From positions 186,001 to 250,000 of the forward strand of contig JAJDBP010000007.1 of assembly GCA_029261295.1 (NCBI GenBank): a stretch of 64,000 bases of DNA, given 5' to 3'. Shown here one piece after another: positions 1 to 64,000 of this stretch. Both the position numbers and the translations under genes were made by a program. The notes under the pieces are model-generated. The model did not search any database, was not told the origin of the DNA, and saw only the letters and a program-made list of their open reading frames with translations. Positions within the stretch are counted from its first letter, which is position 1, and each line of letters starts with the position of its first letter. The DNA is from Nitrospirales bacterium (GTDB taxonomy: Bacteria; Nitrospirota; Nitrospiria; Nitrospirales; UBA8639).

Positions 1-43
1 GGTCCAAATACCTCGGATCATAGACAAAGCCGACGCGTCCCAT
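1..43 (-). CDS. Histone deacetylase-like protein, N-terminal fragment cut by the window edge
   Basis: An ATG at 43 opens a frame that runs off the left edge after 14 codons and reads MGRVGFVYDPRYLD. A start of the type GFVYDxRYL is common in the histone deacetylase/acetoin utilisation (AcuC-like) amidohydrolase family, where it precedes the DTGPGHPERP block. Only these residues are visible, so no zinc ligand or catalytic residue can be checked. The bases from 44 to 246 show nothing else recognisable. Confidence 0.35.
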   Translation of the reverse strand, partial: MGRVGFVYDPRYLD

Positions 44-246
44 AACAATCAGTTTCCAGTCTTGAAGCTCACAGGCAAATGGGCGAGAAAATCAACAAAT
101 ACCAGACTTGTATTGACTCATCTCAGGAAGGAAAATCGTCCAGAATCCTACCATAGGCCCTAGTCTTAGACAACGGATTGAGGCCCATGATAGGGTGATG
201 ACTCTTTGGCCTTGCACACAATCATGATAGAGGGAAATCATCCACA

Positions 247-564
247 ATGGCTAACCCAAAGATTGAACAATTTAAAAAAATTCTACAGATGGACCCTAAG
301 GACGAAACCATGTGGTTCGGGCTTGGCAAAGCCTACATGGGGGATGAAAATTGGGCTGAAGCCGTCCCAGCACTAGAAGAATGCATCAAAGTCAGGCCCA
401 ATTACTCGGCAGCCTACTTCGCCCTCGCACAATCACTACAGAAGCAGGAACAACTTGAAAAATGCCGATCGATTTGTGCAGATGGCATCACCGTCGCGAC
501 CACAAATGGGGATTTACTCGTGATCAAAAACCTGGAAGAACTCCTTAACTCCCTTCCCTCCTAA
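247..564 (+). CDS. Small tetratricopeptide repeat (TPR) protein
   Basis: A 105-residue soluble protein made almost entirely of TPR helices. Repeat-type positions are visible around residues 20-50 (WFGLGKAYMGDENWAEA then ALEECIKVRPNY) and 54-85 (AAYFALAQSLQKQEQLEKC). There is no signal peptide or membrane segment, so it should be cytoplasmic. TPRs bind partner proteins, but the partner cannot be read from the sequence. The gene stands alone, with 98 bases between its stop and the transposase gene behind it. The ATG is preceded by AGAGGGAAATCATCCACA, a plausible though distant ribosome site. Confidence 0.8.
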   Translation: MANPKIEQFKKILQMDPKDETMWFGLGKAYMGDENWAEAVPALEECIKVRPNYSAAYFALAQSLQKQEQLEKCRSICADGITVATTNGDLLVIKNLEELLNSLPS

Positions 565-576
565 CCCCGGGATTTT

Positions 577-618
577 TGACAATTGGGGTCAGACTCGCCA
601 TCATGCCATGACAATTGG
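577..618. repeat. Paired TGACAATTGG direct repeats in front of the RAYT gene
   Basis: TGACAATTGG occurs at 577-586 and again at 609-618. The motif TGGGGTCAG (584-592) overlaps the first copy. Short structured repeats of this kind commonly flank REP-associated tyrosine transposases and are thought to be their DNA substrates. Each repeat contains the palindrome CAATTG. Confidence 0.5.
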
Positions 619-662
619 TATGCTCTCAGCTGCCCTCAACGACTCGCCCTAAGGGAGAATCC

Positions 663-1355
663 ATGGCCCGCTTACCCCGTTTTTTCGCCCCAGACATTCC
701 TCTCCACGTTATCCAACGAGGGAACAATCGCCAAAAGTTATTCAACCACATTGCTGATTATCAGGTATATTTAGACTGGATGAAAGAGGCCGCCCAAGAG
801 CACGAGTGCGCCATTCATGCCTACGTGCTCATGCCTGACCATGGGCACCTCCTCGTCACGCCCAAACACCAGGAGAGTTTGCCCAAGACCTTTCAATCCC
901 TAGGCCGACGCTATGTGCAATATTTTAATTCCACCTATGAACGAACAGGAACACTCTGGGAAGGGCGCTACCGCGCTACTTTGATTGAAAGTGAAACCTA
1001 CCTGCTCGCGTGTTCCCGATATATTGAGCTCAACCCTGTGCGAGCCGAGATGGTACGACACCCGCGCGATTATCGTTGGTCAAGTTATCACTATCATGCC
1101 GAGGGAAAATCGGTTCCTCTTCTTTCTCCGCATAAGCTCTATCAGCGTTTAGGCAGCACTGCCGCCGAACGACAGCAAGCGTATCGAACACTTTTTCGCC
1201 ATCACTTAAGTGGAGAAACCCTCGACGCCATCCGGGAGGCCACCAATAAAGCCTGGGTCTTAGGGAGTGACAAATTCAAAGACCGCCTCGCGAAAAAATT
1301 AGACCGTCGCGTGGCGCCATTACCGCGAGGCCGTCCATCACTAGGGAAAGACTGA
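663..1355 (+). CDS. REP-associated tyrosine transposase (RAYT, Y1/HUH family)
   Basis: A 230-residue single-strand DNA transposase of the IS200/IS605-related Y1 superfamily. The HUH metal-binding pair is DHGH at residues 59-62. HVIQRGNNRQ at 15-24 and RTGTLWEGRY at 94-103 are family motifs, and the likely nucleophile is Tyr120 in RYIELNPVRA. The ATG at 663 is chosen because GGGAGAA lies just upstream and the conserved MARLPRF start follows. An upstream in-frame start at 615 would add 16 unconserved residues. RAYTs are usually single-copy domesticated transposases that mobilise or maintain REP-like palindromes. The frame is intact, so it may be active. Confidence 0.93.
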   Translation: MARLPRFFAPDIPLHVIQRGNNRQKLFNHIADYQVYLDWMKEAAQEHECAIHAYVLMPDHGHLLVTPKHQESLPKTFQSLGRRYVQYFNSTYERTGTLWEGRYRATLIESETYLLACSRYIELNPVRAEMVRHPRDYRWSSYHYHAEGKSVPLLSPHKLYQRLGSTAAERQQAYRTLFRHHLSGETLDAIREATNKAWVLGSDKFKDRLAKKLDRRVAPLPRGRPSLGKD

Positions 1356-1356
1356 T

Positions 1357-2322
1357 TCATAGACAATGCCCGGTCAGCGAAAAAAAGTCAGGTAGGCTGA
1401 TATTTCCGCCGGAAAGAAGGGCACCCACTCTCTTTTTTACCAAGGCAGGCTCCCCACGAAGAAGGGGTACTAAGGCCACCGCAGCTGATGGCTCGAGAAC
1501 CAGATGGAGGCGTTCAAACGCGATCTTCATGGCCGAGATAATTTCCTCTTCTTCGACCACAAAAATTTCTTCGACATGATCTTGCAACACACCAAACGTG
1601 CATTCGCCCAAGCTTGTCCGTAACCCATCCGCAATGGTGTCAGCCGGATCAGGCCTCACAATCATCCCCTGTTGCAAAGATAGGCAAGCATCCATGGCTC
1701 TCGCTGGCTCGCAGCCATAGACTTTGATGGCTGAATGTAGGCCATGAGCGGCAAGGCAGGCTCCTGAAAGCAATCCTCCTCCACCAACCGGTGCCAGAAT
1801 CACATCCAACGTGGGCTCGGCTTGGAGTAATTCCAAGGTGGCCGTACCCTGCCCGGCAATTACATCTGCATCATTAAAGGGATGGATGAACAGTCCTCGC
1901 TTTCGCCACACTAAGTCTTGAGCGAATTCCTGGGCCTCCTGACGTGTAGACCGCACAGTAACCGTCCCCTTTAGTTCTTCTACCCGCATTCGTTTGAAAA
2001 CATTGACTGGCTCAGGCATGACGATATGGGCGGAATATCCAAGGAGCTGACTCGCCAATGCAAGGCCTTGTGCATGATTACCAGAGGAGACCGTCACTAC
2101 CTGATGAAATGGAGCAGAGGACTCCTTGCATGCCAAACCATGATAGGCCCCTCGAAATTTAAAGGCCCCGGTTCGTTGCAAATTTTCACATTTAAGAAAG
2201 ACGGTGCCTCCGCATAGTTCATCTAAATATGATGAACGGAGGACCGGCGTTTGATAGACAATGCCGTCCAGAATCTTGGCCGCGCGCTGGACATGTAAAA
2301 ATGTTGGGAGGGGAAAAGTCAT
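1357..2322 (-). CDS. Threonine/serine dehydratase-like PLP enzyme
   Basis: A 321-residue fold-type II PLP enzyme that deaminates threonine or serine to the 2-oxo acid. The Schiff-base lysine is Lys55 in TGAFKFRGA. The glycine-rich phosphate loop GGGGLLSG lies near residue 178 and SGGNIS is near the C-terminus. There is no regulatory ACT domain, so it resembles the short catabolic TdcB or serine racemase-like forms rather than full IlvA. A TTG at 2355 could extend it by 11 residues. It follows the unknown gene at 2379-3080 on the same strand with a short gap, so they may share a transcript. The exact substrate cannot be assigned. Confidence 0.85.
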   Translation of the reverse strand: MTFPLPTFLHVQRAAKILDGIVYQTPVLRSSYLDELCGGTVFLKCENLQRTGAFKFRGAYHGLACKESSAPFHQVVTVSSGNHAQGLALASQLLGYSAHIVMPEPVNVFKRMRVEELKGTVTVRSTRQEAQEFAQDLVWRKRGLFIHPFNDADVIAGQGTATLELLQAEPTLDVILAPVGGGGLLSGACLAAHGLHSAIKVYGCEPARAMDACLSLQQGMIVRPDPADTIADGLRTSLGECTFGVLQDHVEEIFVVEEEEIISAMKIAFERLHLVLEPSAAVALVPLLRGEPALVKKRVGALLSGGNISLPDFFSLTGHCL

Positions 2323-2378
2323 AGTAGAGGGTTGGCCCCAACCTGCTACCCACAATGGCTTCTATCGATTTCCTGTGG

Positions 2379-3080
2379 TCAGCTTTCGCCTTCAGGAGGA
2401 CGCTTGAGTTCTTCGAGCGCTACTTGCTTAGGCAGGAGAACGGGAAAGACAATACCGATTGGGTCACCCCGATGAATCGTGATGGGCTCTTGGGAAGGAA
2501 TCTCTAATTGCAGCAAGAAATTGGTGACGAAGGCATCGTAATCTGGAAGAAAGTCGTAGAGATTGGGGGTCGTTTTATACTCTTGCGTTTTAATGCCTTC
2601 CCAAATGGAAAAGGGGCGTTGCGGCAGGTGGTAAAAATGGTTGGGCACGTCCTTCATCATCATCCCTAGTTGTTTGGGATAATAAAATCGAATGCCGCAA
2701 CACAGCTTGGGGAACCCGCTATTGAGAATACTATCCACATACATCCCGGAAAAGGATTTATAGCCCAGCAGACGTTCTTCTGGAAGAATGGGCGGCGATT
2801 GCCATTCAAACCCTTTGCCCGCACGTCGAATCCGGCAATCCGCCGGAGAGCGAATGAGCCATCCATACTGCCCCACGAATCGGACCGGGCCACAATCATC
2901 AGGGATCACTTTATAACCGCTCGCAGCCAGCTGGCGCTGTTCATCTAAGTCCATCCCCGTCATCATGGGCCGATGCGGCTGAAAATCAAGTTTCAGGCGT
3001 TCCGGGGCAAAGGCCGTGGAGTATTCTCGCTCCCAATACACCACCCACTTATTGTCTGTGCTTTCTGGCAGTTCGTTCAT
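2379..3080 (-). CDS. Conserved-looking protein of unknown function
   Basis: A 233-residue soluble protein without a signal peptide or membrane segment. I do not recognise the family with confidence. The layout GQYGWLIRSP near residue 68, then a variable middle, then ITIHRGDPIGIVFPV near residue 203 weakly recalls DUF6065-type proteins, but this is a guess. Two adjacent cysteines (KLCCGIRF) lie around residue 126. It begins 9 bases after the stop of the flavodoxin gene and is followed closely by the PLP enzyme, suggesting one operon of three genes. Confidence 0.65.
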   Translation of the reverse strand: MNELPESTDNKWVVYWEREYSTAFAPERLKLDFQPHRPMMTGMDLDEQRQLAASGYKVIPDDCGPVRFVGQYGWLIRSPADCRIRRAGKGFEWQSPPILPEERLLGYKSFSGMYVDSILNSGFPKLCCGIRFYYPKQLGMMMKDVPNHFYHLPQRPFSIWEGIKTQEYKTTPNLYDFLPDYDAFVTNFLLQLEIPSQEPITIHRGDPIGIVFPVLLPKQVALEELKRPPEGES

Positions 3081-3089
3081 GAAGGGGTT

Positions 3090-3737
3090 CTACTTCTTAA
3101 CGGCATTTTCTGCATTTGGTTTATCTGTAGGGCCTTCGCCTCGTTTCACCATCCAAGCCACTTCGGCCACTCGTTTTCCTAATGCCATGGCATCCGCTTT
3201 TTCTTGCTCATCAATACCAGGACTGTCACCTTCCGTGGTCGCCGACGCACCAAAGGCTCCACCATCACTCACCACAATCATCTGATTCCCCAACATGGCA
3301 GCCAAGATAGTTAACATGGTCAGTTCTTTTCCACTCGACACTTGGCCGCCTGTCGAAAAAGCTGCTCCCACTTTATTGCGCATTTTGAATTCCGGGAATA
3401 CCCCAAATTCAAATTGCCATCGATCAAAAAATGTTTTCACTTCTCCTGACATATTCGACCAATACACCGGCGACCCCACGACCACCGCATCACTGCCGAA
3501 TAACACCTCAGCTGTGACCTCACCCACAGGATGAAGAAGCACACGCGTACCAGGAACAGCTTGAGCTCCCGACACCACGCTATTGGCCATTATTTTGGTA
3601 TTGCCGGACAGGGAATGGTAGGCGACCAAAACCTGAATGGTCTCTGCATGAGAATGGACCTGGGCCGAAACTTGGGAGCATCCAACGCACAGGAATAGCA
3701 ATCCCAGAAGCAACCGAACAGCAGATTGAGCCATCAT
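3090..3737 (-). CDS. Flavodoxin / WrbA-like protein with lipoprotein signal
   Basis: A 215-residue protein with an NADPH-dependent FMN reductase/flavodoxin fold. The FMN phosphate loop is YHSLSGNTK near residue 41, GSPVYWSNMSGEVKTFFDR is the second FMN segment, and AFSTGGQVSSGKE is the third; the order fits WrbA-type quinone reductases. The N-terminus is a lipoprotein signal (LLLGLLFLCVGC), so the mature enzyme should be anchored on the periplasmic side. This is unusual because WrbA and flavodoxins are normally cytoplasmic. Two consecutive ATGs at 3737 and 3734 make the exact start uncertain. Confidence 0.85.
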   Translation of the reverse strand: MMAQSAVRLLLGLLFLCVGCSQVSAQVHSHAETIQVLVAYHSLSGNTKIMANSVVSGAQAVPGTRVLLHPVGEVTAEVLFGSDAVVVGSPVYWSNMSGEVKTFFDRWQFEFGVFPEFKMRNKVGAAFSTGGQVSSGKELTMLTILAAMLGNQMIVVSDGGAFGASATTEGDSPGIDEQEKADAMALGKRVAEVAWMVKRGEGPTDKPNAENAVKK

Positions 3738-3826
3738 CAAACTTCAGGAAAGTCGAGAGGTAGGAGAAACCATACCAACAAATGACTCAAGAAAGGATTG
3801 ACTGAAAGATGCCGAATGAAGAAGCG

Positions 3827-4012
3827 TTACTGACGCCCAGTTTCTTCATCATATTGCTCTTCCACCGACACATGGGTGAGCGCACCTCGATGGTCACACA
3901 CATGACACCGCACGCGGAATTCCTCTATCCATCTCTCTTGCACAAAATGTTTGCAACATTTAGGACAGGCAAACACGCCTTTCACATAATGCACTTGCTT
4001 CTTATACTTCAT
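3827..4012 (-). CDS. Small zinc-ribbon protein
   Basis: A 61-residue protein with two CxxC knuckles, FACPKCCKHF around residues 15-24 and RCHVCDHRG around 35-43, which should bind one zinc ion. The acidic tail EEQYDEETGRQ follows. The ATG at 4012 lies 6 bases downstream of GAGGGGG, a strong ribosome site; a GTG one codon earlier is also possible. It stands alone between the flavodoxin and the xerD remnant. Small zinc ribbons can be nucleic-acid or protein adaptors, and nothing here decides between these. Confidence 0.7.
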   Translation of the reverse strand: MKYKKQVHYVKGVFACPKCCKHFVQERWIEEFRVRCHVCDHRGALTHVSVEEQYDEETGRQ

Positions 4013-4130
4013 CACCGACCCCCTCTAAAAATAGAATGAATACGAAGGATTAGCCTGCCATACCCCTTTTCCAAAATGCAACTTAGGCTGCACCATCCAT
4101 ACGAATTGCTTGTCATCTGGAACTTAATAT

Positions 4131-4196
4131 CTATGAATTTCGGTGTTTGCAGGCGAAGAACTTGTCGTGGACTGATTTGAGGCAGGTGTGTTGGAC
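4131..4196 (-). pseudogene. Displaced duplicate of the xerD 3' end
   Basis: Read on the minus strand these bases encode VQHTCLKSVHDKFFACKHRN plus Ser and a stop. It aligns with the C-terminus of the XerD at 4909-5811 (VEHTRLKAVHDNYFPRKQRN), with about 12 of 21 residues identical. At DNA level 4162-4183 matches 4943-4964 at 21 of 22 bases. The homology ends at 4196 and nothing upstream of it is recombinase-like. It is therefore a fragment left by duplication or insertion, with the BrnTA genes lying between the two copies. Confidence 0.8.
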
Positions 4197-4218
4197 AGAA
4201 ATCTCTTATTTCAGTCCG

Positions 4219-4548
4219 TCATGAGACGGTGCTGCGAGCACGGCGTGCGTTGGAACGAGAGGGTCGGCTGCTTCTCGCTGGCGGAGAAGGCTCGGCTTTC
4301 TCACCTAACCACACTTTGATCAGAGACTGGTAGGGAACATCACGCCGGTTGGCCTCAACTTTGATCTTCTCCAGCAACGAAAGCGGGAGGCGCAAAGAAA
4401 TGGCCTGAGTAGACGGCTTCACATTTGGGAATCTCACATTCTTTGCCTGCGACCAATCAATATACTCCGTTGAATCGTGGCGCTCCCAAAATACCCGCTC
4501 TTCAGCTTCGTTTTTAAACTTTGGGATTGTTTTGAGTTTTTTCTTCAT
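4219..4548 (-). CDS. brnA: BrnA/CopG-family antitoxin
   Basis: A 109-residue DNA-binding antitoxin. The ribbon-helix-helix part is AISLRLPLSLLEKIKVEANRR followed by DVPYQSLIKVWL, around residues 48-83, the typical C-terminal position in BrnA. The N-terminal half (residues 1-45, EERVFWERHDSTEYIDW) should wrap the toxin. The tail after residue 85 is rich in Arg, Ser and Pro. It overlaps the 3' end of the toxin gene by 35 bases, so the two are translated from one message. BrnA proteins normally repress their own promoter, and a palindrome fitting that role lies at 4839-4857. Confidence 0.85.
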   Translation of the reverse strand: MKKKLKTIPKFKNEAEERVFWERHDSTEYIDWSQAKNVRFPNVKPSTQAISLRLPLSLLEKIKVEANRRDVPYQSLIKVWLGEKAEPSPPARSSRPSRSNARRARSTVS

Positions 4549-4831
4549 ACATCCTCCGTTCCGTTCGGTGCATCGCCCTAGCTGAAATCACTCGAATTTT
4601 TCGTCCTCCAAATCGCAAGGTGAAGGTAATATGAAGCAAACGGCCCTCATTCGTTTTACCAAGAACGTGAAACCGTGCTTCCCCCTCACTGTGCTTTACA
4701 TCTGGAACATGGACAATCGGCACATTAAAAAATACTTGCTCGGCTTCAACTTGTGTCACTCCATGCTTATCCGCACTCTTCCTGACATTGGCCGCATCCC
4801 AATCGAAGCCATCAATATTCCGATAATCCAT
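4514..4831 (-). CDS. brnT: BrnT-family ribonuclease toxin
   Basis: A 105-residue type II toxin with a RelE-like fold that cleaves RNA and is neutralised by BrnA. The family hallmarks are the FDWDAANVRKSADKHGVT start (residues 9-26), a central RFHVLGKTNEGRLLHITFTLR block and the basic RKIRVISARAMHRTERRMYE end. The conserved His, Arg and SAR positions appear present, so the toxin looks intact. The toxin gene precedes the antitoxin, the normal brn order. No Shine-Dalgarno sequence precedes the ATG at 4831; the promoter placement suggests a leaderless message. Confidence 0.88.
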   Translation of the reverse strand: MDYRNIDGFDWDAANVRKSADKHGVTQVEAEQVFFNVPIVHVPDVKHSEGEARFHVLGKTNEGRLLHITFTLRFGGRKIRVISARAMHRTERRMYEEKTQNNPKV

Positions 4832-4838
4832 TAATTTT

Positions 4839-4857
4839 GTATATTACTATAATATAC
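4839..4857. promoter_or_regulatory. Palindromic operator of brnTA
   Basis: GTATATTA (4839-4846), a 3-base spacer CTA and TAATATAC (4850-4857) form a perfect 8-base inverted repeat. It covers the predicted -10 box and ends 8 bases before the toxin start. BrnA-type ribbon-helix-helix repressors bind short AT-rich palindromes over their own promoter, so this is the expected autorepression site. Confidence 0.65.
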
Positions 4858-4869
4858 ATATACTTTCAA
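4841..4869 (-). promoter_or_regulatory. Sigma70-type promoter of brnTA
   Basis: On the minus strand TTGAAA (4864-4869) and TAATAT (4841-4846) are separated by 17 bases. Transcription would begin near 4834, only about three bases before the ATG at 4831. With no ribosome site present, the toxin message would be leaderless or nearly so. Confidence 0.65.
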
Positions 4870-4908
4870 GATTCTCGGCATTCCTTGCGCAGGTCTGGCA
4901 ATGCCCTT

Positions 4909-5811
4909 TTATTTCTGATTCCGTTGTTTTCGTGGGAAATAGTTGTCGTGGACTGCTTTGAGGCGGGTATGTTCAACATGGGTATAAATTTGTGTGGTGG
5001 CAATGCTTGCATGCCCAAGCATCATCTGAACGGATCTGAGGTCAGCCCCATGATCCAAAAGGTGGGTGGCGAATGAGTGGCGCAGCATATGAGGGGAAAT
5101 CGGCTTGATAATACCTGCCCGCACGGCACGGGCCTTTAAGATATTCCAAAAACATTGCCGGCTCATGGGCCGGCCTAACCGTGTGAGGAAAAGGGCATGG
5201 GATTTTTTTGTTTTGAGGTACTGTGGACGAATCACGGCAATATAGTGCGCAACCAAATCTCGAGCCTTTTGGCCAATGGGCACAATACGTTGTTTATCCC
5301 GCTTGCCGGTGGCTTGCAAAAAACCCACATCAATGTTGATGTGGGCCAACTCCAAATTGACTAACTCCGAAACACGTAGCCCAGTGGCATAGAGCAATTC
5401 CACCATGGCCGCATCACGCCAATCATCTCGCTGCCCCATGGCTGGAAGGTTGAGAAGTCGCGTGACCTCCGATTCGGACAAGAGCTTGGGGAGTTGCACC
5501 CATTGCTTGGGTGTCCCTTTAATGATCCCTTCGAACGCTCCGCTCCCCTGGCTTAAAGCCAGATGCTTGTAAAAACCTCTAACCGCTGCCAAGCACCGTG
5601 CGATGGACGAAGAGGATAAGCCCGCCGTTTTAAGACTATATAGAAATTGGACCCATAACGGTTTTGTGAGCGCATGAAGGTCCGTCAGACCTTCCTGTTG
5701 GAAAAAATCAGTGAGTTTTCGAAGATCTCGCCGATAGGCCGCCAAGGTATTAGCCGCACAGCCACTTTCCACTTGCAACATTGTCAGGTATTCATCCATT
5801 AATTCTTGCAT
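4909..5811 (-). CDS. xerD: Tyrosine recombinase XerD/XerC
   Basis: A 300-residue site-specific recombinase that resolves chromosome dimers at dif. The N-terminal SAM-like domain covers residues 1-85 and the catalytic domain about 110-300. The full catalytic set is visible: Arg146 (TGLRVSEL), Lys170, His241 and Arg244 (HMLRHSFATH), His267 (LGHASI) and Tyr276 (TQIYTHV). Length and sequence fit the XerD branch, but XerC cannot be excluded. The gene ends in VHDNYFPRKQRNQK, the segment duplicated at 4131-4196. It is transcribed divergently from the gene at 6028. Confidence 0.92.
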   Translation of the reverse strand: MQELMDEYLTMLQVESGCAANTLAAYRRDLRKLTDFFQQEGLTDLHALTKPLWVQFLYSLKTAGLSSSSIARCLAAVRGFYKHLALSQGSGAFEGIIKGTPKQWVQLPKLLSESEVTRLLNLPAMGQRDDWRDAAMVELLYATGLRVSELVNLELAHINIDVGFLQATGKRDKQRIVPIGQKARDLVAHYIAVIRPQYLKTKKSHALFLTRLGRPMSRQCFWNILKARAVRAGIIKPISPHMLRHSFATHLLDHGADLRSVQMMLGHASIATTQIYTHVEHTRLKAVHDNYFPRKQRNQK

Positions 5812-5878
5812 AACGACCTTGGCTCAAGAATATTCCGTGATACCTTTCATTAAGCGATCAATTCAGGTTTTTCTGCCC

Positions 5879-5942
5879 TTGACAGAAATTGTGGTGTTCT
5901 CCTATTTAGGTAAGCGAACTTCCTGATATAATAATCCGAAAC
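5879..5942 (+). promoter_or_regulatory. Two candidate promoters for the LpoA-like gene
   Basis: TTGACA (5879-5884) and TATTTA (5903-5908) with an 18-base spacer form one candidate. A second, TGATATAAT at 5934-5942, is a consensus extended -10 element without a clear -35. Either would give a leader of roughly 80-115 bases before the ATG at 6028. Confidence 0.55.
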
Positions 5943-6027
5943 AGTCATCAACGCACCCTCATCAACCAATTATCTTGATTCACCCTAGTCAGAATTCTCC
6001 AAAACGACAGCCGTTCCTTCCAACCGT

Positions 6028-7956
6028 ATGACACACGTAATTCGTATCCGCCCACAGAGGTTGGCCTTGGTTTGGCTCACCCTCGGTATGCTCTTCTTCG
6101 GATATTTAGGGACTTTAGGGCTACCGGATTCCGTGAGAGGAGCTCAAGATGCCTCGTTACCTCCTCTGGATCAAGCCAAAATCCTACTCGAAACAGGTAA
6201 ACCGACAAAATCGATTGAAGTCCTTGAGGAGCTTATTGATTCGCTTCCCCCTCCGGCTATCCTTCAACAAGCATACCTCTTACATGCGACAGCCCTTCAA
6301 AGTACGAAGCAAATCCCCGAAGCCTTAAGTGTCTTACAGCAGTTATTAGAAGAGTTTCCCTTTGCCCCCGCAACAAATCCTGCGCGTATTTTGCTCGCGG
6401 AACTCTCCATCGAAACGAAAGACTATACCCAGGCCCTCAGTCAATTATATTTGGCATTGGATTACGCCACCGACCAGACATCCCGCCGACATGTCCTTCA
6501 ACTCATAAGACAAGCTGAACAAGAAAATGGAAATCCGTTGGGTGCCATAAAAGCCGCCCTCAATGAGATGATGGTTGTTGATCCCTCCCAACGCCTTGAG
6601 CTTGAGCAGCTGACGCAATCAATTATTTTGCAACAACTGAATGAAGAGTCTCTTCAAGAAATCATAGAAAGTTATTCCACCCGCTATCCAGGGGATATTG
6701 CCACCATCAGGCTCATTGAACTTCACACCTCGCGAGGGGATGAAGTCTTAGCTGAACGAGATATCCGTAGTTTTCTCAATCGATTTCCGAGCCATCCCTA
6801 TGCGCAAACGGCTATGGCCCTGCTTCAATCGTTCATTAGCAAAATCAAAGTACATCCCCATATTCTAGGGGTAGCTTTGCCGTTCTCAGGCCCCATGAAA
6901 CCTTATGGGAATGATTTGCTCAATGGCATTCGATTGGCCCTGGATATCGCCAAGGAACAATGGGGGCTCTCCTCTGTTGGATTAGTCGTGAAAGATACCA
7001 CGACACTCAACGCCCCCCTGCGTGTCGAGATGCAACAATTGCTTAATGAGTTCCAACCTCGTGCGGTGATTGGACCACTGCTATCCAGAGAAATTCGCGA
7101 CTTAAGTCGCCTACCAGATGATTATGCCACTCCGTTTATTACACCCTCTTCCACACTTCTCAACGTCCGGCAATATGGCTCGTATTGGTTCAATACGGCA
7201 ATGACCTCTTCCGTTCAAGCCAAACGCCTTGTGGAATATGCCACGATGAAACTGGGATATCATCGATTTTGTGTCATCTATCCCAAAACTTCCTACGGAC
7301 GGGAATTAGCGGATATGTTTGCCAAAGAAGTCATTCATTCCGGGGGAGAAGTGATCGCCGTTGAAGAATATACCGAGGAACAAACAGACATCGGCGAACA
7401 ATTGGCCAAACTCAAAGTGAAGGATCTTGCACAATACGGCCTTGAAGAACCTGAAGAAACGCGAACAGGTGAAGAACGCTTGGTGTACACCCCTGGCTTT
7501 GATGCGGTATTTCTTCCCGGACAACCAGTGCACTTAGCGATCATTGCGGCCCAATTAGCTTTTTTTGACATGAATGTTCCGATTCTTGGTGGGAATAGCT
7601 GGCACAATCCGGAGTTGTTTCGTTGGGCCAAACAAGACTTAAATGGCAGCATTTTTGTCGATGGGTTTTTCCTCAATAGTCCTGACCCGAATGTTCAAAT
7701 GTTCATTCAGCGCTATCGCAGCCAGTTCCATAAAGACCCCTCATTGTTTGCGGTCCAAGCCTTCGATGCGGCTACCGTCGTACTAGAAACGATTCGCAAG
7801 GGCGCTCAGTCAGGACAAGATGTCTGGGATCAGCTGGTCCGACGATCAGACTTACCGGCATTAAGTGGCTTTGCCTCCTTTAGTTCAGCAGGTATCTTGA
7901 ATCGCCGCCTCTATCTACTCCAAGTGCAAAATCGCAATTTCCTCCAACTCAATTAA
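6028..7956 (+). CDS. TPR plus periplasmic-binding-protein domain protein (LpoA-like layout)
   Basis: A 642-residue exported protein. An N-terminal hydrophobic segment at residues 12-36 acts as signal or anchor, with no lipobox cysteine. Residues 45-265 hold helical TPR-like repeats (QAKILLETGKPTKSIEVLEEL, AYLLHATALQ, LLEEFPFAPATNPARILLAEL). Residues 275-640 form a type I periplasmic-binding fold of the LivK/Peripla_BP_6 type (GVALPFSGPMKPYGNDLLNGIRLA, AVIGPLLS, GGNSWHN, AVQAFDAA). This domain order is that of LpoA, the outer-membrane activator of penicillin-binding protein 1A, so a role in cell-wall synthesis is possible. A solute-binding role is the alternative. The site-2 protease gene begins 4 bases after its stop. 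Confidence 0.8.
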   Translation: MTHVIRIRPQRLALVWLTLGMLFFGYLGTLGLPDSVRGAQDASLPPLDQAKILLETGKPTKSIEVLEELIDSLPPPAILQQAYLLHATALQSTKQIPEALSVLQQLLEEFPFAPATNPARILLAELSIETKDYTQALSQLYLALDYATDQTSRRHVLQLIRQAEQENGNPLGAIKAALNEMMVVDPSQRLELEQLTQSIILQQLNEESLQEIIESYSTRYPGDIATIRLIELHTSRGDEVLAERDIRSFLNRFPSHPYAQTAMALLQSFISKIKVHPHILGVALPFSGPMKPYGNDLLNGIRLALDIAKEQWGLSSVGLVVKDTTTLNAPLRVEMQQLLNEFQPRAVIGPLLSREIRDLSRLPDDYATPFITPSSTLLNVRQYGSYWFNTAMTSSVQAKRLVEYATMKLGYHRFCVIYPKTSYGRELADMFAKEVIHSGGEVIAVEEYTEEQTDIGEQLAKLKVKDLAQYGLEEPEETRTGEERLVYTPGFDAVFLPGQPVHLAIIAAQLAFFDMNVPILGGNSWHNPELFRWAKQDLNGSIFVDGFFLNSPDPNVQMFIQRYRSQFHKDPSLFAVQAFDAATVVLETIRKGAQSGQDVWDQLVRRSDLPALSGFASFSSAGILNRRLYLLQVQNRNFLQLN

Positions 7957-7960
7957 TTTC

Positions 7961-8683
7961 ATGGAATCATTCACTTCCTTTCTTCATAACCTTTCATTCA
8001 TGTTGGTCCCATTAATGGCGGCGGTCGTCCTTCATGAATATGCTCATGGGCGGGTCGCCTACTTTTTTGGAGATCCCACCGCAAAATCTCTGGGCCGCCT
8101 TACATTAAATCCTCTTCCCCACATCGATATGTATGGAAGCATTATTGTTCCCCTAATGTTATTTCTCATACCTGGCGGATTCATCTTTGGCTGGGCCAAA
8201 CCAGTCCCGATCGATACCAGGAAACTGCATAATCCCAAACGAGATATGGCCCTTGTCGCGATCGCAGGACCATTAATGAATTTATTCCTAGCGGTTGTCA
8301 GTGGCTTGATACTCGCCTTGTTTTTATTTATTGACCCGACTCTTAAAGAAAATTGGCCCCCACAACCAGGGGTTGACCCACGTGGAGATCTACAGGGGAT
8401 GCTCCTTGTTCCACTTACCGCTATGGCGTTTTTTTCAATGCTCATTAATGTCGTACTATTTGCCTTTAATCTTTTGCCGATTCCACCATTGGATGGAAGC
8501 CGAGTGCTTGTCAGTGTGCTTCCACCAAACCAGGCCTTATCGTTGGCCCGACTCGAACGCTATGGCTTCCTTGTTGTTATAGGACTGATAATGGTTAACT
8601 CGTATATTCCAATTTTGAGTGTATATCTAGGCTTTTTTCTGGACATATTTTTCCATACTTTTCTTTCAAACTTAAATTCATAA
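7961..8683 (+). CDS. Site-2 protease family (M50B) membrane metalloprotease
   Basis: A 240-residue polytopic membrane protein. The zinc-binding HEYAH motif is at residues 25-29 in the first membrane helix, followed by SLGRLTLNPLPHID. The second catalytic motif, NLLPIPPLDGSRVL, is near residues 169-182. About six hydrophobic segments are visible. The short form without PDZ or CBS domains matches the YwhC/SpoIVFB-like group, which cleaves substrates within the membrane; the substrate is unknown. It starts 4 bases after the LpoA-like gene and 22 bases before trpS, so the three are probably co-transcribed. Confidence 0.88.
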   Translation: MESFTSFLHNLSFMLVPLMAAVVLHEYAHGRVAYFFGDPTAKSLGRLTLNPLPHIDMYGSIIVPLMLFLIPGGFIFGWAKPVPIDTRKLHNPKRDMALVAIAGPLMNLFLAVVSGLILALFLFIDPTLKENWPPQPGVDPRGDLQGMLLVPLTAMAFFSMLINVVLFAFNLLPIPPLDGSRVLVSVLPPNQALSLARLERYGFLVVIGLIMVNSYIPILSVYLGFFLDIFFHTFLSNLNS

Positions 8684-8705
8684 ATTTAATTTTTTACGAG
8701 GTCTT

Positions 8706-9686
8706 ATGGGATCACGCGTACTCAGCGGCATGCAACCTAGTGGCCTGATGCATTTAGGCAATTTACTTGGAGCCTTGGAAAATTGGAAAAAGCTCCAAGC
8801 CGAGCATGAGTGTTTCTTTTTCGTAGCGGATTGGCATGCACTGTCAACAAACTATGCCGATACCAGTCGCGTCAAAGAATTTTCCCAAGAGCTCCTTATT
8901 GATTGGCTGGCCGCAGGGATCGACCCACATAAAACCACCGTATTTATTCAGTCCCACGTTCCTGAACATGCCATTTTGCATTTATTATTTTCTATGATTA
9001 TTCCCATTCCCTGGTTAGAGCGAAATCCCACCTATAAGGAAAAACAGGATGAGATCAAAGAAAAAGACCTTTCTACCTATGGGTTTTTAGGGTATCCAGT
9101 GCTTCAGGCCGCGGACATTCTTTTATATAAACCTGATCTCGTACCGGTTGGGAAAGACCAGCTTCCACATTTGGAACTCACTCGAGAAGTTGGTCGTCGG
9201 TTTAATAGTTTGTATACCGCGGTCTTCCCTGAGCCGAAAGAATACTTGACCCAATTTCCTAAAGTGTTGGGAATCGACGGGCGGAAAATGAGCAAGAGTT
9301 ACCACAACACGATTAATCTATCTGATACCGAACCCATTGTTCGGCAAAAATTGAAAACCATGGTCACCGACCCTGCCAGAGTCAGACGGACTGATCCAGG
9401 CAATCCTGAAGTCTGTCCCGTCTATGATTTCCATAAAATATTTTCAACTGACGCAACGATTCAACAAGTTGCCACTGATTGCCGAACAGCTGCCATTGGA
9501 TGTATTGATTGCAAAAAACAGGTCGCCGATGCCATGGTCCAGAGGTTTTCGCCCATGTGGGAAACCCGTGCAGCGGTGACCGCTAAACCCAAGCAAACCC
9601 AAGAGGTCGTGGAAGAAGGACGGAAACGCGCTTCCGTGGTCGCAGGTGAGACCATGAGAGAAGTCAAAGAAGCCATGAAGATTTAA
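8706..9686 (+). CDS. trpS: Tryptophan-tRNA ligase
   Basis: A 326-residue class I aminoacyl-tRNA synthetase that charges tRNA-Trp in the cytoplasm. The HIGH-type signature is PSGLMHLGN at residues 11-19 and the KMSKS loop is RKMSKSYHN around residue 195. The TrpRS-typical GYPVLQAADILLY block lies near residue 130. Length is normal for a bacterial TrpRS. GAGGTCTT precedes the ATG. It is the last gene before a strong new promoter for the glycolytic operon. Confidence 0.96.
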   Translation: MGSRVLSGMQPSGLMHLGNLLGALENWKKLQAEHECFFFVADWHALSTNYADTSRVKEFSQELLIDWLAAGIDPHKTTVFIQSHVPEHAILHLLFSMIIPIPWLERNPTYKEKQDEIKEKDLSTYGFLGYPVLQAADILLYKPDLVPVGKDQLPHLELTREVGRRFNSLYTAVFPEPKEYLTQFPKVLGIDGRKMSKSYHNTINLSDTEPIVRQKLKTMVTDPARVRRTDPGNPEVCPVYDFHKIFSTDATIQQVATDCRTAAIGCIDCKKQVADAMVQRFSPMWETRAAVTAKPKQTQEVVEEGRKRASVVAGETMREVKEAMKI

Positions 9687-9710
9687 AAAAAACAGGTTTT
9701 TTCTTATTTC

Positions 9711-9739
9711 TTGACAGGATATAGACCCGTCGCTACTAT
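9711..9739 (+). promoter_or_regulatory. Sigma70-type promoter of the gap operon
   Basis: TTGACA (9711-9716), a 17-base spacer and TACTAT (9734-9739) form a near-consensus promoter. Transcription would start near 9746, about 48 bases upstream of the gap ATG at 9794, and would serve gap-pgk-tpiA-secG. Confidence 0.8.
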
Positions 9740-9775
9740 CCGTCCTCAATTTCCATGAACCATAAACTACTGTAA

Positions 9776-10798
<1,023 letters not shown>

Positions 10799-10871
10799 CC
10801 AATGACCGCCCGCGGGGCCCTGTGGTATCTGCTCCGCCATACTCCATCTTTCGTGGAAGGCCAAGGGAGTC

Positions 10872-12071
10872 ATGCACCTCACCAAACAAACCATCGATCA
10901 AATCGATCTTCGTCACAAGCGCGTCCTCATTCGAGTGGATTTCAATGTCCCGCTTGATGATACTGGTGAAATTTCTGACGACTCACGGATACGCGCTGCA
11001 CTGCCCACCATTAACAGGGCAATTGACGATAATGCCGTCGTGATTTTGTGTTCCCACCTCGGTCGCCCTCAAGGCACCGCGAATCCAGCTTTCAGCCTTG
11101 CTCCGGTGGCAAAACGCTTACAACGCCTCCTCAACAAACCAGTAAACTTTACTGAGGATTGTATTGGCCCTGTTGTTGAAGCTGCCGTGAAAAACGCGAA
11201 ACCCGGGGATGTGATCCTTTTAGAGAATTTACGATTCCATCCTGGTGAGGAAAAAAATGATGCTCAATTTTCCGCTCAACTGGCGACCCTTGCCGATGTG
11301 TATATTAACGAAGCCTTTGGAACAGCCCATCGGTCCCACGCCTCAACAGTTGGCATCACAAAATACATAAAGAATTCTGCTGCAGGATTTCTCATGAAAC
11401 GTGAGGTCGAGGCCTTAGAAGGAACCGTTGAAAACCCAGTTCGTCCCTTTGTGGCCATATTAGGTGGAGCAAAAGTTTCAGGGAAAATCGGCGTGATAAA
11501 AAACCTGACGGGAAAGGTCGACAAAGTCATCATTGGTGGTGGGATGGCATTTACATTCATCAAGGCCCTCGGGTTCGAAATTGGAAAATCTTTAGTTGAG
11601 GAAGACATGGTGGATTTAGCCAAACAAACCCTTGAGCAAGCCATGGCCCAAAAAATCAAGTTTTATTTACCCGTGGATTGCGTGGTGGCATCAAGCTTAG
11701 AACCTGATGCTGAAACCATGATTGTGACGATCCAGGAAATTCCTCCTGGTTGGTATGGAATGGATATCGGTCCAGCCTCCGTTCGACTTTTTGGAGAAGC
11801 GGTCCAAAACGCCAAAACCATCTTATGGAATGGCCCGATGGGCGTGTTTGAACGAGACGCATTTTCCCGTGGTACATTTGCACTCGCTCATTCTGTTGCC
11901 AATGCCTATGCAAAGACCATTGTCGGTGGAGGAGATACAGCCTTAGCTGTGCACCGTGCTGGTGAATCAGAAAGCATGGCGTTCATTTCAACTGGTGGAG
12001 GTGCCGCGCTCCAATTGCTTGAAGGCAAACACATGCCAGGACTTGCCGCCTTACCTGACCGCCCGGTTTAA
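10872..12071 (+). CDS. pgk: Phosphoglycerate kinase
   Basis: A 399-residue kinase transferring a phosphate between 1,3-bisphosphoglycerate and ATP. The substrate motif VLIRVDFNVPLD is near the N-terminus, HLGRPQG follows, and the nucleotide-binding segments AILGGAKVSGKIGVI, WNGPMGVFE and GGGDTA are in order. Length is typical for monomeric bacterial PGK. AGGGAG lies just upstream of the ATG, and the gap from gap is 73 bases. Encoded between gap and tpiA, whose reactions flank it. Confidence 0.97.
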   Translation: MHLTKQTIDQIDLRHKRVLIRVDFNVPLDDTGEISDDSRIRAALPTINRAIDDNAVVILCSHLGRPQGTANPAFSLAPVAKRLQRLLNKPVNFTEDCIGPVVEAAVKNAKPGDVILLENLRFHPGEEKNDAQFSAQLATLADVYINEAFGTAHRSHASTVGITKYIKNSAAGFLMKREVEALEGTVENPVRPFVAILGGAKVSGKIGVIKNLTGKVDKVIIGGGMAFTFIKALGFEIGKSLVEEDMVDLAKQTLEQAMAQKIKFYLPVDCVVASSLEPDAETMIVTIQEIPPGWYGMDIGPASVRLFGEAVQNAKTILWNGPMGVFERDAFSRGTFALAHSVANAYAKTIVGGGDTALAVHRAGESESMAFISTGGGAALQLLEGKHMPGLAALPDRPV

Positions 12072-12117
12072 TCCAGACATGAATATTTCATCTCTTTTCT
12101 GAAAGTACGCCTTTTCT

Positions 12118-12879
12118 ATGCCCAAGCGAATTATTGTCGGCAACTGGAAAATGCACAAGACCATTTCCCAGGCCGAAGCGCTGATCCGACAAATCATTGA
12201 GTTGTATCAACCTGATCCATCCGTGGAACTAGCAGTAGCCCCTCCCTTCGTGGCATTAGAATCTGTGAATCGACTCTTAACGACCACACCTATTAAGCTG
12301 GCCGCACAAAATGTCTGTGGGAAAAACGAGGGGGCGTTTACAGGAGAAATTTCCCCGCCTATGCTACAAGAACTAGGCTGTCACTATGTCATTCTTGGAC
12401 ATTCCGAACGGCGTCACCTTTTTGGAGAAACCGATCAGGCCATTAACGAAAAGGTCCATGCCGCTCTTCAACAGGGGCTTCAACCCATTTTGTGTATCGG
12501 GGAACGACTAGAGGAACGGGAATCGGACCAAACGCATTCAGTGATCCAGCACCAATTACAAAGAGGGTTGGCTGGGCTGGAGGCCAAAGACCTAGAAAAC
12601 CTTACTCTGGCCTATGAACCAGTTTGGGCCATTGGGACCGGGAAGGCAGCAACCGTAGATCAAGCATCTGAGGTACATTCGGCTATTCGATCATCTGTAG
12701 CGACAGGATGGAAATTAAACCCGGAACATATTAGGATCCTGTATGGTGGCAGTGTCACGGCTGACAATGCCCAGACCCTGTTTCAATCTCCCCAAATTAA
12801 TGGGGCTTTGGTAGGGAAAGCTTGTCTGAATTCGGAATCCTTTGTTAAGATAGCTCAGCTTGCTGCTTTAGATTCATGA
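12118..12879 (+). CDS. tpiA: Triose-phosphate isomerase
   Basis: A 253-residue TIM-barrel enzyme interconverting dihydroxyacetone phosphate and glyceraldehyde-3-phosphate. The catalytic residues are visible: Lys11 in GNWKMHK, His near 96 in ILGHSERR and Glu near 168 in AYEPVWAIGTGK. The phosphate-gripping ILYGGSVTADN and GALVGKACL complete the family pattern. It begins 46 bases after pgk and is followed after 27 bases by secG, a common bacterial order. Confidence 0.97.
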   Translation: MPKRIIVGNWKMHKTISQAEALIRQIIELYQPDPSVELAVAPPFVALESVNRLLTTTPIKLAAQNVCGKNEGAFTGEISPPMLQELGCHYVILGHSERRHLFGETDQAINEKVHAALQQGLQPILCIGERLEERESDQTHSVIQHQLQRGLAGLEAKDLENLTLAYEPVWAIGTGKAATVDQASEVHSAIRSSVATGWKLNPEHIRILYGGSVTADNAQTLFQSPQINGALVGKACLNSESFVKIAQLAALDS

Positions 12880-12906
12880 ATTAGCCTCCGAGGACAATAA
12901 GGAAAT

Positions 12907-13314
12907 ATGTACACATTAGCCGTTTCCATTCATCTCATAGTCTGTTTCCTCATGATTGCCGCTATTTTGCTGCAAGCTGGGAAGGGAGCAGAAATCGGCG
13001 CCTCGTTTGGAGGTTCCTCTCAAACAGTTTTTGGAAGCCGCGGTCCTGGCACTTTCCTGAGTAAAGTTACTGTTGGAGCGGCTATCGTGTTCATGTTGTC
13101 CTCCTTGAGTCTCGCGTTGCTTTCCAAGCAGGCCCATACCTCCTCTACCGTCATCGACCTTCACCCAACAACCCACCAGGAATCCTCATCTACCACCGAA
13201 GAAACGACAACTACGGCCCCTTCGGCTGAATCTTCCTCCGCAACTACGCCAGCACCAGAAGCTTCATCAGAGGCAGTTCCAGAAGCCCCACCTTCCGCTC
13301 CCAGTGAACCATAA
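12907..13314 (+). CDS. secG: Preprotein translocase subunit SecG with acidic low-complexity tail
   Basis: A 135-residue inner-membrane subunit of the SecYEG channel. Two membrane helices (residues 5-24 and about 55-75) enclose the conserved GKGAEIGASFGGSSQTVFGSRG loop. The usual bacterial protein ends near residue 80. Here the last 55 residues are a disordered stretch rich in Ser, Thr, Glu, Pro and Ala with no recognisable domain. AGGA precedes the ATG. The position after tpiA is common in bacteria. Confidence 0.92.
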   Translation: MYTLAVSIHLIVCFLMIAAILLQAGKGAEIGASFGGSSQTVFGSRGPGTFLSKVTVGAAIVFMLSSLSLALLSKQAHTSSTVIDLHPTTHQESSSTTEETTTTAPSAESSSATTPAPEASSEAVPEAPPSAPSEP

Positions 13315-13401
13315 GCTCACTCTCCTGTATGCAGTGCTCTCGTTAATTTTTGTTGAAGCCTCAAGTCTGGAAATCAAGGCAAGGGCAGGCTTTGAGAGAA
13401 G

Positions 13402-14316
13402 CTAAAGACGGGTGAGCCAATGAGCGTAGGCGGGGTCTTCCCCTTGAACAATTTTAAAGAAATCGTTCTGTAGAGATTGTGTAATTGGTCCAGGCTTGCC
13501 CTCGCCAATCGTTCGGTCATCTAATTCACGGACAGGCGTGACTTCGGCAGCCGTTCCTGTGAAAAACACCTCATCAGCCACATACATGGCATCTCTCGTA
13601 AAGCGTTCCTCAACCACGGGAATATTTTTGGCACGAGCTAATTGAAGAATCGAATTACGGGTGATCCCATCAAGAATCGAGGTTAATGGCGTCGTTTTTA
13701 AAACACCTTTGGTGACGATAAAGACATTTTCACCCGTGCCTTCTGCGACGTAACCATCAGGGTCTAGAAGAATACATTCCTCATACCCTGACTTTATAGC
13801 TTCCCATTTTGCCAGAATAGAATTCACGTAATACCCCGAGACCTTCGCCCTTGTCATCGACACATTCACGTGATGTCGGGTAAACGAAGATATTTTGGCT
13901 CGTATCCCCTTGCCCAATGCCTCTTCCCCCAAATACGACCCCCAAGGCCAAGCCGCAATAGATACGCGGGTAGGATTATCCCCAGGATAGACTCCCATCG
14001 CTCCAAATCCCACATAAGCAATGGGTCGGATATAACACGAAGCCAATTCATTCACTCGAACGGTTTCGACAATCGCTTCGGTTATCTCCTTTTTATGAAA
14101 GGGCATCGGCAGAAGAGTAATATGGGCCGACTCAAATAAGCGATCAACATGTTCCTGCAACCGAAAAATAGCTGAGCCCTGCTTGCCTTCGTAGCAACGA
14201 ATGCCTTCAAAGGCTGCCAGACCATAATGAAGCGAATGGGTTAAGACGTGAACGGTGGCATCATCCCAGTCGACCAACGTTCCATCCATCCATATTTTCT
14301 TTGATGCTGTAACCAT
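13402..14316 (-). CDS. ilvE: Branched-chain amino acid aminotransferase
   Basis: A 304-residue fold-type IV PLP aminotransferase for the last step of leucine, isoleucine and valine synthesis. The N-terminal [18 protein letters not shown] block is characteristic, the likely Schiff-base lysine is in [12 protein letters not shown], and [12 protein letters not shown] and the [10 protein letters not shown] loop match IlvE rather than D-amino acid or aminodeoxychorismate relatives. Glutamate is the expected amino donor. The gene converges on secG and diverges from rplU. No other branched-chain genes are adjacent. Confidence 0.93.
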
Positions 14317-14489
14317 AGCCGGATATTCACCTATTCTTTCTAGAAAAGAGCCTTCATCTTCTTATGCTGCCAATGACAAAAATGATACGATGCCCCCTTA
14401 TGCTTCGGAGATGCAAATGATATACTAAAATCTTGACTTAAATGTAAACATACTGGCAAAATGAATGTTTTGTAAGGAGCGACGAAAAC

Positions 14490-14804
14490 ATGTATGCGAT
14501 AATTGAGACTGGCGGCAAACAATACCGGGCGGAACCTCAGGGACTTCTGCAAGTTGAGTCTTTAGAAGGCGATGTCGGCTCAACCGTTGAATTTGATTCC
14601 GTTCGATTCGTTCAAACCGATCAAGCCCCAATTGTTGGCACCCCAACCATTGCTCAAGCTGTGGTTAAAGGAGAGATCGTTCGGCATGCTCGAACTCGAT
14701 CTATTACGGTCTTCAAAAAGAAGCGCCGAAAAGGATATCGTCGAACCAGGGGACACCGACAGGGTTTCACTCAAGTTCGCATTACAGAAATTGTTACCCC
14801 GTAA
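14490..14804 (+). CDS. rplU: Ribosomal protein bL21
   Basis: A 104-residue large-subunit protein binding 23S rRNA. MYAIIETGGKQYRAEPQG is the bL21 N-terminus and the basic FKKKRRKGYRRTRGHRQGFTQVRI end contacts rRNA. AAGGAG stands 11 bases before the ATG. It opens the conserved rplU-rpmA-obgE run, where ribosome assembly genes travel together. TTGACT at 14433-14438 may be part of its promoter, but a convincing -10 at the right spacing is not clear. Confidence 0.96.
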   Translation: MYAIIETGGKQYRAEPQGLLQVESLEGDVGSTVEFDSVRFVQTDQAPIVGTPTIAQAVVKGEIVRHARTRSITVFKKKRRKGYRRTRGHRQGFTQVRITEIVTP

Positions 14805-14838
14805 TCAATATTTTTCTTAAGCGCTGGAGACATGATTC

Positions 14839-15093
14839 ATGGCACATAAAAAAGGTGGCGGTTCATCACGAAACGGCCGCGATAGTAATCCGCAATATTT
14901 AGGAGTCAAAGCCTATGCCGGTGAAGCAGTTTCCGGAGGCAGCATATTAGTCAGACAACGCGGGACCAAATTTTTTCCAGGCACTAACGTTGGCTTGGGA
15001 AAAGACTACACCCTATTCGCTAAAGTGACTGGCACCGTAAAGTTTGAAGGGGGCACAGCCCGACGCAAAGTCAGCGTGTACCCTTCCGCCTAA
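14839..15093 (+). CDS. rpmA: Ribosomal protein bL27
   Basis: An 84-residue large-subunit protein whose N-terminal tail reaches the peptidyl-transferase centre. The start [16 protein letters not shown] needs no proteolytic trimming, unlike the extended Firmicutes form. [22 protein letters not shown] and the [17 protein letters not shown] block are standard. It lies 34 bases after rplU and shares its transcript. Confidence 0.97.
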
Positions 15094-15172
15094 CGACACC
15101 TCATTTATTCCTCCGTTCTTTTCGTCACACCCACTTCAGTTTCTTTCAAGAGCCGGGTAAGATAGAACTCCT

Positions 15173-16195
15173 ATGTTCATTGATCACGCACGCATTTTTG
15201 TCAAAGGTGGAAAGGGTGGATCCGGCCACTGTAGTTTCCGTCGGGAAAAATTTGTCCCACGAGGTGGCCCTAATGGCGGCGATGGCGGCCACGGAGGCCA
15301 CGTCATTTTCGAAGCATCTCATCGCGTATCGACCCTCCTAGACCTTCGCTATCAACGCCACTACCAAGCCCAAGCTGGGGAACGCGGACTCAAGTCCAAT
15401 CAACATGGTTCCAAAGGGGAACATATCGTCATCCATGTCCCTGTCGGCACGTTGGTCAAAGTTGAGGAGACTGAGGAAACGATTGTGGATCTTATTGCAG
15501 ATGGACAAACGGCCGTTGTTGCCGAAGGCGGGAAAGGGGGAAAAGGCAATGCCCGTTATGTGACATCCACGAATCAGGCACCCCATGACTTTGAACCCGG
15601 GACACCAGGGCAAGAACATTGGCTCACTCTAGAACTAAAGCTCCTCGCTGATGTCGGACTGGTCGGCTTTCCTAACGCCGGCAAATCAACCCTCATTTCA
15701 GCCATTTCCTCAGCACATCCAGAAATCGGGAGTTATCCCTTTACCACGTTGCGCCCACATCTTGGAGTCGTCGAATGGGCGGAAGAATCCTCCTTCGTGG
15801 TTGCTGATATTCCAGGATTAATCGAAGGGGCTCATGAAGGGAAAGGTCTGGGCATTCAATTTCTCAAACATATCCAGCGTACGGCTTTATTGCTCTACCT
15901 CATTGATATCACGGAATGGGTTGAAGAAGACCCCATCGTTAGTTTTGAAACCTTAAGGAAAGAACTCCAAGCGTTCGATCCAACCCTCCTTGAACGCCCC
16001 TTTGCCATAGCCGCCACGAAAACTGATTCCAAGGGCGAAGGGTTACACCTCAACGCTCTTCAAGCCTACTGTGTCAAACATGACTATCATTGTTTTCCAC
16101 TGTCGGCGGTGACTAGAGATGGCCTTACCTCCCTGATCACCTATCTGGGAAAGACTGTCCTGGAGAATAAAGCTTCATGCACCAGCAACTGCTAA
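15173..16195 (+). CDS. obgE: GTPase ObgE/CgtA
   Basis: A 340-residue ribosome-associated GTPase acting late in 50S assembly. The glycine-rich Obg fold fills residues 1-158 (KGGKGGSGHCSFRREKF, GGPNGGDGGHGG). The G domain follows with G1 GFPNAGKST, G2 YPFTTLRPHLGV, G3 VADIPGLIEGAHEGKGLG, G4 ATKTD and G5 PLSAVT. The variable C-terminal tail is very short. Its 3' end overlaps proB by 19 bases in another frame, so translation of the two is probably coupled. Confidence 0.96.
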   Translation: MFIDHARIFVKGGKGGSGHCSFRREKFVPRGGPNGGDGGHGGHVIFEASHRVSTLLDLRYQRHYQAQAGERGLKSNQHGSKGEHIVIHVPVGTLVKVEETEETIVDLIADGQTAVVAEGGKGGKGNARYVTSTNQAPHDFEPGTPGQEHWLTLELKLLADVGLVGFPNAGKSTLISAISSAHPEIGSYPFTTLRPHLGVVEWAEESSFVVADIPGLIEGAHEGKGLGIQFLKHIQRTALLLYLIDITEWVEEDPIVSFETLRKELQAFDPTLLERPFAIAATKTDSKGEGLHLNALQAYCVKHDYHCFPLSAVTRDGLTSLITYLGKTVLENKASCTSNC

Positions 16196-17301
16196 CCACA
16201 TGCAAGCGCATCGTGGTCAAAATTGGGAGTAGCCTCGTCGCGTCCTCTGATGGCGGCCTCCATCTTGATCGAATCGGAAGGCTCACCAAAGAATTAGGGG
16301 AATTACAATCTCAAAATCGTGAGCTGGTGATCGTATCGTCCGGCGCAATTGTTGCTGGCATTTCCCACTTGGCATTAACCACCTACCCCCAAGACCTTCC
16401 CCTGCGACAAGCGGCCGCAGCCGTTGGACAAAGCCACCTCTTGTGGGCCTACGAAACAGCCTTTAAGAGGTCTGGACATAGAATTGCTCAAATTCTTTTA
16501 ACGCATCAAGACCTCGGAGGCCGCCGCCGGTTTCTTAATGCGAGACATACACTCACCAAATTGATTCAACTTCAGGTCATTCCTATTATTAACGAAAATG
16601 ATACCCTTTCAATTGATGAAATTCGGTTCGGCGACAATGATGCCCTAGCCGGTCAAATTGCGCATCTCGTCGATGCCGACCTCTTGGTCATCTTGTCTGA
16701 TGTGAATGGACTCTATGAAGCAGACCCTCACATCAACCCTTCGGCAAAACTTATTTCTCTTGTGCCAACCATTACCAAACGAATTGAAAATCTGGCAGGA
16801 GCCTCCAGAACCCAAGCGAGTCGTGGAGGGATGGTGACGAAAATTCAAGCCGCGAAACAGGCCGGCCGATTTGGCGTACCCACGCTCCTCTTAAATGGTG
16901 AAACACCCAATGCCCTCGCTGAAGCTCTAGACGGGAACCCCAGTGGGACATTCTTCGCCTCAAAACAATCATCTCTGACCAACCGCAAACAATGGATCGC
17001 ATTTACGCTCAGACCCAAGGGAGAAATCATGCTCGATGAAGGGGCGGTCGCAGCACTGGTCCTTCGTGGGAAAAGCTTATTAGCCTCGGGGATCCTTGAG
17101 GTCAAAGGCCGATTCCTCAACGGTGATCCTGTGAGTTGTACCACGAAAGAAGGCATTATGTTCGCCAAAGGCATTACCAATTACTCTTCTGAAGCCCTAG
17201 AACGAATTAAAGGGAAGCAGACAACAGAAATTCAAGAACTGTTGGGGGCGTTGGAGTATGAAGAAGTCATTCATCGAGATAATCTTGCCTTAACTCCCTA
17301 A
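16177..17301 (+). CDS. proB: Glutamate 5-kinase
   Basis: A 374-residue kinase for the first step of proline synthesis, forming glutamyl-5-phosphate. The amino-acid kinase domain covers about residues 8-255 (RIVVKIGSSLVASSDGG, VSSGAIVAGI, PIINENDTLS, FGDNDALAGQIA, SDVNGLYEADP, GGMVTKIQAAK). A PUA domain follows from about 280 (GEIMLDEGAVAALVLRGKSLLASGI). The product is normally used by ProA, which is not in the window. The start inside obgE is supported by the conserved CKRIVVKIG beginning. Confidence 0.95.
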   Translation: MHQQLLTTCKRIVVKIGSSLVASSDGGLHLDRIGRLTKELGELQSQNRELVIVSSGAIVAGISHLALTTYPQDLPLRQAAAAVGQSHLLWAYETAFKRSGHRIAQILLTHQDLGGRRRFLNARHTLTKLIQLQVIPIINENDTLSIDEIRFGDNDALAGQIAHLVDADLLVILSDVNGLYEADPHINPSAKLISLVPTITKRIENLAGASRTQASRGGMVTKIQAAKQAGRFGVPTLLLNGETPNALAEALDGNPSGTFFASKQSSLTNRKQWIAFTLRPKGEIMLDEGAVAALVLRGKSLLASGILEVKGRFLNGDPVSCTTKEGIMFAKGITNYSSEALERIKGKQTTEIQELLGALEYEEVIHRDNLALTP

Positions 17302-17329
17302 GCTTAAAAAGTCCTAAGAATTTCTATCA

Positions 17330-17992
17330 ATGTTCATTGGCCTCCTAGGCGGTAGTTTCAATCCCATTCACAATGGGCATTTGCACATCGCCAAGTATGT
17401 GCTTGAAGCACTCGCACTAGATCGAATCATCTTTATTCCCACGGGCGATCCCCCGCATAAACCAGCCACATCCCTGGCCCCTGCCTCCCATCGCTTGGAA
17501 ATGGTCAAACTGGCAACAGAGTCAATGGATTCTTTTGTCGTTGATGATCAAGAAGCCCTTTCCCCTGGGATCTCTTATAGTGTTGATACAGTCACACGCC
17601 TAAAAGGTGATTCCCCCAGTGGCACGGAATTGGGATTTATCATTGGATTGGATGCTTTTTTAGAGTTTCCCAGTTGGAAGCAAGCCACACATATACTGAA
17701 TATTTGCCATCTCATTGTCTGTTCCAGGCCAGGAACCACATTTACCCAACTTCAAGCCCTTGCATTCCTCCCAAAAATTCCCCTTACCCAGCTGGACAAT
17801 CTGGACCAACAAATCGGGACTCACCAGGATATTGCGCTGCCTTCTGGAAGTGCGATCACGCTCCTGTCGGTTCCACCCAATACGGTATCGGCCTCTCATA
17901 TTCGTGAGCAATGTGCCCTACAACGCCCAATAGGAGATTGGTTGCCGCCCTCTGTGGAGTCCTATATAATTCAACACCAAGTATATCAATGA
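17330..17992 (+). CDS. nadD: Nicotinate-nucleotide adenylyltransferase
   Basis: A 220-residue enzyme making nicotinate adenine dinucleotide in NAD synthesis. The nucleotidyltransferase signature GGSFNPIHNGHLHIA is at residues 7-21, IPTGDPPHKP follows, and IIGLDAFLEFPSWK and VSASHIREQ match the NadD family. The stop overlaps the rsfS start as ATGA, which suggests translational coupling. nadD-rsfS is a widely conserved pair. Confidence 0.95.
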   Translation: MFIGLLGGSFNPIHNGHLHIAKYVLEALALDRIIFIPTGDPPHKPATSLAPASHRLEMVKLATESMDSFVVDDQEALSPGISYSVDTVTRLKGDSPSGTELGFIIGLDAFLEFPSWKQATHILNICHLIVCSRPGTTFTQLQALAFLPKIPLTQLDNLDQQIGTHQDIALPSGSAITLLSVPPNTVSASHIREQCALQRPIGDWLPPSVESYIIQHQVYQ

Positions 17993-18402
17993 CCCGCACT
18001 ACCCCACCTCAATCAACACGTTCTCCCGAACAAGCCATCTTCATCGCGCAATCGGCCTCAGAAAAAAAGGCTGAGGACGTGTTGGTGTTGGAAGTCGGAG
18101 ATTTGACCTCTATTGCCGATTATTTCATCTTTGCCTCAGGAGAGTCAGAACGCCAGGTTCGAGGATTGGCCGCGTTTATTGAAAAAGAAATGACCCAACG
18201 ATATGACATACACCCGGTCATTGAAGGCAAAGAAACCGCCAATTGGATCTTATTAGATTACGGCGACATCATCGTTCATATTTTCCGTTCAGATATCAGA
18301 CAGTATTACGCCCTTGAAAAAATGTGGGCCGATGCTCCGCAAATCACCATTCCAGAATCTGAACACCCGATCACACCAACCCGGCAATTAGTCGGCGGGT
18401 AA
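17989..18402 (+). CDS. rsfS: Ribosomal silencing factor RsfS
   Basis: A 137-residue factor that binds bL14 and blocks 30S/50S joining when nutrients are scarce. The family core is DVLVLEVGDLTSIADYFIFASGES, then ERQVRGLAAFIEKEM and NWILLDYGDIIVHIF, then RQYYALEKMWADA. The ATG at 17989 gives a four-base overlap with nadD; upstream starts would read into unrelated sequence. The 16-residue N-terminal extension and the tail after residue 118 are not conserved features. Confidence 0.94.
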   Translation: MTRTTPPQSTRSPEQAIFIAQSASEKKAEDVLVLEVGDLTSIADYFIFASGESERQVRGLAAFIEKEMTQRYDIHPVIEGKETANWILLDYGDIIVHIFRSDIRQYYALEKMWADAPQITIPESEHPITPTRQLVGG

Positions 18403-18429
18403 AAAACCGCTTCAAAGAGGAGAAGCTTC

Positions 18430-19446
18430 ATGACGTGTTACCAAGACCTTGCTGATCGAGTCCTTAAGGGTACATCTCCTACGCGAGAAGAAGCCTTAGA
18501 GATATTGGCAACACCTCAGGAAAAACTTCTGGATTTGGTCAACGCGGCCTATACCATTCGCTCAAAATATTTTGGCAAGACGGTTCGATTGCAAATGCTC
18601 TTGAATGCTAAAAGTGGAGCCTGCCAAGAAGATTGTCATTATTGCTCGCAATCAACTATCTCCGATGCACCCATTGACCGCTATGCCTTGTTGTCACCAG
18701 AAAAAATGATGGAAGGCGCACGTCGGGCGGCAGACGCCAAAGCCCAACGCTATTGCATCGTGATCAGCGGCCGTTCCCCTTTGCAGTCAGAAATCACACA
18801 GATCTCCAGCGCGGTCAAAAAAATCAAAGGCGAAATTCCCATTCAAATTTGTTGTTCATTGGGCCTTCTCAATGGGGAGCAAGCCAGTCAATTAAAAGAC
18901 GCCGGCGTGGATCGGATAAATCACAATCTCAATACCAGTGAAGCCTTTCATCCATCCATATGCACCACACACACCTATCAAGATCGGGTTGACACGCTTA
19001 AGCATGCACGAGCGGCAGGCTTAGAACTCTGTAGCGGTGGAATTATCGGGATGGGCGAACGAGATGAAGATTTAGTAGATTTAGCGTTGGCATTGAAAGA
19101 CGTACAACCGGATTCGATTCCTCTGAATATGCTCTATCCGGTGGATGGCACGCCATTTGGCGAAAAGAATGATTTAACTCCAGCCCGGTGTCTCACCATC
19201 CTGTGTTTGTTCCGCTTTTTCCACCCACAAACTGAAATTCGCGCCGCCGGTGGCCGAGAAAAAAACCTCCGCTCACTCCAACCATTAGCCCTCTATGTTG
19301 CCGATTCACTCTTCGTGGATGGCTATCTCACCACCCCAGGCCTGGCCCACCAGGAAGTCTGGAACATGATCGAAGACATGGGCTTTACGGTAGAAGTCAA
19401 TTACCAAGGCGAAGAAAAACCCCAAACCGAAGCCTGCTCCGCCTAA
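18430..19446 (+). CDS. bioB: Biotin synthase
   Basis: A 338-residue radical SAM enzyme that inserts sulfur into dethiobiotin. The [4Fe-4S] cluster motif is GACQEDCHYCSQS near residues 60-72. The ligands of the sacrificial [2Fe-2S] cluster can be matched to QICCSLG, ELCSGGIIGMGE and the Arg in IRAAGGRE. AGAGGAGAA lies before the ATG. No other biotin genes are adjacent, so it appears as an add-on to the nadD-rsfS run, 27 bases after rsfS. Confidence 0.95.
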   Translation: MTCYQDLADRVLKGTSPTREEALEILATPQEKLLDLVNAAYTIRSKYFGKTVRLQMLLNAKSGACQEDCHYCSQSTISDAPIDRYALLSPEKMMEGARRAADAKAQRYCIVISGRSPLQSEITQISSAVKKIKGEIPIQICCSLGLLNGEQASQLKDAGVDRINHNLNTSEAFHPSICTTHTYQDRVDTLKHARAAGLELCSGGIIGMGERDEDLVDLALALKDVQPDSIPLNMLYPVDGTPFGEKNDLTPARCLTILCLFRFFHPQTEIRAAGGREKNLRSLQPLALYVADSLFVDGYLTTPGLAHQEVWNMIEDMGFTVEVNYQGEEKPQTEACSA

Positions 19447-19460
19447 ATCCTTTGGTTCTC

Positions 19461-19481
19461 CCCCTCCTGTGTAAGGAGGGG
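19461..19481. repeat. GC-rich hairpin behind bioB
   Basis: CCCCTCC (19461-19467) and GGAGGGG (19475-19481) form a perfect 7-base inverted repeat around TGTGTAA, and a further GGGGAGG follows. It lacks a U-run, so it is more like a dispersed palindromic repeat than a classical terminator, though it could still protect or end the bioB message. Confidence 0.6.
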
Positions 19482-19580
19482 CAAGGGGAGGTAGAAGCAT
19501 ATGGCCAAGATCATTTTGTTCCGGCATTAGAACCCAAAACCATTCCAGCACAACTCTTTAAATGACGCTTGACCCCAACG

Positions 19581-19644
19581 GAGGCAGCCTAACTCGCGGA
19601 GCCTGTCCTGAGTTTTCTCGAAGGGCTCAAACAAAGGCTGCCTC
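19581..19644. repeat. Nested palindromic repeat element
   Basis: The outer arms GAGGCAGCC (19581-19589) and GGCTGCCTC (19636-19644) are perfect inverted repeats. Inside them GAGCC (19599-19603) pairs with GGCTC (19624-19628) around GTCCTGAGTTTTCTCGAAGG, a sequence of the CCTGAG..CGAAGGGCTC type widespread in bacterial intergenic regions. The rest of the gene-free stretch 19447-19884 holds no convincing coding sequence. Confidence 0.65.
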
Positions 19645-19884
19645 AGTCCCATGGCCAGCGCATTTTGGTTGTGCCGAAGGCGCCGAGAGCATTAAAAGTC
19701 TCTATTGTGGGAAAATATCCAAAACTGATGGTCGCGAAAAAGAAGCAGATTAAAAAATTGAAATACTGTAGGGAAGCGAGGAAATGAATAAATTTCCGGT
19801 TCATCTAGCCCAAGGAGTATTCCATTAGTCATTACTCTAATATTTCAACCCCCTATCGCATTATCGGTCAGATAAATTGACTGC

Positions 19885-20436
19885 TTAGAATGTTAAACCC
19901 ATCTCTTTTAACAAACTTTTTCCTTTTTTAGTGGCAAATATAGCCAGACTTTTTTTCCCAAAAATTTGGGTATTTCCTCCCTCATAGTTGGTTATTTTTG
20001 TTGTTATTAGACCTTTTTTTTCAAGTGTCTCGATGGCTAAAAGCTCCCCTTTTTTGCTTTCCTTTAGTACGTCGAAATTTAATCCACCTTCATAATCCTG
20101 CCCATGAGTGCCGGAATCAATGAGGTAATAGAGTTCATATGCTGACAGCTCGCCCGAGAAACTAGAAGTTCCTGCGAATTTGAACTTGCCTCCAAGAAAC
20201 TCTGCTTCATGGGTTTTAGATAACAATTCCTCTAGAACTGGCTTAAAACTAAAAACCAGAACTACAACCATAATTGGAATAAATGTCTTACCAATCAAAT
20301 TTATTAGTTCTTTAATAATTTCCAATTTATTATCTGGATTTTGATCCTTAGAATGCTGAAATTCGTGGCAGAACTTACACTTTAAGGCCGGCGCAGGAAT
20401 GGTTTCAAAACAATGAACACAAGGTTTTTCATCCAT
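19885..20436 (-). CDS. Zinc-ribbon membrane protein of unknown function
   Basis: A 183-residue protein with an N-terminal zinc ribbon (CVHCFETIP and LKCKFCHEF, residues 6-25), one membrane helix at about residues 48-67 (IGKTFIPIMVVVLVFSF), and a C-terminal domain of about 100 residues. That end (FDVLKESKKGELLAIETLEKKGLI) looks like a winged-helix or transcription-factor-like fold. No family is recognised. The gene is clearly more AT-rich than its neighbours and lies between two palindromic repeat patches, which suggests recent acquisition. Confidence 0.65.
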   Translation of the reverse strand: MDEKPCVHCFETIPAPALKCKFCHEFQHSKDQNPDNKLEIIKELINLIGKTFIPIMVVVLVFSFKPVLEELLSKTHEAEFLGGKFKFAGTSSFSGELSAYELYYLIDSGTHGQDYEGGLNFDVLKESKKGELLAIETLEKKGLITTKITNYEGGNTQIFGKKSLAIFATKKGKSLLKEMGLTF

Positions 20437-20563
20437 CTGTAGATTTTCCTTCTAACTAGAAACAGACAGCTCAACAGTTCTTCTAAAGGAAGTGTTACAT
20501 TTTCTGATTTTTTTGTCATCTCAAATATCTATATATTATTCAGGCACCTTCCCTGGCCTGGTT

Positions 20564-20750
20564 GTGTGGCCGAGCAGTGCAGCCAACACCGAGGAAAAGG
20601 CGAGCATTGTTTGAGCGTAGCGAGTTTGCGCGCCGCCGGTGTTGGCGAACCGCACAGGAACCCCAAAAGGGCCACACCATGGCCAACAGGGTTTTGGCTA
20701 CTTTTGCCGAAACAAAAGTGGCTCGTCCGCCGGGACGAAACCCGGCAATA
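20564..20750. repeat. Composite nested-palindrome repeat element
   Basis: GTGTGGCC (20564-20571) pairs with GGCCACAC (20670-20677), and inside it GCCAACACCG (20582-20591) pairs with CGGTGTTGGC (20637-20646). A second part carries TTTTGGCTACTTTTGCCG and CCGGGACGAAACCCGG hairpins to about 20750. Frames through it give peptides such as ATFAETKVARPPGRNPA, seen as translation artefacts of dispersed repeats in many genomes. The rest of 20437-20894 holds nothing recognisable. Confidence 0.7.
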
Positions 20751-20894
20751 TCAATAACCCCTTGAAACCGGAGTTAAAAAACGAGGCCGTCGTGTTCCAA
20801 CTTCTAATAATTATTGAGAAAAAATCTAGATGAATTCCCGACTAACAATGCCGAAAATGACAACGTGGAAAATGGATTAGGAGGAATGGAACCT

Positions 20895-21053
20895 TCACTC
20901 TGGTGATAAACCTTTCTCTAAATTTTCTTTGGCTTGGAGTACGGCCCGGTCTGCCTTACAGATATACGTCCCCTTTTTTTTAGGTTGCTTCTTGGCATTC
21001 AGCCTTTTTGTGATTTTCTTCAATGCTTGTTTGATCTTTTTTTGTCTGTTCAT
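20895..21053 (-). CDS. Very small basic protein, DUF2986-like
   Basis: A 52-residue lysine-rich protein starting MNRQKKIKQALKKITKRLN and continuing KKGTYICKADRAVL before a charged end. The start MNRxxKIxxxLK, the central NAKxxPKxK and the YIxKAxRAxL block fit the DUF2986 family of tiny bacterial proteins of unknown function. GGAG stands 5 bases before the ATG. The family's role is unknown; the strong positive charge suggests RNA or ribosome contact. A hydrophobic-looking frame on the opposite strand (20929-21180) is its shadow. Confidence 0.7.
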   Translation of the reverse strand: MNRQKKIKQALKKITKRLNAKKQPKKKGTYICKADRAVLQAKENLEKGLSPE

Positions 21054-21188
21054 CGTCGCTCCAGATAACTTATCACATGCAATATTTCACTTACTCAATT
21101 TCTTCATATTAACTTTCCTTTCAACCTTCATCCTATTTCAACATCGTACCTGCAATCTTGGCCGTGGGGAAAGAAAATAGTGAGAGGG

Positions 21189-23762
21189 TCATTCGTATCG
21201 TAAATCCTGGGCAATCGTCTGACGGCTGGCCCAGCGAGCTGGAGCCCAGGCTCCAATCAACGCTGCGGCCAAGGCAACGAGAATGGCCATACCAATAGTT
21301 TCCCAGGCTACAGTATATTGAATCGTCCAGCCAAAGGATTGTTTATTAATCACTTTGATTAAGACGACGGACAAGGCCATGCCGACGACGATACCGACGA
21401 CCGCCCCTAACCCGGCGAGGTAACAGGATTCCCAGAGAATCAACCCCTGGATTTGTCGGCCACTGGCCCCGATGGCCCGAAGGGTTGCCAATTCGCGTCG
21501 TCGTTCCAAAATAGCCGTGAAGAGTGTATTCATGATGCCTAACACCGCGACGCTTAAGGCAATCAACTCCAACACATATGTGACGCGAAACGTTCGATCA
21601 AAGATATCAAGAATTTCTTCCTTCAGTTCACCGTTGCTGATCGTGACAATCGGTCTCTGACTTTCTAAGACGTTTTCAATTTCTTGACGAACATCCGAGA
21701 GCACCTCTCCCTTTTTAAGATAGACAGCAAACACTGTGGCGTCTTCTTCTCCCCATTTCTGAATAAAAAGTCCTTGATCCATCACAACTTTTCCACCATC
21801 CGTGGCGTAATCATAAAATATTCCTAAAACAGGAAATTGCTCTAGACCCTTTGGTGTTTTTAAAGACAGTTGATCACCCAGACCAAGCCCTAATCGTTTT
21901 GCCAAGACCTCAGAAACAATGACTCCTTCATCATCGACAACTCGCGCTAACACCTTGGTGGATTCTCCCTGTAGAAACAAATACTGGCTCCGCTCAGCAT
22001 GGAGGCCCATATCTCTCGATACCAAAGCCACGGTTTGACCTCCTGTCTCTACAGTTGTTTCAACATAGGGATCAACAGCCTCTATTCCAGGAATAGCGAG
22101 AACATCGTGAACGAGCCTTTGTGGAATTCCCTGGCTAGGATCAGACGTCTCTGGCTCTCCCAACCAGGATGTGGGTGCGATAATAACATCGGCCATAAGC
22201 GTTTGCTCGATCCAGAGCTCTACCGTCTGCCGAAAACTCTGAATCATGATCCCCACCCCCACTAAAATGGCCAACCCCACAACAATGGCCGCCATGGTCA
22301 CACTTGTTCGGCGTGGATTGCGTCCCATTTGCTCTGCGGCGAGAACCGGCAACAATCCCCCTCGACTCTTTAGGCGATGTTGAGTCCATCGACTAAACCA
22401 TTGTGATAAAACTGGCCCAGCGGCAGCCCCTGCAAGTAATAAACACAAGGCTGCAGCATACCCTCCAACAGGAATACCCTGAAATGATGGCATTTGGCTT
22501 AATATTCCAGCCCCCAAGACTGCTATAACCACCACCCATCTGGCCCCTTGAACCTCATGACCTTCTTCAGCTAGAGATTGCTCTCCAGCCAATGCTTGAA
22601 CCGGAGCCATCGCGCTCGCCTCCCAAGCTGGCCGAAGCGCTCCCATCAGGGAAACGCCTAATCCCAAGGCCATTGCTTCTCCCAACAGATGTAAAGGAAT
22701 GGGCCTAATAAATAATGAAGTCAAACCATACAGCTCACCGATATTCTGGCCAATCAAGATGGTCAACCATCGAGCAAGAATAACTCCTATTCCACACCCC
22801 AGAAGACCTCCAGCTGCACCTAAGACACCAGCCTCGAATAAGAATAGAACCAGAATAGATTGTCGCTCCATCCCCAGCGAACGAAGGATTCCTATTTCCC
22901 GACGATGATGAACCACCGAAAAGGCTGTCGTGTTATACACAAGAAAAATTCCGACCAGCAGACTGATCCCACTCAGCATCGTCAGATTCATCTGAAAGGC
23001 CTGTAGCATCGATTCCACTTGCCGATTGCGTCGAGAAGACTGGCGCACCTGAATACCCTCAGGTACAACCGATTGCAATTCTTCGATTAGCGTAGAAACC
23101 GCGACATATGATTCTGGAACGATCTCCACATGATGCAGTCGGCCCAACCATCCAAACTTCCATTGTGCAGAGGCGATATCCATCAACACCTGCTGCTGCA
23201 CACCTCCGTGAAGAGCTGATGCCTTCAGCACCTTACCCACGACCAGTTGATGAACATCTTCCTGGACCTTCACTGAAAGAGTTTGTCCCTGACGAAGATT
23301 GAGCTGAAAGGCCAATCCTTCCTCCACGAAAACTGTTGTGGGGGAAAATAGTTGTTCCCAGTCATATTGCTGCATGCCTTCAGAAGAATCTTCGGCTTCC
23401 CAATCTATCCCTTGTTCCAGTACATCCATGCCCCAAATGAAAAGAGGGCGTCCTGCCAGGGGACCAGCCAGAATCTCACCGTCAATTTTGAGAACAGGGC
23501 TGGCCAGCTGCACTCCTGGATAGTGTTGAATTGTCTGCAATATTTGCTCATCAATACCAACAGATGCACCAGTTATCGTGACCGACGCCTCCCCCACTAC
23601 CGATTCTACTGATTGCTCAAACGACTGGTAGACTTCCCCATTCACGACTCGAATCGCGAGCCAGGCGGATACTCCAATGGCCACTCCGACTACTGTTAAT
23701 AGGGCTCTAATCGGCCTATGGCGTAGGTGTTCGATGACGAGGAGCAGGAAAATTCTGATCAT
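21189..23762 (-). CDS. ABC transporter permease with two FtsX domains (YbbP-like)
   Basis: An 857-residue membrane protein. An N-terminal anchor helix (residues 18-38) is followed by a large periplasmic MacB-type domain, an FtsX core near residues 255-390, a second pair of helices around 425-470, another anchor near 495-515 with a second periplasmic domain, and a final FtsX core near 735-850 (ALSVAVLGIMNTLFTAILERRRELATLRAIG). This ten-helix layout is that of YbbP/LolC-type permeases. Its likely ATPase is at 25083-25745. These systems move lipids or lipoproteins or transmit force across the membrane. The ATG at 23762 starts directly at the anchor helix; earlier starts add an implausible extension. 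Confidence 0.88.
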   Translation of the reverse strand: MIRIFLLLVIEHLRHRPIRALLTVVGVAIGVSAWLAIRVVNGEVYQSFEQSVESVVGEASVTITGASVGIDEQILQTIQHYPGVQLASPVLKIDGEILAGPLAGRPLFIWGMDVLEQGIDWEAEDSSEGMQQYDWEQLFSPTTVFVEEGLAFQLNLRQGQTLSVKVQEDVHQLVVGKVLKASALHGGVQQQVLMDIASAQWKFGWLGRLHHVEIVPESYVAVSTLIEELQSVVPEGIQVRQSSRRNRQVESMLQAFQMNLTMLSGISLLVGIFLVYNTTAFSVVHHRREIGILRSLGMERQSILVLFLFEAGVLGAAGGLLGCGIGVILARWLTILIGQNIGELYGLTSLFIRPIPLHLLGEAMALGLGVSLMGALRPAWEASAMAPVQALAGEQSLAEEGHEVQGARWVVVIAVLGAGILSQMPSFQGIPVGGYAAALCLLLAGAAAGPVLSQWFSRWTQHRLKSRGGLLPVLAAEQMGRNPRRTSVTMAAIVVGLAILVGVGIMIQSFRQTVELWIEQTLMADVIIAPTSWLGEPETSDPSQGIPQRLVHDVLAIPGIEAVDPYVETTVETGGQTVALVSRDMGLHAERSQYLFLQGESTKVLARVVDDEGVIVSEVLAKRLGLGLGDQLSLKTPKGLEQFPVLGIFYDYATDGGKVVMDQGLFIQKWGEEDATVFAVYLKKGEVLSDVRQEIENVLESQRPIVTISNGELKEEILDIFDRTFRVTYVLELIALSVAVLGIMNTLFTAILERRRELATLRAIGASGRQIQGLILWESCYLAGLGAVVGIVVGMALSVVLIKVINKQSFGWTIQYTVAWETIGMAILVALAAALIGAWAPARWASRQTIAQDLRYE

Positions 23763-23834
23763 GGATACGGTTGTCCCAGAAGTGGGGCCTATGTTAAAAC
23801 GACTAAACAAAAATGCGTGGGGTACAAAATAGAA

Positions 23835-24119
23835 ATGCCCAATGACAACGTTGAAGAACAAGGCTCAACCGAAGCCACTTCAGAAGCCAGCACTCAAGGC
23901 CAAGCCTTAACTTCCCGGCAAAAAGAAATTCTCCGCTTAGTGGCCCAAGGGTGTACGAACAGGGAAATAGGGCAACGGTTAGAGATCAGTGTGCGAACCG
24001 TGGAAGTTCATCGGTTTAACCTCATGCGACGACTCCGCGTTCGAAATGTCGCCCAACTACTCCGCCAAGCTATTGCTCTCAAGATTATTCCGAAGGGGCC
24101 CTCACTCACCAAGGTGTAA
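23835..24119 (+). CDS. Stand-alone LuxR/GerE-type DNA-binding protein
   Basis: A 94-residue regulator consisting of a 25-residue Thr/Ser/Glu-rich leader and one LuxR helix-turn-helix (LTSRQKEILRLVAQGCTNREI then LEISVRTVEVHRFNLMRRL). There is no receiver, PAS or autoinducer domain. GCTNREIGQRL and SVRTVEVHR are the recognition elements. It is transcribed away from the ABC permease, with its start 73 bases from the permease start, so it may control that gene. Small GerE-only proteins can act without phosphorylation; its signal is unknown. Confidence 0.85.
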   Translation: MPNDNVEEQGSTEATSEASTQGQALTSRQKEILRLVAQGCTNREIGQRLEISVRTVEVHRFNLMRRLRVRNVAQLLRQAIALKIIPKGPSLTKV

Positions 24120-24146
24120 GTCTTATTTCGGCAGCTCCAAGATCCC

Positions 24147-25076
24147 TCAATCCATTTCCTGCAATTTGCCTCTACAAGCCGTTAACGACGAGTAGCCTTT
24201 TCGTTCAAGGCATGCCGTTACTTCCGACGTAAGTCTGGTAAAGACCCCAACACCCTCTTCCACCAAGATCGTTCCAACCTGAACAGCCGAGGCTCCACAC
24301 AAGATATGCTCAAATATATCGGTGCCGTTTTCGACTCCACCGGTTCCAATAATGGGAATGCGCTCGCCCCATATTTTCCAAAACGCCCGGACGTTGGCTA
24401 AAGCCACAGGTTTTATCATTCGCCCACCAAGCCCGCCAAAACCACCTTTCGGTTTGATCACGACTCGTTCCTGTTCAGGGTCCACGACCAGAGTATTCCC
24501 CACAGAATTAATCACCGTGACAAATGCCACACCAACCCTTTGCAAAACTTCCGCAATAGCTTGATGGTGAATGGGATCGAAATATGGAGGAAGCTTCACA
24601 CCAAAGGGAATAGAGAAAATATCTCGAATCGCGAGCAATAGCCGCTCAGTTTCGTCAAAGTCATAGCCAATCTGGGGTTTGCCAGGGATATTAGGGCAAG
24701 ATAAATTCACCTCCACAAGATCAGGACCAGCAGCATTCAAAGCCTTGGCCCCCTCCAGAAAATCATCGGGATGTAAGCCAGCTAAGCTGGCAACCACCGG
24801 CTTTTTAAAGCGCTTCAATCCAGGAATAAGGGTCGCATAAGCCGGGTAACCCAAATTCGGAAGGCCCATGGAATTGATGGACCCTCCATCAATTGCCACA
24901 TAGCGAGGCAAAGGGTTGCCCTCACGCATTAGCGGCGTCATTGATTTTGTCACAATGGCACCAGCATTCGATTCCCCTAAGGCCTCCAACTCGGCCTGCG
25001 TGACACACAAGGCTCCAGAAGCATTCATTAACCCAACTGGAAATGTTACACCTGCAATACTCGTTGCAAGATCCAT
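24147..25076 (-). CDS. pyrD: Dihydroorotate dehydrogenase, class 1A type
   Basis: A 309-residue FMN TIM-barrel enzyme oxidising dihydroorotate to orotate for pyrimidine synthesis. The sequence [12 protein letters not shown] carries the active-site cysteine typical of class 1 enzymes, and this motif with [10 protein letters not shown] matches class 1A, the soluble form that reduces fumarate. Class 1B would need a PyrK partner, and none is adjacent. [19 protein letters not shown] and VQVGT form the FMN phosphate site. It begins 6 bases after the ABC ATPase stop, so the two are co-transcribed. Confidence 0.9.
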
Positions 25077-25082
25077 AAGACT

Positions 25083-25745
25083 TTACTCCAACTGTCCGTC
25101 ACGCATAGTCAGAACGCGATCAGCTGCATGTGCTGCGTTTAACGAATGCGTGGCTAAAAGCACGGTTTGCCCAAACTCTTGGGCACATTGCTTTAACAAC
25201 GACACAATGTGCTCTCCCGTTGACTCATCTAAATTTCCCGTAGGTTCATCTGCCACTATCAATCGCGGGCGATGGACAAAAGCTCGAGCAATGGCCACAC
25301 GTTGTTGTTCCCCGCCCGATAGCTCATGTGAGCGATGTCCAAGGCGATGCCCCATGCCAACCTTTTCTAGCATTTCCACGGCCTGCGTGCGAATGGAGGC
25401 GGAAGATTCCCCTCGCAAGCGCAAAGGCAGGGCCACATTTTCTTCGATGGTTAGTCCAGGAATAAGATGAAACGCCTGAAACACCATTCCGATTTTTTCT
25501 CGTCGCCACTGCGTCCATTCATGATCCCCAAACGCGAGGCATGAGTCCCCATCCAACAAAATCTCTCCAGAGGTCACCCAATCTAACCCAGCGACCAAAT
25601 GCAACAACGTACTTTTCCCGCTTCCGCTAGGCCCCATGAGGGCACAGAATTCACCATCCGAAATAGTCAGACACAAATCACGCAAGGCCACAACTGGCAT
25701 AGCGCTTCCCTGGTATTCTTTACAAATGTGATCACATTGAATCAT
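25083..25745 (-). CDS. ABC transporter ATP-binding protein (LolD/YbbA-like)
   Basis: A 220-residue cytoplasmic ATPase. Walker A is GPSGSGKST near residues 39-47, the Q-loop is in [14 protein letters not shown], the signature is [14 protein letters not shown], Walker B is [12 protein letters not shown] and the switch histidine is in LATHS. It belongs to the MacB/LolD/FtsE exporter group. The matching two-FtsX permease lies at 21189-23762, separated from it by pyrD, an unusual arrangement. It probably couples ATP hydrolysis to lipid or lipoprotein movement in the envelope. Confidence 0.92.
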
Positions 25746-26083
25746 GGAGAATGTTTCTTCTACCCCTGGAACACAAGATCAAATAGAGATCAAGACAGCC
25801 CAAGCCTTCTTCGTATATCATACTTTTGGAGCCTGTCCAAGATAAGACTGATCTACTACAAATGAACTGGATTTGGCCAGATCTTCCGAGCCCTTTCGTT
25901 AAACAGTCCCACTATTCGCCTCAACCAATCGAAACACCTGACTCAAACCAGCTCATTCTCGCGACGACCCCTTATCTCGGAAGGCCCCTTGCCTACGTGA
26001 TCAAGGAGAGGGTACGTGAGCATAATGGCAATTTCGCCTTCATGCATTAGTAGCTGGTGACTATAACGCCTTCGCTTTCCCCC
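25746..26083. other. Stretch without a confident gene, possible small ORF
   Basis: Between the ABC ATPase and comF there is one open frame at 25862-26050 (+) of 62 codons, starting MNWIWPDLPSPFV and ending REHNGNFAFMH. It has no ribosome site and no recognised family, so it is not called as a gene. No terminator or clear promoter was found. Confidence 0.4.
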
Positions 26084-26806
26084 ATGCCGCTTTTTCGCAA
26101 ATTTCTTCACCTCATTTTCCCGGCCGCCTGCGCTCATTGCGACACCCCCTTGTGGGATGACCCTGTTCCCTTTGTGTGCCGAACCTGTTGGGATACTCTG
26201 GTTCCCATTGCGGGACCATGCTGCCCCCATTGTGGCGATCCATTTGCCTCTCAGGTGGCCTTGCAACACAGTCCCACCCATGAATGCGGAACCTGTCGAA
26301 TCAAACCACCGGCCTTTACTCAAACCTGGAGTCTCTTTCCCTATCAATCGCCTCTCAAAGAAGCCATTATTTTATTCAAATATCGCGGAAAACGTTCCCT
26401 GACTAAGCCTTTTCTTCAAGCCATGATACCCGCATTACCACTCCTCCCAACCTGTGATGTCCTCATACCGGTTCCACTTCATCGGGATCGGCTACGAGAG
26501 CGCGAATATAATCAATCACTCTTGTTGGCACATGGGCTCAGCAAACATCTCAACATTCCCTTGCTTCTATCGTGTCTTCTTCGATCGAGAGCGACCGTGC
26601 CACAAACTTCTCTGTCGAAAAAAGAACGTTTTACAAATTTACGCAAGGCCTTCACGATAGACAATGTTTCTCGAATACAAGGTCAACGCATTTTGTTGAT
26701 TGACGATGTGTTCACCACCGGCACGACACTCCATGAATGTGCCAAAGCTCTCCGAAAAGCCGGCTCCGGTTCAGTCTATGGATTAACACTCGCCCGCATG
26801 CTCTAA
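26084..26806 (+). CDS. comF: ComF family phosphoribosyltransferase-like protein
   Basis: A 240-residue protein with an N-terminal zinc-binding double-knuckle (CAHC, CRTC, CPHC and CGTC, within residues 16-77) and a C-terminal phosphoribosyltransferase fold with the PRPP loop ILLIDDVFTTGTTLHECA near residue 210. DVLIPVPLHRDRLREREYNQS is the usual ComF central block. ComF proteins take part in DNA uptake or purine-type metabolism; no competence genes are nearby. A GTG at 26057 is an alternative start, but neither start has a good ribosome site. Confidence 0.9.
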   Translation: MPLFRKFLHLIFPAACAHCDTPLWDDPVPFVCRTCWDTLVPIAGPCCPHCGDPFASQVALQHSPTHECGTCRIKPPAFTQTWSLFPYQSPLKEAIILFKYRGKRSLTKPFLQAMIPALPLLPTCDVLIPVPLHRDRLREREYNQSLLLAHGLSKHLNIPLLLSCLLRSRATVPQTSLSKKERFTNLRKAFTIDNVSRIQGQRILLIDDVFTTGTTLHECAKALRKAGSGSVYGLTLARML

Positions 26807-27130
26807 AAAATCAACTCGCGATTCTTTGCAAAATAGATAACACCGATCTCAAAATTCTATTCTGCTTTATGAAATAGATAGGGCAGTACATGGGGGAAGA
26901 ACTTGGAGAAAGTCTCATCGAAGTCTTGGACTCAATGGAAAAGGGTGCGCCAAAAATCAAGATGGACGGACTCGACATGAACGAAGGATTTCAAAATTTC
27001 TTATGAGCCATGTTCGGGATAAAGAGGGGGGACCCTATAATTTTTTACCACACAATTTTCTAGATAAACGGCCTCACATACTACTGGCGGTATTGCTTGA
27101 AAAATGAACACCCAAGACATATGATACGGC
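26807..27130. other. Gene-poor stretch between comF and mraZ
   Basis: The region is AT-rich. One short frame at 26890-27006 (+) would encode 38 residues starting MGEELGESLIEVLD, without a ribosome site or known family. Nothing else is recognised up to the mraZ promoter. Confidence 0.4.
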
Positions 27131-27158
27131 TTGACTTTTTCCCGTCTTTGGGTAAGCT
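27131..27158 (+). promoter_or_regulatory. Candidate promoter of mraZ
   Basis: TTGACT (27131-27136) is followed after 16 bases by TAAGCT (27153-27158). The -35 box is good and the -10 box weak. The triple TGGG repeats normally bound by MraZ are not present; only one TTGGG overlaps the spacer. Confidence 0.4.
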
Positions 27159-27205
27159 AAGCTGGACTTTACTCAATTATTCTTCGAGGGAATTCACCAT
27201 CAGTC

Positions 27206-27652
27206 ATGAGTAACTTTGCCGGACAGTACTACTGCAAAATTGATGAAAAAGGGCGATTCGTCGTGCCCACCCATATACGAGAAGACATCGAGGCAAACGG
27301 CAATAGCCTCATGTTCTTAAAAAGCCAAGATTTGCCCGTCTTAGCCTATACCAAACCGGAATGGGAAAACTGTCTCCAGAAAGCCAAAGACACGCTTGAT
27401 GAAGATCAACGCCGGCTCTTTATGTATCATATGGTCTCTGAAGCCACGCCATCGGAAATGGACCGAGCCGGCCGCATCCTTATCCCCAGCCGGTTACGAA
27501 AACTCATTCCTGTGGATGAGGAACAAGAAGTGGTTATTGTCGGAATGTTCCATCGCTTAGAAGTCTGGAACCCCTCGGAATGGCGCCTCTATGCTCGAAA
27601 GAATGAAGAAGCCTACGAACAAAATTTAGGCAAAATTCAGGGCATTCTCTAA
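27206..27652 (+). CDS. mraZ: Transcriptional regulator MraZ
   Basis: A 148-residue protein with two SpoVT/AbrB-like swapped-hairpin domains. The first carries YYCKIDEKGRFVVPTHIRE (residues 8-26) and the second SEMDRAGRILIPSRLRKL (near 82-99). MraZ normally forms a ring and represses the division and cell-wall (dcw) cluster that it heads. Here rsmH, ftsL and ftsI do not follow, so it would have to act in trans. The only nearby gene on the same strand is the RusA-like nuclease 67 bases downstream. Confidence 0.93.
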   Translation: MSNFAGQYYCKIDEKGRFVVPTHIREDIEANGNSLMFLKSQDLPVLAYTKPEWENCLQKAKDTLDEDQRRLFMYHMVSEATPSEMDRAGRILIPSRLRKLIPVDEEQEVVIVGMFHRLEVWNPSEWRLYARKNEEAYEQNLGKIQGIL

Positions 27653-27719
27653 GCTCAACCACGCCGCTCCTTCCGTCCTATCCGTCCAGCATCCTGTGTT
27701 GATTGAATTGAGGTAAACG

Positions 27720-28310
27720 ATGAGACCCATTCGAATCCGCTCTCTTCCTCACCTTCAGAAAACCAAGGGGAAAGGTGGCCTCGTCCTGCTCTCTCGTCAA
27801 ACCCATCGAGCCAAAGCACGAGCCAGCAGCCAAGATTGGACAAATCTAGGCGGAGATAGTCTCAATCCCCAAGAATTGTTCGTCGTCTTGCCGCTACCTC
27901 CCAGCATCAACCATCAATACGCCACGGTGAACGGCCGCCGGGTTTTATCATCAACAGGTCGGCACTATAAAAGCGCTGTCGGGAAACATCTCTCATCTCT
28001 CCTCCACCAATCCCCGCACCGGGCTGATTTTTTTGAAGGCCTGGGAACCCAAGCCCTCAGTCTCTCGATTCGCTTCTATTTCAAAACCGCGTTACGGCGG
28101 GATTTAGACGGCGGGCTTAAAATCGCCCAAGATGCCATCTGCCAAGCTATCAGCCTCAACGACAACCGCATCACTGAAATCCACCTTCATAAAGATGCAG
28201 ACCCCACCCGCCCAAGAATGGAATGCACCCTCTCGCTCCAGCCCCTTCCTGTGACACAACCCAAAACCACCCGCAGACGCCTCACCGCGGTCCCCACTCC
28301 ACAATCCTAA
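27720..28310 (+). CDS. RusA-like Holliday junction resolvase
   Basis: A 196-residue protein whose core (about residues 55-175) matches RusA. The start LPLPPSINHQY and the acidic block RRDLDGGLKIAQDAICQAI, with NDNRITEIHLHKDAD behind it, are family hallmarks; the aspartates bind magnesium. RusA is usually phage-borne and about 120 residues long. This one carries a basic 50-residue N-terminal extension and a 20-residue Pro/Thr-rich tail. TTGAGG stands 7 bases before the ATG. Placement behind mraZ gives no functional clue. Confidence 0.82.
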   Translation: MRPIRIRSLPHLQKTKGKGGLVLLSRQTHRAKARASSQDWTNLGGDSLNPQELFVVLPLPPSINHQYATVNGRRVLSSTGRHYKSAVGKHLSSLLHQSPHRADFFEGLGTQALSLSIRFYFKTALRRDLDGGLKIAQDAICQAISLNDNRITEIHLHKDADPTRPRMECTLSLQPLPVTQPKTTRRRLTAVPTPQS

Positions 28311-28384
28311 ACCCAAGAACAGAATAGGTTGAGGGCATAGAAATTTTATTGGAATTCGTTGAGAACACGCTCGCTTGGGGAGTG

Positions 28385-28801
28385 TTAGATCTTCGCGGAG
28401 ACGACGGCACGCAAAAGGGAATGCAACACGACGGTAAGCGGATGTTTCACATTGCGTTTGGGTTGATTCGTGAGAGCGGGGAAATAAAAGCCAACCTTTT
28501 TCCCCATTCGATGCCGGACTAAGCCTGGGAGCCAAATACTGTCGCCTAAATAGTGCAATTTGACATCGACTTTTGAATCCACCGGCACCGGTGGGACTTG
28601 GTCTCTAGAAAATTCCACAAGCATCCCCTGTGCACTGACGTTAATGACCCGGCCTTTACACACCGTCCCTTGCCCACAGCGAATCACGACAGGCAATACT
28701 TGCTGAGGAGTTACCGAAAGTCTTCGGACCGTTCGTCGGTCTTTCTGAGCCACCGGAACCGGTCGGCGGGAATCGGTTTCAAGCAGGGACGCACTTCTCA
28801 T
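28385..28801 (-). CDS. PilZ domain protein
   Basis: A 138-residue protein with one PilZ domain, a cyclic di-GMP receptor. The first binding motif is RRTVRR (residues 22-27) and the second NVSAQGM, matching the (D/N)xSxxG consensus, so both contact sites are present. The C-terminal 35 residues (NVKHPLTVVLHSLLRAVV) may form a helical output. It begins 2 bases after the STAS-domain gene, so the two are co-translated. The partner process is not visible. Confidence 0.86.
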   Translation of the reverse strand: MRSASLLETDSRRPVPVAQKDRRTVRRLSVTPQQVLPVVIRCGQGTVCKGRVINVSAQGMLVEFSRDQVPPVPVDSKVDVKLHYLGDSIWLPGLVRHRMGKKVGFYFPALTNQPKRNVKHPLTVVLHSLLRAVVSAKI

Positions 28802-28803
28802 AA

Positions 28804-29169
28804 TTATTCACTCAAGGGTATGGCTTCCAAGGATGAAAAGTCTTTCCAGGCTTCATCTTCATTTTGAAAAATGGGAATCCATTCATGAATTTCGGTCAAT
28901 TCTAGAATATCTCTGACAAACCCCATTGGCGCGATAATACCCAGCTTCCCACCAATCCGTTGAAACCGTCTTTGAGCCAGCACCAACCATCCTAAGGCTG
29001 AGCTATCGATAAAAGACACGGCCACCATATTGAGCACGACAAACCGGTAGCCTTGGTTGATGGCATGATCGATCCGCCATTTGAAGTCTTGCCGGGCATG
29101 TTGGTCAAATCGCCCCACAAATGTTTCGACTAAGGTATGTTCACTCAGGCTGCGTTCGGACACGACCAT
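28804..29169 (-). CDS. STAS domain anti-sigma factor antagonist-like protein
   Basis: A 121-residue single STAS-domain protein of the SpoIIAA/RsbV type. The phosphorylation site is the serine pair in SFIDSSALGWLVLAQRR near residue 54, and KLGIIAPMGFVRDILELT forms the following strand and helix. Such proteins bind an anti-sigma kinase when unphosphorylated. GGAGGA lies 4 bases before the ATG at 29169, preferred over the start four codons upstream. No kinase, phosphatase or sigma factor is adjacent. Confidence 0.87.
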   Translation of the reverse strand: MVVSERSLSEHTLVETFVGRFDQHARQDFKWRIDHAINQGYRFVVLNMVAVSFIDSSALGWLVLAQRRFQRIGGKLGIIAPMGFVRDILELTEIHEWIPIFQNEDEAWKDFSSLEAIPLSE

Positions 29170-29282
29170 GCATTCCTCCATTCTTCGCTCTCTTCTCCTC
29201 TGTATATCGGCCTTAGGCTAAGAACTCTTAACCAAAGAAGAGGGGTAAAAAAGGGGCGTTTTGGAAAGAAAAATGGAAGAGG

Positions 29283-29942
29283 CTACCGCGGAGGGGAAAA
29301 GCGAACATTCAGGTCATCAACATACTGAAATGGAGCCTGCTGCCCTGGTTGACTAATAAACGGACGGGTGATTCTTAGACGAATCGTATGGAGGCCAGCT
29401 TTAACAATGGATTCTCCCTTCAAATGATGGCGGGAAATCCCGCCATTGTTTATCGGTCCCACATCATGATTGGCCACAACCTGATCATCCACAATCCACT
29501 CAAACAGGCCACCGGCTAAATTGCGCCGGTCCTTGGGGGACGAATACGTCACGGCCACATTCGCCGACAGATGCAGTGTCCCCGTTTCGGTGGGAATCTG
29601 AAGGACCAACCCTCCACCCTGCTGTGACGGATTCTCTTGCTCATATCGTATCTGCCCAACTTTGAATTGCAGACTGTTAGATTTTTCCCCTTTCTTCACC
29701 GGTTCAATTGGGACCATTTTAGGCATCTCAACACCACCTACGGTTCCATTTGTCATGATAAAAATTTTCCAGGGGTCCATCTGCCCATTCTCGAAATTGG
29801 TCTCATTCAAGATGGCTGCTTCGCAGTTTCCAATGCTGCTTATGACGAAAACACACACATACAGGAAAATCTGACCGGTTTTAAGAAGGCCAAATTCTCT
29901 CACCCTATTGATAATCAATGGCTGTTTGAGCCTTTCTTGCAT
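29283..29942 (-). CDS. Secreted protein of unknown function
   Basis: A protein of about 219 residues with a hydrophobic export signal around residues 20-42 (GQIFLYVCVFVISSIGNCEA). The mature part (NETNFENGQMDPWKIF then LVLQIPTETGTLHLSANVAVTYS) reads like a beta-sandwich carbohydrate-binding or concanavalin-like domain. No catalytic motif was seen. The start is uncertain: ATG at 29942 or GTG at 29966, neither with a ribosome site. It is divergent from the HEAT protein at 30008, so the two may share a regulatory region. Confidence 0.65.
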   Translation of the reverse strand: MQERLKQPLIINRVREFGLLKTGQIFLYVCVFVISSIGNCEAAILNETNFENGQMDPWKIFIMTNGTVGGVEMPKMVPIEPVKKGEKSNSLQFKVGQIRYEQENPSQQGGGLVLQIPTETGTLHLSANVAVTYSSPKDRRNLAGGLFEWIVDDQVVANHDVGPINNGGISRHHLKGESIVKAGLHTIRLRITRPFISQPGQQAPFQYVDDLNVRFSPPR

Positions 29943-30007
29943 AATGGGTGTTTTTTTGCCAACCACCTGGGTATGATAGCGGGTTATTTTGCCAAGGAGC
30001 CAGGTGA

Positions 30008-31108
30008 ATGTATTTTCCAGTACCTTCTATTTTCTCACAAACCTTGTTTTACGCAACCATCCTCTTCGGGTGGTGCTTAGCGATTGGGACGCCCCTCATT
30101 CATTCAGCCGAACCACCAGCACCTATCAATACTGACGTCGTTTCCCTCGAAAAGGTTCAACATATCCTCATTGAAACACTTGCCCTTACTGAAAGAGGAT
30201 TGCAGGACTCCGCCGGCATACACCAAACAGTGAGTAACCGGTTAGCCAAGGCAGGTTTCACGCCACTCACCCAAGCCACTTCACCACACGATATCATCGT
30301 GCGAGTGAAATGCGAAGAACGAAAGACCCGGACTGGGCCCAGTAAACACAGAAAAGGTGGCCATCCTTTATCGACCGCTTCTCGCCATTGGAAAGGCCCG
30401 ACTTGCCATATTTCTTATCGCTACCAGGGTAAACCAGCCCTTTGGAGTTGGGAAGTCCGAACGTCATTTGAAGACTCAAGGAAAGCTGCCAAAGAGGCAG
30501 GGGCGACCAATAGTGGCCAGTATGCCTTGCAAGAATTGCAGGCGCAGCTGGCTCAGGATGAATTCCCCTTGTATTTAACAGCGGAGTGGGGACAGGCTGA
30601 CCGCTTAATACATCTGTTTCAGCTTGCCACAGATCAAATAGCCCGACAACGACTTATTCTTCAATTGCTGGGCCCACTGACTTCTACAGCTGCCCACTCT
30701 ACCCTTGAAGCAGCCACCAAAACCCCTAAACTGGGTGCGACAGCTATTGCCGCCCTTGGAAACCAAGGTGAGGTCGCCATCCCTTCCTTAGTCAACATAT
30801 TAGATACCTCGGAAAGCCAGGACCATCGCCTTGCAGCCTTCAAAGCCCTCGGGGAGATTGCCACCCACAGCACACCACCGACTCTCTATGAGGTCTTTAT
30901 CAAACAATTAGAATCCCAAGATCCACGCATGCAAACCATCGCCGTCAGAGGATTAGGGACATTTGGCAATCAAGATGCGATGGCCCCGATAGAAACGCTT
31001 AACATTCAAGCATGGTCCAATCCTTCCACTCATGCTGATATGCAGGCCCTGCGAGAAGCCCTGAATGACACCCTCTATCAGTTGGACCCTCAAGCAGGAT
31101 CTCATTAG
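30008..31108 (+). CDS. Exported HEAT-repeat protein
   Basis: A 366-residue protein with an N-terminal signal sequence (residues 10-32, LFYATILFGWCLAIGTPLIHSA). Residues 45-200 are of unknown fold. From about 215 to 350 there are HEAT-like helical pairs (LGATAIAALGNQGEVAIPSLVNIL, HRLAAFKALGEIATHSTPPTLYEVF, RMQTIAVRGLGTFGNQDAMAPIE). HEAT repeats bind proteins; the partner is unknown. It probably acts in the periplasm. It precedes the TPR-oxygenase gene by 178 bases. Confidence 0.78.
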   Translation: MYFPVPSIFSQTLFYATILFGWCLAIGTPLIHSAEPPAPINTDVVSLEKVQHILIETLALTERGLQDSAGIHQTVSNRLAKAGFTPLTQATSPHDIIVRVKCEERKTRTGPSKHRKGGHPLSTASRHWKGPTCHISYRYQGKPALWSWEVRTSFEDSRKAAKEAGATNSGQYALQELQAQLAQDEFPLYLTAEWGQADRLIHLFQLATDQIARQRLILQLLGPLTSTAAHSTLEAATKTPKLGATAIAALGNQGEVAIPSLVNILDTSESQDHRLAAFKALGEIATHSTPPTLYEVFIKQLESQDPRMQTIAVRGLGTFGNQDAMAPIETLNIQAWSNPSTHADMQALREALNDTLYQLDPQAGSH

Positions 31109-31286
31109 CAAGAAGCTGGGCTGGGCCTTCCTGAACTGAATCCATCCCTGGGCGCCCGCAGATATCCTCATGTGCTTCCACCAACTCAGGAAGCCATTCT
31201 CGGCTTTACTTTTGACGTAAATCCGACATAGGATTTTTCTATCAAGTAACCTGGGGCTGTTCTCAACAACCAACCTGCCACTATCG

Positions 31287-32987
31287 ATGAAACCCGCATC
31301 ACCCCAACAATCCCCAAAATTCTCAAACCCACCTGGCCCTCAGACTTTGTCCTCAGAGGCCCATCGGCTGCTCCAAGAAACGATTGGACATCATCAGGCC
31401 AAACGTTTTCAGCAAGCGGAAGCAGGCTATAACCAACTCCTCGATCAATTTCCGCGACATCCAGATTCTCTTCATTTTCGAGGACTTCTCGCATTCCAAC
31501 AGGGTCAAAACACGCTTGCGTTGCAACTCATTCAGCAAGCTATTTCACTGGATAACCAGAAACCTCATTACTGTTTCAACCATGCCTTAGTGCTAGAAAA
31601 AGAAGAACGTTGGGATGAGGCAGTCTCAGCCTATCAAGAAGCGATTCGCCTGAACCCTCATTATATTGAGGCTTTAAGTAACCTCGGGAATGTGTATCGA
31701 CGGCAACGACAATGGGATCAGGCGATTGCCACCTATAAAACTGCACTGCAGTTAAAACCACAATCTGCTGATTTAGTGAATAATTTGGGGGTGGTATATA
31801 AGGAAAAAGGTGATCTCGATGAGGCGTTGGCCAAATATCGGCAAGCCACCAAACTTTCACCCAACCATGCCGAAGCCCAACACAATATGGGTGTCGTTCT
31901 TAAGGACCAAGGACAACTTGCTGAAGCGGCAGCCGCTTTCCAACAAGCCCTGAACCTTAAGCCGAACTACCCCAATGCGCATTATCACCTCGGACTCGTC
32001 AAACTCTGGCAACAACGCACTTCTGATGCACTCGATTGCTTCCAACAATCAGCCGAGCTCACCTTTAATCAAGGAAAAGGCACAGCTCCAGGGTTTATCA
32101 CCAAGTCTCGGCTCAAACACGATGTCGAGCAACTTAACTACCTTCTCACCCGAAACCCTTCAAGCACCTTTCCTCAGGAATATCAGAAAACGCTGCAAAC
32201 CACATGGGCTCGGTGCAACCAAGAAACCACCAACTCAATCTTTGTCCAACTCACCCCACAAGAACAAATCGCACTCGCCCCCTCCTTCCATCGGCTTTTA
32301 CATGTCCCTCAAGCCGATAGAGTCCCAGAGACAGCCATTCATCCTGATCTAGATGTCCAGGCTATTGAAGCACAATACTACTCCACTCAACCCGAGGCGA
32401 TGTTTGTCGATAGGCTGCTCACCCAAGAGGCCCTCACCAAACTTCGCGACTTCTGTTTAGAATCCACGATATGGAAACGGGATTATCAAAACGGGTATAT
32501 CGGCACATTTTTAGCCAATGGGTTTGCCTGCCCGCTTCTTCTACAAATCGCAGAAGAATTACGCTGTCGCTTTCCGCGCATTTTCCAGCAGCATCATTTA
32601 GTCCAAGCGTGGGCATTCAAACACGATAGCGCGCTACGCGGGCTCAACATGCATGCGGATGCCGCTGCGGTCAATGTGAATTTTTGGATAACCCCCAATG
32701 AAGCCAACCGCAATGTTGATAACGGCGGCTTAGTTGTGTGGGATAAAGAAGCACCTGATCATTGGGATTTTGCGGAGTACAACAACGACAAGAACCGTTA
32801 TAAGATTCAAGAATTCCTCAAACAACAAGGCGCCAAACCCCTCACCATCCCTCACCGGCAAAACCGCGCCGTCATCTTCAATTCCAATCTCTTTCACGAA
32901 ACCGATACCATCGACTTTCAAGATAATTATGAAAGCCGAAGAATTAACGTCACCCTGCTCTATGGGCATCGGCAGAAATCCCGCTAG
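31287..32987 (+). CDS. TPR protein fused to a 2-oxoglutarate/Fe(II) oxygenase-like domain
   Basis: A 566-residue cytoplasmic protein. Residues 25-260 hold about six TPRs (AVSAYQEAIRLNPHYIEALSN, AIATYKTALQLKPQSADLVNN, AAAFQQALNLKPNYPNAHYH). The C-terminal part, from about 370, resembles the double-stranded beta-helix of 2OG oxygenases: the metal triad would be His456 and Asp458 (NMHAD) and His537 (NLFHET), with an arginine in RRINVTLL for 2OG. The TPRs may select a protein substrate for hydroxylation, as in prolyl hydroxylase-type fusions. The substrate is unknown. Confidence 0.82.
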   Translation: MKPASPQQSPKFSNPPGPQTLSSEAHRLLQETIGHHQAKRFQQAEAGYNQLLDQFPRHPDSLHFRGLLAFQQGQNTLALQLIQQAISLDNQKPHYCFNHALVLEKEERWDEAVSAYQEAIRLNPHYIEALSNLGNVYRRQRQWDQAIATYKTALQLKPQSADLVNNLGVVYKEKGDLDEALAKYRQATKLSPNHAEAQHNMGVVLKDQGQLAEAAAAFQQALNLKPNYPNAHYHLGLVKLWQQRTSDALDCFQQSAELTFNQGKGTAPGFITKSRLKHDVEQLNYLLTRNPSSTFPQEYQKTLQTTWARCNQETTNSIFVQLTPQEQIALAPSFHRLLHVPQADRVPETAIHPDLDVQAIEAQYYSTQPEAMFVDRLLTQEALTKLRDFCLESTIWKRDYQNGYIGTFLANGFACPLLLQIAEELRCRFPRIFQQHHLVQAWAFKHDSALRGLNMHADAAAVNVNFWITPNEANRNVDNGGLVVWDKEAPDHWDFAEYNNDKNRYKIQEFLKQQGAKPLTIPHRQNRAVIFNSNLFHETDTIDFQDNYESRRINVTLLYGHRQKSR

Positions 32988-33142
32988 GGGAGATCTTCCA
33001 TCTGTTCCAACGACATTTTTCAGGGTCAGGGATGACAGAAAACCCAGGTGAGTGAGAAAGATCTATCCTTGTATCTTTTCAATAAATGGAGGCAGAAGTA
33101 CAAATTTCAACGGTGGGGGAAGGAAAGGAACAAACGCAACCT

Positions 33143-33523
33143 TTACGGTTCAATAAGACACTCTAATCTCGCTTGTTCAAATAATTCTTCAAACGCTTTT
33201 CGTCCCTGACGATATTGGTCTTCAGCGTCAATAACCTTCCTGGTTCGTTCCGGGGCGCGCCAAGTCGCCTCATTGCAGCGAACGGCTTTATCTACGCTAT
33301 AGATACCTCCTCCCGTACAAATGGTTAATTCCCCATACGCTTTTCGTTCACGAGCTTGAGCGAGTTCCATGGTGCGTTGAAAGGGAAGCAGAGCCTTTCT
33401 GGCCTTATGAACTTTTTCGAGGGCCGTACCGCAGGACGAATGATACGGTTGAGAATAAACAACGGTGGGCAAAAAAAATGAGAGGCTTAAGGCCGCAAAC
33501 AAGTAAGAAAGACGCATCACCAA
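33143..33523 (-). CDS. Small secreted cysteine-containing protein of unknown function
   Basis: A 126-residue protein with a signal peptide (LSYLFAALSLSFFLPTVVYS) and a mature part of about 100 residues with four cysteines, in SSCGTAL, LTICTGGG, VRCNEA and LECLIEP. These could form two disulfides in the periplasm. The rest is charged and helical (ALEKVHKARKAL, DAEDQYRQGRKAFEELFEQ). No family is recognised, and it stands alone. Confidence 0.65.
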   Translation of the reverse strand: MVMRLSYLFAALSLSFFLPTVVYSQPYHSSCGTALEKVHKARKALLPFQRTMELAQARERKAYGELTICTGGGIYSVDKAVRCNEATWRAPERTRKVIDAEDQYRQGRKAFEELFEQARLECLIEP

Positions 33524-34005
33524 TTGCTAATTAAATAGATACCTTCGATGACTCATCAGAGGAAAAGCAGAGAACCAGGATAAGCAGAAGACATCCATGT
33601 CCTTTGATAAGAGAAAATACGTGCGGTAGTGTACCTTTATTTGTGCAATGATTCAAATACTGAATAGCTTGCATCAAATCAAGAATACTTTGAAGAAAGG
33701 AACAAAAAGAAAAATCCAAAAAGAGAAGAAAGGGGGCAGGAAATAGCCGGGATGTCCAAAGAAACTTGTGACATAACGCGTTTGAATTTCTTGATCATAC
33801 GGTGAGCTTACGGTGAGTTAGAGAGGAATTCAAGCGTGACGAAGGACCGTTCTAGGAGGGTTAATTAGGAATTCGCCAGGGACAGGCTTCCCCCCTTCTT
33901 CTCCACCTAGCTCCCTCTAACCATTTGTGTGGACTTCTTAATACAACAAGTAACCTAATCCTGGTCCTACCTGTTGAATAAAAGAGAATTGGCATTTTTG
34001 ATTCC
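33524..34005. other. AT-rich gene-free stretch
   Basis: No convincing gene. A direct repeat TACGGTGAG occurs twice within about 25 bases near 33799-33820. No terminator with a U-run, RNA gene or mobile element end was seen. Confidence 0.5.
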
Positions 34006-34968
34006 TCACACTGGATTTTTCAAAAAGACCTTTGTCTTTAATAATTCACTTATCCGATATAATCCATAGGCGATGCCTATCGCGAGAATCATCGACACGA
34101 AATAGTCCACGATACTATTTCCACTCGGCCTGATCATGACATAGGTATGAATAAAATATATTTCCAACAAGCACCCCGACAGAAGCGCGAAAGGAGAAAG
34201 CACTTTCCCAATCAACGGTGACCCAAAAATGACCATCACGGTAAAAAACGATAGGCCCACAATAAAGAAAAAATTCAATAGGCGAAATTCGAAAAACACA
34301 TTCGCAACAACCATTCCTATCACCAACACACAAACGGCTACAAAGGAAATCCCTAGTGCGGGCACCCGCTGCAACTGAGCCATCCGACACCCAACCAAAA
34401 AGCTCAAAGCTGTGGACCACAGCATATGCCTGAGGTAGATGTAGTGGTTCAAGAAGAAAAGGAGATACACGATCGGAATCCAAGGAAAAACAGAGCCTTC
34501 CTTCAGCCACCGGAGTCGATTCAAAACAGGATACACAAGATAAAAGATGAGCAAGAGCGTAAAAAACCAGAGACCACTACCAAAAGGACCGGGGTTATCT
34601 AAGGCCAGCCAATTCAAGATGCCAGTCAATCCCAACACATTCACAAGGGATTTCAAAGAAAATATTCCAGGTGCCCCCTGGTAAAGAAAAAGACACAACA
34701 AAAAAATATTGATGACTAAAAGATTGACACCAAGACGGGAAAGCTTATTCACCCAGAAGGGTTTTCGTTGGAACCCCTCGGAATATTTTAGACTCGTAAA
34801 ATACCCAGAAGAGAAACCGAAGATAAACAATCCCACCGTAGCAGGAATCCATAACAGATACCCACTAAAGAAATGTGACGCCGCCACCACTAAAATAGAC
34901 AACACTTTGGCAATCGTCATATTCTCACTAATTAATTGCTCATTTTTTAAGGATGTCCACGTATTCAT
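34006..34968 (-). CDS. Acyltransferase-3-like multi-pass membrane protein
   Basis: A 320-residue membrane protein with about nine or ten helices. The layout, with a first helix block near residue 20-60, GLWFFTLLLIFYLVYPVLNRL in the middle and LLEIYFIHTYVMIRP near residue 265, fits the acyltransferase family 3/OafA-like group that acylates sugars at the membrane. The usual catalytic RxxR/His near the N-terminus is not evident, so activity is uncertain. It is AT-rich and stands alone. Confidence 0.65.
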   Translation of the reverse strand: MNTWTSLKNEQLISENMTIAKVLSILVVAASHFFSGYLLWIPATVGLFIFGFSSGYFTSLKYSEGFQRKPFWVNKLSRLGVNLLVINIFLLCLFLYQGAPGIFSLKSLVNVLGLTGILNWLALDNPGPFGSGLWFFTLLLIFYLVYPVLNRLRWLKEGSVFPWIPIVYLLFFLNHYIYLRHMLWSTALSFLVGCRMAQLQRVPALGISFVAVCVLVIGMVVANVFFEFRLLNFFFIVGLSFFTVMVIFGSPLIGKVLSPFALLSGCLLEIYFIHTYVMIRPSGNSIVDYFVSMILAIGIAYGLYRISELLKTKVFLKNPV

Positions 34969-34996
34969 GTCTTGTTGGGCGAATTGAATTAGAAAA

Positions 34997-35005
34997 TGGG
35001 GTCAG
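34997..35005. repeat. RAYT-type end motif TGGGGTCAG
   Basis: TGGGGTCAG at 34997-35005, in the context AAAATGGGGTCAGGTTGATT, repeats the motif at 584-592 upstream of the RAYT gene. No transposase gene follows, so it may be a solitary end or remnant. Confidence 0.35.
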
Positions 35006-35235
35006 GTTGATTGCTTTATGATATAGCGCGTAATTCTGTGCTTGGCGAATTCCTCATCTTGCTGCCATTGGTGCCTGAAACAACCTGTCCCTTCTATTAA
35101 CTCATCCACATTGAAGTTCTTGTCTTTTTCGGATGCTTTAGGGATGGATGAGTTTTTTGACCATACTGATTTCGAGCCGCCCGAACGTCGCTGCCATTCA
35201 CGCTTTTAGAGGAGTTGAAGAGGGAGAGGATGAAA

Positions 35236-35312
35236 TGGTGCGCCCGACAGGAATCGAACCTGTAACCTCTTGATTCGTAGTCAAGTACTCTATCCAATTG
35301 AGCTACGGGCGC
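35236..35312 (-). tRNA. tRNA-Arg (ACG)
   Basis: A 77-base tRNA including an encoded CCA. The acceptor arms GCGCCCG and CGGGCGC pair perfectly, the D-arm AGCTCAATTGGATAGAGT is standard, the anticodon stem-loop is CTTGA-CTACGAA-TCAAG with anticodon ACG, and the T-arm contains GGTTCGATTCC. The ACG anticodon, edited to ICG by TadA, reads CGU, CGC and CGA. Confidence 0.97.
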
Positions 35313-35365
35313 ACGATGTTGTGAGGCAAGAAGTCCTTCTGGAAAATACTCCAGGAAGGTTCCTC

Positions 35366-35395
35366 TTTATACAGGGCTCTCTCTTTTTTCGTCAA
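35366..35395 (-). promoter_or_regulatory. Promoter of tRNA-Arg
   Basis: On the minus strand TTGACG (35390-35395) and TATAAA (35366-35371) are 18 bases apart. Transcription would begin near 35359, about 47 bases before the mature tRNA 5' end. The leader can form an imperfect hairpin. Confidence 0.7.
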
Positions 35396-35491
35396 CTCGA
35401 GCTCATACTCGTGGAACGACCTGATCGGCCCTGAAATATGAAAGAAATTGGCCTTCTGAAGGGGATATTCAGCTTTCAACCGTGGAAACGC

Positions 35492-36451
35492 TTAAGAGGC
35501 AGGAACGGGTTCTGGATGACCGACAGCGGCAACTTCATTAATGGTTTTGACGAGGAGGTCTAACACTTTTTGAATTTCTTCCGGTTTGCCAAGACTGATT
35601 TGGAAAAACGCAGACATATCAGGAATCCCCGCGATAATTTCTTTGGCGACTTCCAACACTCCCGCCGAATCAATTTCTAAAAGTTCATGCGACAAATCCA
35701 AGGCTGTTTGGATGGCAGTCTCTGCCTGAGGGTGACACCACATATCTGCCAACCGCCCTGACAGCGCCACACACCGAATGGTTAATCGAGATGTTTCATC
35801 TTCACTCGTGGCTAAAAATGGATTATGACTGCCTTTCACGGCCTCCCTTAGCACTTCAGGCAATTCCCACGTTTCCGCCAACCACGCCCCAATCTCACAA
35901 TGATCAGTTTTCCAGCGATCTTGTTCCAATGTCTGCAGAACATCATGGTCTTGGTTCGCCTTTTGATATAATTCACCATATTCATTCCCAAAGGCTTCAC
36001 TCATCACTAAGATGCCTAAATCTTGAAGCAACCCCGCTAAAAAAATCTCTTCCTGATTGATGACGCGAACTCGCTTAGCCAAGATCTTTGCAGCCAGGCT
36101 GGCCAAAATACACCGGTGCCAAAAATGCGTATGGTCGAAGGCACCGCCACCTTTTTTTCGTAAATCTCGATACAAGGAGAAACAAAAGGCGAGAGTCGCG
36201 ATAGAATTCATGCCCAACAATGTGACGGCATGTGTGACGGTGGCCACTTTATGCCGACTCCCACCGTAAAAGCTTGAATTAGCTACATTTAAAAGCTTGG
36301 CCACAAACGATGGGTCTTTACTAATCACCTCTCCAACTTTTTGTGCATTGGCCTTGTCATCTCGGCACATTTGCAAGACCTGCAGGGGCAAAGCCGGAAT
36401 CGCCGGAAGCGTTTTACAGTTTTTAATGCGTTGAAGTATTTGGGGATCCAT
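35492..36451 (-). CDS. HDOD domain protein
   Basis: A 319-residue protein with one HDOD domain, the output module related to HD phosphohydrolases but without their metal site. LPAIPALPLQVLQMCRDD near the start, LLNVANSSFYGGSRHKVATVTHAVTLLG, and the ILAKRVRVINQEEIFLAGLLQDLGILVM block are typical. HDOD proteins act as signalling scaffolds in motility, competence or stress control. No other domain or regulatory partner is visible here. Confidence 0.88.
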   Translation of the reverse strand: MDPQILQRIKNCKTLPAIPALPLQVLQMCRDDKANAQKVGEVISKDPSFVAKLLNVANSSFYGGSRHKVATVTHAVTLLGMNSIATLAFCFSLYRDLRKKGGGAFDHTHFWHRCILASLAAKILAKRVRVINQEEIFLAGLLQDLGILVMSEAFGNEYGELYQKANQDHDVLQTLEQDRWKTDHCEIGAWLAETWELPEVLREAVKGSHNPFLATSEDETSRLTIRCVALSGRLADMWCHPQAETAIQTALDLSHELLEIDSAGVLEVAKEIIAGIPDMSAFFQISLGKPEEIQKVLDLLVKTINEVAAVGHPEPVPAS

Positions 36452-36762
36452 GCTTGGTCAAAGCTTTCGTATCGTTAAGAATTCACCAGTTTGTTGGTAT
36501 GAGGAAAGGCCAGTGGCATGTGGAAAAGTCCCCTTCTGCCAGCCAGACCAAATTTCAACAAAACTTTACTCTTTGTATCGGATGTTAAAAGACCGACTTG
36601 AGGAAGAAACCAGTCGTTATACGACGTCTTTGGAAGTTGTGGGGTGATGATGGCTTTTACTAGGGAAAACCGGTCTGACTAACCGAGACAGTGAACCAGT
36701 ATCTTAAAAAAAAAGAGGGAGGAGGCAGGTCTTCGCCCTACCGGCTACACCGATGCTTACGA
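36452..36762. other. Stretch without a confident gene
   Basis: One plus-strand frame at 36450-36647 (65 codons, ending LEEETSRYTTSLEVVG) overlaps the HDOD start by two bases, has no ribosome site and matches no family, so it is not called. No promoter or terminator stands out. Confidence 0.4.
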
Positions 36763-38139
36763 TTATGAGGTTGGCGTCATTCCATAGAGGGTTGAGGGAG
36801 TCGCATCGTGGATGGAAATAGACACAAGGTCTCCTGGAAGACCGGATTGAGCGGTCTTCGGCCAAACTACCGTGACATTAGATTCGGTGTGGCCCATCCA
36901 TTGCTGATCGGACTTTTTTGAATGCCCTTCAATCATCACTTCAACCTCATGGCCAATGAGCGCCTGGTTGTTGCGAAGAGAAATCTCTTTTTGTAATTCA
37001 ATGATTTCGTTCGTCCGGTATCCCTTCACTTGCTCAGAGATGTTGTCGGGATATTTTCTGGCAGCAATCGTATGCTTGCGTTCGGAATATTTAAAAACAA
37101 AGGCTGCTTGGTATTCCATCTCTTTCACAAGATCATATGTTTCCTGAAATTCCTCATCCGTTTCCCCGCAAAAACCACAGATCAAATCGGTCGTCAAAAC
37201 AATCGGTCCTTTTTTCATGATGGCTTCCACAAGGGTGAGATATTCCCGACGGGTATACCCACGCGCCATACGTTCTAGGATACGATCATTCGCCGACTGC
37301 AAGGGTAAATGAATTTGGTTACAAATAATGGGATGTTGAGCCACCGCTTCCAGTAATGCCGGGGGAAAGTCTTTCGGGTGGGGCGAGGTAAATCGTACGC
37401 GTTGAATCCCTGGCACCTCAGCCACTGCTACTAATAACCGAGCAAAATCCCATACACCAGATCGATAGGAGTTCACATTTTGGCCCAACAAGGTAATTTG
37501 CCGAACCCCTTGGCTGGCTAGACGTTGAGCTTCTTCCAAAATGCCTTCTGGATCCCGTGAACGCTCTCGCCCTCTGGTATAAGGCACAACACAGAACGCA
37601 CAAAAGTTGTCGCAGCCACGCATGACCGCAATCCACCCGTTTATCCCACCGGTTCGATCAGGAACAATGTGGGCATAGGTTTCATATTCCGAGAGATCAA
37701 CCGCTAACCCCTTACGCTGATGCTCCAAAGCATCAGTGAGCAGATCAGGTAAGCGCCGGTAAGCATCAGGCCCAACAAGCACATCAATCCACGATCGTGT
37801 TTCCAGTAACTCTTCTTTCAGGTTCTGAGCCATGCACCCTAACACGCCAATGACGAGCCCCCGTTCTTTTTTCCGGGCCTTATAGCGCGCCAAATGGCCA
37901 TAGAGCCGATTGTGGGCATTTTCACGAATGGCACAGGTATTAAATAAAATGACGTCGGCTTCTTCATCGACCGGCGTAAACTGAAACCCCCTGGCCTTCA
38001 TGATGGACCGAACCAATTCGGTGTCATATTCATTCATCTGGCACCCAAAGGTTTCCATATAGATTCGATAGCCTTCCCCATGCGGAGAAGGCGCCACAGG
38101 TTTGAGGCTTTTGGGGCTCACTAATGACATACCGCTCAC
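36763..38139 (-). CDS. miaB: tRNA-2-methylthio-N6-dimethylallyladenosine synthase
   Basis: A 458-residue radical SAM methylthiotransferase acting on i6A37 of tRNAs. The N-terminal UPF0004 domain has METFGCQMNEYDTELV with the first cluster cysteine; FNTCAIRENAHNR and GVLGCMAQ supply the others. The radical SAM cluster is GCDNFCAFCVVPYTRGRERSR and a TRAM domain closes the protein. The start is GTG, overlapping the mtaB stop by four bases (GTGA), so the two are coupled. About 25 residues precede the first conserved motif. Confidence 0.95.
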   Translation of the reverse strand: MSGMSLVSPKSLKPVAPSPHGEGYRIYMETFGCQMNEYDTELVRSIMKARGFQFTPVDEEADVILFNTCAIRENAHNRLYGHLARYKARKKERGLVIGVLGCMAQNLKEELLETRSWIDVLVGPDAYRRLPDLLTDALEHQRKGLAVDLSEYETYAHIVPDRTGGINGWIAVMRGCDNFCAFCVVPYTRGRERSRDPEGILEEAQRLASQGVRQITLLGQNVNSYRSGVWDFARLLVAVAEVPGIQRVRFTSPHPKDFPPALLEAVAQHPIICNQIHLPLQSANDRILERMARGYTRREYLTLVEAIMKKGPIVLTTDLICGFCGETDEEFQETYDLVKEMEYQAAFVFKYSERKHTIAARKYPDNISEQVKGYRTNEIIELQKEISLRNNQALIGHEVEVMIEGHSKKSDQQWMGHTESNVTVVWPKTAQSGLPGDLVSISIHDATPSTLYGMTPTS

Positions 38140-39512
38140 GCTGTCCCACCTTGCACAAGAGTTAGGACTTGTGGAGGCCTCGAAAGCACGCTTTGAGATT
38201 GAGTATTGAGAAGACCGATCAGACGATCGGACATCATCCCCGTGGCCATCACCGTTTGAACTGTATTTTTAAGGGGGAGAGGGGAGCGCACATCGACTCG
38301 AAGATAATGGTCGGTCAAACCAGTCCAAACCCCATTCACTTCTTCCTCAAACAACACCGAAAGTTCTTGTCCTAAAAATCGCTGTTGAAATGTCTTGCGC
38401 TTTTGCTGAGAGAGTTCCCGCAATATGTGGCTCCGTTCTTTAATATCGGCAGAAGATACCTGATGAGCCATCTTCGTCGAGGCCGTTCCGGGTCGCGGCG
38501 AATAGCTAAACACATGTAAATAGGCAAAGGGCAAAGCTTGAACAAAAGCGAGGGTGTTCTCAAACTCGCGGTGGCGTTCTCCGGGGAATCCCACCATGAC
38601 ATCTGTCCCAAAACACAGATCAGGAATCATTGAACAGGCAGATTCCATAGCCTCTTGATACTCCTGAATAGAATACCGCCGATTCATGGCTTGTAAAATG
38701 GTGTCATCTCCGCTTTGTAATGGGACATGAAGAAACCGGCATAACTTGCGCGAGGTCTTCATATATTCTAACAATCCATCGGGAATAGTGGTCGGTTCAA
38801 TGGAAGATATTCTAATACGCTCCAGACCCTCAATGAGTTCCAACTGCGTGAGCAACCCCAACAAATCGATCCCTTGATCCTGATATTGGCCAATATTGAC
38901 GCCTGTCAGCACCAATTCACGATGGCCCCTTTGGACAAGGGCTTCTGCCTCACGAATGGCATCCTCAACCACACGACTTCGCTCTCGTCCCCTGGCAAAA
39001 GGAATCAAACAAAAAGCACACATAAACTGGCAGCCATCTTGAACCTTCAAATTGGCTCGCGTCGTCGTATACGCGCCAACGCCAGGATGAACAAAGTTAT
39101 CGGGATCCATACGCTCATGATGAACATGCGGCATGGCTTGTTTCATGGGTTGTGGAACCGGAGGCAAAAGATCGGGCAATTGCATTTTAAATTGATTGCC
39201 GACAATGAGGTCGATGCCATCAATCTGCCGGAGGACGTCCAGCCCGGTTTGGGCATAACATCCTGTGACTGCCACAAATGCTTGTGGTGACTGCCTAAGT
39301 GTTTGTCGAACCAATCGGCGACAATCGGCTTCCGCGCCTTCAGTGACGGTACAAGAATTGAGGACCAAGACATCCGTATCCTGACCATATTCGACGGGAA
39401 TAAACCCACGACGTCGGAACCCGTCTTTGAGAAGCGCTGTTTCGGCTTGGTTGAGACGACAACCAATGGTTGAAAAGGCCACTCTCGGCTGTTGCGTTTT
39501 TATGGGAGACAT
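38136..39512 (-). CDS. mtaB: tRNA N6-threonylcarbamoyladenosine methylthiotransferase
   Basis: A 458-residue radical SAM methylthiotransferase that converts t6A37 to ms2t6A37. The MTTase N-terminus is FSTIGCRLNQAETALLKDGF, with NSCTVTEGAEAD and VTGCYAQ as the further cysteines. The radical SAM motif is CQFMCAFCLIPFARGRERSR, and a TRAM domain lies at the end. VLTGVNIGQY rather than LLGQNVNSY separates it from MiaB. A paired mtaB-miaB operon modifies position 37 of both i6A and t6A tRNAs. Confidence 0.92.
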   Translation of the reverse strand: MSPIKTQQPRVAFSTIGCRLNQAETALLKDGFRRRGFIPVEYGQDTDVLVLNSCTVTEGAEADCRRLVRQTLRQSPQAFVAVTGCYAQTGLDVLRQIDGIDLIVGNQFKMQLPDLLPPVPQPMKQAMPHVHHERMDPDNFVHPGVGAYTTTRANLKVQDGCQFMCAFCLIPFARGRERSRVVEDAIREAEALVQRGHRELVLTGVNIGQYQDQGIDLLGLLTQLELIEGLERIRISSIEPTTIPDGLLEYMKTSRKLCRFLHVPLQSGDDTILQAMNRRYSIQEYQEAMESACSMIPDLCFGTDVMVGFPGERHREFENTLAFVQALPFAYLHVFSYSPRPGTASTKMAHQVSSADIKERSHILRELSQQKRKTFQQRFLGQELSVLFEEEVNGVWTGLTDHYLRVDVRSPLPLKNTVQTVMATGMMSDRLIGLLNTQSQSVLSRPPQVLTLVQGGTA

Positions 39513-39778
39513 AAGTCTACGATTATAGAGAAGCCCTTGCGAGACAACAAGATCGCAAGAACAGCAGTTCCCATTCCTTCATGAACATGCTAGAATTTTT
39601 TTTGATTGTTCTACTCCCGACAACAGGTCGAACCTCCCTTGAAATCTGGACCTACAACGTGTGTTCACCAGACCCTGTGCGTCTCTCCTCAAGAGCATCT
39701 TTTGCGATCATGCTCTCATAGTCAAACGGTGTCCATCCATTTCCAACCATCCTCTTTCCATCTCTCCTGGGTAATGCC

Positions 39779-41158
39779 ATGAATGCTGGATTTGGGAAAC
39801 TCCTAATCTCCCGTTTTATGGGGATTCGGCTACTGCCTGGGCAAGTTGTGGCGTTAGCCGCCATGGGGCTTATCCTATTAGGGGCCTGCTTACTCATGCT
39901 CCCCTTTGCGACGAAACCTCACGTCAACCTTGGGTTTATCGACGCCCTGTTCACGGCCACATCCTCGGTCTGTGTGACTGGGCTTATCGTGCTGGATACG
40001 CCTCAAGATTTCACCTTATTTGGACAAGGCGTCATTTTGTTCCTGATTCAAATCGGCGGGCTGGGGTACGCCTTGATGGCCACCCTGATCCTCTTACTTC
40101 TTGGACGCCGATTGGGATTACGTGACCGCATGATGCTTTCAGAAACCATGAGTACCATGGACCTACAAGGACTCGTGCGATTTGTGAAACTGGTCACGTT
40201 TATGACCTTTTCGCTCGAAGCCATTGGGGCCATCTTACTCACCCTTCGCTTTGCGATGGATCATACCTGGGGTACGGCCGTGTATTACGGTGTCTTTCAT
40301 GCGATTTCCGCATTTAACAATGCCGGCTTCGCCTTATTTTCTGACAGTCTTGGGTCCTTTCAAAAGGACTGGTCCGTTAACGTGATTGTCACCACGTTGA
40401 TCATTCTGGGGAGCATTGGATTTCTGGTATTTGAAGATCTCCTCGACAACATTCACCGTCGACGATTTCGATTTCGAACTCACACGAAATTGGTTCTCGC
40501 CACGACAGGTATTCTCATTGGTATCGGCACTTTTGGAATAGCCATGCTGGAATGGAATAATCCCGCCACCCTGCAATCATTGTCGGTGGGTGACAGCTTC
40601 GCGGTCTCCTATTTTCATGCCGTCTCACGTACCGCTGGATTTACCACCCTCGACATCGGCGAGATGCGGGAGCCCACGCTTTATTTCTTACTGATTCTCA
40701 TGGCCATTGGCGGGTCTCCAGGCAGTATGTCAGGAGGTATTAAAACCACGACGATTGCCATCGTTTTTTTGACCATTTGGAGCCTTCTACGGCGAGATCC
40801 TGACGTGGAGGTCTTTCACCGGCGTATTCCTCCTGACCTCATCACTCGAGCCCTTTGCCTGACGATTATCGCCCTAGCCCTCATTACCGGCATGACCCTC
40901 TTGTTGGCTTCGACCGAATCGCAACCTTTTTTATCGCTGATGTTTGAGGTGACTTCTGCTATGGGAATTGTAGGGATGTCCTTAGGAGATGGAGAGACCC
41001 GAAGTTTATCCGCACTGCTGACGGATTTTGGGAAAGTGATGATTATGCTCTCTATGCTTTTAGGGCGGTTCGGCCCCTTGCTGATTGGACTCTCTGCCGT
41101 AAAAACCTCGATCCACAAGCCCTATCGCCTGGCCCAATCACGTGTGGTCATTGGGTAA
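39779..41158 (+). CDS. TrkH/KtrB family potassium transporter
   Basis: A 459-residue membrane protein built of four M1-P-M2 repeats. The filter loops are visible as SSVCVTGLIV (about residue 62), SAFNNAGFALF (about 180), SRTAGFTTLD (about 282) and SAMGIVGMSLGDG (about 392), each with the filter glycine. This is the translocating subunit of Trk/Ktr systems. The cytoplasmic regulator TrkA/KtrA, often adjacent, is not in the window. Length and loops resemble KtrB more than the longer TrkH. Confidence 0.92.
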   Translation: MNAGFGKLLISRFMGIRLLPGQVVALAAMGLILLGACLLMLPFATKPHVNLGFIDALFTATSSVCVTGLIVLDTPQDFTLFGQGVILFLIQIGGLGYALMATLILLLLGRRLGLRDRMMLSETMSTMDLQGLVRFVKLVTFMTFSLEAIGAILLTLRFAMDHTWGTAVYYGVFHAISAFNNAGFALFSDSLGSFQKDWSVNVIVTTLIILGSIGFLVFEDLLDNIHRRRFRFRTHTKLVLATTGILIGIGTFGIAMLEWNNPATLQSLSVGDSFAVSYFHAVSRTAGFTTLDIGEMREPTLYFLLILMAIGGSPGSMSGGIKTTTIAIVFLTIWSLLRRDPDVEVFHRRIPPDLITRALCLTIIALALITGMTLLLASTESQPFLSLMFEVTSAMGIVGMSLGDGETRSLSALLTDFGKVMIMLSMLLGRFGPLLIGLSAVKTSIHKPYRLAQSRVVIG

Positions 41159-41164
41159 GCAGAC

Positions 41165-41455
41165 TCAGCCTACCCGGCGTTGTAATAGAATGATAAAAGC
41201 CACGAGTGTCGGTAGTGGGCAGATAATATAGGGCAGCAACCATATCCACACATTTTTCCCTCGCACTCTGGCCTGATCAAACATCCAAACAAAAATCCAA
41301 ATAACTAACAAGATATAGTTCACGGTAATCCATTGAGTTGTCCGAACATGTAACTGGCTCCCCTCCCCCCCGCCAGTCATAAAGAAAAAGATGCCCTCCA
41401 ATATGACAAAGGCTACCAGCAATCCGATAACTAACTGTTTGCTCCAGACATACAT
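41165..41455 (-). CDS. Small three-helix membrane protein of unknown function
   Basis: A 96-residue protein with three hydrophobic helices (about residues 6-26, 42-60 and 70-91) and few polar loops. LLPYIICPLPTLVAFIILLQRR ends it. No family is recognised. AAGGAG stands about 7 bases before the ATG at 41455. It converges on the potassium transporter, the stops being 6 bases apart. Confidence 0.7.
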   Translation of the reverse strand: MYVWSKQLVIGLLVAFVILEGIFFFMTGGGEGSQLHVRTTQWITVNYILLVIWIFVWMFDQARVRGKNVWIWLLPYIICPLPTLVAFIILLQRRVG

Positions 41456-41701
41456 GGTCCCACTCCTTGGTAAAAATGATAAAAGACCTCAAGACCCTTG
41501 AGGAACCTTGTCTTGGCTCTTTCGCGTACAATCCTTTTGTAAACGGTCATCTTATAGCAAAAGATCTCGCTCAAGGTCCTCAAACTGCCATTTTCTGATT
41601 CTCCCTCTCGAGCACTCCATTTCGCAGACCTGAAAATCCTCGTCCACGGTAAGAGACTCGTTATTTTTTCTTCACAAATTTTTGAGCTGAATATAGATTC
41701 G
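41456..41701. other. Left part of the long nrdJ upstream region
   Basis: The gene-free stretch 41456-42199 is the longest in the window. Up to 41701 no gene or clear signal is seen apart from the ribosome site of the minus-strand membrane gene. The middle holds DnaA boxes and a promoter (separate entries). From 41877 to 42199 a pyrimidine-rich leader of over 300 bases precedes nrdJ; no cobalamin riboswitch B12 box was found in it. Confidence 0.45.
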
Positions 41702-41741
41702 TGTGAATAAGTCATGTGAACAAAAATAATCCTGTGCATAA
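41702..41741. promoter_or_regulatory. Two DnaA boxes upstream of nrdJ
   Basis: TGTGAATAA (41702-41710) and TGTGCATAA (41733-41741) are both exact matches to the reverse complement of the DnaA box TTATNCACA, 31 bases apart and in the same orientation. They lie about 107 bases upstream of the -35 box of the candidate nrdJ promoter. DnaA boxes also precede nrdAB in E. coli, where DnaA controls transcription. Confidence 0.6.
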
Positions 41742-41847
41742 CATATGAATTTTCAAGCAAAAACCCGCATCAATATTCAGGTTTTTTTAACTCACAAGTT
41801 CTGCACAGCAATCCCCACATCATTGCCAAAATTTACAACATTTTGTA

Positions 41848-41876
41848 TTGACAATTTTCCTCATCCTCTATAGATT
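41848..41876 (+). promoter_or_regulatory. Candidate promoter of nrdJ
   Basis: TTGACA (41848-41853) is a perfect -35 box. A 17-base spacer gives TAGATT (41871-41876); a 15-base spacer would give TATAGA. Either predicts a leader of about 320 bases before the nrdJ ATG. Confidence 0.55.
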
Positions 41877-42199
41877 GTGGGTCATTGGTTTTTACCAATT
41901 ATTTCTTCTGGTCTTATTTATCCTGTTTTCTCTGTCAGTTTTCGGTTTTTCATAGGGCTTGTGGATTTCTACTTACAGAAGCCTTTTTCCCGGTTTTTTT
42001 AACCGTCAAAAAGTCCCTTTTCGTAGTAGGTTTTGGAGGTGGCATGATCCTGGATTGTGCCATTATTTCGTTCCAATTCTTCTCAAGCCAATTCCCCTAC
42101 TCTGGGGAATGACGCCCAAACAGCGAACAACAGGGATGAGACGATGGTGACCAAAGAAATACCCCACTGTTCTTTCATGTCTTCAAAAGGAGACTTTTC

Positions 42200-45100
42200 A
42201 TGAAAATTGAGCGTCGATTTACAAAAGCTGGCGAGAGCCCGTATGCCACCATTCCCTTTTCCTCTCGCTCTTCCGAGATTAGGAACACTGATGGCTCGAC
42301 GGTTTTCCATCAGGACAACATTCTGGCTCCAGAGCATTGGTCTCAATTAGCCATTGATATTCTTGCTCAAAAATACTTCCGGAAAGCTGGCGTCCCACAA
42401 TTTGACGACGAAGGAGCACCCCTTCTGAACGAGAAGGGTGCCCCTCTTCTTGGAGGAGAACGGGACGCTCGACAAGTCTTCCACCGTTTGGCTGGATGCT
42501 GGACTCAATGGGGTAACACCCATCAGTACTTTGACTCATCTGAAGATGCTCAAACGTTTCAAGATGAACTGAGTTATATGCTGGCCTGGCAAATGGCAGC
42601 TCCCAATTCCCCACAATGGTTCAATACCGGCCTTCACTTTGCCTATGGACTCTCTGGACCTTCGCAAGGGCATTACTATGTCGACCCCAATACTCATCGC
42701 GTGAAACAGGCGAAGAATGCGTATGAACGCCCGCAAGTCCATGCGTGCTTTATTCAATCAATTTCAGACGATTTAGTGAATGAAGGCGGAATTATGGATC
42801 TCTGGGTTCGTGAGGCCCGTCTCTTTAAATACGGCTCCGGGACAGGCACCAATTTTTCTAGACTTCGAGCTGATGGGGAGTCCTTATCAGGCGGTGGTCG
42901 TTCATCTGGTCTCATGTCCTTTCTTAAAATTGGAGACCGAGCGGCTGGTGCAATCAAATCCGGAGGAACCACCCGTCGAGCAGCAAAAATGGTCTGCTTG
43001 GATCTGGATCACCCGGATATCGAGGAATTTATTGATTGGAAGGTCATAGAAGAGCAAAAAGTCGCGGCCATGGTGACAGGCTCAAAGGTCTGTGCGCAAC
43101 ACCTCAATAAAATCCTACAAGCCTGTCATGTTTCAAAGGCAGATGGTAGTGCTCAGATTGAAGTTAATCCTCTTGAAAACTCAGCATTACGCGAAGCGAT
43201 CCATGCAGCGCGGGCCCTCTCAGTCCCAGAACTCTATATTCAGCGCATGTTTAAATACGCCCAAGAGGGTTTCACGCATTTTGTCTTTCATGAATACGAT
43301 ACGAATTGGGATAGCAAGGCTTACCAAACGGTCTCAGGCCAAAATTCTAACAACAGTATACGCGTACCCAATGAATTTTTTGCCGCTCTCAAGTCCGATA
43401 GCGATTGGACCTTGAGCCGTCGAACGGATGGGGCTGTCCATAAGACCATTCCAGCCAAAGATCTTTGGGATCGCATTGCATGGGCCGCCTGGATCTGCGC
43501 GGACCCTGGGATTCAATACGATACCACTATCAATGAATGGCATACCTGTCCTCAGGATGGACGAATTAATGCTTCCAATCCCTGTAGCGAATACATGTTC
43601 TTAGATGACACGGCCTGCAATTTGGCCTCCTTGAATTTAGGACGGTTTCTGACACCTGAAGGCCAATTTGATATCGATGGATTTCGACATGGCGTCCGGT
43701 TATGGACGATTGTGTTGGAAATCAGTGTCCTCATGGCTGGGTTCCCGAGTCGGGCTATCGCTGAAAAGAGCTTTTCCTTTCGTACCCTTGGGCTCGGGTA
43801 CGCCAACCTGGGCTCGATACTTATGAAATTGGGGGTTCCCTATGACTCACCCCAAGCTCTGGCTTGGTGCGGTGCCATCACCGCTCTGATGACGGGTGAA
43901 TCGTATGCGACTTCCGCGGAAATGGCCAAGGAATTAGGCCCATTCAACGGCTATCCCCGCAATGCCGAATCCATGTTGCGAGTCATGCGAAATCATCAAC
44001 GAGCCACACATAACGCCGAACCCGAGGAATATGAAGGCCTCACTATTGCTCCACGAGGGATCCAAACTGAACAGTGCCCAGCAGACCTTCTCAAAGCGGC
44101 GCAGCAATCCTGGGATCACGCACTTGAACTTGGGGAGCAATATGGCTATCGCAATGCTCAAGCAACCGTCATCGCCCCCACTGGGACAATTGGATTAGTC
44201 ATGGATTGCGATACCACTGGGATCGAACCCGATTTTGCCTTAGTCAAATTCAAGAAACTCGCAGGTGGTGGCTATTTTAAAATCATTAACCAAAGCCTCC
44301 CCCCAGCTTTACGAAATCTAGGGTATAGCACCACACAAATTCAAGATATCGTCACCTATGCCACAGGTACGCGCACTCTGAAAAAGGCGCCATTTATTAA
44401 CCATGAAACATTGAAAGAGAAAGGATTTGATCGCGCCACATTAGAAAAGATCGAATCCAAGTTGGATGAAGCCTTTGATATCAATTTTGCCTTTAATAAA
44501 TGGGTGCTCGGTGAAGAGTTTTGCCGGGAAAAACTAGGCTTTACAGATGCGCAACTTAACAACTCACAGTTAAATATCCTGCAACATCTTGGCTTCATCC
44601 AACAAGAAATTCTGGCCGCCACGGATTTCTGTTGTGGCACCATGACAGTTGAAGGGGCTCCCCATCTTCAACCAGAACACTTAGCTATTTTTGATTGTGC
44701 TAATCGATGCGGACGATTGGGACAGCGCTATATCCTCCCAATGGCCCACATTCAAATGATGGCGGCTGCCCAGCCGTTTATTAGTGGGGCCATTAGCAAA
44801 ACGATTAACATGCCCAATGATGCCACGGTGGAGTCCGTCAAAGACGCATACCATTCATCATGGACCTCTATGTTAAAGGCCGTGGCCTTGTATCGTGATG
44901 GATCCAAGCTCAGCCAACCCTTAAATTCAATCACCGATGTAGACTCAAGCTCTACCCAGTCCGAGCAAATACAATCTGCTGCCAAACAGGCCGCTTCACG
45001 TGTCCTCGTCCGCTATCTTGCCAAACGTCGTCCTCTTCCCACCCGCCGTAGCGGGTATACGCAGAAAGCTATCGTGGGAGGGCATAAAATCTATTTGCGA

Positions 45101-45733
45101 ACGGGCGAATATGACGATGGAACTATTGGTGAAATTTTCCTGGACATGCATAAAGAAGGCGCGGCATTTCGCAGTCTCATGAACTGTTTTGCCATTGCCA
45201 TTTCTCTCGGTCTACAGCATGGCGTCCCTCTTGAAGAATTCGTTGATGCGTTTATCTTTACACGCTTTGAGCCCAATGGAATGGTAACAGGCAACGATCA
45301 TATCAAGATGTCCACCTCAATCATCGATTATATTTTCCGGGAAATGGCTATCACCTACCTCGGAAGGAATGACCTGGAACAAGTCGCCCCGGAAGACCTT
45401 CGTGTCGATGCGCTCAAGAAACAACCCGACATCGAAGAGGATGAAGGAGAAGATTTAGTCGACCCTCGTTCTCTCGGCTCTACCTCTATCAGCGCTGAAG
45501 TTTTTCCGTCTCGCCGTTCATCTGGGAACGGAACAGGGAAAAATGGTGACCACGGGAAGATCTCTCGAAAAGTCGAGCTGCAACGGGAAACGATGACCAT
45601 CACGGAAGTACAGGAAGCCCGTCAAAAAGGATATGAAGGTGATCCCTGTCAGGAATGTAAGCAATTCAAGATGGTGAGAAACGGTATGTGCCTCAAATGC
45701 GACAATTGTGGCGCCACAAACGGGTGCTCATGA
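42200..45733 (+). CDS. nrdJ: Adenosylcobalamin-dependent (class II) ribonucleotide reductase
   Basis: A 1177-residue enzyme reducing ribonucleotides to deoxyribonucleotides with adenosylcobalamin, so no oxygen and no NrdB subunit is needed. [27 protein letters not shown] near residue 212, [21 protein letters not shown] near 460, and [24 protein letters not shown] near 655 are barrel signatures. The C-terminus ends in a zinc-ribbon tail ([30 protein letters not shown]) that includes redox cysteines. AAGGAG precedes the ATG. It depends on B12 supply; B12 synthesis genes are not in the window. Confidence 0.95.
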
Positions 45734-46170
45734 ATTAAGAGGAAATTTAAAATACGTAGAAACCTTATGTCCTAAGTGGTCTTCTCTTAATCAAGAAGAG
45801 AATAATATTTTAAAAAAATATTATCCCCAGTTTCCACAGCTGAAAAACCTTACCAGGAAAGAAATTCATCTTTTTTGAATATTAATTATCCCCATTCGTT
45901 CACATCTCTTCCACAGTTTAGTCCATTGACACCGGTCTTCTTCCCCTATATAAGAATTCAAAATTTCGAATACGGCTTTGGTGCTTCGGCTCTCTTGAAT
46001 CAAACGGTTTCAGTCCTCTGATGACCGTTGGAAAATAGTTCCTTCATGGTCTGTGCACGTTTAGGAATCCACCTGACCCAGCAATTTCAATTCAATCTGT
46101 TAATCTGCCAAACGGTAACGGCCAATCAGAAATTGGCCTAGCAACGTATTTCCTTTTTTAAAAAATAGCC
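45734..46170. other. nrdJ downstream region with AT hairpin and DnaA-like boxes
   Basis: ATAATATTT (45802-45810) and AAATATTAT (45816-45824) form an AT-rich hairpin that could end nrdJ transcription, preceded by a weaker TCTCTT/AAGAGA hairpin. TTATCCCCA occurs at 45821-45829 and 45886-45894, one mismatch from a DnaA box. No gene was found. Confidence 0.45.
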
Positions 46171-46575
46171 ATGGACAACTACTTGCTCATTGATCGATCG
46201 GAAGTGGCGAAGGATTGGCATGCACGTGGGTTTTCTTGTGGGCTATGGATTGACCATGCCGGACGAGAATGGTCCTGCGATGCTCAAGAAACCGAAGAAT
46301 TATTTATGATCATGTCCGGGGAATTAGAACTAGAGATAGAAGGACGCTCTCAAAAACCTTCCATTGGCCAGGAAATATCTATACCGGCAGGAGTGCCCTA
46401 TATCATTCGAAATGTAGGCGGGAAAACTTCTCGGTGGCTCTACGGACAACCACAAGAAGTCAACATCGAAACGAAACTCAACACCTCACAGAAACGTTCA
46501 TTTCACCCTGAATTAAAAAGAAAACGCCGGCTAGAAAAGCGAATCGCCGCTTTCGAAGTATCTAAAGAAGTGTAG
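46171..46575 (+). CDS. Cupin domain protein
   Basis: A 134-residue single-domain cupin. The beta-barrel motifs are EETEELFMIMSGELELEIEGR (motif 1) and SIGQEISIPAGVPYIIRNVG (motif 2). The metal-binding histidines of motif 1 are replaced by glutamates (TEEL) and motif 2 lacks its histidine, so it may not bind metal in the usual way. The last 30 residues are basic. It stands alone; function cannot be assigned beyond the fold. Confidence 0.85.
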   Translation: MDNYLLIDRSEVAKDWHARGFSCGLWIDHAGREWSCDAQETEELFMIMSGELELEIEGRSQKPSIGQEISIPAGVPYIIRNVGGKTSRWLYGQPQEVNIETKLNTSQKRSFHPELKRKRRLEKRIAAFEVSKEV

Positions 46576-46613
46576 CCTCAGCCCTTAGCCAATTCGCTCA
46601 AACCCCTTCGGGT

Positions 46614-47486
46614 TTATTCCTTTTCCACACTTTTTGCACAACGAAACCCTGTCGTCAGGTCTTGAAAATCCACTTCGGCTTTTGACCGAGCCGTGACCCG
46701 TAAGTTCGTCGGTTGATCTTCCCAGGACCCACCACGCAAAACTTTAAAGTCTCCTTCCTTCGGTCCTTGTGGATTTTTTGGAGGGCCGTCCTCGTAGTAA
46801 TACCGATCATACCAATCATTGACCCATTCCGCGGCGTTCCCCGCCATCTGGTACAAACCATACGCGCTTTTACCGCCTTCTTTTAATCCATGCCGAATAC
46901 TCATTCCTTTCGTTCCACTCGTCACCGGGGATAGGGTAATAGGATAACTCACCCAACCAGTTGTTCCCTGGTTATAATTGGCGATATCCACAAATGGTTG
47001 CATGTGACCCCAAGGATAGCGACGTCCATCAGTCCCTCTCGCAGCTTTTTCCCACTCAGCTTCAGTAGGCAATCGCTTACCAACCCACGCACAATATCTC
47101 TTGGCATCGGTCCACGTAATACCTACCGCTGGGCGATCCCCAACTTTCCCAGTCGCTGCCCCATCATCCCATAATGGAGGAGGTTCAATACTGTAATCAT
47201 GATCTAAAATTTTTTGATACTCCGCCATGGTCACCTCGTAGCGATCAATAGAATAGGCATTCAACCACACAGTATGCTCTGGCCTCTCATTTCGTGACCC
47301 TTCATTATCCCCCATGGTGAATTCTCCTTCGGGAATTACGACCATCACACCTGGAGGACCATCGATTGCCCCTTGATCAACTTCGCCTGATTCTGTGTAT
47401 TTCCAATCTTCGGCAGCAAACAAAGGTCCGGACAGGCCAAAGGCACAAACAGCCACCATCATCCTGAGTAAGAAAACTGGATTCAT
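46614..47486 (-). CDS. Exported SUMF1/FGE-type domain protein
   Basis: A 290-residue protein with a signal peptide (FLLRMMVAVCAFGLSGPLFA) and a formylglycine-generating-enzyme-type fold: VVIPEGEFTMGDNEG, NERPEHTVWLNAYSIDRYEVTMAEY, GKRLPTEAEWEKAARG, YQMAGNAAEWVNDWYD and VLRGGSWEDQ, ending FRCAKSV. The cysteine pair that holds copper in genuine FGE, normally after RGGS, is absent, so it is probably not a sulfatase activator but a binding or structural homologue. GAGGG stands before the ATG at 47486, preferred over the upstream start at 47561. Confidence 0.85.
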   Translation of the reverse strand: MNPVFLLRMMVAVCAFGLSGPLFAAEDWKYTESGEVDQGAIDGPPGVMVVIPEGEFTMGDNEGSRNERPEHTVWLNAYSIDRYEVTMAEYQKILDHDYSIEPPPLWDDGAATGKVGDRPAVGITWTDAKRYCAWVGKRLPTEAEWEKAARGTDGRRYPWGHMQPFVDIANYNQGTTGWVSYPITLSPVTSGTKGMSIRHGLKEGGKSAYGLYQMAGNAAEWVNDWYDRYYYEDGPPKNPQGPKEGDFKVLRGGSWEDQPTNLRVTARSKAEVDFQDLTTGFRCAKSVEKE

Positions 47487-47608
47487 AAGGCCCTCACAAA
47501 ACTGAGATGAAAATAAATTGTGTTCCGAACATTCTTCACCATATCGAAAGGAATCTAGCATTGGAAGAGCAGAGAGAAATTATTCGCACCTCCGGTTTTC
47601 TCACACTC

Positions 47609-47644
47609 AAAAAAACAAAAGCCGCTGAAGAATCCTTCAGCGGC
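47609..47644 (-). terminator. Rho-independent terminator of tRNA-Glu
   Basis: On the minus strand GCCGCTGAAG (47635-47644) and CTTCAGCGGC (47621-47630) form a perfect 10-base stem with a 4-base loop, followed by TTTTGTTTTTTT (47609-47620). It lies just downstream of tRNA-Glu. Confidence 0.92.
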
Positions 47645-47653
47645 TTTCAATCA

Positions 47654-47731
47654 TGGCGTCCCCAGCGGGATTTGAACCCGCGTTGCCGCCTTGAAAGGGC
47701 GGCGTCCTAGGCCAGGCTAGACGATAGGGAC
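47654..47731 (-). tRNA. tRNA-Glu (TTC)
   Basis: A 78-base tRNA with encoded CCA. The acceptor arms GTCCCTA and TGGGGAC pair with one G-U, the anticodon loop is CTTTCAA within CCGCC/GGCGG, giving anticodon TTC, and the T-arm has GGTTCAAATCC. The D-arm TCGTCTAGCCTGGCCTAGGA is typical of tRNA-Glu. Confidence 0.97.
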
Positions 47732-47967
47732 GTTTGAAACGGATTTTTCAACACAAGATAGATGCCTTGTACTTCAGCTACATAGATGATGTTTTTGATT
47801 TTAGCAATGCCAAAAACCCTAGTCAAACCAAGAAGTTATGAGGCCTATTTGCTACAGAGGCATTGATGGGGACGTTTGTTTAGCCCACTCAATTTCGTTA
47901 CTTGGGTAATTTATTTCTAATGTCGGTTCACGTCACATGAGGCCAATTTTGTCCCTGGTATAAAAAT

Positions 47968-48400
47968 GGTGGGGAAGTGGGCCTGTAAGCCGGATTCTGT
48001 ACCGTCTAAGGCAAGCCTTAGTCGGTGGTGACCATTTCTCTGGAACCTACGTTACCATAGGCTTCAAGCAACCTACCCGGGAACCTTGGTCGGGCCAACC
48101 TTCCTCCCGTTCGGATGAGGAATAAATTCTTCACCCTACCCGAGATTCGTCCCCCTATTTGGTTTTGCTCCAGGTGACGCTTACCCTGCCACTTGTGTCA
48201 CCACAAGCGCGGTGGGCTCTTACCCCACCATTTCACCCTTACCTGACTGAAGCCAAAGCCTCAGGCATCGGCGGTATGTTTTCTGTGGCGCTGGTGTCGG
48301 ATTACTCCGCCTGGGCGTTACCCAGCACCTTGCCCTATGGAGTCCGGACTTTCCTCTCACAAATGAATTGTGAGTAGCCACCCGGCCCACTTCCACTACC
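47968..48400 (-). ncRNA. rnpB: RNase P RNA (bacterial type A)
   Basis: About 430 bases. On the minus strand the 5' end GTGGAAGTGGGCCGGGTGGC pairs in helix P1 with GGCCCACTTCCCCAC at the 3' end. GAGGAAAGTCCGGACTCC near the 5' end and AGAATCCGGCTTACAGGCC near the 3' end are the universally conserved P4-flanking sequences. It is the catalytic RNA that matures tRNA 5' ends. Ends are placed from P1 and may be off by a few bases. Confidence 0.95.
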
Positions 48401-48407
48401 GCTTATT

Positions 48408-48436
48408 ATGGTAGGCCTAGAAGAATGAGATTGCAA
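48408..48436 (-). promoter_or_regulatory. Candidate promoter of rnpB
   Basis: On the minus strand TTGCAA (48431-48436) and TACCAT (48408-48413) are 17 bases apart, placing the start near 48402, at the predicted 5' end of RNase P RNA. CATAAT at 48405-48410 is an alternative -10 box. Confidence 0.5.
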
Positions 48437-48456
48437 GGAAAGGATGGCGCCAATCG

Positions 48457-49185
48457 CTAATCAAGTGTTTCCACTTCTAAATGATGGGCCATAAAGAGAA
48501 GTCGATGGCAATAGGAGCAGTCCATTAAATCATCTCCTCGTCTCACTTCCGCAACGAGTTGAGGAGGCAACTGAAGCCGACAACCTCCGCAAGAACCGTC
48601 TTTCACTTCTGCGACGGCATAGCCTTTTCTCATAGTCTTTAACCGGTTGTACCGAGCTAGCAAGGGTTTCTCAACAGAATCAGCTACCTTTTGCTGTTGT
48701 TGGTTTAAGTCAGCTAACTCATTGGCCATTTCAGCAAATTGACTTTCCAAACGGCCCTTTTCGGCATCAAAGACTTTCTGCGCTTCCTGGGCTTCAGTTT
48801 CAAGTTCCTGGACAGTTTTTTTATTCTCTTCGACACGCTCCATCGTTTCGAGCACATTTTCTTCGATCGAGTCCTTTTTCTTTCTTGCCTGTTCTATTTC
48901 AAATAAATGCGCCTGATATTCTTTGTTGGTTTTCAACTCAGACAGACGACTCCGCACTTTATGAAGTAAATCTTCTTGAGTGGCCAATTCCCGTTCTGCA
49001 CTCCGTTGTTGGGTGACAAGAGTTTCCCCTGTATTTTTCAATATTTGAAGACGAGAGAGAATATCTTTGAGGGGGTTTTCAGCGGCCTTCAGAAGGTCTG
49101 GTGCTTTACGCTGGGAATCTTGAATCTGAAAAATTCGAAGATCAAACTTTTGAAGTTCAATTAGAAACTGGAGCTGCGAATTCAC
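48457..49185 (-). CDS. C4-type zinc-ribbon coiled-coil protein (zf-RING_7/DUF164)
   Basis: A 242-residue protein. Residues 25-175 form a long coiled coil with two arms (LLHKVRSRLSELKTNKEYQAH turn region near residue 80). The C-terminal zinc ribbon has GSCGGCRLQLPPQL and MDCSYCHRLLF, the four cysteines of the family. Members of this group are thought to bind RNA or nucleic acids, but the function is not established. It lies between the CAT tRNA and RNase P RNA on the same strand, so it may be the end of the dnaG transcript. Confidence 0.88.
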   Translation of the reverse strand: MNSQLQFLIELQKFDLRIFQIQDSQRKAPDLLKAAENPLKDILSRLQILKNTGETLVTQQRSAERELATQEDLLHKVRSRLSELKTNKEYQAHLFEIEQARKKKDSIEENVLETMERVEENKKTVQELETEAQEAQKVFDAEKGRLESQFAEMANELADLNQQQQKVADSVEKPLLARYNRLKTMRKGYAVAEVKDGSCGGCRLQLPPQLVAEVRRGDDLMDCSYCHRLLFMAHHLEVETLD

Positions 49186-49248
49186 AAAGTCCTCAATATG
49201 GATAACAACCCACTTACCCTGTCAGCAATCAAGTCCGGGCCAACATCT

Positions 49249-49325
49249 TGGTGGGCCCACCAGGACTTGAACCTGGGACCAACTGATTATGAGTCAGCCG
49301 CTCTAACCAACTGAGCTATGGGCCC
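49249..49325 (-). tRNA. tRNA with CAT anticodon, probably tRNA-Ile2
   Basis: A 77-base tRNA with encoded CCA. The acceptor arms GGGCCCA/TGGGCCC pair fully, the D-arm AGCTCAGTTGGTTAGAGC is standard and the anticodon loop is CTCATAA. CAT could be elongator Met or lysidine-modified Ile. The acceptor stem and GGTCCCAGGTTCAAGTCC arm resemble the Ile2 type that TilS modifies to read AUA. It is not an initiator because position 1 pairs with 72. Confidence 0.88.
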
Positions 49326-49417
49326 AAACCCCACAATTGGGTATGCTATCTTTTACCATAGATTGGCGTCAGGAAAAATACCTTTCCCACTTTTCTTTGA
49401 GATTGTGTAAAATTTTC

Positions 49418-51238
49418 TCAAGATACCGTATAGCTTGCTTTTTGGTTTCGAATACCATGAATTTGAAGGTTTAAAATATCCACATCCTCATGTCGACCCT
49501 CCCGCTCGGCAATTTTAAGCTGTCCGATTAACTCATCCAACCGTCGCTGCAGGCTTTTATCACGAAGAATTCCCAGACACCCCATGACATGGGCATGGGG
49601 GTCTTCAAGATGGAGATCCCATACGCTCAATTGTGCAACAACCGCATCGTAGGCGGGATCATTGCTCAGCACTCCTCGTAGCCCTTCGAGGTCAACATTC
49701 CCAGATTCATTACGGAAAAGAATAGCTTGTCCCAATATATGCTGATAGACCGGAATGGTAAAAACATCAACTTCTAAGTCCAAAACATGTGAGGGGTCTA
49801 ACCGTCCCTGGAGCAAAAGAATGATGATATCACGTTCTTCTGGCTTGCCTAATGGCAAGGAAACCTTCGGTGGAAGGTTTGAGGGCCTGGATTCTGGCCT
49901 CAACGAATCAACGCGAAGCCGTAACGTAGGCAACCGTTTTCTTAATAAATCTTGTCGAATCCCCAGTCGTTCGGAGACCACCTTAAGAAATTCGTCCTTT
50001 TCCAAGGGGTTTTTGGTCTTCTGAAGTATGGCTAACACTTCATCCGCACGTTTGACACGATCCTGGATTGAATCTTTTTGCGCTTTATTTAAAACGGATG
50101 TCACCACAAAGTCCAAAAGCGTGGCGGCACGGGACTCTAACTCCCGAAAGGCTTCCACCCCGTTTGTTCTCACATATGTGTCAGGGTCCTCTCCCGCTGG
50201 TAATAACAAGACCCGTACATCTATACCTGAATTCACAAATAAATCTAGAGTTCGCAGCGCCGCATTCACCCCAGCCGTATCTCCATCAAATACCAGCATG
50301 ACGGCCGGGACAAACCGCCGCAATATTTGTACATGATCAGCGGTCAATGCCGTGCCCAACGGAGCGACGACATTCGTGATCCCTTGTTCATAAAGGGCTA
50401 TAACATCAAAATATCCTTCAACCAAATAAAACCGACCGGCCACCGTAGCTGCCTTCCTGGCTTTTTCTAAACCATACAGAGATCGGCTTTTAAAAAACTG
50501 ATCAGTCTCCGCCGAATTGAGATATTTTGGAGAAGCCTCATCCTGCATGACCCGTCCGCCAAATGCCACCACTTGCCCTCTCGCATCGGCAATAGGGAAC
50601 ACCACTCGATTGCGAAATCGATCGTAGGTGGAAAAACCTTGGCCACCCTCCTTCTCTCTTCGAACAACTAATCCAGCATGGATGAGTTCATCAAGATTCA
50701 CTGATTGTTGTGCCATCCAGTTGGATAACCCATTCCAACCCTCAGGAGCAAAGCCTAATTGAAAGGTCGCCCAAGACTCCCGAGCAATTCCCCGTTGGTC
50801 CAAATATGCCCTGGCTTCTTGTGCGCCTGAAGCCTCTTGAAGATTTTGGTGATACCAAGAAGCCGCTAACCGGTAGAGATGAAAGTACCGTTCCCGAGAC
50901 AAACCAGATTCGGTCTGTGACTTCGATGGAGTACGCTCTGGAAGCGGAATCCCTGCTCGCTGGCTAAGCTCGCGAAGAGTTTCCATGAAATCCATATTTT
51001 CTTGCTTCATCAGAAAGGTAAACGCATCGCCACCGACCTGACAGCCGAAACAATGAAAATATTGACTTGTAGGATTAACAGAAAATGATGGGGATTTTTC
51101 AGAATGGAAGGGACACAGGCCTTTGAAATTTTGTCCTGCTTTGGAAAGACTTACATAGGTCGATATCAAATCAACAATATCGATACGTTCCCGAATTTGT
51201 TGTATGGTCTCAGAAGGAACGCCCCGTTTTTCACTCAT
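49418..51238 (-). CDS. dnaG: DNA primase
   Basis: A 606-residue primase making RNA primers at the replication fork. The zinc finger is CPFHSEKSPSFSVNPTSQ with FHCFGCQVGGDAF (residues 42-72). The catalytic core follows with YLNSAETDQFFKS, the TOPRIM glutamate in YLVEGYFDVIAL near residue 264 and VFDGDTAG near 315. The C-terminal helicase-binding region is the usual divergent helical part. It follows the HIT gene after 55 bases. rpoD, the common downstream neighbour, is absent. Confidence 0.96.
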   Translation of the reverse strand: MSEKRGVPSETIQQIRERIDIVDLISTYVSLSKAGQNFKGLCPFHSEKSPSFSVNPTSQYFHCFGCQVGGDAFTFLMKQENMDFMETLRELSQRAGIPLPERTPSKSQTESGLSRERYFHLYRLAASWYHQNLQEASGAQEARAYLDQRGIARESWATFQLGFAPEGWNGLSNWMAQQSVNLDELIHAGLVVRREKEGGQGFSTYDRFRNRVVFPIADARGQVVAFGGRVMQDEASPKYLNSAETDQFFKSRSLYGLEKARKAATVAGRFYLVEGYFDVIALYEQGITNVVAPLGTALTADHVQILRRFVPAVMLVFDGDTAGVNAALRTLDLFVNSGIDVRVLLLPAGEDPDTYVRTNGVEAFRELESRAATLLDFVVTSVLNKAQKDSIQDRVKRADEVLAILQKTKNPLEKDEFLKVVSERLGIRQDLLRKRLPTLRLRVDSLRPESRPSNLPPKVSLPLGKPEERDIIILLLQGRLDPSHVLDLEVDVFTIPVYQHILGQAILFRNESGNVDLEGLRGVLSNDPAYDAVVAQLSVWDLHLEDPHAHVMGCLGILRDKSLQRRLDELIGQLKIAEREGRHEDVDILNLQIHGIRNQKASYTVS

Positions 51239-51293
51239 AATCAGAACACCTCAACCACACCTCGAGAATCAGCCGCTCCCCCCTTTAGAAACG

Positions 51294-51638
51294 TTACCCT
51301 GGTGGCCAAGCAAATGATCGCCCTCCTAGCACATGTAGATGAAGATGAAATACCGTCTGCCCGGCCTCTCGTCCCGTGTTGGTGACCACGCGATATCCGC
51401 CGGTATTCAGCCCTCGCTCTCGAGCCATTTTTGCGCATACGACCATGAGTTGCCCTAACAATTCAGTATCCGAATCTTGCGTATCATCCAATGACACGAC
51501 ATGCCGTTTCGGAATAACTAACATATGTACTGATGCCTGAGGGTTGATATCATCAAAAGCGATAACGTGCTCATCTTCGTAAATTTTCTTTGAAGGAATT
51601 GCCCCAGCAACAATTTGGCAAAAAATGCATTCAGCCAT
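51294..51638 (-). CDS. HIT family nucleotide hydrolase
   Basis: A 114-residue HINT-branch protein. CIFCQIVAGAIPSKKIYED is the HINT start with the CxxC pair, AFDDINPQASVHMLVIPKRH is the central block and the catalytic triad lies in FHLHLHVLGGRSF. These enzymes hydrolyse adenosine phosphoramidates and aminoacyl adenylates. The ATG at 51638 overlaps the hisIE stop by eight bases, which couples them; the upstream start at 51680 lies within hisIE and lacks family residues. Confidence 0.93.
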   Translation of the reverse strand: MAECIFCQIVAGAIPSKKIYEDEHVIAFDDINPQASVHMLVIPKRHVVSLDDTQDSDTELLGQLMVVCAKMARERGLNTGGYRVVTNTGREAGQTVFHLHLHVLGGRSFAWPPG

Positions 51639-52323
51639 GAGAAACTTCCTCTTCTGCTGTTCGTATGCCAGTCTTCCCAAATCGCTTCCCGAGTTCTTGG
51701 TAGATTTCGTCTGGAGAAATCGAATAATGTCCTAGCATGACCAAAGTATGAAACCATAAATCGGCCATCTCGTAGATGATCTCTTCTCGGTTCTCATTTT
51801 TCCCGGCCAAAACAACTTCCCCGGCCTCTTCAACCACTTTCTTTAAAATTCGATCAACATCTCCCTTCAGCAGCTTTGATACGTAGGAATCTGAGCTGGG
51901 ATTCGCCTTTCGATACGCAACCATTTCATACAGTCGTTGCGTGATCCCACCCCAAGACGTGCCAGAAGGCACAGGGAACACTGTGTCTGCTTGCAATTCC
52001 ATGCGAGAAAAAAAACAGGATCGAGAACCAGTATGGCAAGTGGGACCAATCGGTTGTGCTTTCACTAAAACGGTGTCTTGATCACAATCAACAAACACTT
52101 CCTTGAGCATCAACTCATGGCCTGAAGTCTCACCTTTTTTCCACAGCTGTTTACGTGATCGGCTCCAAAAATGCACACGCTGCGTTTTCTGAGTCAATTC
52201 CCAGGCTTCTTGATTCATAAAGCCCACCATCAACACAGCCCCGTCTAACCAATCTTGTACGATACAGGGCAATAACCCCTGTTCATCAAACCGCAATGTC
52301 GTTGATTGCTGTTCTTTGTCCAT
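51631..52323 (-). CDS. hisIE: Phosphoribosyl-AMP cyclohydrolase / phosphoribosyl-ATP pyrophosphohydrolase
   Basis: A 230-residue bifunctional enzyme for histidine steps 2 and 3. The HisI half is residues 1-115 (VLMVGFMNQEAWELT, HFWSRSRKQLWKKGETSGHEL, DCDQDTVLVKAQP, TCHTGSRSCFF with the zinc cysteines). The HisE half is about 125-225 (KLLKGDVDRILKKVVEEAGEVVLAGKN and EIIYEMADLWFHTLVML). The fused order I-E is as in enterobacteria. It starts 6 bases after hisF. Confidence 0.95.
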   Translation of the reverse strand: MDKEQQSTTLRFDEQGLLPCIVQDWLDGAVLMVGFMNQEAWELTQKTQRVHFWSRSRKQLWKKGETSGHELMLKEVFVDCDQDTVLVKAQPIGPTCHTGSRSCFFSRMELQADTVFPVPSGTSWGGITQRLYEMVAYRKANPSSDSYVSKLLKGDVDRILKKVVEEAGEVVLAGKNENREEIIYEMADLWFHTLVMLGHYSISPDEIYQELGKRFGKTGIRTAEEEVSHG

Positions 52324-52329
52324 TTTTCG

Positions 52330-53127
52330 TTACCCAATCGAAACGGGAACGGTCCCAGGTCTCATAGGAATACCTTGCTCGGACAAAAAGGTTTTGGCTT
52401 GCCCAATGGAATACGTCTGAAAATGAAAAATGGAAGCAGCTAAAACAGCATCCGCCTTCCCCAGAGTAAACGCCTCATGCAGATGCTGAAGCGTCCCCGC
52501 TCCCCCAGACGCAATAACGGGAATCGTCACCGCATCTGATATGGCAGCAGTCAAAGGTAAATCATAGCCATCCTTGGTTCCATCCTGATCCATGCTTGTG
52601 AGCAGGATTTCCCCAGCACCAAAGTCCATCATCCTCTGAGCCCACCGAATGGCATCTAGGCCGGTCCTATTCCGTCCTCCATGCGTAAAGACCTCCCAGC
52701 CTTCCACGTCACCCTCACACTCTGACGCCCGCTTGGCATCAATGGCCACAACGATACATTGAGAACCAAAGCGCGTGGCTGCGGCCTTCACAAATTCGGG
52801 TTCTTGAACCGCAGCGGTATTAATACTCACCTTATCCGCTCCGGCTTCTAGCAAGCGGCGTATATCTTCCAATGTACGAATTCCTCCGCCAACCGTTAAG
52901 GGCATAAACACTTGCTCTGCAGTCCGTACGACGACATCCAAAATGGTATTGCGTTTTTCATGTGAGGCGGTAATATCCAAAAAGCACAATTCATCTGCCC
53001 CTTCACGGTCATAGACCTGTGCCACGTGAACCGGATCGCCTGCATCACGCAGATTCACAAACGACACCCCTTTCACCACACGTCCATCTTTCACATCCAG
53101 ACAGGGAATGATGCGTTTGGTCAACAT
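52330..53127 (-). CDS. hisF: Imidazole glycerol phosphate synthase cyclase subunit
   Basis: A 265-residue TIM barrel that uses ammonia from HisH to form imidazole glycerol phosphate and [24 protein letters not shown] carries catalytic Asp11-type residue, DITASHEKR and the second acid [11 protein letters not shown] follow, with the phosphate loops [12 protein letters not shown] and IASGGAG. Its start overlaps hisA by seven bases. Confidence 0.96.
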
Positions 53128-53867
53128 GAAGACCGGGCCTCCCCAGCTGTAGGAACAAGTGCTAATGCTGCCTTTAAATCCAACGCCCCTTCATACAAGG
53201 CTTTCCCAATGATCACACCAGAAATATTGCCCCCAATTTGTTGGATTGCCTTGATATCCTCTAAGGCCGTCACTCCTCCTGACGCAATGATGGGAACGGG
53301 TGAGGCCTCGGCGGCCTCTTGTAGGGCCTGGATATTGGGTCCTTCCAACATGCCGTCTCTTGAAATATCTGTAAAGACGATCCCACCTAACGGAAGTCCT
53401 TTCATAGAGTCAAAGACTTCTAGGGCCGTCAAGGTCGAAACGGTCGTCCAGCCATGGACGGCCACTAATCCATTCTTCACATCAATTCCAACTAAGATTT
53501 TCTGTGGATATTCGTGAGCAATGGCATGCAAAAATTTCGTATCCTGTAAGGCCGCTGTCCCAACAACCACTCGATTCACACCACAGGCTAGATAGGTTTG
53601 AACGGTATCCACATTTCGAATACCGCCACCAACCTGAATAGGAATAGTCAATTTGCTCACAATGGCTTCAATCTGAGGCAAATGCTTTGGAGAACCTTCC
53701 ACAGCCCCATCCAAGTCCACAATATGCAGATAGGATGCACCAAGATTTTGCCAATGCTCGGCCATGCCAACTGGATCATCCGAATATCGGGTAACCTGAC
53801 TCATTTCGCCTTGTCGCAAACGAACACATTTTCCGTCTTTTAAATCAATGGCTGGAATCAGAAGCAT
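53121..53867 (-). CDS. hisA: ProFAR isomerase HisA
   Basis: A 248-residue TIM barrel converting ProFAR to [24 protein letters not shown] starts it with the catalytic Asp, [13 protein letters not shown] and [11 protein letters not shown] follow, and [14 protein letters not shown] carries the second acid. The ATG at 53867 begins at the conserved [10 protein letters not shown]; the upstream start would add 19 unrelated residues. It follows the lipoprotein gene by 28 bases and overlaps hisF. Confidence 0.95.
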
Positions 53868-53895
53868 TTTTGGTCTCTCAAAAAATCTATGGACT

Positions 53896-54678
53896 TTACC
53901 GAGCCGGAGTACCGACTCTACCAACAGGAAATGTCTTTAATACTTTTTGTATACCTAATTCTGAAAGTTCTCTCGCCGTCACGAATCCTCCACTTTTTTC
54001 AAAAAATCCGACGACATCCTGAGTCAGGGGTTTTTGCTCTTCAAAAAATTCCCCTTTCCACAACACAATCCCATCTGAGGGTTGCACCAAAAATATTTCA
54101 AAGCCCACCGCTGCCGGCCGGGCTCCTATCCTCGTTCCTTCACGTTCACGATAGGTTCGCACCTTCCCCATTAACACCCCATCGACGTGTAACTGCCCTC
54201 CAATTTCTTTAGCCAAGGCTCGTAAAGAGGGACCTGATCGTTCATCCCAGGCGTTGGCAATGGGAGCGGATTCTTCGGTCCCTATTACCCTCAAATTTGT
54301 CCGAGCGCGAAGAATGGATTCAACCCGTGATGTGATAAATTTCGTGGCCGTATCAGAAACAGAATAACGATCTTGAGACAAATCCGATGGGCGGGCTTGA
54401 TCACCACCGGGCAACCGAAATTGGGTCCGAATTTCCTCAGGGTCTCTCACTCCACCACGCGTTTGGCCATATCCTCCCTGAGGCACTTGAAGTGCTTGAA
54501 AGGGTAGGATGGCAATACTCGTAATAGAAGATGGATCAAATTGTGGGGCAGACTGGACCTGAACTTTCGAGGGAACACATCCCATGACAAAACTAGACCA
54601 TCCCAACATTCCGACTAAAGCGAACCTCGTTAGGTGGTGTTGAGACAATCCCCTAACACCGGAAAATCTAAGCTTCAT
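53896..54678 (-). CDS. Lipoprotein of unknown function within the his operon
   Basis: A 260-residue protein with a signal ending in the lipobox VMGC, so it is lipid-anchored after export. The mature part starts SSITSIAILPFQAL and contains TKFITSRVESILRARTNLRVIG, VDGVLMGKVRTYREREGT and FEIFLVQPSDGIVLWKGEF, a layout like CsgG/LPP20-type or GNA1162-like envelope lipoproteins that assemble secreted complexes. Its start (ATG at 54678) overlaps the hisH stop as ATGA, so it is embedded in the his message. The role in this context is unknown. Confidence 0.8.
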   Translation of the reverse strand: MKLRFSGVRGLSQHHLTRFALVGMLGWSSFVMGCVPSKVQVQSAPQFDPSSITSIAILPFQALQVPQGGYGQTRGGVRDPEEIRTQFRLPGGDQARPSDLSQDRYSVSDTATKFITSRVESILRARTNLRVIGTEESAPIANAWDERSGPSLRALAKEIGGQLHVDGVLMGKVRTYREREGTRIGARPAAVGFEIFLVQPSDGIVLWKGEFFEEQKPLTQDVVGFFEKSGGFVTARELSELGIQKVLKTFPVGRVGTPAR

Positions 54679-55295
54679 TGCCATTCACCAAAATTTTTCA
54701 AGACTTGTAACCCAACTGCCTGACTTTTTTCAGGATGAAACTGGGTGCCGAAAATATTGTCTTTCCATACGCTGCTGACAAAAGACAGCCCATAGGCTGT
54801 CTGGGTGCTAACCAAGTCTTGATCCCCCAATTCAACAAAATAGGAATGGACGAAATAGACATAGGATTCCTGGTCAATGGTTGCTAAAGGTGGAGCGGGT
54901 TTCTCAATATGAATGGTATTCCATCCCATGTGAGGAATTTTATAGGAAGAGGCCGTATCTTTAGTCCGAGGAATCGCTTTGACCTTTCCTGGTAAAAGGC
55001 CTAATCCCTTATGACACCCAAATTCTTCACTTTCAGTAAACAACAGTTGAAATCCTACACAAATCCCCAAAAAGGGCTTGCCCACTTGAATAGCTCGATG
55101 AATGGGATCCACAAGACCGTAGCGGGTCACATTGGCCATACAGTCACCAAACGCCCCCACTCCCGGTAAGACAACATGACTGGCTCGATCAATGACCTCA
55201 GACTCTCGGGTGATGACCGCAGTATGCCCAACGCGCTCAAACCCTTTCTGCACGCTTCGCAGATTACCCATCCCATAGTCGATAATGGCAATCAT
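54675..55295 (-). CDS. hisH: Imidazole glycerol phosphate synthase glutaminase subunit
   Basis: A 206-residue class I glutamine amidotransferase that supplies ammonia to HisF. The nucleophile is the cysteine in FLGICVGFQLLF near residue 82, and the His/Glu pair is in GTQFHPEKSQ near residue 188. VLPGVGAFGDCM is the family loop. GGTGGAG precedes the ATG at 55295, which begins at the conserved MIAIIDYGMGN. It is separated from its partner hisF by the lipoprotein and hisA. Confidence 0.95.
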   Translation of the reverse strand: MIAIIDYGMGNLRSVQKGFERVGHTAVITRESEVIDRASHVVLPGVGAFGDCMANVTRYGLVDPIHRAIQVGKPFLGICVGFQLLFTESEEFGCHKGLGLLPGKVKAIPRTKDTASSYKIPHMGWNTIHIEKPAPPLATIDQESYVYFVHSYFVELGDQDLVSTQTAYGLSFVSSVWKDNIFGTQFHPEKSQAVGLQVLKNFGEWQ

Positions 55296-55342
55296 GGTCG
55301 TCTCCACCTCTCTCGATCTTCAAACATTTCGCTGCATCACCT

Positions 55343-55945
55343 TTATAACGATCCTTTCGTGGACAACACACCAGAAAGTCTATCTTCACGTCGGACTGCT
55401 TGATCTAAGGCCTTCGCCAACGCTTTAAACACGGCCTCCATGATATGGTGCGGATTCCGTCCATACAGGACATTCACATGAAGATTCAAACCGCCCTGAC
55501 TCACAAAAGCCTGAAAAAAATCTTCAAAAAGCCCCAAATCAAAAGATTTAATATATCGAGTCGGTAATGACACGTTGTAGACCAGATAGGGCCGACCACT
55601 CAAATCCACCGTGACCTGAGCCAAGGTTTCATCCAGTGGCACAGACGCAAACCCAAACCGCGCAATGCCTTCCTTGGTACCAAGGGCTTGGGTGAGCACT
55701 TGCCCCATCACAATACCAATGTCTTCAATGGTATGGTGATCATCAATTTCAATGTCGCCTTTGGCTTCGACCATCAGGTCGAAAAATCCATGTTTTCCCA
55801 AAAGGTTGAGCATATGATCCAAGAAAGGAATTGAGGTCTGAATAGTATTCTTGCCTGCACCATCCAGGACCCATTGCACGCGAATTGCGGTTTCAGCAGT
55901 TGTACGTTCATGTGAGGCAGATCTGGGAACAGATTGTTGACTCAT
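55343..55945 (-). CDS. hisB: Imidazoleglycerol-phosphate dehydratase
   Basis: A 200-residue enzyme of histidine step 6, the monofunctional form without a phosphatase domain. The manganese-binding motifs are [29 protein letters not shown] and [18 protein letters not shown] at 55945 overlaps the hisD stop as ATGA; an ATG two codons upstream is also possible. The histidinol phosphatase is not encoded here. Confidence 0.95.
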
Positions 55946-57225
55946 GTCCATCGACTCTCCATGGATTGGCTGTGCGCGTCAAAACCCTCCAAGGTGGCAA
56001 GACGAACAACAGGGCGTTTGGCTTTAAGTAATGCCGCCTGAGAATACACAACGATATTACTCCTCTTGACGTATTCATCCACGCCAAGACTTGAAAAAAA
56101 TCTTGCACTCCCCCCAGTCGGTAACACATGATTCGGGCCGGCCACATAATCAGCCACGGACGGTGGGGTATAGCGTCCGACAAAAATGGCTCCAGCATGG
56201 CGAATACGGGGGAGATAATTTATGGCATTTTCCATATTCAATGAAAGATGCTCAGGTGCAATTTTATTGGCGAGCATAAATCCCTCTTCTAAATTTTTCA
56301 CAACAAACACCACGGCGTGCCTGCCAATTGAATGTGAGGCAATTTTTTGCCGACCTAACTCACCCAATTGGCGATTGACCTCTTTGACCGTTCGCTTGGC
56401 CAAGGCCAATGAGGTGGTCACCAGATAAACACAAGCCTCCTCATCATGTTCAGCCTCACACAACAAATCCGCTGCAACATGATTGGGATTACTGGTTGAA
56501 TCCGCTAAGACCAGAAGTTCACTTGGACCAGCAATCATATCAATATCGACCTGGCCATAGACAAGCCGCTTGGCTGTCGCCACGTACACATTCCCCGGCC
56601 CAACGATTTTATCCACCGCTGGAATACTCGGAGTCCCAAAGGCCAGCGCTCCGATAGCTTGTACTCCCCCTACACGATAAATTTCATCAACCCCGGCAAT
56701 ATCGGCGGCGACTAACAGGGAAGGGTGAATAGAACCCGATGGCGTCGGGGTACACATGACAATCCGACTCACTCCCGCGACTTTGGCTGGAATGGCGTTC
56801 ATCAAGACTGATGATGGGTAGACGGCCTTTCCTCCGGGAACATACACCCCCACGGCATCAAGAGGCGTAATCATTTGCCCCAGTTGTATCCCATCTTTTC
56901 GGTACGTCCATGTGGATCGTCGCTGTCGCCGATGAAACGCTCGAATACGTCGAGCAGCATATTTGAGTGCAGAGACATCCGCCTTTGGAAGTACAGAATA
57001 CGCCTCATGAACATCCGTTTTACTCACTCGCCATTGATGAGGCTGAGTCCGAATTCGATCAAACTGCCAAGTAAAACGTTGAACGGCTTTATCACCTTCA
57101 CGACGAACCTTATTCAAAATATTTCTAACTGATTCTTCCACTTGGGCATTTTGTTGGATTCCTCGTTGGCAAACAGTCTCCACGACCTTGGAAAACCCGT
57201 CCTCCTTCCAGGAAACTATTTTCAC
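55942..57225 (-). CDS. hisD: Histidinol dehydrogenase
   Basis: A 427-residue zinc enzyme for the last two histidine steps. [24 protein letters not shown] and [14 protein letters not shown] form the NAD site, [11 protein letters not shown] and CEAEHDEEA carry a zinc ligand and catalytic residues, and [15 protein letters not shown] is near the end. It overlaps hisG by four bases and hisB by four. Confidence 0.96.
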
Positions 57226-57899
57226 TGCCGACTTCCCTTCTTTGTGCCCTTTGATCTCTTTGATTTGCTCACTTGCTTTTTAATCCTCGTAATCACTTCG
57301 GTCACGGCAGCATGCTTCATTTTCAGACTGGCTCGATTGACGATTAAACGAGCTGATGACCATGCCAGGACTTCTTCTTCTACCAAGTTATTCGCCTTCA
57401 ACGTTTTTCCTGTCTCAACCAAATCCACAATCCGATCAGCCAACCCCACTAAGGGTGCTAACTCGATAGAGCCATATAATTTAATCAATTCAACAGGTAA
57501 TCCCTGTTGATTAAAAAACCGTTCGGTAATATTCGGATATTTTGTGGCGATACGGAGCTTAGAAGACAACCGTTGGATAGGAACCTGACCATTTGGTTTG
57601 GCGATAACTAATTTACACACACCTAAACCAAGATCCACAGGCTCGTAGACATCAGGGCTTTGCTCTAGCAACACATCCTTTCCCACGATCCCTAAATCAG
57701 CCGCACCATATTCAACATAAACGGGTACGTCGCTTGGACGAACAATGAGAACTCGATGCCCATGCTCTGGATATTCCAATATCAACCGACGGTCATTCTC
57801 GTCCACGAAATACTCCGAATACCCCGCCTGCCGAAAGAGAGCAAGGGTTGGAGGAAGGAGTTTCCCCTTAGACAGGGCAATCGTGACACTTTCACTCAT
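57222..57899 (-). CDS. hisG: ATP phosphoribosyltransferase, short form
   Basis: A 225-residue enzyme catalysing the first step of histidine synthesis. SVTIALSKGKLLPPTLALFRQAG begins the fold, RPSDVPVYVEYGAADLGIVGKD and ATKYPNITERFF follow, and DRIVDLVETGKTLKANNL binds PRPP. The length matches the short class lacking the C-terminal feedback domain, which normally needs HisZ for activity. No hisZ lies in this block. The basic tail after residue 210 (KKQVSKSKRSKGTKKG) is unusual. Four-base overlaps join it to murA and hisD. Confidence 0.94.
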   Translation of the reverse strand: MSESVTIALSKGKLLPPTLALFRQAGYSEYFVDENDRRLILEYPEHGHRVLIVRPSDVPVYVEYGAADLGIVGKDVLLEQSPDVYEPVDLGLGVCKLVIAKPNGQVPIQRLSSKLRIATKYPNITERFFNQQGLPVELIKLYGSIELAPLVGLADRIVDLVETGKTLKANNLVEEEVLAWSSARLIVNRASLKMKHAAVTEVITRIKKQVSKSKRSKGTKKGSRQ

Positions 57900-59155
57900 T
57901 GGACTTCTCGAACACGCTGAACCTTGGCACCAACAGCTCCCAATTTTTCTTCCAAGCGTTCATAGCCACGATCTAAATGATACACCCGTGAAACGGTTGT
58001 TTCCCCCTCTGCCGCCAATCCGGCTAAAACCAGTCCAGCACTCGCCCGAAGATCGGACGCCATGACCGGGGCACCGGTGAGAGAAGGAATGCCTTTCACA
58101 ACCGCATGAGGTCCATCTGTTTCAATGGAGGCACCCATGCGATGTAATTCTGGGACATGTAAAAACCGGCCTTCAAAAATAGTTTCCGTCAAAATACTTG
58201 TGCCTTCAGCGACTGACATTAAGGCCATCATCTGGGCTTGCAGATCAGTCGGAAATCCCGGGTAAGGCAATGTCTTCACTTCAACGGCTTGGAGGGGAGC
58301 CGATCGACGAATTCGCACTCCATCAGGACATTCGGTTAACTCCACACCCATCTCCTGAATTTTAGTGAGTACATTCCCCAAATGATCGGTTATACAGCCC
58401 TTCACCGTCAGATCTCCACCGGTAATAGCACCGGCCATCACAAAGGTCCCAGCTTCCACCCGATCCGGCATAACCTCGTGCTGAGCACCATGGAGCTCAG
58501 AAACTCCCTCAATGATGATTGTATCAGTCCCAGCACCTAAAATTTTGGCACCGCGCTTGGTTAAAAAGGCACACAAATCGCCAATTTCTGGTTCACGGGC
58601 CACATGATGCAAGCTCGTGGTTCCTTCCGCTAAACAAGCCGCCATAATCAGATTTTCTGTTCCGGTTACTGTAGGAAAGTCCAAGTCGATCCGGGCTCCC
58701 TTCAGTCGACGCGCCTTGGCATGAATATATCCATGTTCCACCTGAATTTCGGCTCCCATCATAGCCAAACCCTTAAGGTGAAGATTCACGGGCCTAGATC
58801 CAATGGCACAGCCTCCTGGTAATGAGACCTTCGCTTCTCCCAATCGTGTTAACAAAGGGCCAAGTGCCAGTATCGACGCACGCATCGTTTTGACTAAATC
58901 ATACGGAGCCTCAATGGATTGAACATTGCTGGCCTCCAAGACTACCCGCCCACCCTCTGTTTGGACGTTCACGCCTAGTAATTCTAGGAGTTTGGCCATG
59001 GTGATCAGATCTCGGACTTGCGGAACGCGATCGATAATACATTCGCCTCCACCCAATAATGAAGCGGCCAAAATTGGGAGAGCCGCATTTTTTGCTCCAC
59101 CCACTTCCACCACGCCATTTAAGGGAAATCCTCCAATGATTGTAATCTGATCCAC
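57896..59155 (-). CDS. murA: UDP-N-acetylglucosamine 1-carboxyvinyltransferase
   Basis: A 419-residue enzyme making UDP-GlcNAc-enolpyruvate, the committed step of peptidoglycan synthesis. The N-terminal GVVEVGGAKNAALPILAA binds UDP-GlcNAc and the catalytic, fosfomycin-sensitive cysteine is in LPGGCAIGSRPVNLH near residue 116. PYPGFPTDLQAQMMAL and the LDRGYERLEEKL end are typical. It begins 11 bases after prmC and overlaps hisG, linking cell-wall and histidine genes. Confidence 0.96.
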   Translation of the reverse strand: MDQITIIGGFPLNGVVEVGGAKNAALPILAASLLGGGECIIDRVPQVRDLITMAKLLELLGVNVQTEGGRVVLEASNVQSIEAPYDLVKTMRASILALGPLLTRLGEAKVSLPGGCAIGSRPVNLHLKGLAMMGAEIQVEHGYIHAKARRLKGARIDLDFPTVTGTENLIMAACLAEGTTSLHHVAREPEIGDLCAFLTKRGAKILGAGTDTIIIEGVSELHGAQHEVMPDRVEAGTFVMAGAITGGDLTVKGCITDHLGNVLTKIQEMGVELTECPDGVRIRRSAPLQAVEVKTLPYPGFPTDLQAQMMALMSVAEGTSILTETIFEGRFLHVPELHRMGASIETDGPHAVVKGIPSLTGAPVMASDLRASAGLVLAGLAAEGETTVSRVYHLDRGYERLEEKLGAVGAKVQRVREVQ

Positions 59156-59166
59156 TTTTTATGACC

Positions 59167-60051
59167 TCATCTCAGCCTATCAACTCGACCGAGACATACC
59201 ATCCTAGGAATGCCCTGACCATCCGGCTGAACCTTTATGACTTCAAAAACTTGTGAATCCACAACCAATTGACAGAGACCATCAATCTGTCCAAGGCCAA
59301 TCTCTAAATACATGATTCCGTCCGAAGCCAAAACATCTGGAGCCTCTTTCAATAGTCGCCGATAGATATCCAATCCGTCAGGCCCTCCATCCAAAGCCAG
59401 ACGCGGTTCAAAATCTTTGACATCAGGAGAAAGTCGATCCCATTCACTATGGGAAATATAGGGCAGGTTCGCAATAATGGCCGTCACTTTACCTGCTAAT
59501 CTGCTGGATAACAAGGGGGTTATCAGATCTCCAGCCAACCATAAAATTCGAGAACCAACCCCATGCTTCAAGCCATTGATCTTGGCAATGTGCAAGGCGT
59601 CCAAAGATCGATCAGAGGCGATAACCATTGCAGATTTGAGCGCCAAGGCCACACTAATCGCCAAACATCCAGAACCGGTGCCGACATCGATAATAACTGG
59701 TTGCGGATAGGTCTCCAGCTTGGCAATGACTTCTTGAACCAGTAATTCTGATTCAGGTCGAGGAATGAGTACTCCAGGACGAACCAGCATATCCAAACCG
59801 AAAAACTCTTGACTCCCTAAGACATATTGTAGTGGTTCTCGTGAGGCCCGTCGTTCAATCAGAGAATGCACTTTTTGGTACGTATCGTGGTCTATGACAT
59901 CGTTAACCTGAGTGTGAAATTGTAACCGGCTCACCCCCAAGGCTTCTTCAATAATCCACATCGCTTCTAGGGTGGCATTGGCAATGCCAGCTTGGCAGAG
60001 GTGGTCAACGGCCTCGCGATAAAGCTGAGAAGATGAAATGGACGACATTCT
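59167..60051 (-). CDS. prmC: Release factor glutamine methyltransferase with variant NLPY motif
   Basis: A 294-residue SAM-dependent enzyme that methylates the glutamine of the GGQ motif in RF1 and RF2. The N-terminal helical domain is residues 1-90 (EFFGLDMLVRPGVLIPRPES), the SAM site is DVGTGSGCLA near 121-130 and the active-site motif, normally NPPY, reads NLPY at residues 194-197. FEPRLALDGGPDGLDIYRRL is the usual downstream block. The ATG at 60051 is chosen over 60066. It follows its substrate gene prfA. Confidence 0.93.
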   Translation of the reverse strand, partial: RMSSISSSQLYREAVDHLCQAGIANATLEAMWIIEEALGVSRLQFHTQVNDVIDHDTYQKVHSLIERRASREPLQYVLGSQEFFGLDMLVRPGVLIPRPESELLVQEVIAKLETYPQPVIIDVGTGSGCLAISVALALKSAMVIASDRSLDALHIAKINGLKHGVGSRILWLAGDLITPLLSSRLAGKVTAIIANLPYISHSEWDRLSPDVKDFEPRLALDGGPDGLDIYRRLLKEAPDVLASDGIMYLEIGLGQIDGLCQLVVDSQVFEVIKVQPDGQGIPRMVCLGRVDRLR

Positions 60052-60121
60052 ATGGGCCTCCTGCATCAGATAGGCCGAACACCATTACAATCAATATTTT
60101 GGGAATAACTACTGAAATGCG

Positions 60122-61159
60122 TTATTGCGCTTTGAGGGCGGTCACCAAATCATCGAGATCGCCTTCCATGACGCGATCGAGTTTATGCAATGTCAGTCCA
60201 ATACGATGATCGGTCACCCGATTTTGAGGAAAATTATACGTACGAATTTTTTCACTTCGCTCCCCACTGCCAACTTGCGATTTTCGCTGTTGTGCAATAG
60301 AAGCCTCCTGTTTTTCGCGCTCGGCATCACCAATGCGTGTTCTGAGGGTTCGCATGGCTTTTGTCCGATTCTTAAGTTGAGATCGCTCATCCTGACAGGT
60401 CACCACCACTCCAGTTGGAATATGTGTAATCCGAACGGCTGAATAGGTTGTGTTGACGCTCTGTCCACCCGCTCCTGATGAACAATAGGTATCAATCCGT
60501 AAATCTTTTTGATCAATATGCACCTCCAACTCTTCAACCTCCGGCATCACGGCAACGGTGGCCGTGGAAGTATGGATTCGCCCATTGGCTTCAGTAGTCG
60601 GAACTCGCTGTACGCGATGCACGCCGCTTTCATATTTGAAAAATCCAAAAGCACCCTTCCCTTCAACGAGTACAACCGCTTCTTTAATTCCCCCGATCCC
60701 GGTTTCAGAAGATTCTACTAATTCTGATCGCAATTTCTTTGATTCAGCAAATTTGAGATACATTCGCAACAAATCCCCTGCAAACAGAGCAGCTTCGCTG
60801 CCCCCGGTGCCGGCACGAATTTCAATGAAGGAGTTTTTATTGTTCCCTTCGTCTTCAGGGCACAATAATTCTACCACCTGTGCTTCCAAAACCTCTCGAC
60901 GAGCCTTCAGCGTTTCAAATTCCTCGCTAGCCAATCGTCGCATTTCTGCATCAAGCTCTTGATCTTCCGCCATCAGTTGGGATTGTGATAATTCCTCCAG
61001 CACCTGTCGATACTCCCCAAACATTGAGGCAATGGGTTCTAGCTCTGCCCGCTCTTTATTCAAGGAAACAAGAAGAGCCGATTGAGACAACACTTCGGGA
61101 TCAGTTAATTGGTCGTTGAGCGTGTCAAATTTATTGGAGACAGCCTCCCATCGACTCAT
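60122..61159 (-). CDS. prfA: Peptide chain release factor 1
   Basis: A 345-residue factor terminating translation at UAA and UAG. The GGQ loop is SSGAGGQSVNTTYSAVR, methylated by PrmC, and the stop-codon recognition segment PxT reads RVPTTEANGRIHTS. RAGTGGSEAALFA opens domain 2. The ATG at 61159, giving the usual MSRWEAVSNKFDTLN start, has GGTGG upstream. Starts at 61201 or 61207 would add unconserved residues and lack a ribosome site. Confidence 0.95.
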   Translation of the reverse strand: MSRWEAVSNKFDTLNDQLTDPEVLSQSALLVSLNKERAELEPIASMFGEYRQVLEELSQSQLMAEDQELDAEMRRLASEEFETLKARREVLEAQVVELLCPEDEGNNKNSFIEIRAGTGGSEAALFAGDLLRMYLKFAESKKLRSELVESSETGIGGIKEAVVLVEGKGAFGFFKYESGVHRVQRVPTTEANGRIHTSTATVAVMPEVEELEVHIDQKDLRIDTYCSSGAGGQSVNTTYSAVRITHIPTGVVVTCQDERSQLKNRTKAMRTLRTRIGDAEREKQEASIAQQRKSQVGSGERSEKIRTYNFPQNRVTDHRIGLTLHKLDRVMEGDLDDLVTALKAQ

Positions 61160-61395
61160 GAGCCCACCATCTCGTAATTCTGCTTTGGTTAGATTCGCCA
61201 TAACCACGCCAATTTATAGACCAGTGAAATGTTCAGGCATATGAAATATCAAAAACAGCTGATTGAGAAAACAGGCTGTGACACGAATATTGAGCGATGA
61301 AAGACAAGAAACCGAGCCGCGCAGGTACACTACACGAATGAGCTGTATTCCTTCACGAAGTCATGAGGTAGGACGACCGAGAGTGGGGAATTCGA

Positions 61396-61623
61396 TTAGC
61401 CTTTGGCCGTTGTTTTGGCCTTGTCCTTTTTTCCATATTTTTTATTGAATCGTTCCACACGGCCTTCCGCGTCAACAATTTTTTGAGTACCCGTAAAGAA
61501 AGGGTGGCAACTCGAGCAAATGTCGACCTTCAGATCTCCCACCGTGGTCCGAGTTTGGTAGGACATACCACAGGCACAGCTCACATTAGCAAATTCGTAT
61601 GTTGGATGGATTCCCTTTTTCAT
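61396..61623 (-). CDS. rpmE: Ribosomal protein bL31, zinc-binding form
   Basis: A 75-residue large-subunit protein bridging to the small subunit. The C+ type is shown by SCACGMSY and ICSSCHPF, whose cysteines bind zinc. [19 protein letters not shown] is the family signature. In many bacteria zinc shortage replaces this form by a C-minus paralogue. A lysine-rich tail follows. It lies between rho and prfA. Confidence 0.96.
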
Positions 61624-61699
61624 ATTCTCTCCTTCACTAAGCCAAACAGGTCTTTCAAGACCAATATACCCGCTATCCTGAATGCTTGTCTATTGTCTT

Positions 61700-62950
61700 T
61701 TATCGATTCATCGATTGTAAAAACTCATTATTATCTTTAGTACCGCCAATCTTGTCCATAAGAAATTCCATGGCTTCCATGGTTCCGAGGGGACTGAGCA
61801 CCTTCCGAAGAATCCACATTTTATTCAGGCGATCACGATCCACCAGCAATTCCTCCTTCCTGGTACCCGATTGGCTGATATCAATAGCTGGGAAAAGCCG
61901 CTTGTCAGCCAAACGTCGGTCTAAATGCACCTCCATGTTGCCCGTACCCTTAAATTCTTCAAAAATCACATCATCCATTCGACTACCCGTATCAACCAGG
62001 GCGGTAGCTAAAATCGTCAAACTTCCACCGAATTCAATATTTCTGGCAGCCCCGAAAAACCGTTTGGGCCGTTGCAACGCATTCGAATCCAACCCCCCTG
62101 ACAACACTTTCCCACTAGGTGGCGAAATCGTATTATAGGCACGTGCTAAACGGGTCACACTATCCAATAAAATTACCACGTCACGCTTATGTTCAACCAA
62201 GCGCTTGGCCTTTTCCATCACAATTTCAGCGACCTGCGCATGCCGTTGAGGCGGTTCGTCAAATGTTGAGCTGATCACTTCAGCCGCCTTGACCTGTCGT
62301 TGCCAATCAGTCACCTCCTCAGGACGTTCATCAATCAGCAAAACAATCAGGACAATTTCAGGATGATTGGCGATTATGGAACGAGCCACAGCCTGCAGAA
62401 GCATGGTCTTTCCCGTTCGGGGAGCCGCAACAATAAGGCCACGCTGCCCTTTCCCGATAGGCGTGGTTAATTCCATCACTCGCGTGCAATATTCTTCTCG
62501 ATCAAACTCTAAATTGATTCGTTCTTCGGCATATAATGGCGTCAAATTATCGAACAAGATCTTATCGCGTTGGACTTCCGGTTCATCATAGTTGATTTTT
62601 TCAACTTTTAAGAGTGCAAAATATCGTTCACCATCCTTTGGGGGACGGATCTGCCCGGACACAATATCCCCAGTTCGGAGATTAAACCGACGAATTTGCG
62701 AAGGGGAAATATAAATATCGTCAGGACCTGGCAAATAGTTTGAGTCAGGAGCTCTGAGAAATCCAAACCCATCAGAAAGCGTTTCTAACACGCCCTCCCC
62801 AAATATCACGCCATTTTTTTCACTCTGGCCTTGAAGAATAGAGAAAATTAGCTCTTGCTTTCGCAAATTTGGAGCCCCATCAATCTTGAGGCCTCGCGCT
62901 AGATCGTTTAATTCTCCAATAGATTTCTGCTTCAATTCGGCAAGATGCAT
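61700..62950 (-). CDS. rho: Transcription termination factor Rho
   Basis: A 416-residue hexameric RNA helicase. The N-terminal Rho-N helix bundle is at residues 1-45, the cold-shock RNA-binding domain at about 48-118 ([22 protein letters not shown]), and the ATPase carries Walker A AAPRTGKT near residue 175, Walker B and the Q-loop [18 protein letters not shown]. The ATG at 62950 has GGAG 8 bases upstream, preferred over the start at 62992. No insertion domain is present. Confidence 0.96.
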
Positions 62951-63455
62951 AAGATTACTCCATAGGTTAACCGGAAGGATTTCCCAATACATGTCTTTGG
63001 GAAAAAAGGTTGGAAAGGATACACATTCGGAAGTTCTTGATTATGACCAATGTACAAATTTGCTGGAGGTCCTATCGGGGTTGATGATAGTCAACCCGCG
63101 TATTGTTTAATTTAGGAAGAATACTCAGGGCGAATGAGGAACGACACTTGTCTACGGCAGCCGCAATGTCCTCTTTACGATTTGGGTTAAAACTAAATGG
63201 GTTAAAACTAAAAAGTCCGGGAAGTTAATTAGGCGGATATAGCTTTTTTAATTTTGGGCAGGTCTTGATGTCTTATGTATCTCACACATGATTACCTTGT
63301 CAATAGTTTTATTATCGGTAGAACCAAGAAAAAACTTAAGCCCGTTGATTTTTTCAATGGAATTTTCCAGAAAAGTAGGAGGTTGGCACCCTTCTATCTA
63401 GTATGGTAAACCATCCTTACGATAATTGGAAGCTCACCGGAGGGACCCTTCCCTA
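62951..63455. other. rho upstream region
   Basis: About 500 bases between divergent rho and the DUF2203 gene. TTTCCCAA (62980-62987) and TTGGGAAA (62997-63004) form a perfect stem in the rho leader. The 15-base unit TGGGTTAAAACTAAA is repeated exactly in tandem at 63183-63197 and 63198-63212. No gene or clear promoter was identified. Confidence 0.5.
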
Positions 63456-63872
63456 ATGTCAGAATCAGGTTTTCCCTTTTCAAGCGAACGAATCTTCACT
63501 CTCGCTGAAGCCAATGCTTTAGTCCCCGAATTGGAACAGCATTGGACCTCCATAAAAGAAGGGCGCCAGATCCTTATTGAGACGAGAGACGAAGTCAAAA
63601 AGGCCAGCGCTCAAGCGTCTTCGGGCGGGGGTACAGTTGTTGGAGTGAAATATATCAAAGGCTTACAAGATATCAATGGAAGCTTGCATGCCATTCAAGA
63701 ATTGGGGGTGGTCATTAAAGATGTGGAAATTGGCCTCTGTGACTTCCCTTTTATGTACAATGATAAATTGGTCTTTTTATGCTGGAAATCTGGGGAAGAC
63801 CAAGTATCGTGGTGGCATGATATTGATAGCGGATTTAACAACCGACAACCCATAGACCAGCCAGAGCCCTAA
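63456..63872 (+). CDS. DUF2203 family protein
   Basis: A 138-residue soluble protein. RIFTLAEANALVPELEQHW near the start, the central GVVIKDVEIGLCDFPFMYNDKLVFLCWKSGED and the end VSWWHDIDSGFNNRQPID are the pattern of DUF2203, a family of unknown function. GGAGGG lies about 11 bases before the ATG at 63456; an upstream start at 63426 is less likely. It stands alone near the right edge. Confidence 0.88.
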   Translation: MSESGFPFSSERIFTLAEANALVPELEQHWTSIKEGRQILIETRDEVKKASAQASSGGGTVVGVKYIKGLQDINGSLHAIQELGVVIKDVEIGLCDFPFMYNDKLVFLCWKSGEDQVSWWHDIDSGFNNRQPIDQPEP

Positions 63873-64000
63873 TCTTCTCACTGGCCACCCCGGCTCTTTC
63901 TACCTTCTTCTTCAAATCACGATGGAATATTTGGCTTTTCGCCAATGATAGAGATAATCCTCAATCCTTTATAAATTTTAGAGATGGAAAAATGAGTCCC

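Follow-up and report, generated by a model that had tools for sequence, protein, structure and literature searches.

We found that positions 41702-41880 of the window, the whole 64,000-nucleotide stretch of Nitrospirales DNA that was analysed, are most likely the control region of nrdJ: a promoter with putative DnaA and NrdR sites that is built like that of E. coli nrdAB, but drives a class II enzyme. The host genome comprises 4.06 Mb in 38 contigs, of which C35 contains the window. The original prediction had named the downstream gene as a class II reductase, and its product matches PRK07562 (1924 bits, cut-off 1737). A search with PF02867 returned two stretches in one frame, both belonging to nrdJ, which is the sole ribonucleotide reductase gene found in the host genome; NrdD was found in none of the 6 genomes searched for it. 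We rejected a class I or class III back-up enzyme in the host, where these searches revealed none. The host also encodes one DnaA with the C-terminal box-binding domain (PF08299, 106.8 bits) and one NrdR (195 bits, cut-off 124.65). A match to nrdJ was present in 50 of 59 genomes searched. In G033 the gene occurs twice: the additional copy (L043, on G033:C1) matches over a shorter stretch (residues 1-1087), and its upstream region carries neither DnaA nor NrdR boxes.

The features of the region are collected in the table below. Two exact matches to TTATNCACA within 40 bases had been reported upstream of nrdJ, and both are present, on the minus strand; the predicted distance of about 107 bases to a candidate promoter is likewise correct, as 107 bases separate the end of box 2 from the TTGACA at 41848. 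The promoter-like pair at 41848-41876 has 10 of 12 matches. To these elements our analysis adds a third, weaker minus-strand box, promoter-proximal plus-strand boxes and two NrdR boxes on the promoter.

Table. Positions (window numbering) and strands of the features at and behind nrdJ.
Feature	Position	Strand	Remark
DnaA box 1, TTATTCACA, distal minus-strand box	41702..41710	-	exact match to TTATNCACA; conserved in genus
Weak DnaA-like box, TGTGAACAA / TTGTTCACA	41715..41723	-	among aligned genomes, present in host only
DnaA box 2, TTATGCACA	41733..41741	-	exact match to TTATNCACA
Weak DnaA-like site TAACTCACA, first of phased array	41788..41796	+	CTCACA conserved in genus alignment
DnaA box TTCTGCACA, one mismatch, -34 from NrdR box 1	41799..41807	+	
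Weak DnaA-like site ATCCCCACA	41811..41819	+	
NrdR box 1, extends to first base of -35	41833..41848	+	degenerate in window; relatives: ACACAATATTTAGTAT
-35 hexamer TTGACA, nrdJ promoter	41848..41853	+	near-invariant in genus alignment
NrdR box 2, CCTCTATAGATTGTGG, over -10	41865..41880	+	
-10 hexamer TAGATT, nrdJ promoter	41871..41876	+	promoter match
nrdJ, class II (adenosylcobalamin-dependent) ribonucleotide reductase, 1177 aa	42200..45733	+	PRK07562
Second DnaA-box-like cluster: TTATCCCCA, GTTTCCACA, TTATCCCCA, TCGTTCACA, TCTTCCACA	45821..45915	+	
Promoter-like TTGACA / TATAAG, 17 bp	45926..45954	+	conserved in 5 sequences
Cupin-domain gene, 134 aa	46171..46575	+	PF07883

Within the genus, all 16 aligned sequences agree at the 8 fixed letters of box 1, while each of the four bases occurs at its free position; identity in the same sequences averages 57% over the 30 bp before box 1 and 61% between the boxes. 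Box 2, a perfect box in the host, reads TTATCAACA in nearly all genus relatives and lies 31-32 bp from box 1. We searched 36 genomes (20 from the genus, 16 others) with a pattern covering both boxes and obtained 18 matches in 17 of the 20 genus genomes, counts that come from related sequences and so are not independent events, and none in the 16 others. Sixteen of the 18 matches are upstream of nrdJ, one is unplaced on a short contig (G010:C134) and one lies elsewhere (G005:C12); the reversed pattern, run as a control, matched once in the 36 genomes. The genus genomes without a match are G002, which has no such nrdJ, G004, which has only the 3' part of the gene, and G011, with 103 bp of upstream sequence.

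To extend the comparison across the order, 80 nrdJ loci from a scan of named genomes were pooled with the earlier ones, giving 125 upstream regions, 107 of them distinct: 90 from Nitrospirales, assigned by title or kinship, and 17 outgroup regions, among which we counted L169 (titled Nitrospirae, 60% identical). L119 and L149 were left out because the gene start is missing. A strict DnaA box was present within 600 bp upstream of nrdJ in 73 of the 89 distinct Nitrospirales regions of sufficient length (16 had none), in 0 of 78 in the next 400 bp, and upstream of 2 of the 17 outgroup genes. The conservation in close relatives that the original prediction proposed to check therefore holds both within the genus and across Nitrospirales. 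In a set of 65 less similar Nitrospirales representatives, 49 carry a strict box, compared with a mean of 1.3 (SD 2.2) for 559 other arrangements of the same letters; the best of these arrangements, with 26, 22 and 20, seem to us to be fragments of the NrdR box or the promoter. Two outgroup nrdJ loci, L168 and L178 (one titled Nitrospinota), have TTATCCACA, near-boxes and an NrdR-like pair, and are a possible independent case.

Outside this group, the best 30 class II loci of other Nitrospirota, which are of the PRK08665 type and have approximate gene starts, include 1 with a strict DnaA box and 24 with an NrdR-like pair scoring at least 28. One Nitrospirales family (f2) has a PRK08665-type enzyme in place of the PRK07562 type of nrdJ; all 5 of the f2 loci examined have NrdR pairs, and 2 of them also have a strict DnaA box at -59. 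The box arrangement in this family and in f4 differs from that in the rest. We withdrew an assignment of the -90/-35 layout to f2, in which TTTTCCACA is part of an NrdR box. The genes upstream of nrdJ vary by family while the box module stays with nrdJ: one family has TrkH and a 96-aa ORF, and others have what we take, from sequence, to be a small secreted-looking protein or a ClpX-like ORF. We also rejected the divergent 96-aa ORF (41165-41455) as the owner of the boxes because nrdJ-linked boxes are present at the f3 and f4 loci examined, where this neighbour was not seen.

The position of the boxes was then related to the NrdR sites, which we located by scanning for two 16-bp boxes 31-32 bp apart (a 15-16 bp linker) with the consensus from the literature. 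Pairs scoring at least 28 occurred in 87 of 90 Nitrospirales regions and 5 of 17 outgroup regions, with the reversed control reaching at most 26. The pair, at 41833-41848 and 41865-41880 in the window, overlaps the -35 and -10, an arrangement also described for NrdR promoters in the available text of PMC9110341 and PMC12176259. With this pair over the promoter and nrdR encoded in the genome, nrdJ is a predicted member of the NrdR regulon and NrdR would bind here, even with a degenerate box 1 in the window itself.

Register was measured from NrdR box 1, an anchor picked blind to the DnaA boxes. Two placements of the minus-strand box recur: between -88 and -90, mostly in Nitrospira, and, in the family of the host, between -97 and -101, accompanied by a further box between -130 and -132. 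Many regions have a plus-strand box at -34 or -35. A strict minus box is in register in 72 of 87 regions (shuffle mean 0.08), rising to 80 when one mismatch is allowed (shuffle mean 1.9) and leaving 7 without even such a box in register. The plus-strand boxes are mostly imperfect: at -33 to -36, 54 of 87 regions have one with at most one mismatch (shuffle mean 0.26) and 9 have a strict one (shuffle mean 0.01). Plus-strand cores fall at about -39, -28, -18 and -9. Of 70 spacings from minus to plus box, 38 are 53-56 bp and 30 are 64-67 bp, with 75 and 110 bp once each. As the two main spacing groups differ by one helical turn, this suggests that the proteins are held on one face of the DNA at the nrdJ promoter.

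These placements bear on whether the boxes could be chance matches. The bare count is what speaks for chance: the window has 3 strict boxes where 1.74 are expected, and at least 3 occurred in 28 of 100 shuffles (the whole host genome has 129, against 90 for the reversed pattern). The number of boxes in the window is thus about that expected by chance, and the evidence rests on their position. Conservation, register and controls contradict chance, which we regard as highly improbable. Boxes are present near the promoter beyond chance, their placement is conserved and DnaA is encoded in the genome. A replication origin would also place a box cluster in AT-rich intergenic DNA, such as that around the nrdJ boxes. 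However, there is no turn of GC skew within the window; in the closed relative G018 the skew passes from negative at 980 kb to positive at 1050 kb, around dnaA at 1015 kb, with nrdJ at 1702 kb, and G053 has dnaA at base 488 but its nrdJ at 1.83 Mb. GC skew and the position of dnaA contradict an origin at nrdJ, and we rejected it as having practically no probability.

Two further explanations accept that the sites are real and assign them another role or another reader. The boxes could form a locus for DnaA titration or nucleotide exchange, like E. coli datA or DARS, that lies beside nrdJ without regulating it, and the presence of several boxes at fixed spacing in both orientations resembles those loci (PMC11317965, available part). 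However, the module keeps its register with the nrdJ promoter though the upstream neighbour changes between families, and class II genes of other Nitrospirota have NrdR boxes without DnaA boxes; we consider this explanation unlikely. A different DNA-binding protein with a DnaA-like motif might read the sites. This is very unlikely, since the free position of TTATNCACA is also free at nrdJ, where it takes all four bases, and the same motif occurs beside dnaA in most dnaA regions examined. At L001 the GTG start codon of dnaA is overlapped by a strict box, TTATTCACA (1119-1127), and the corresponding position in L097 and L098 has a pair of boxes 12 bp apart; these boxes perhaps serve dnaA autoregulation.

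Control of nrdJ by DnaA and NrdR is the reading that we prefer, and it has its closest parallel in E. coli. The original prediction had drawn a parallel with nrdAB, and the resemblance is closer than could be seen at that stage: at either promoter, plus-strand DnaA boxes stand a short distance from one another and precede NrdR boxes that cover the promoter itself. In E. coli the plus-strand boxes are TTATCCACA at -163 and TTATGCACT at -151 from the nrdA ATG, with the NrdR boxes over the promoter, downstream of the DnaA boxes (PMC12176259). Allowing one mismatch, a scan of 666 bp at nrdA gave no other box, and thus nrdAB is without the extra minus-strand boxes. It also differs in encoding a class I (Ia) enzyme and in that DnaA action is proven there, while at Nitrospirales nrdJ it is deduced. 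According to the available text of the studies concerned, DnaA and NrdR both act on nrdAB (PMC8203912, PMC12176259), DnaA can activate or repress it (PMC8203912), and the nrdA box pair binds DnaA cooperatively, with DnaA also binding nrdD (PMC11317965). The class III operon nrdDG, which DnaA binds in ChIP-seq, is similar in having a double DnaA box and NrdR boxes (PMC11317965, PMC12176259, in part), but differs in enzyme class and box layout. Streptomyces coelicolor nrdRJ shares with nrdJ the class II enzyme and tandem NrdR boxes, which are separated there by some three turns of the helix, but DnaA boxes are unmentioned (0 occurrences of DnaA in the available text of PMC9110341).

DnaA control of a reductase has been shown or proposed for class I, and DnaA binding has been shown at the E. 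coli class III operon (PMC8203912, PMC11317965, as far as available). In the literature covered on DnaA with nrdJ, class II reductase or Nitrospira, which takes in few subscription journals and so is weak evidence, we found such control described for no class II enzyme. In Prochlorococcus, dnaA and nrdJ fall in the same expression cluster (PMC10294614, available part).

From these data we infer binding of DnaA and NrdR, looping and a sign of regulation at nrdJ. DnaA would bind the two minus-strand boxes and the phased plus-strand array, which lie upstream of a sigma-70-type promoter; the tandem NrdR boxes overlap the -35 and -10 of this promoter. The level and ATP/ADP state of DnaA would set nrdJ transcription, dATP-loaded NrdR would repress from the promoter itself, and the dNTP supply from the sole reductase would answer to both replication state and dATP. 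Because the DnaA sites are upstream of the promoter and not over it, activation is the most likely sign, and we give this role about an even chance. We count against DnaA control the 16 of 89 regions with no strict box, the 7 of 87 with no minus box in register, the mostly imperfect plus-strand boxes and the deviating arrangement in families f2 and f4. A further point against it comes from one E. coli study, in which most of the DnaA regulon responded little when the ATP fraction of DnaA or its titration was altered (PMC12371093, available part).

Between the promoter and the gene lies a predicted leader (41880-42199), about 315 nt in the genus and longer than at many Nitrospira loci, with a conserved AGAAATACCCC stretch ahead of the ribosome site; transcription is predicted to start near 41882. 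A palindrome, ATTGGT-TTTT-ACCAAT (41884-41899), directly 3' of the -10, is conserved among the genus sequences and at L016, and might serve as an operator or form a 5' hairpin. No riboswitch or known RNA family reached its gathering score in this region; the best permissive match was Leu_leader (E 0.17), under its cut-off.

The near-matches TTATCCCCA noted twice behind nrdJ were located at 45821 and 45886. The pair opens a box-rich, promoter-like region ahead of a cupin gene. This region is conserved in five aligned sequences, and the core pattern of the cluster has a single match in each of 4 genomes out of the 36 searched, against none for the reversed control. We dropped a comparison with the E. 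coli double boxes because the first two sites of the cluster abut without a spacer. The cupin gene lies closely behind nrdJ in some relatives. Among 100 loci examined, a set that includes some duplicate records, 16 have a motif of this cupin behind nrdJ. Comparison of the cupin gene with defence systems and solved structures gave no useful match.

Taking these observations together, we tentatively propose, with somewhat less than even confidence, that across Nitrospirales DnaA and NrdR may form one helically phased, looped complex on the promoter of the sole reductase, joining replication state and dATP at a single switch, and that in part of the genus the nrdJ-adjacent cupin, with its own DnaA-box promoter, may be a cell-cycle-regulated partner of the reductase. 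The helical spacing is a concrete structural prediction, and as one reductase is apparent in the genomes checked, the link between DnaA and nrdJ can be tested without redundancy. If true, the presence of a DnaA module on a class II gene throughout the order would imply that coupling to replication tracks the function of the reductase and not its enzyme class. For an order that includes the nitrite-oxidising Nitrospira, conserved DnaA docking sites at nrdJ suggest that DNA supply is tied to replication as it is in E. coli, with an enzyme of another class.
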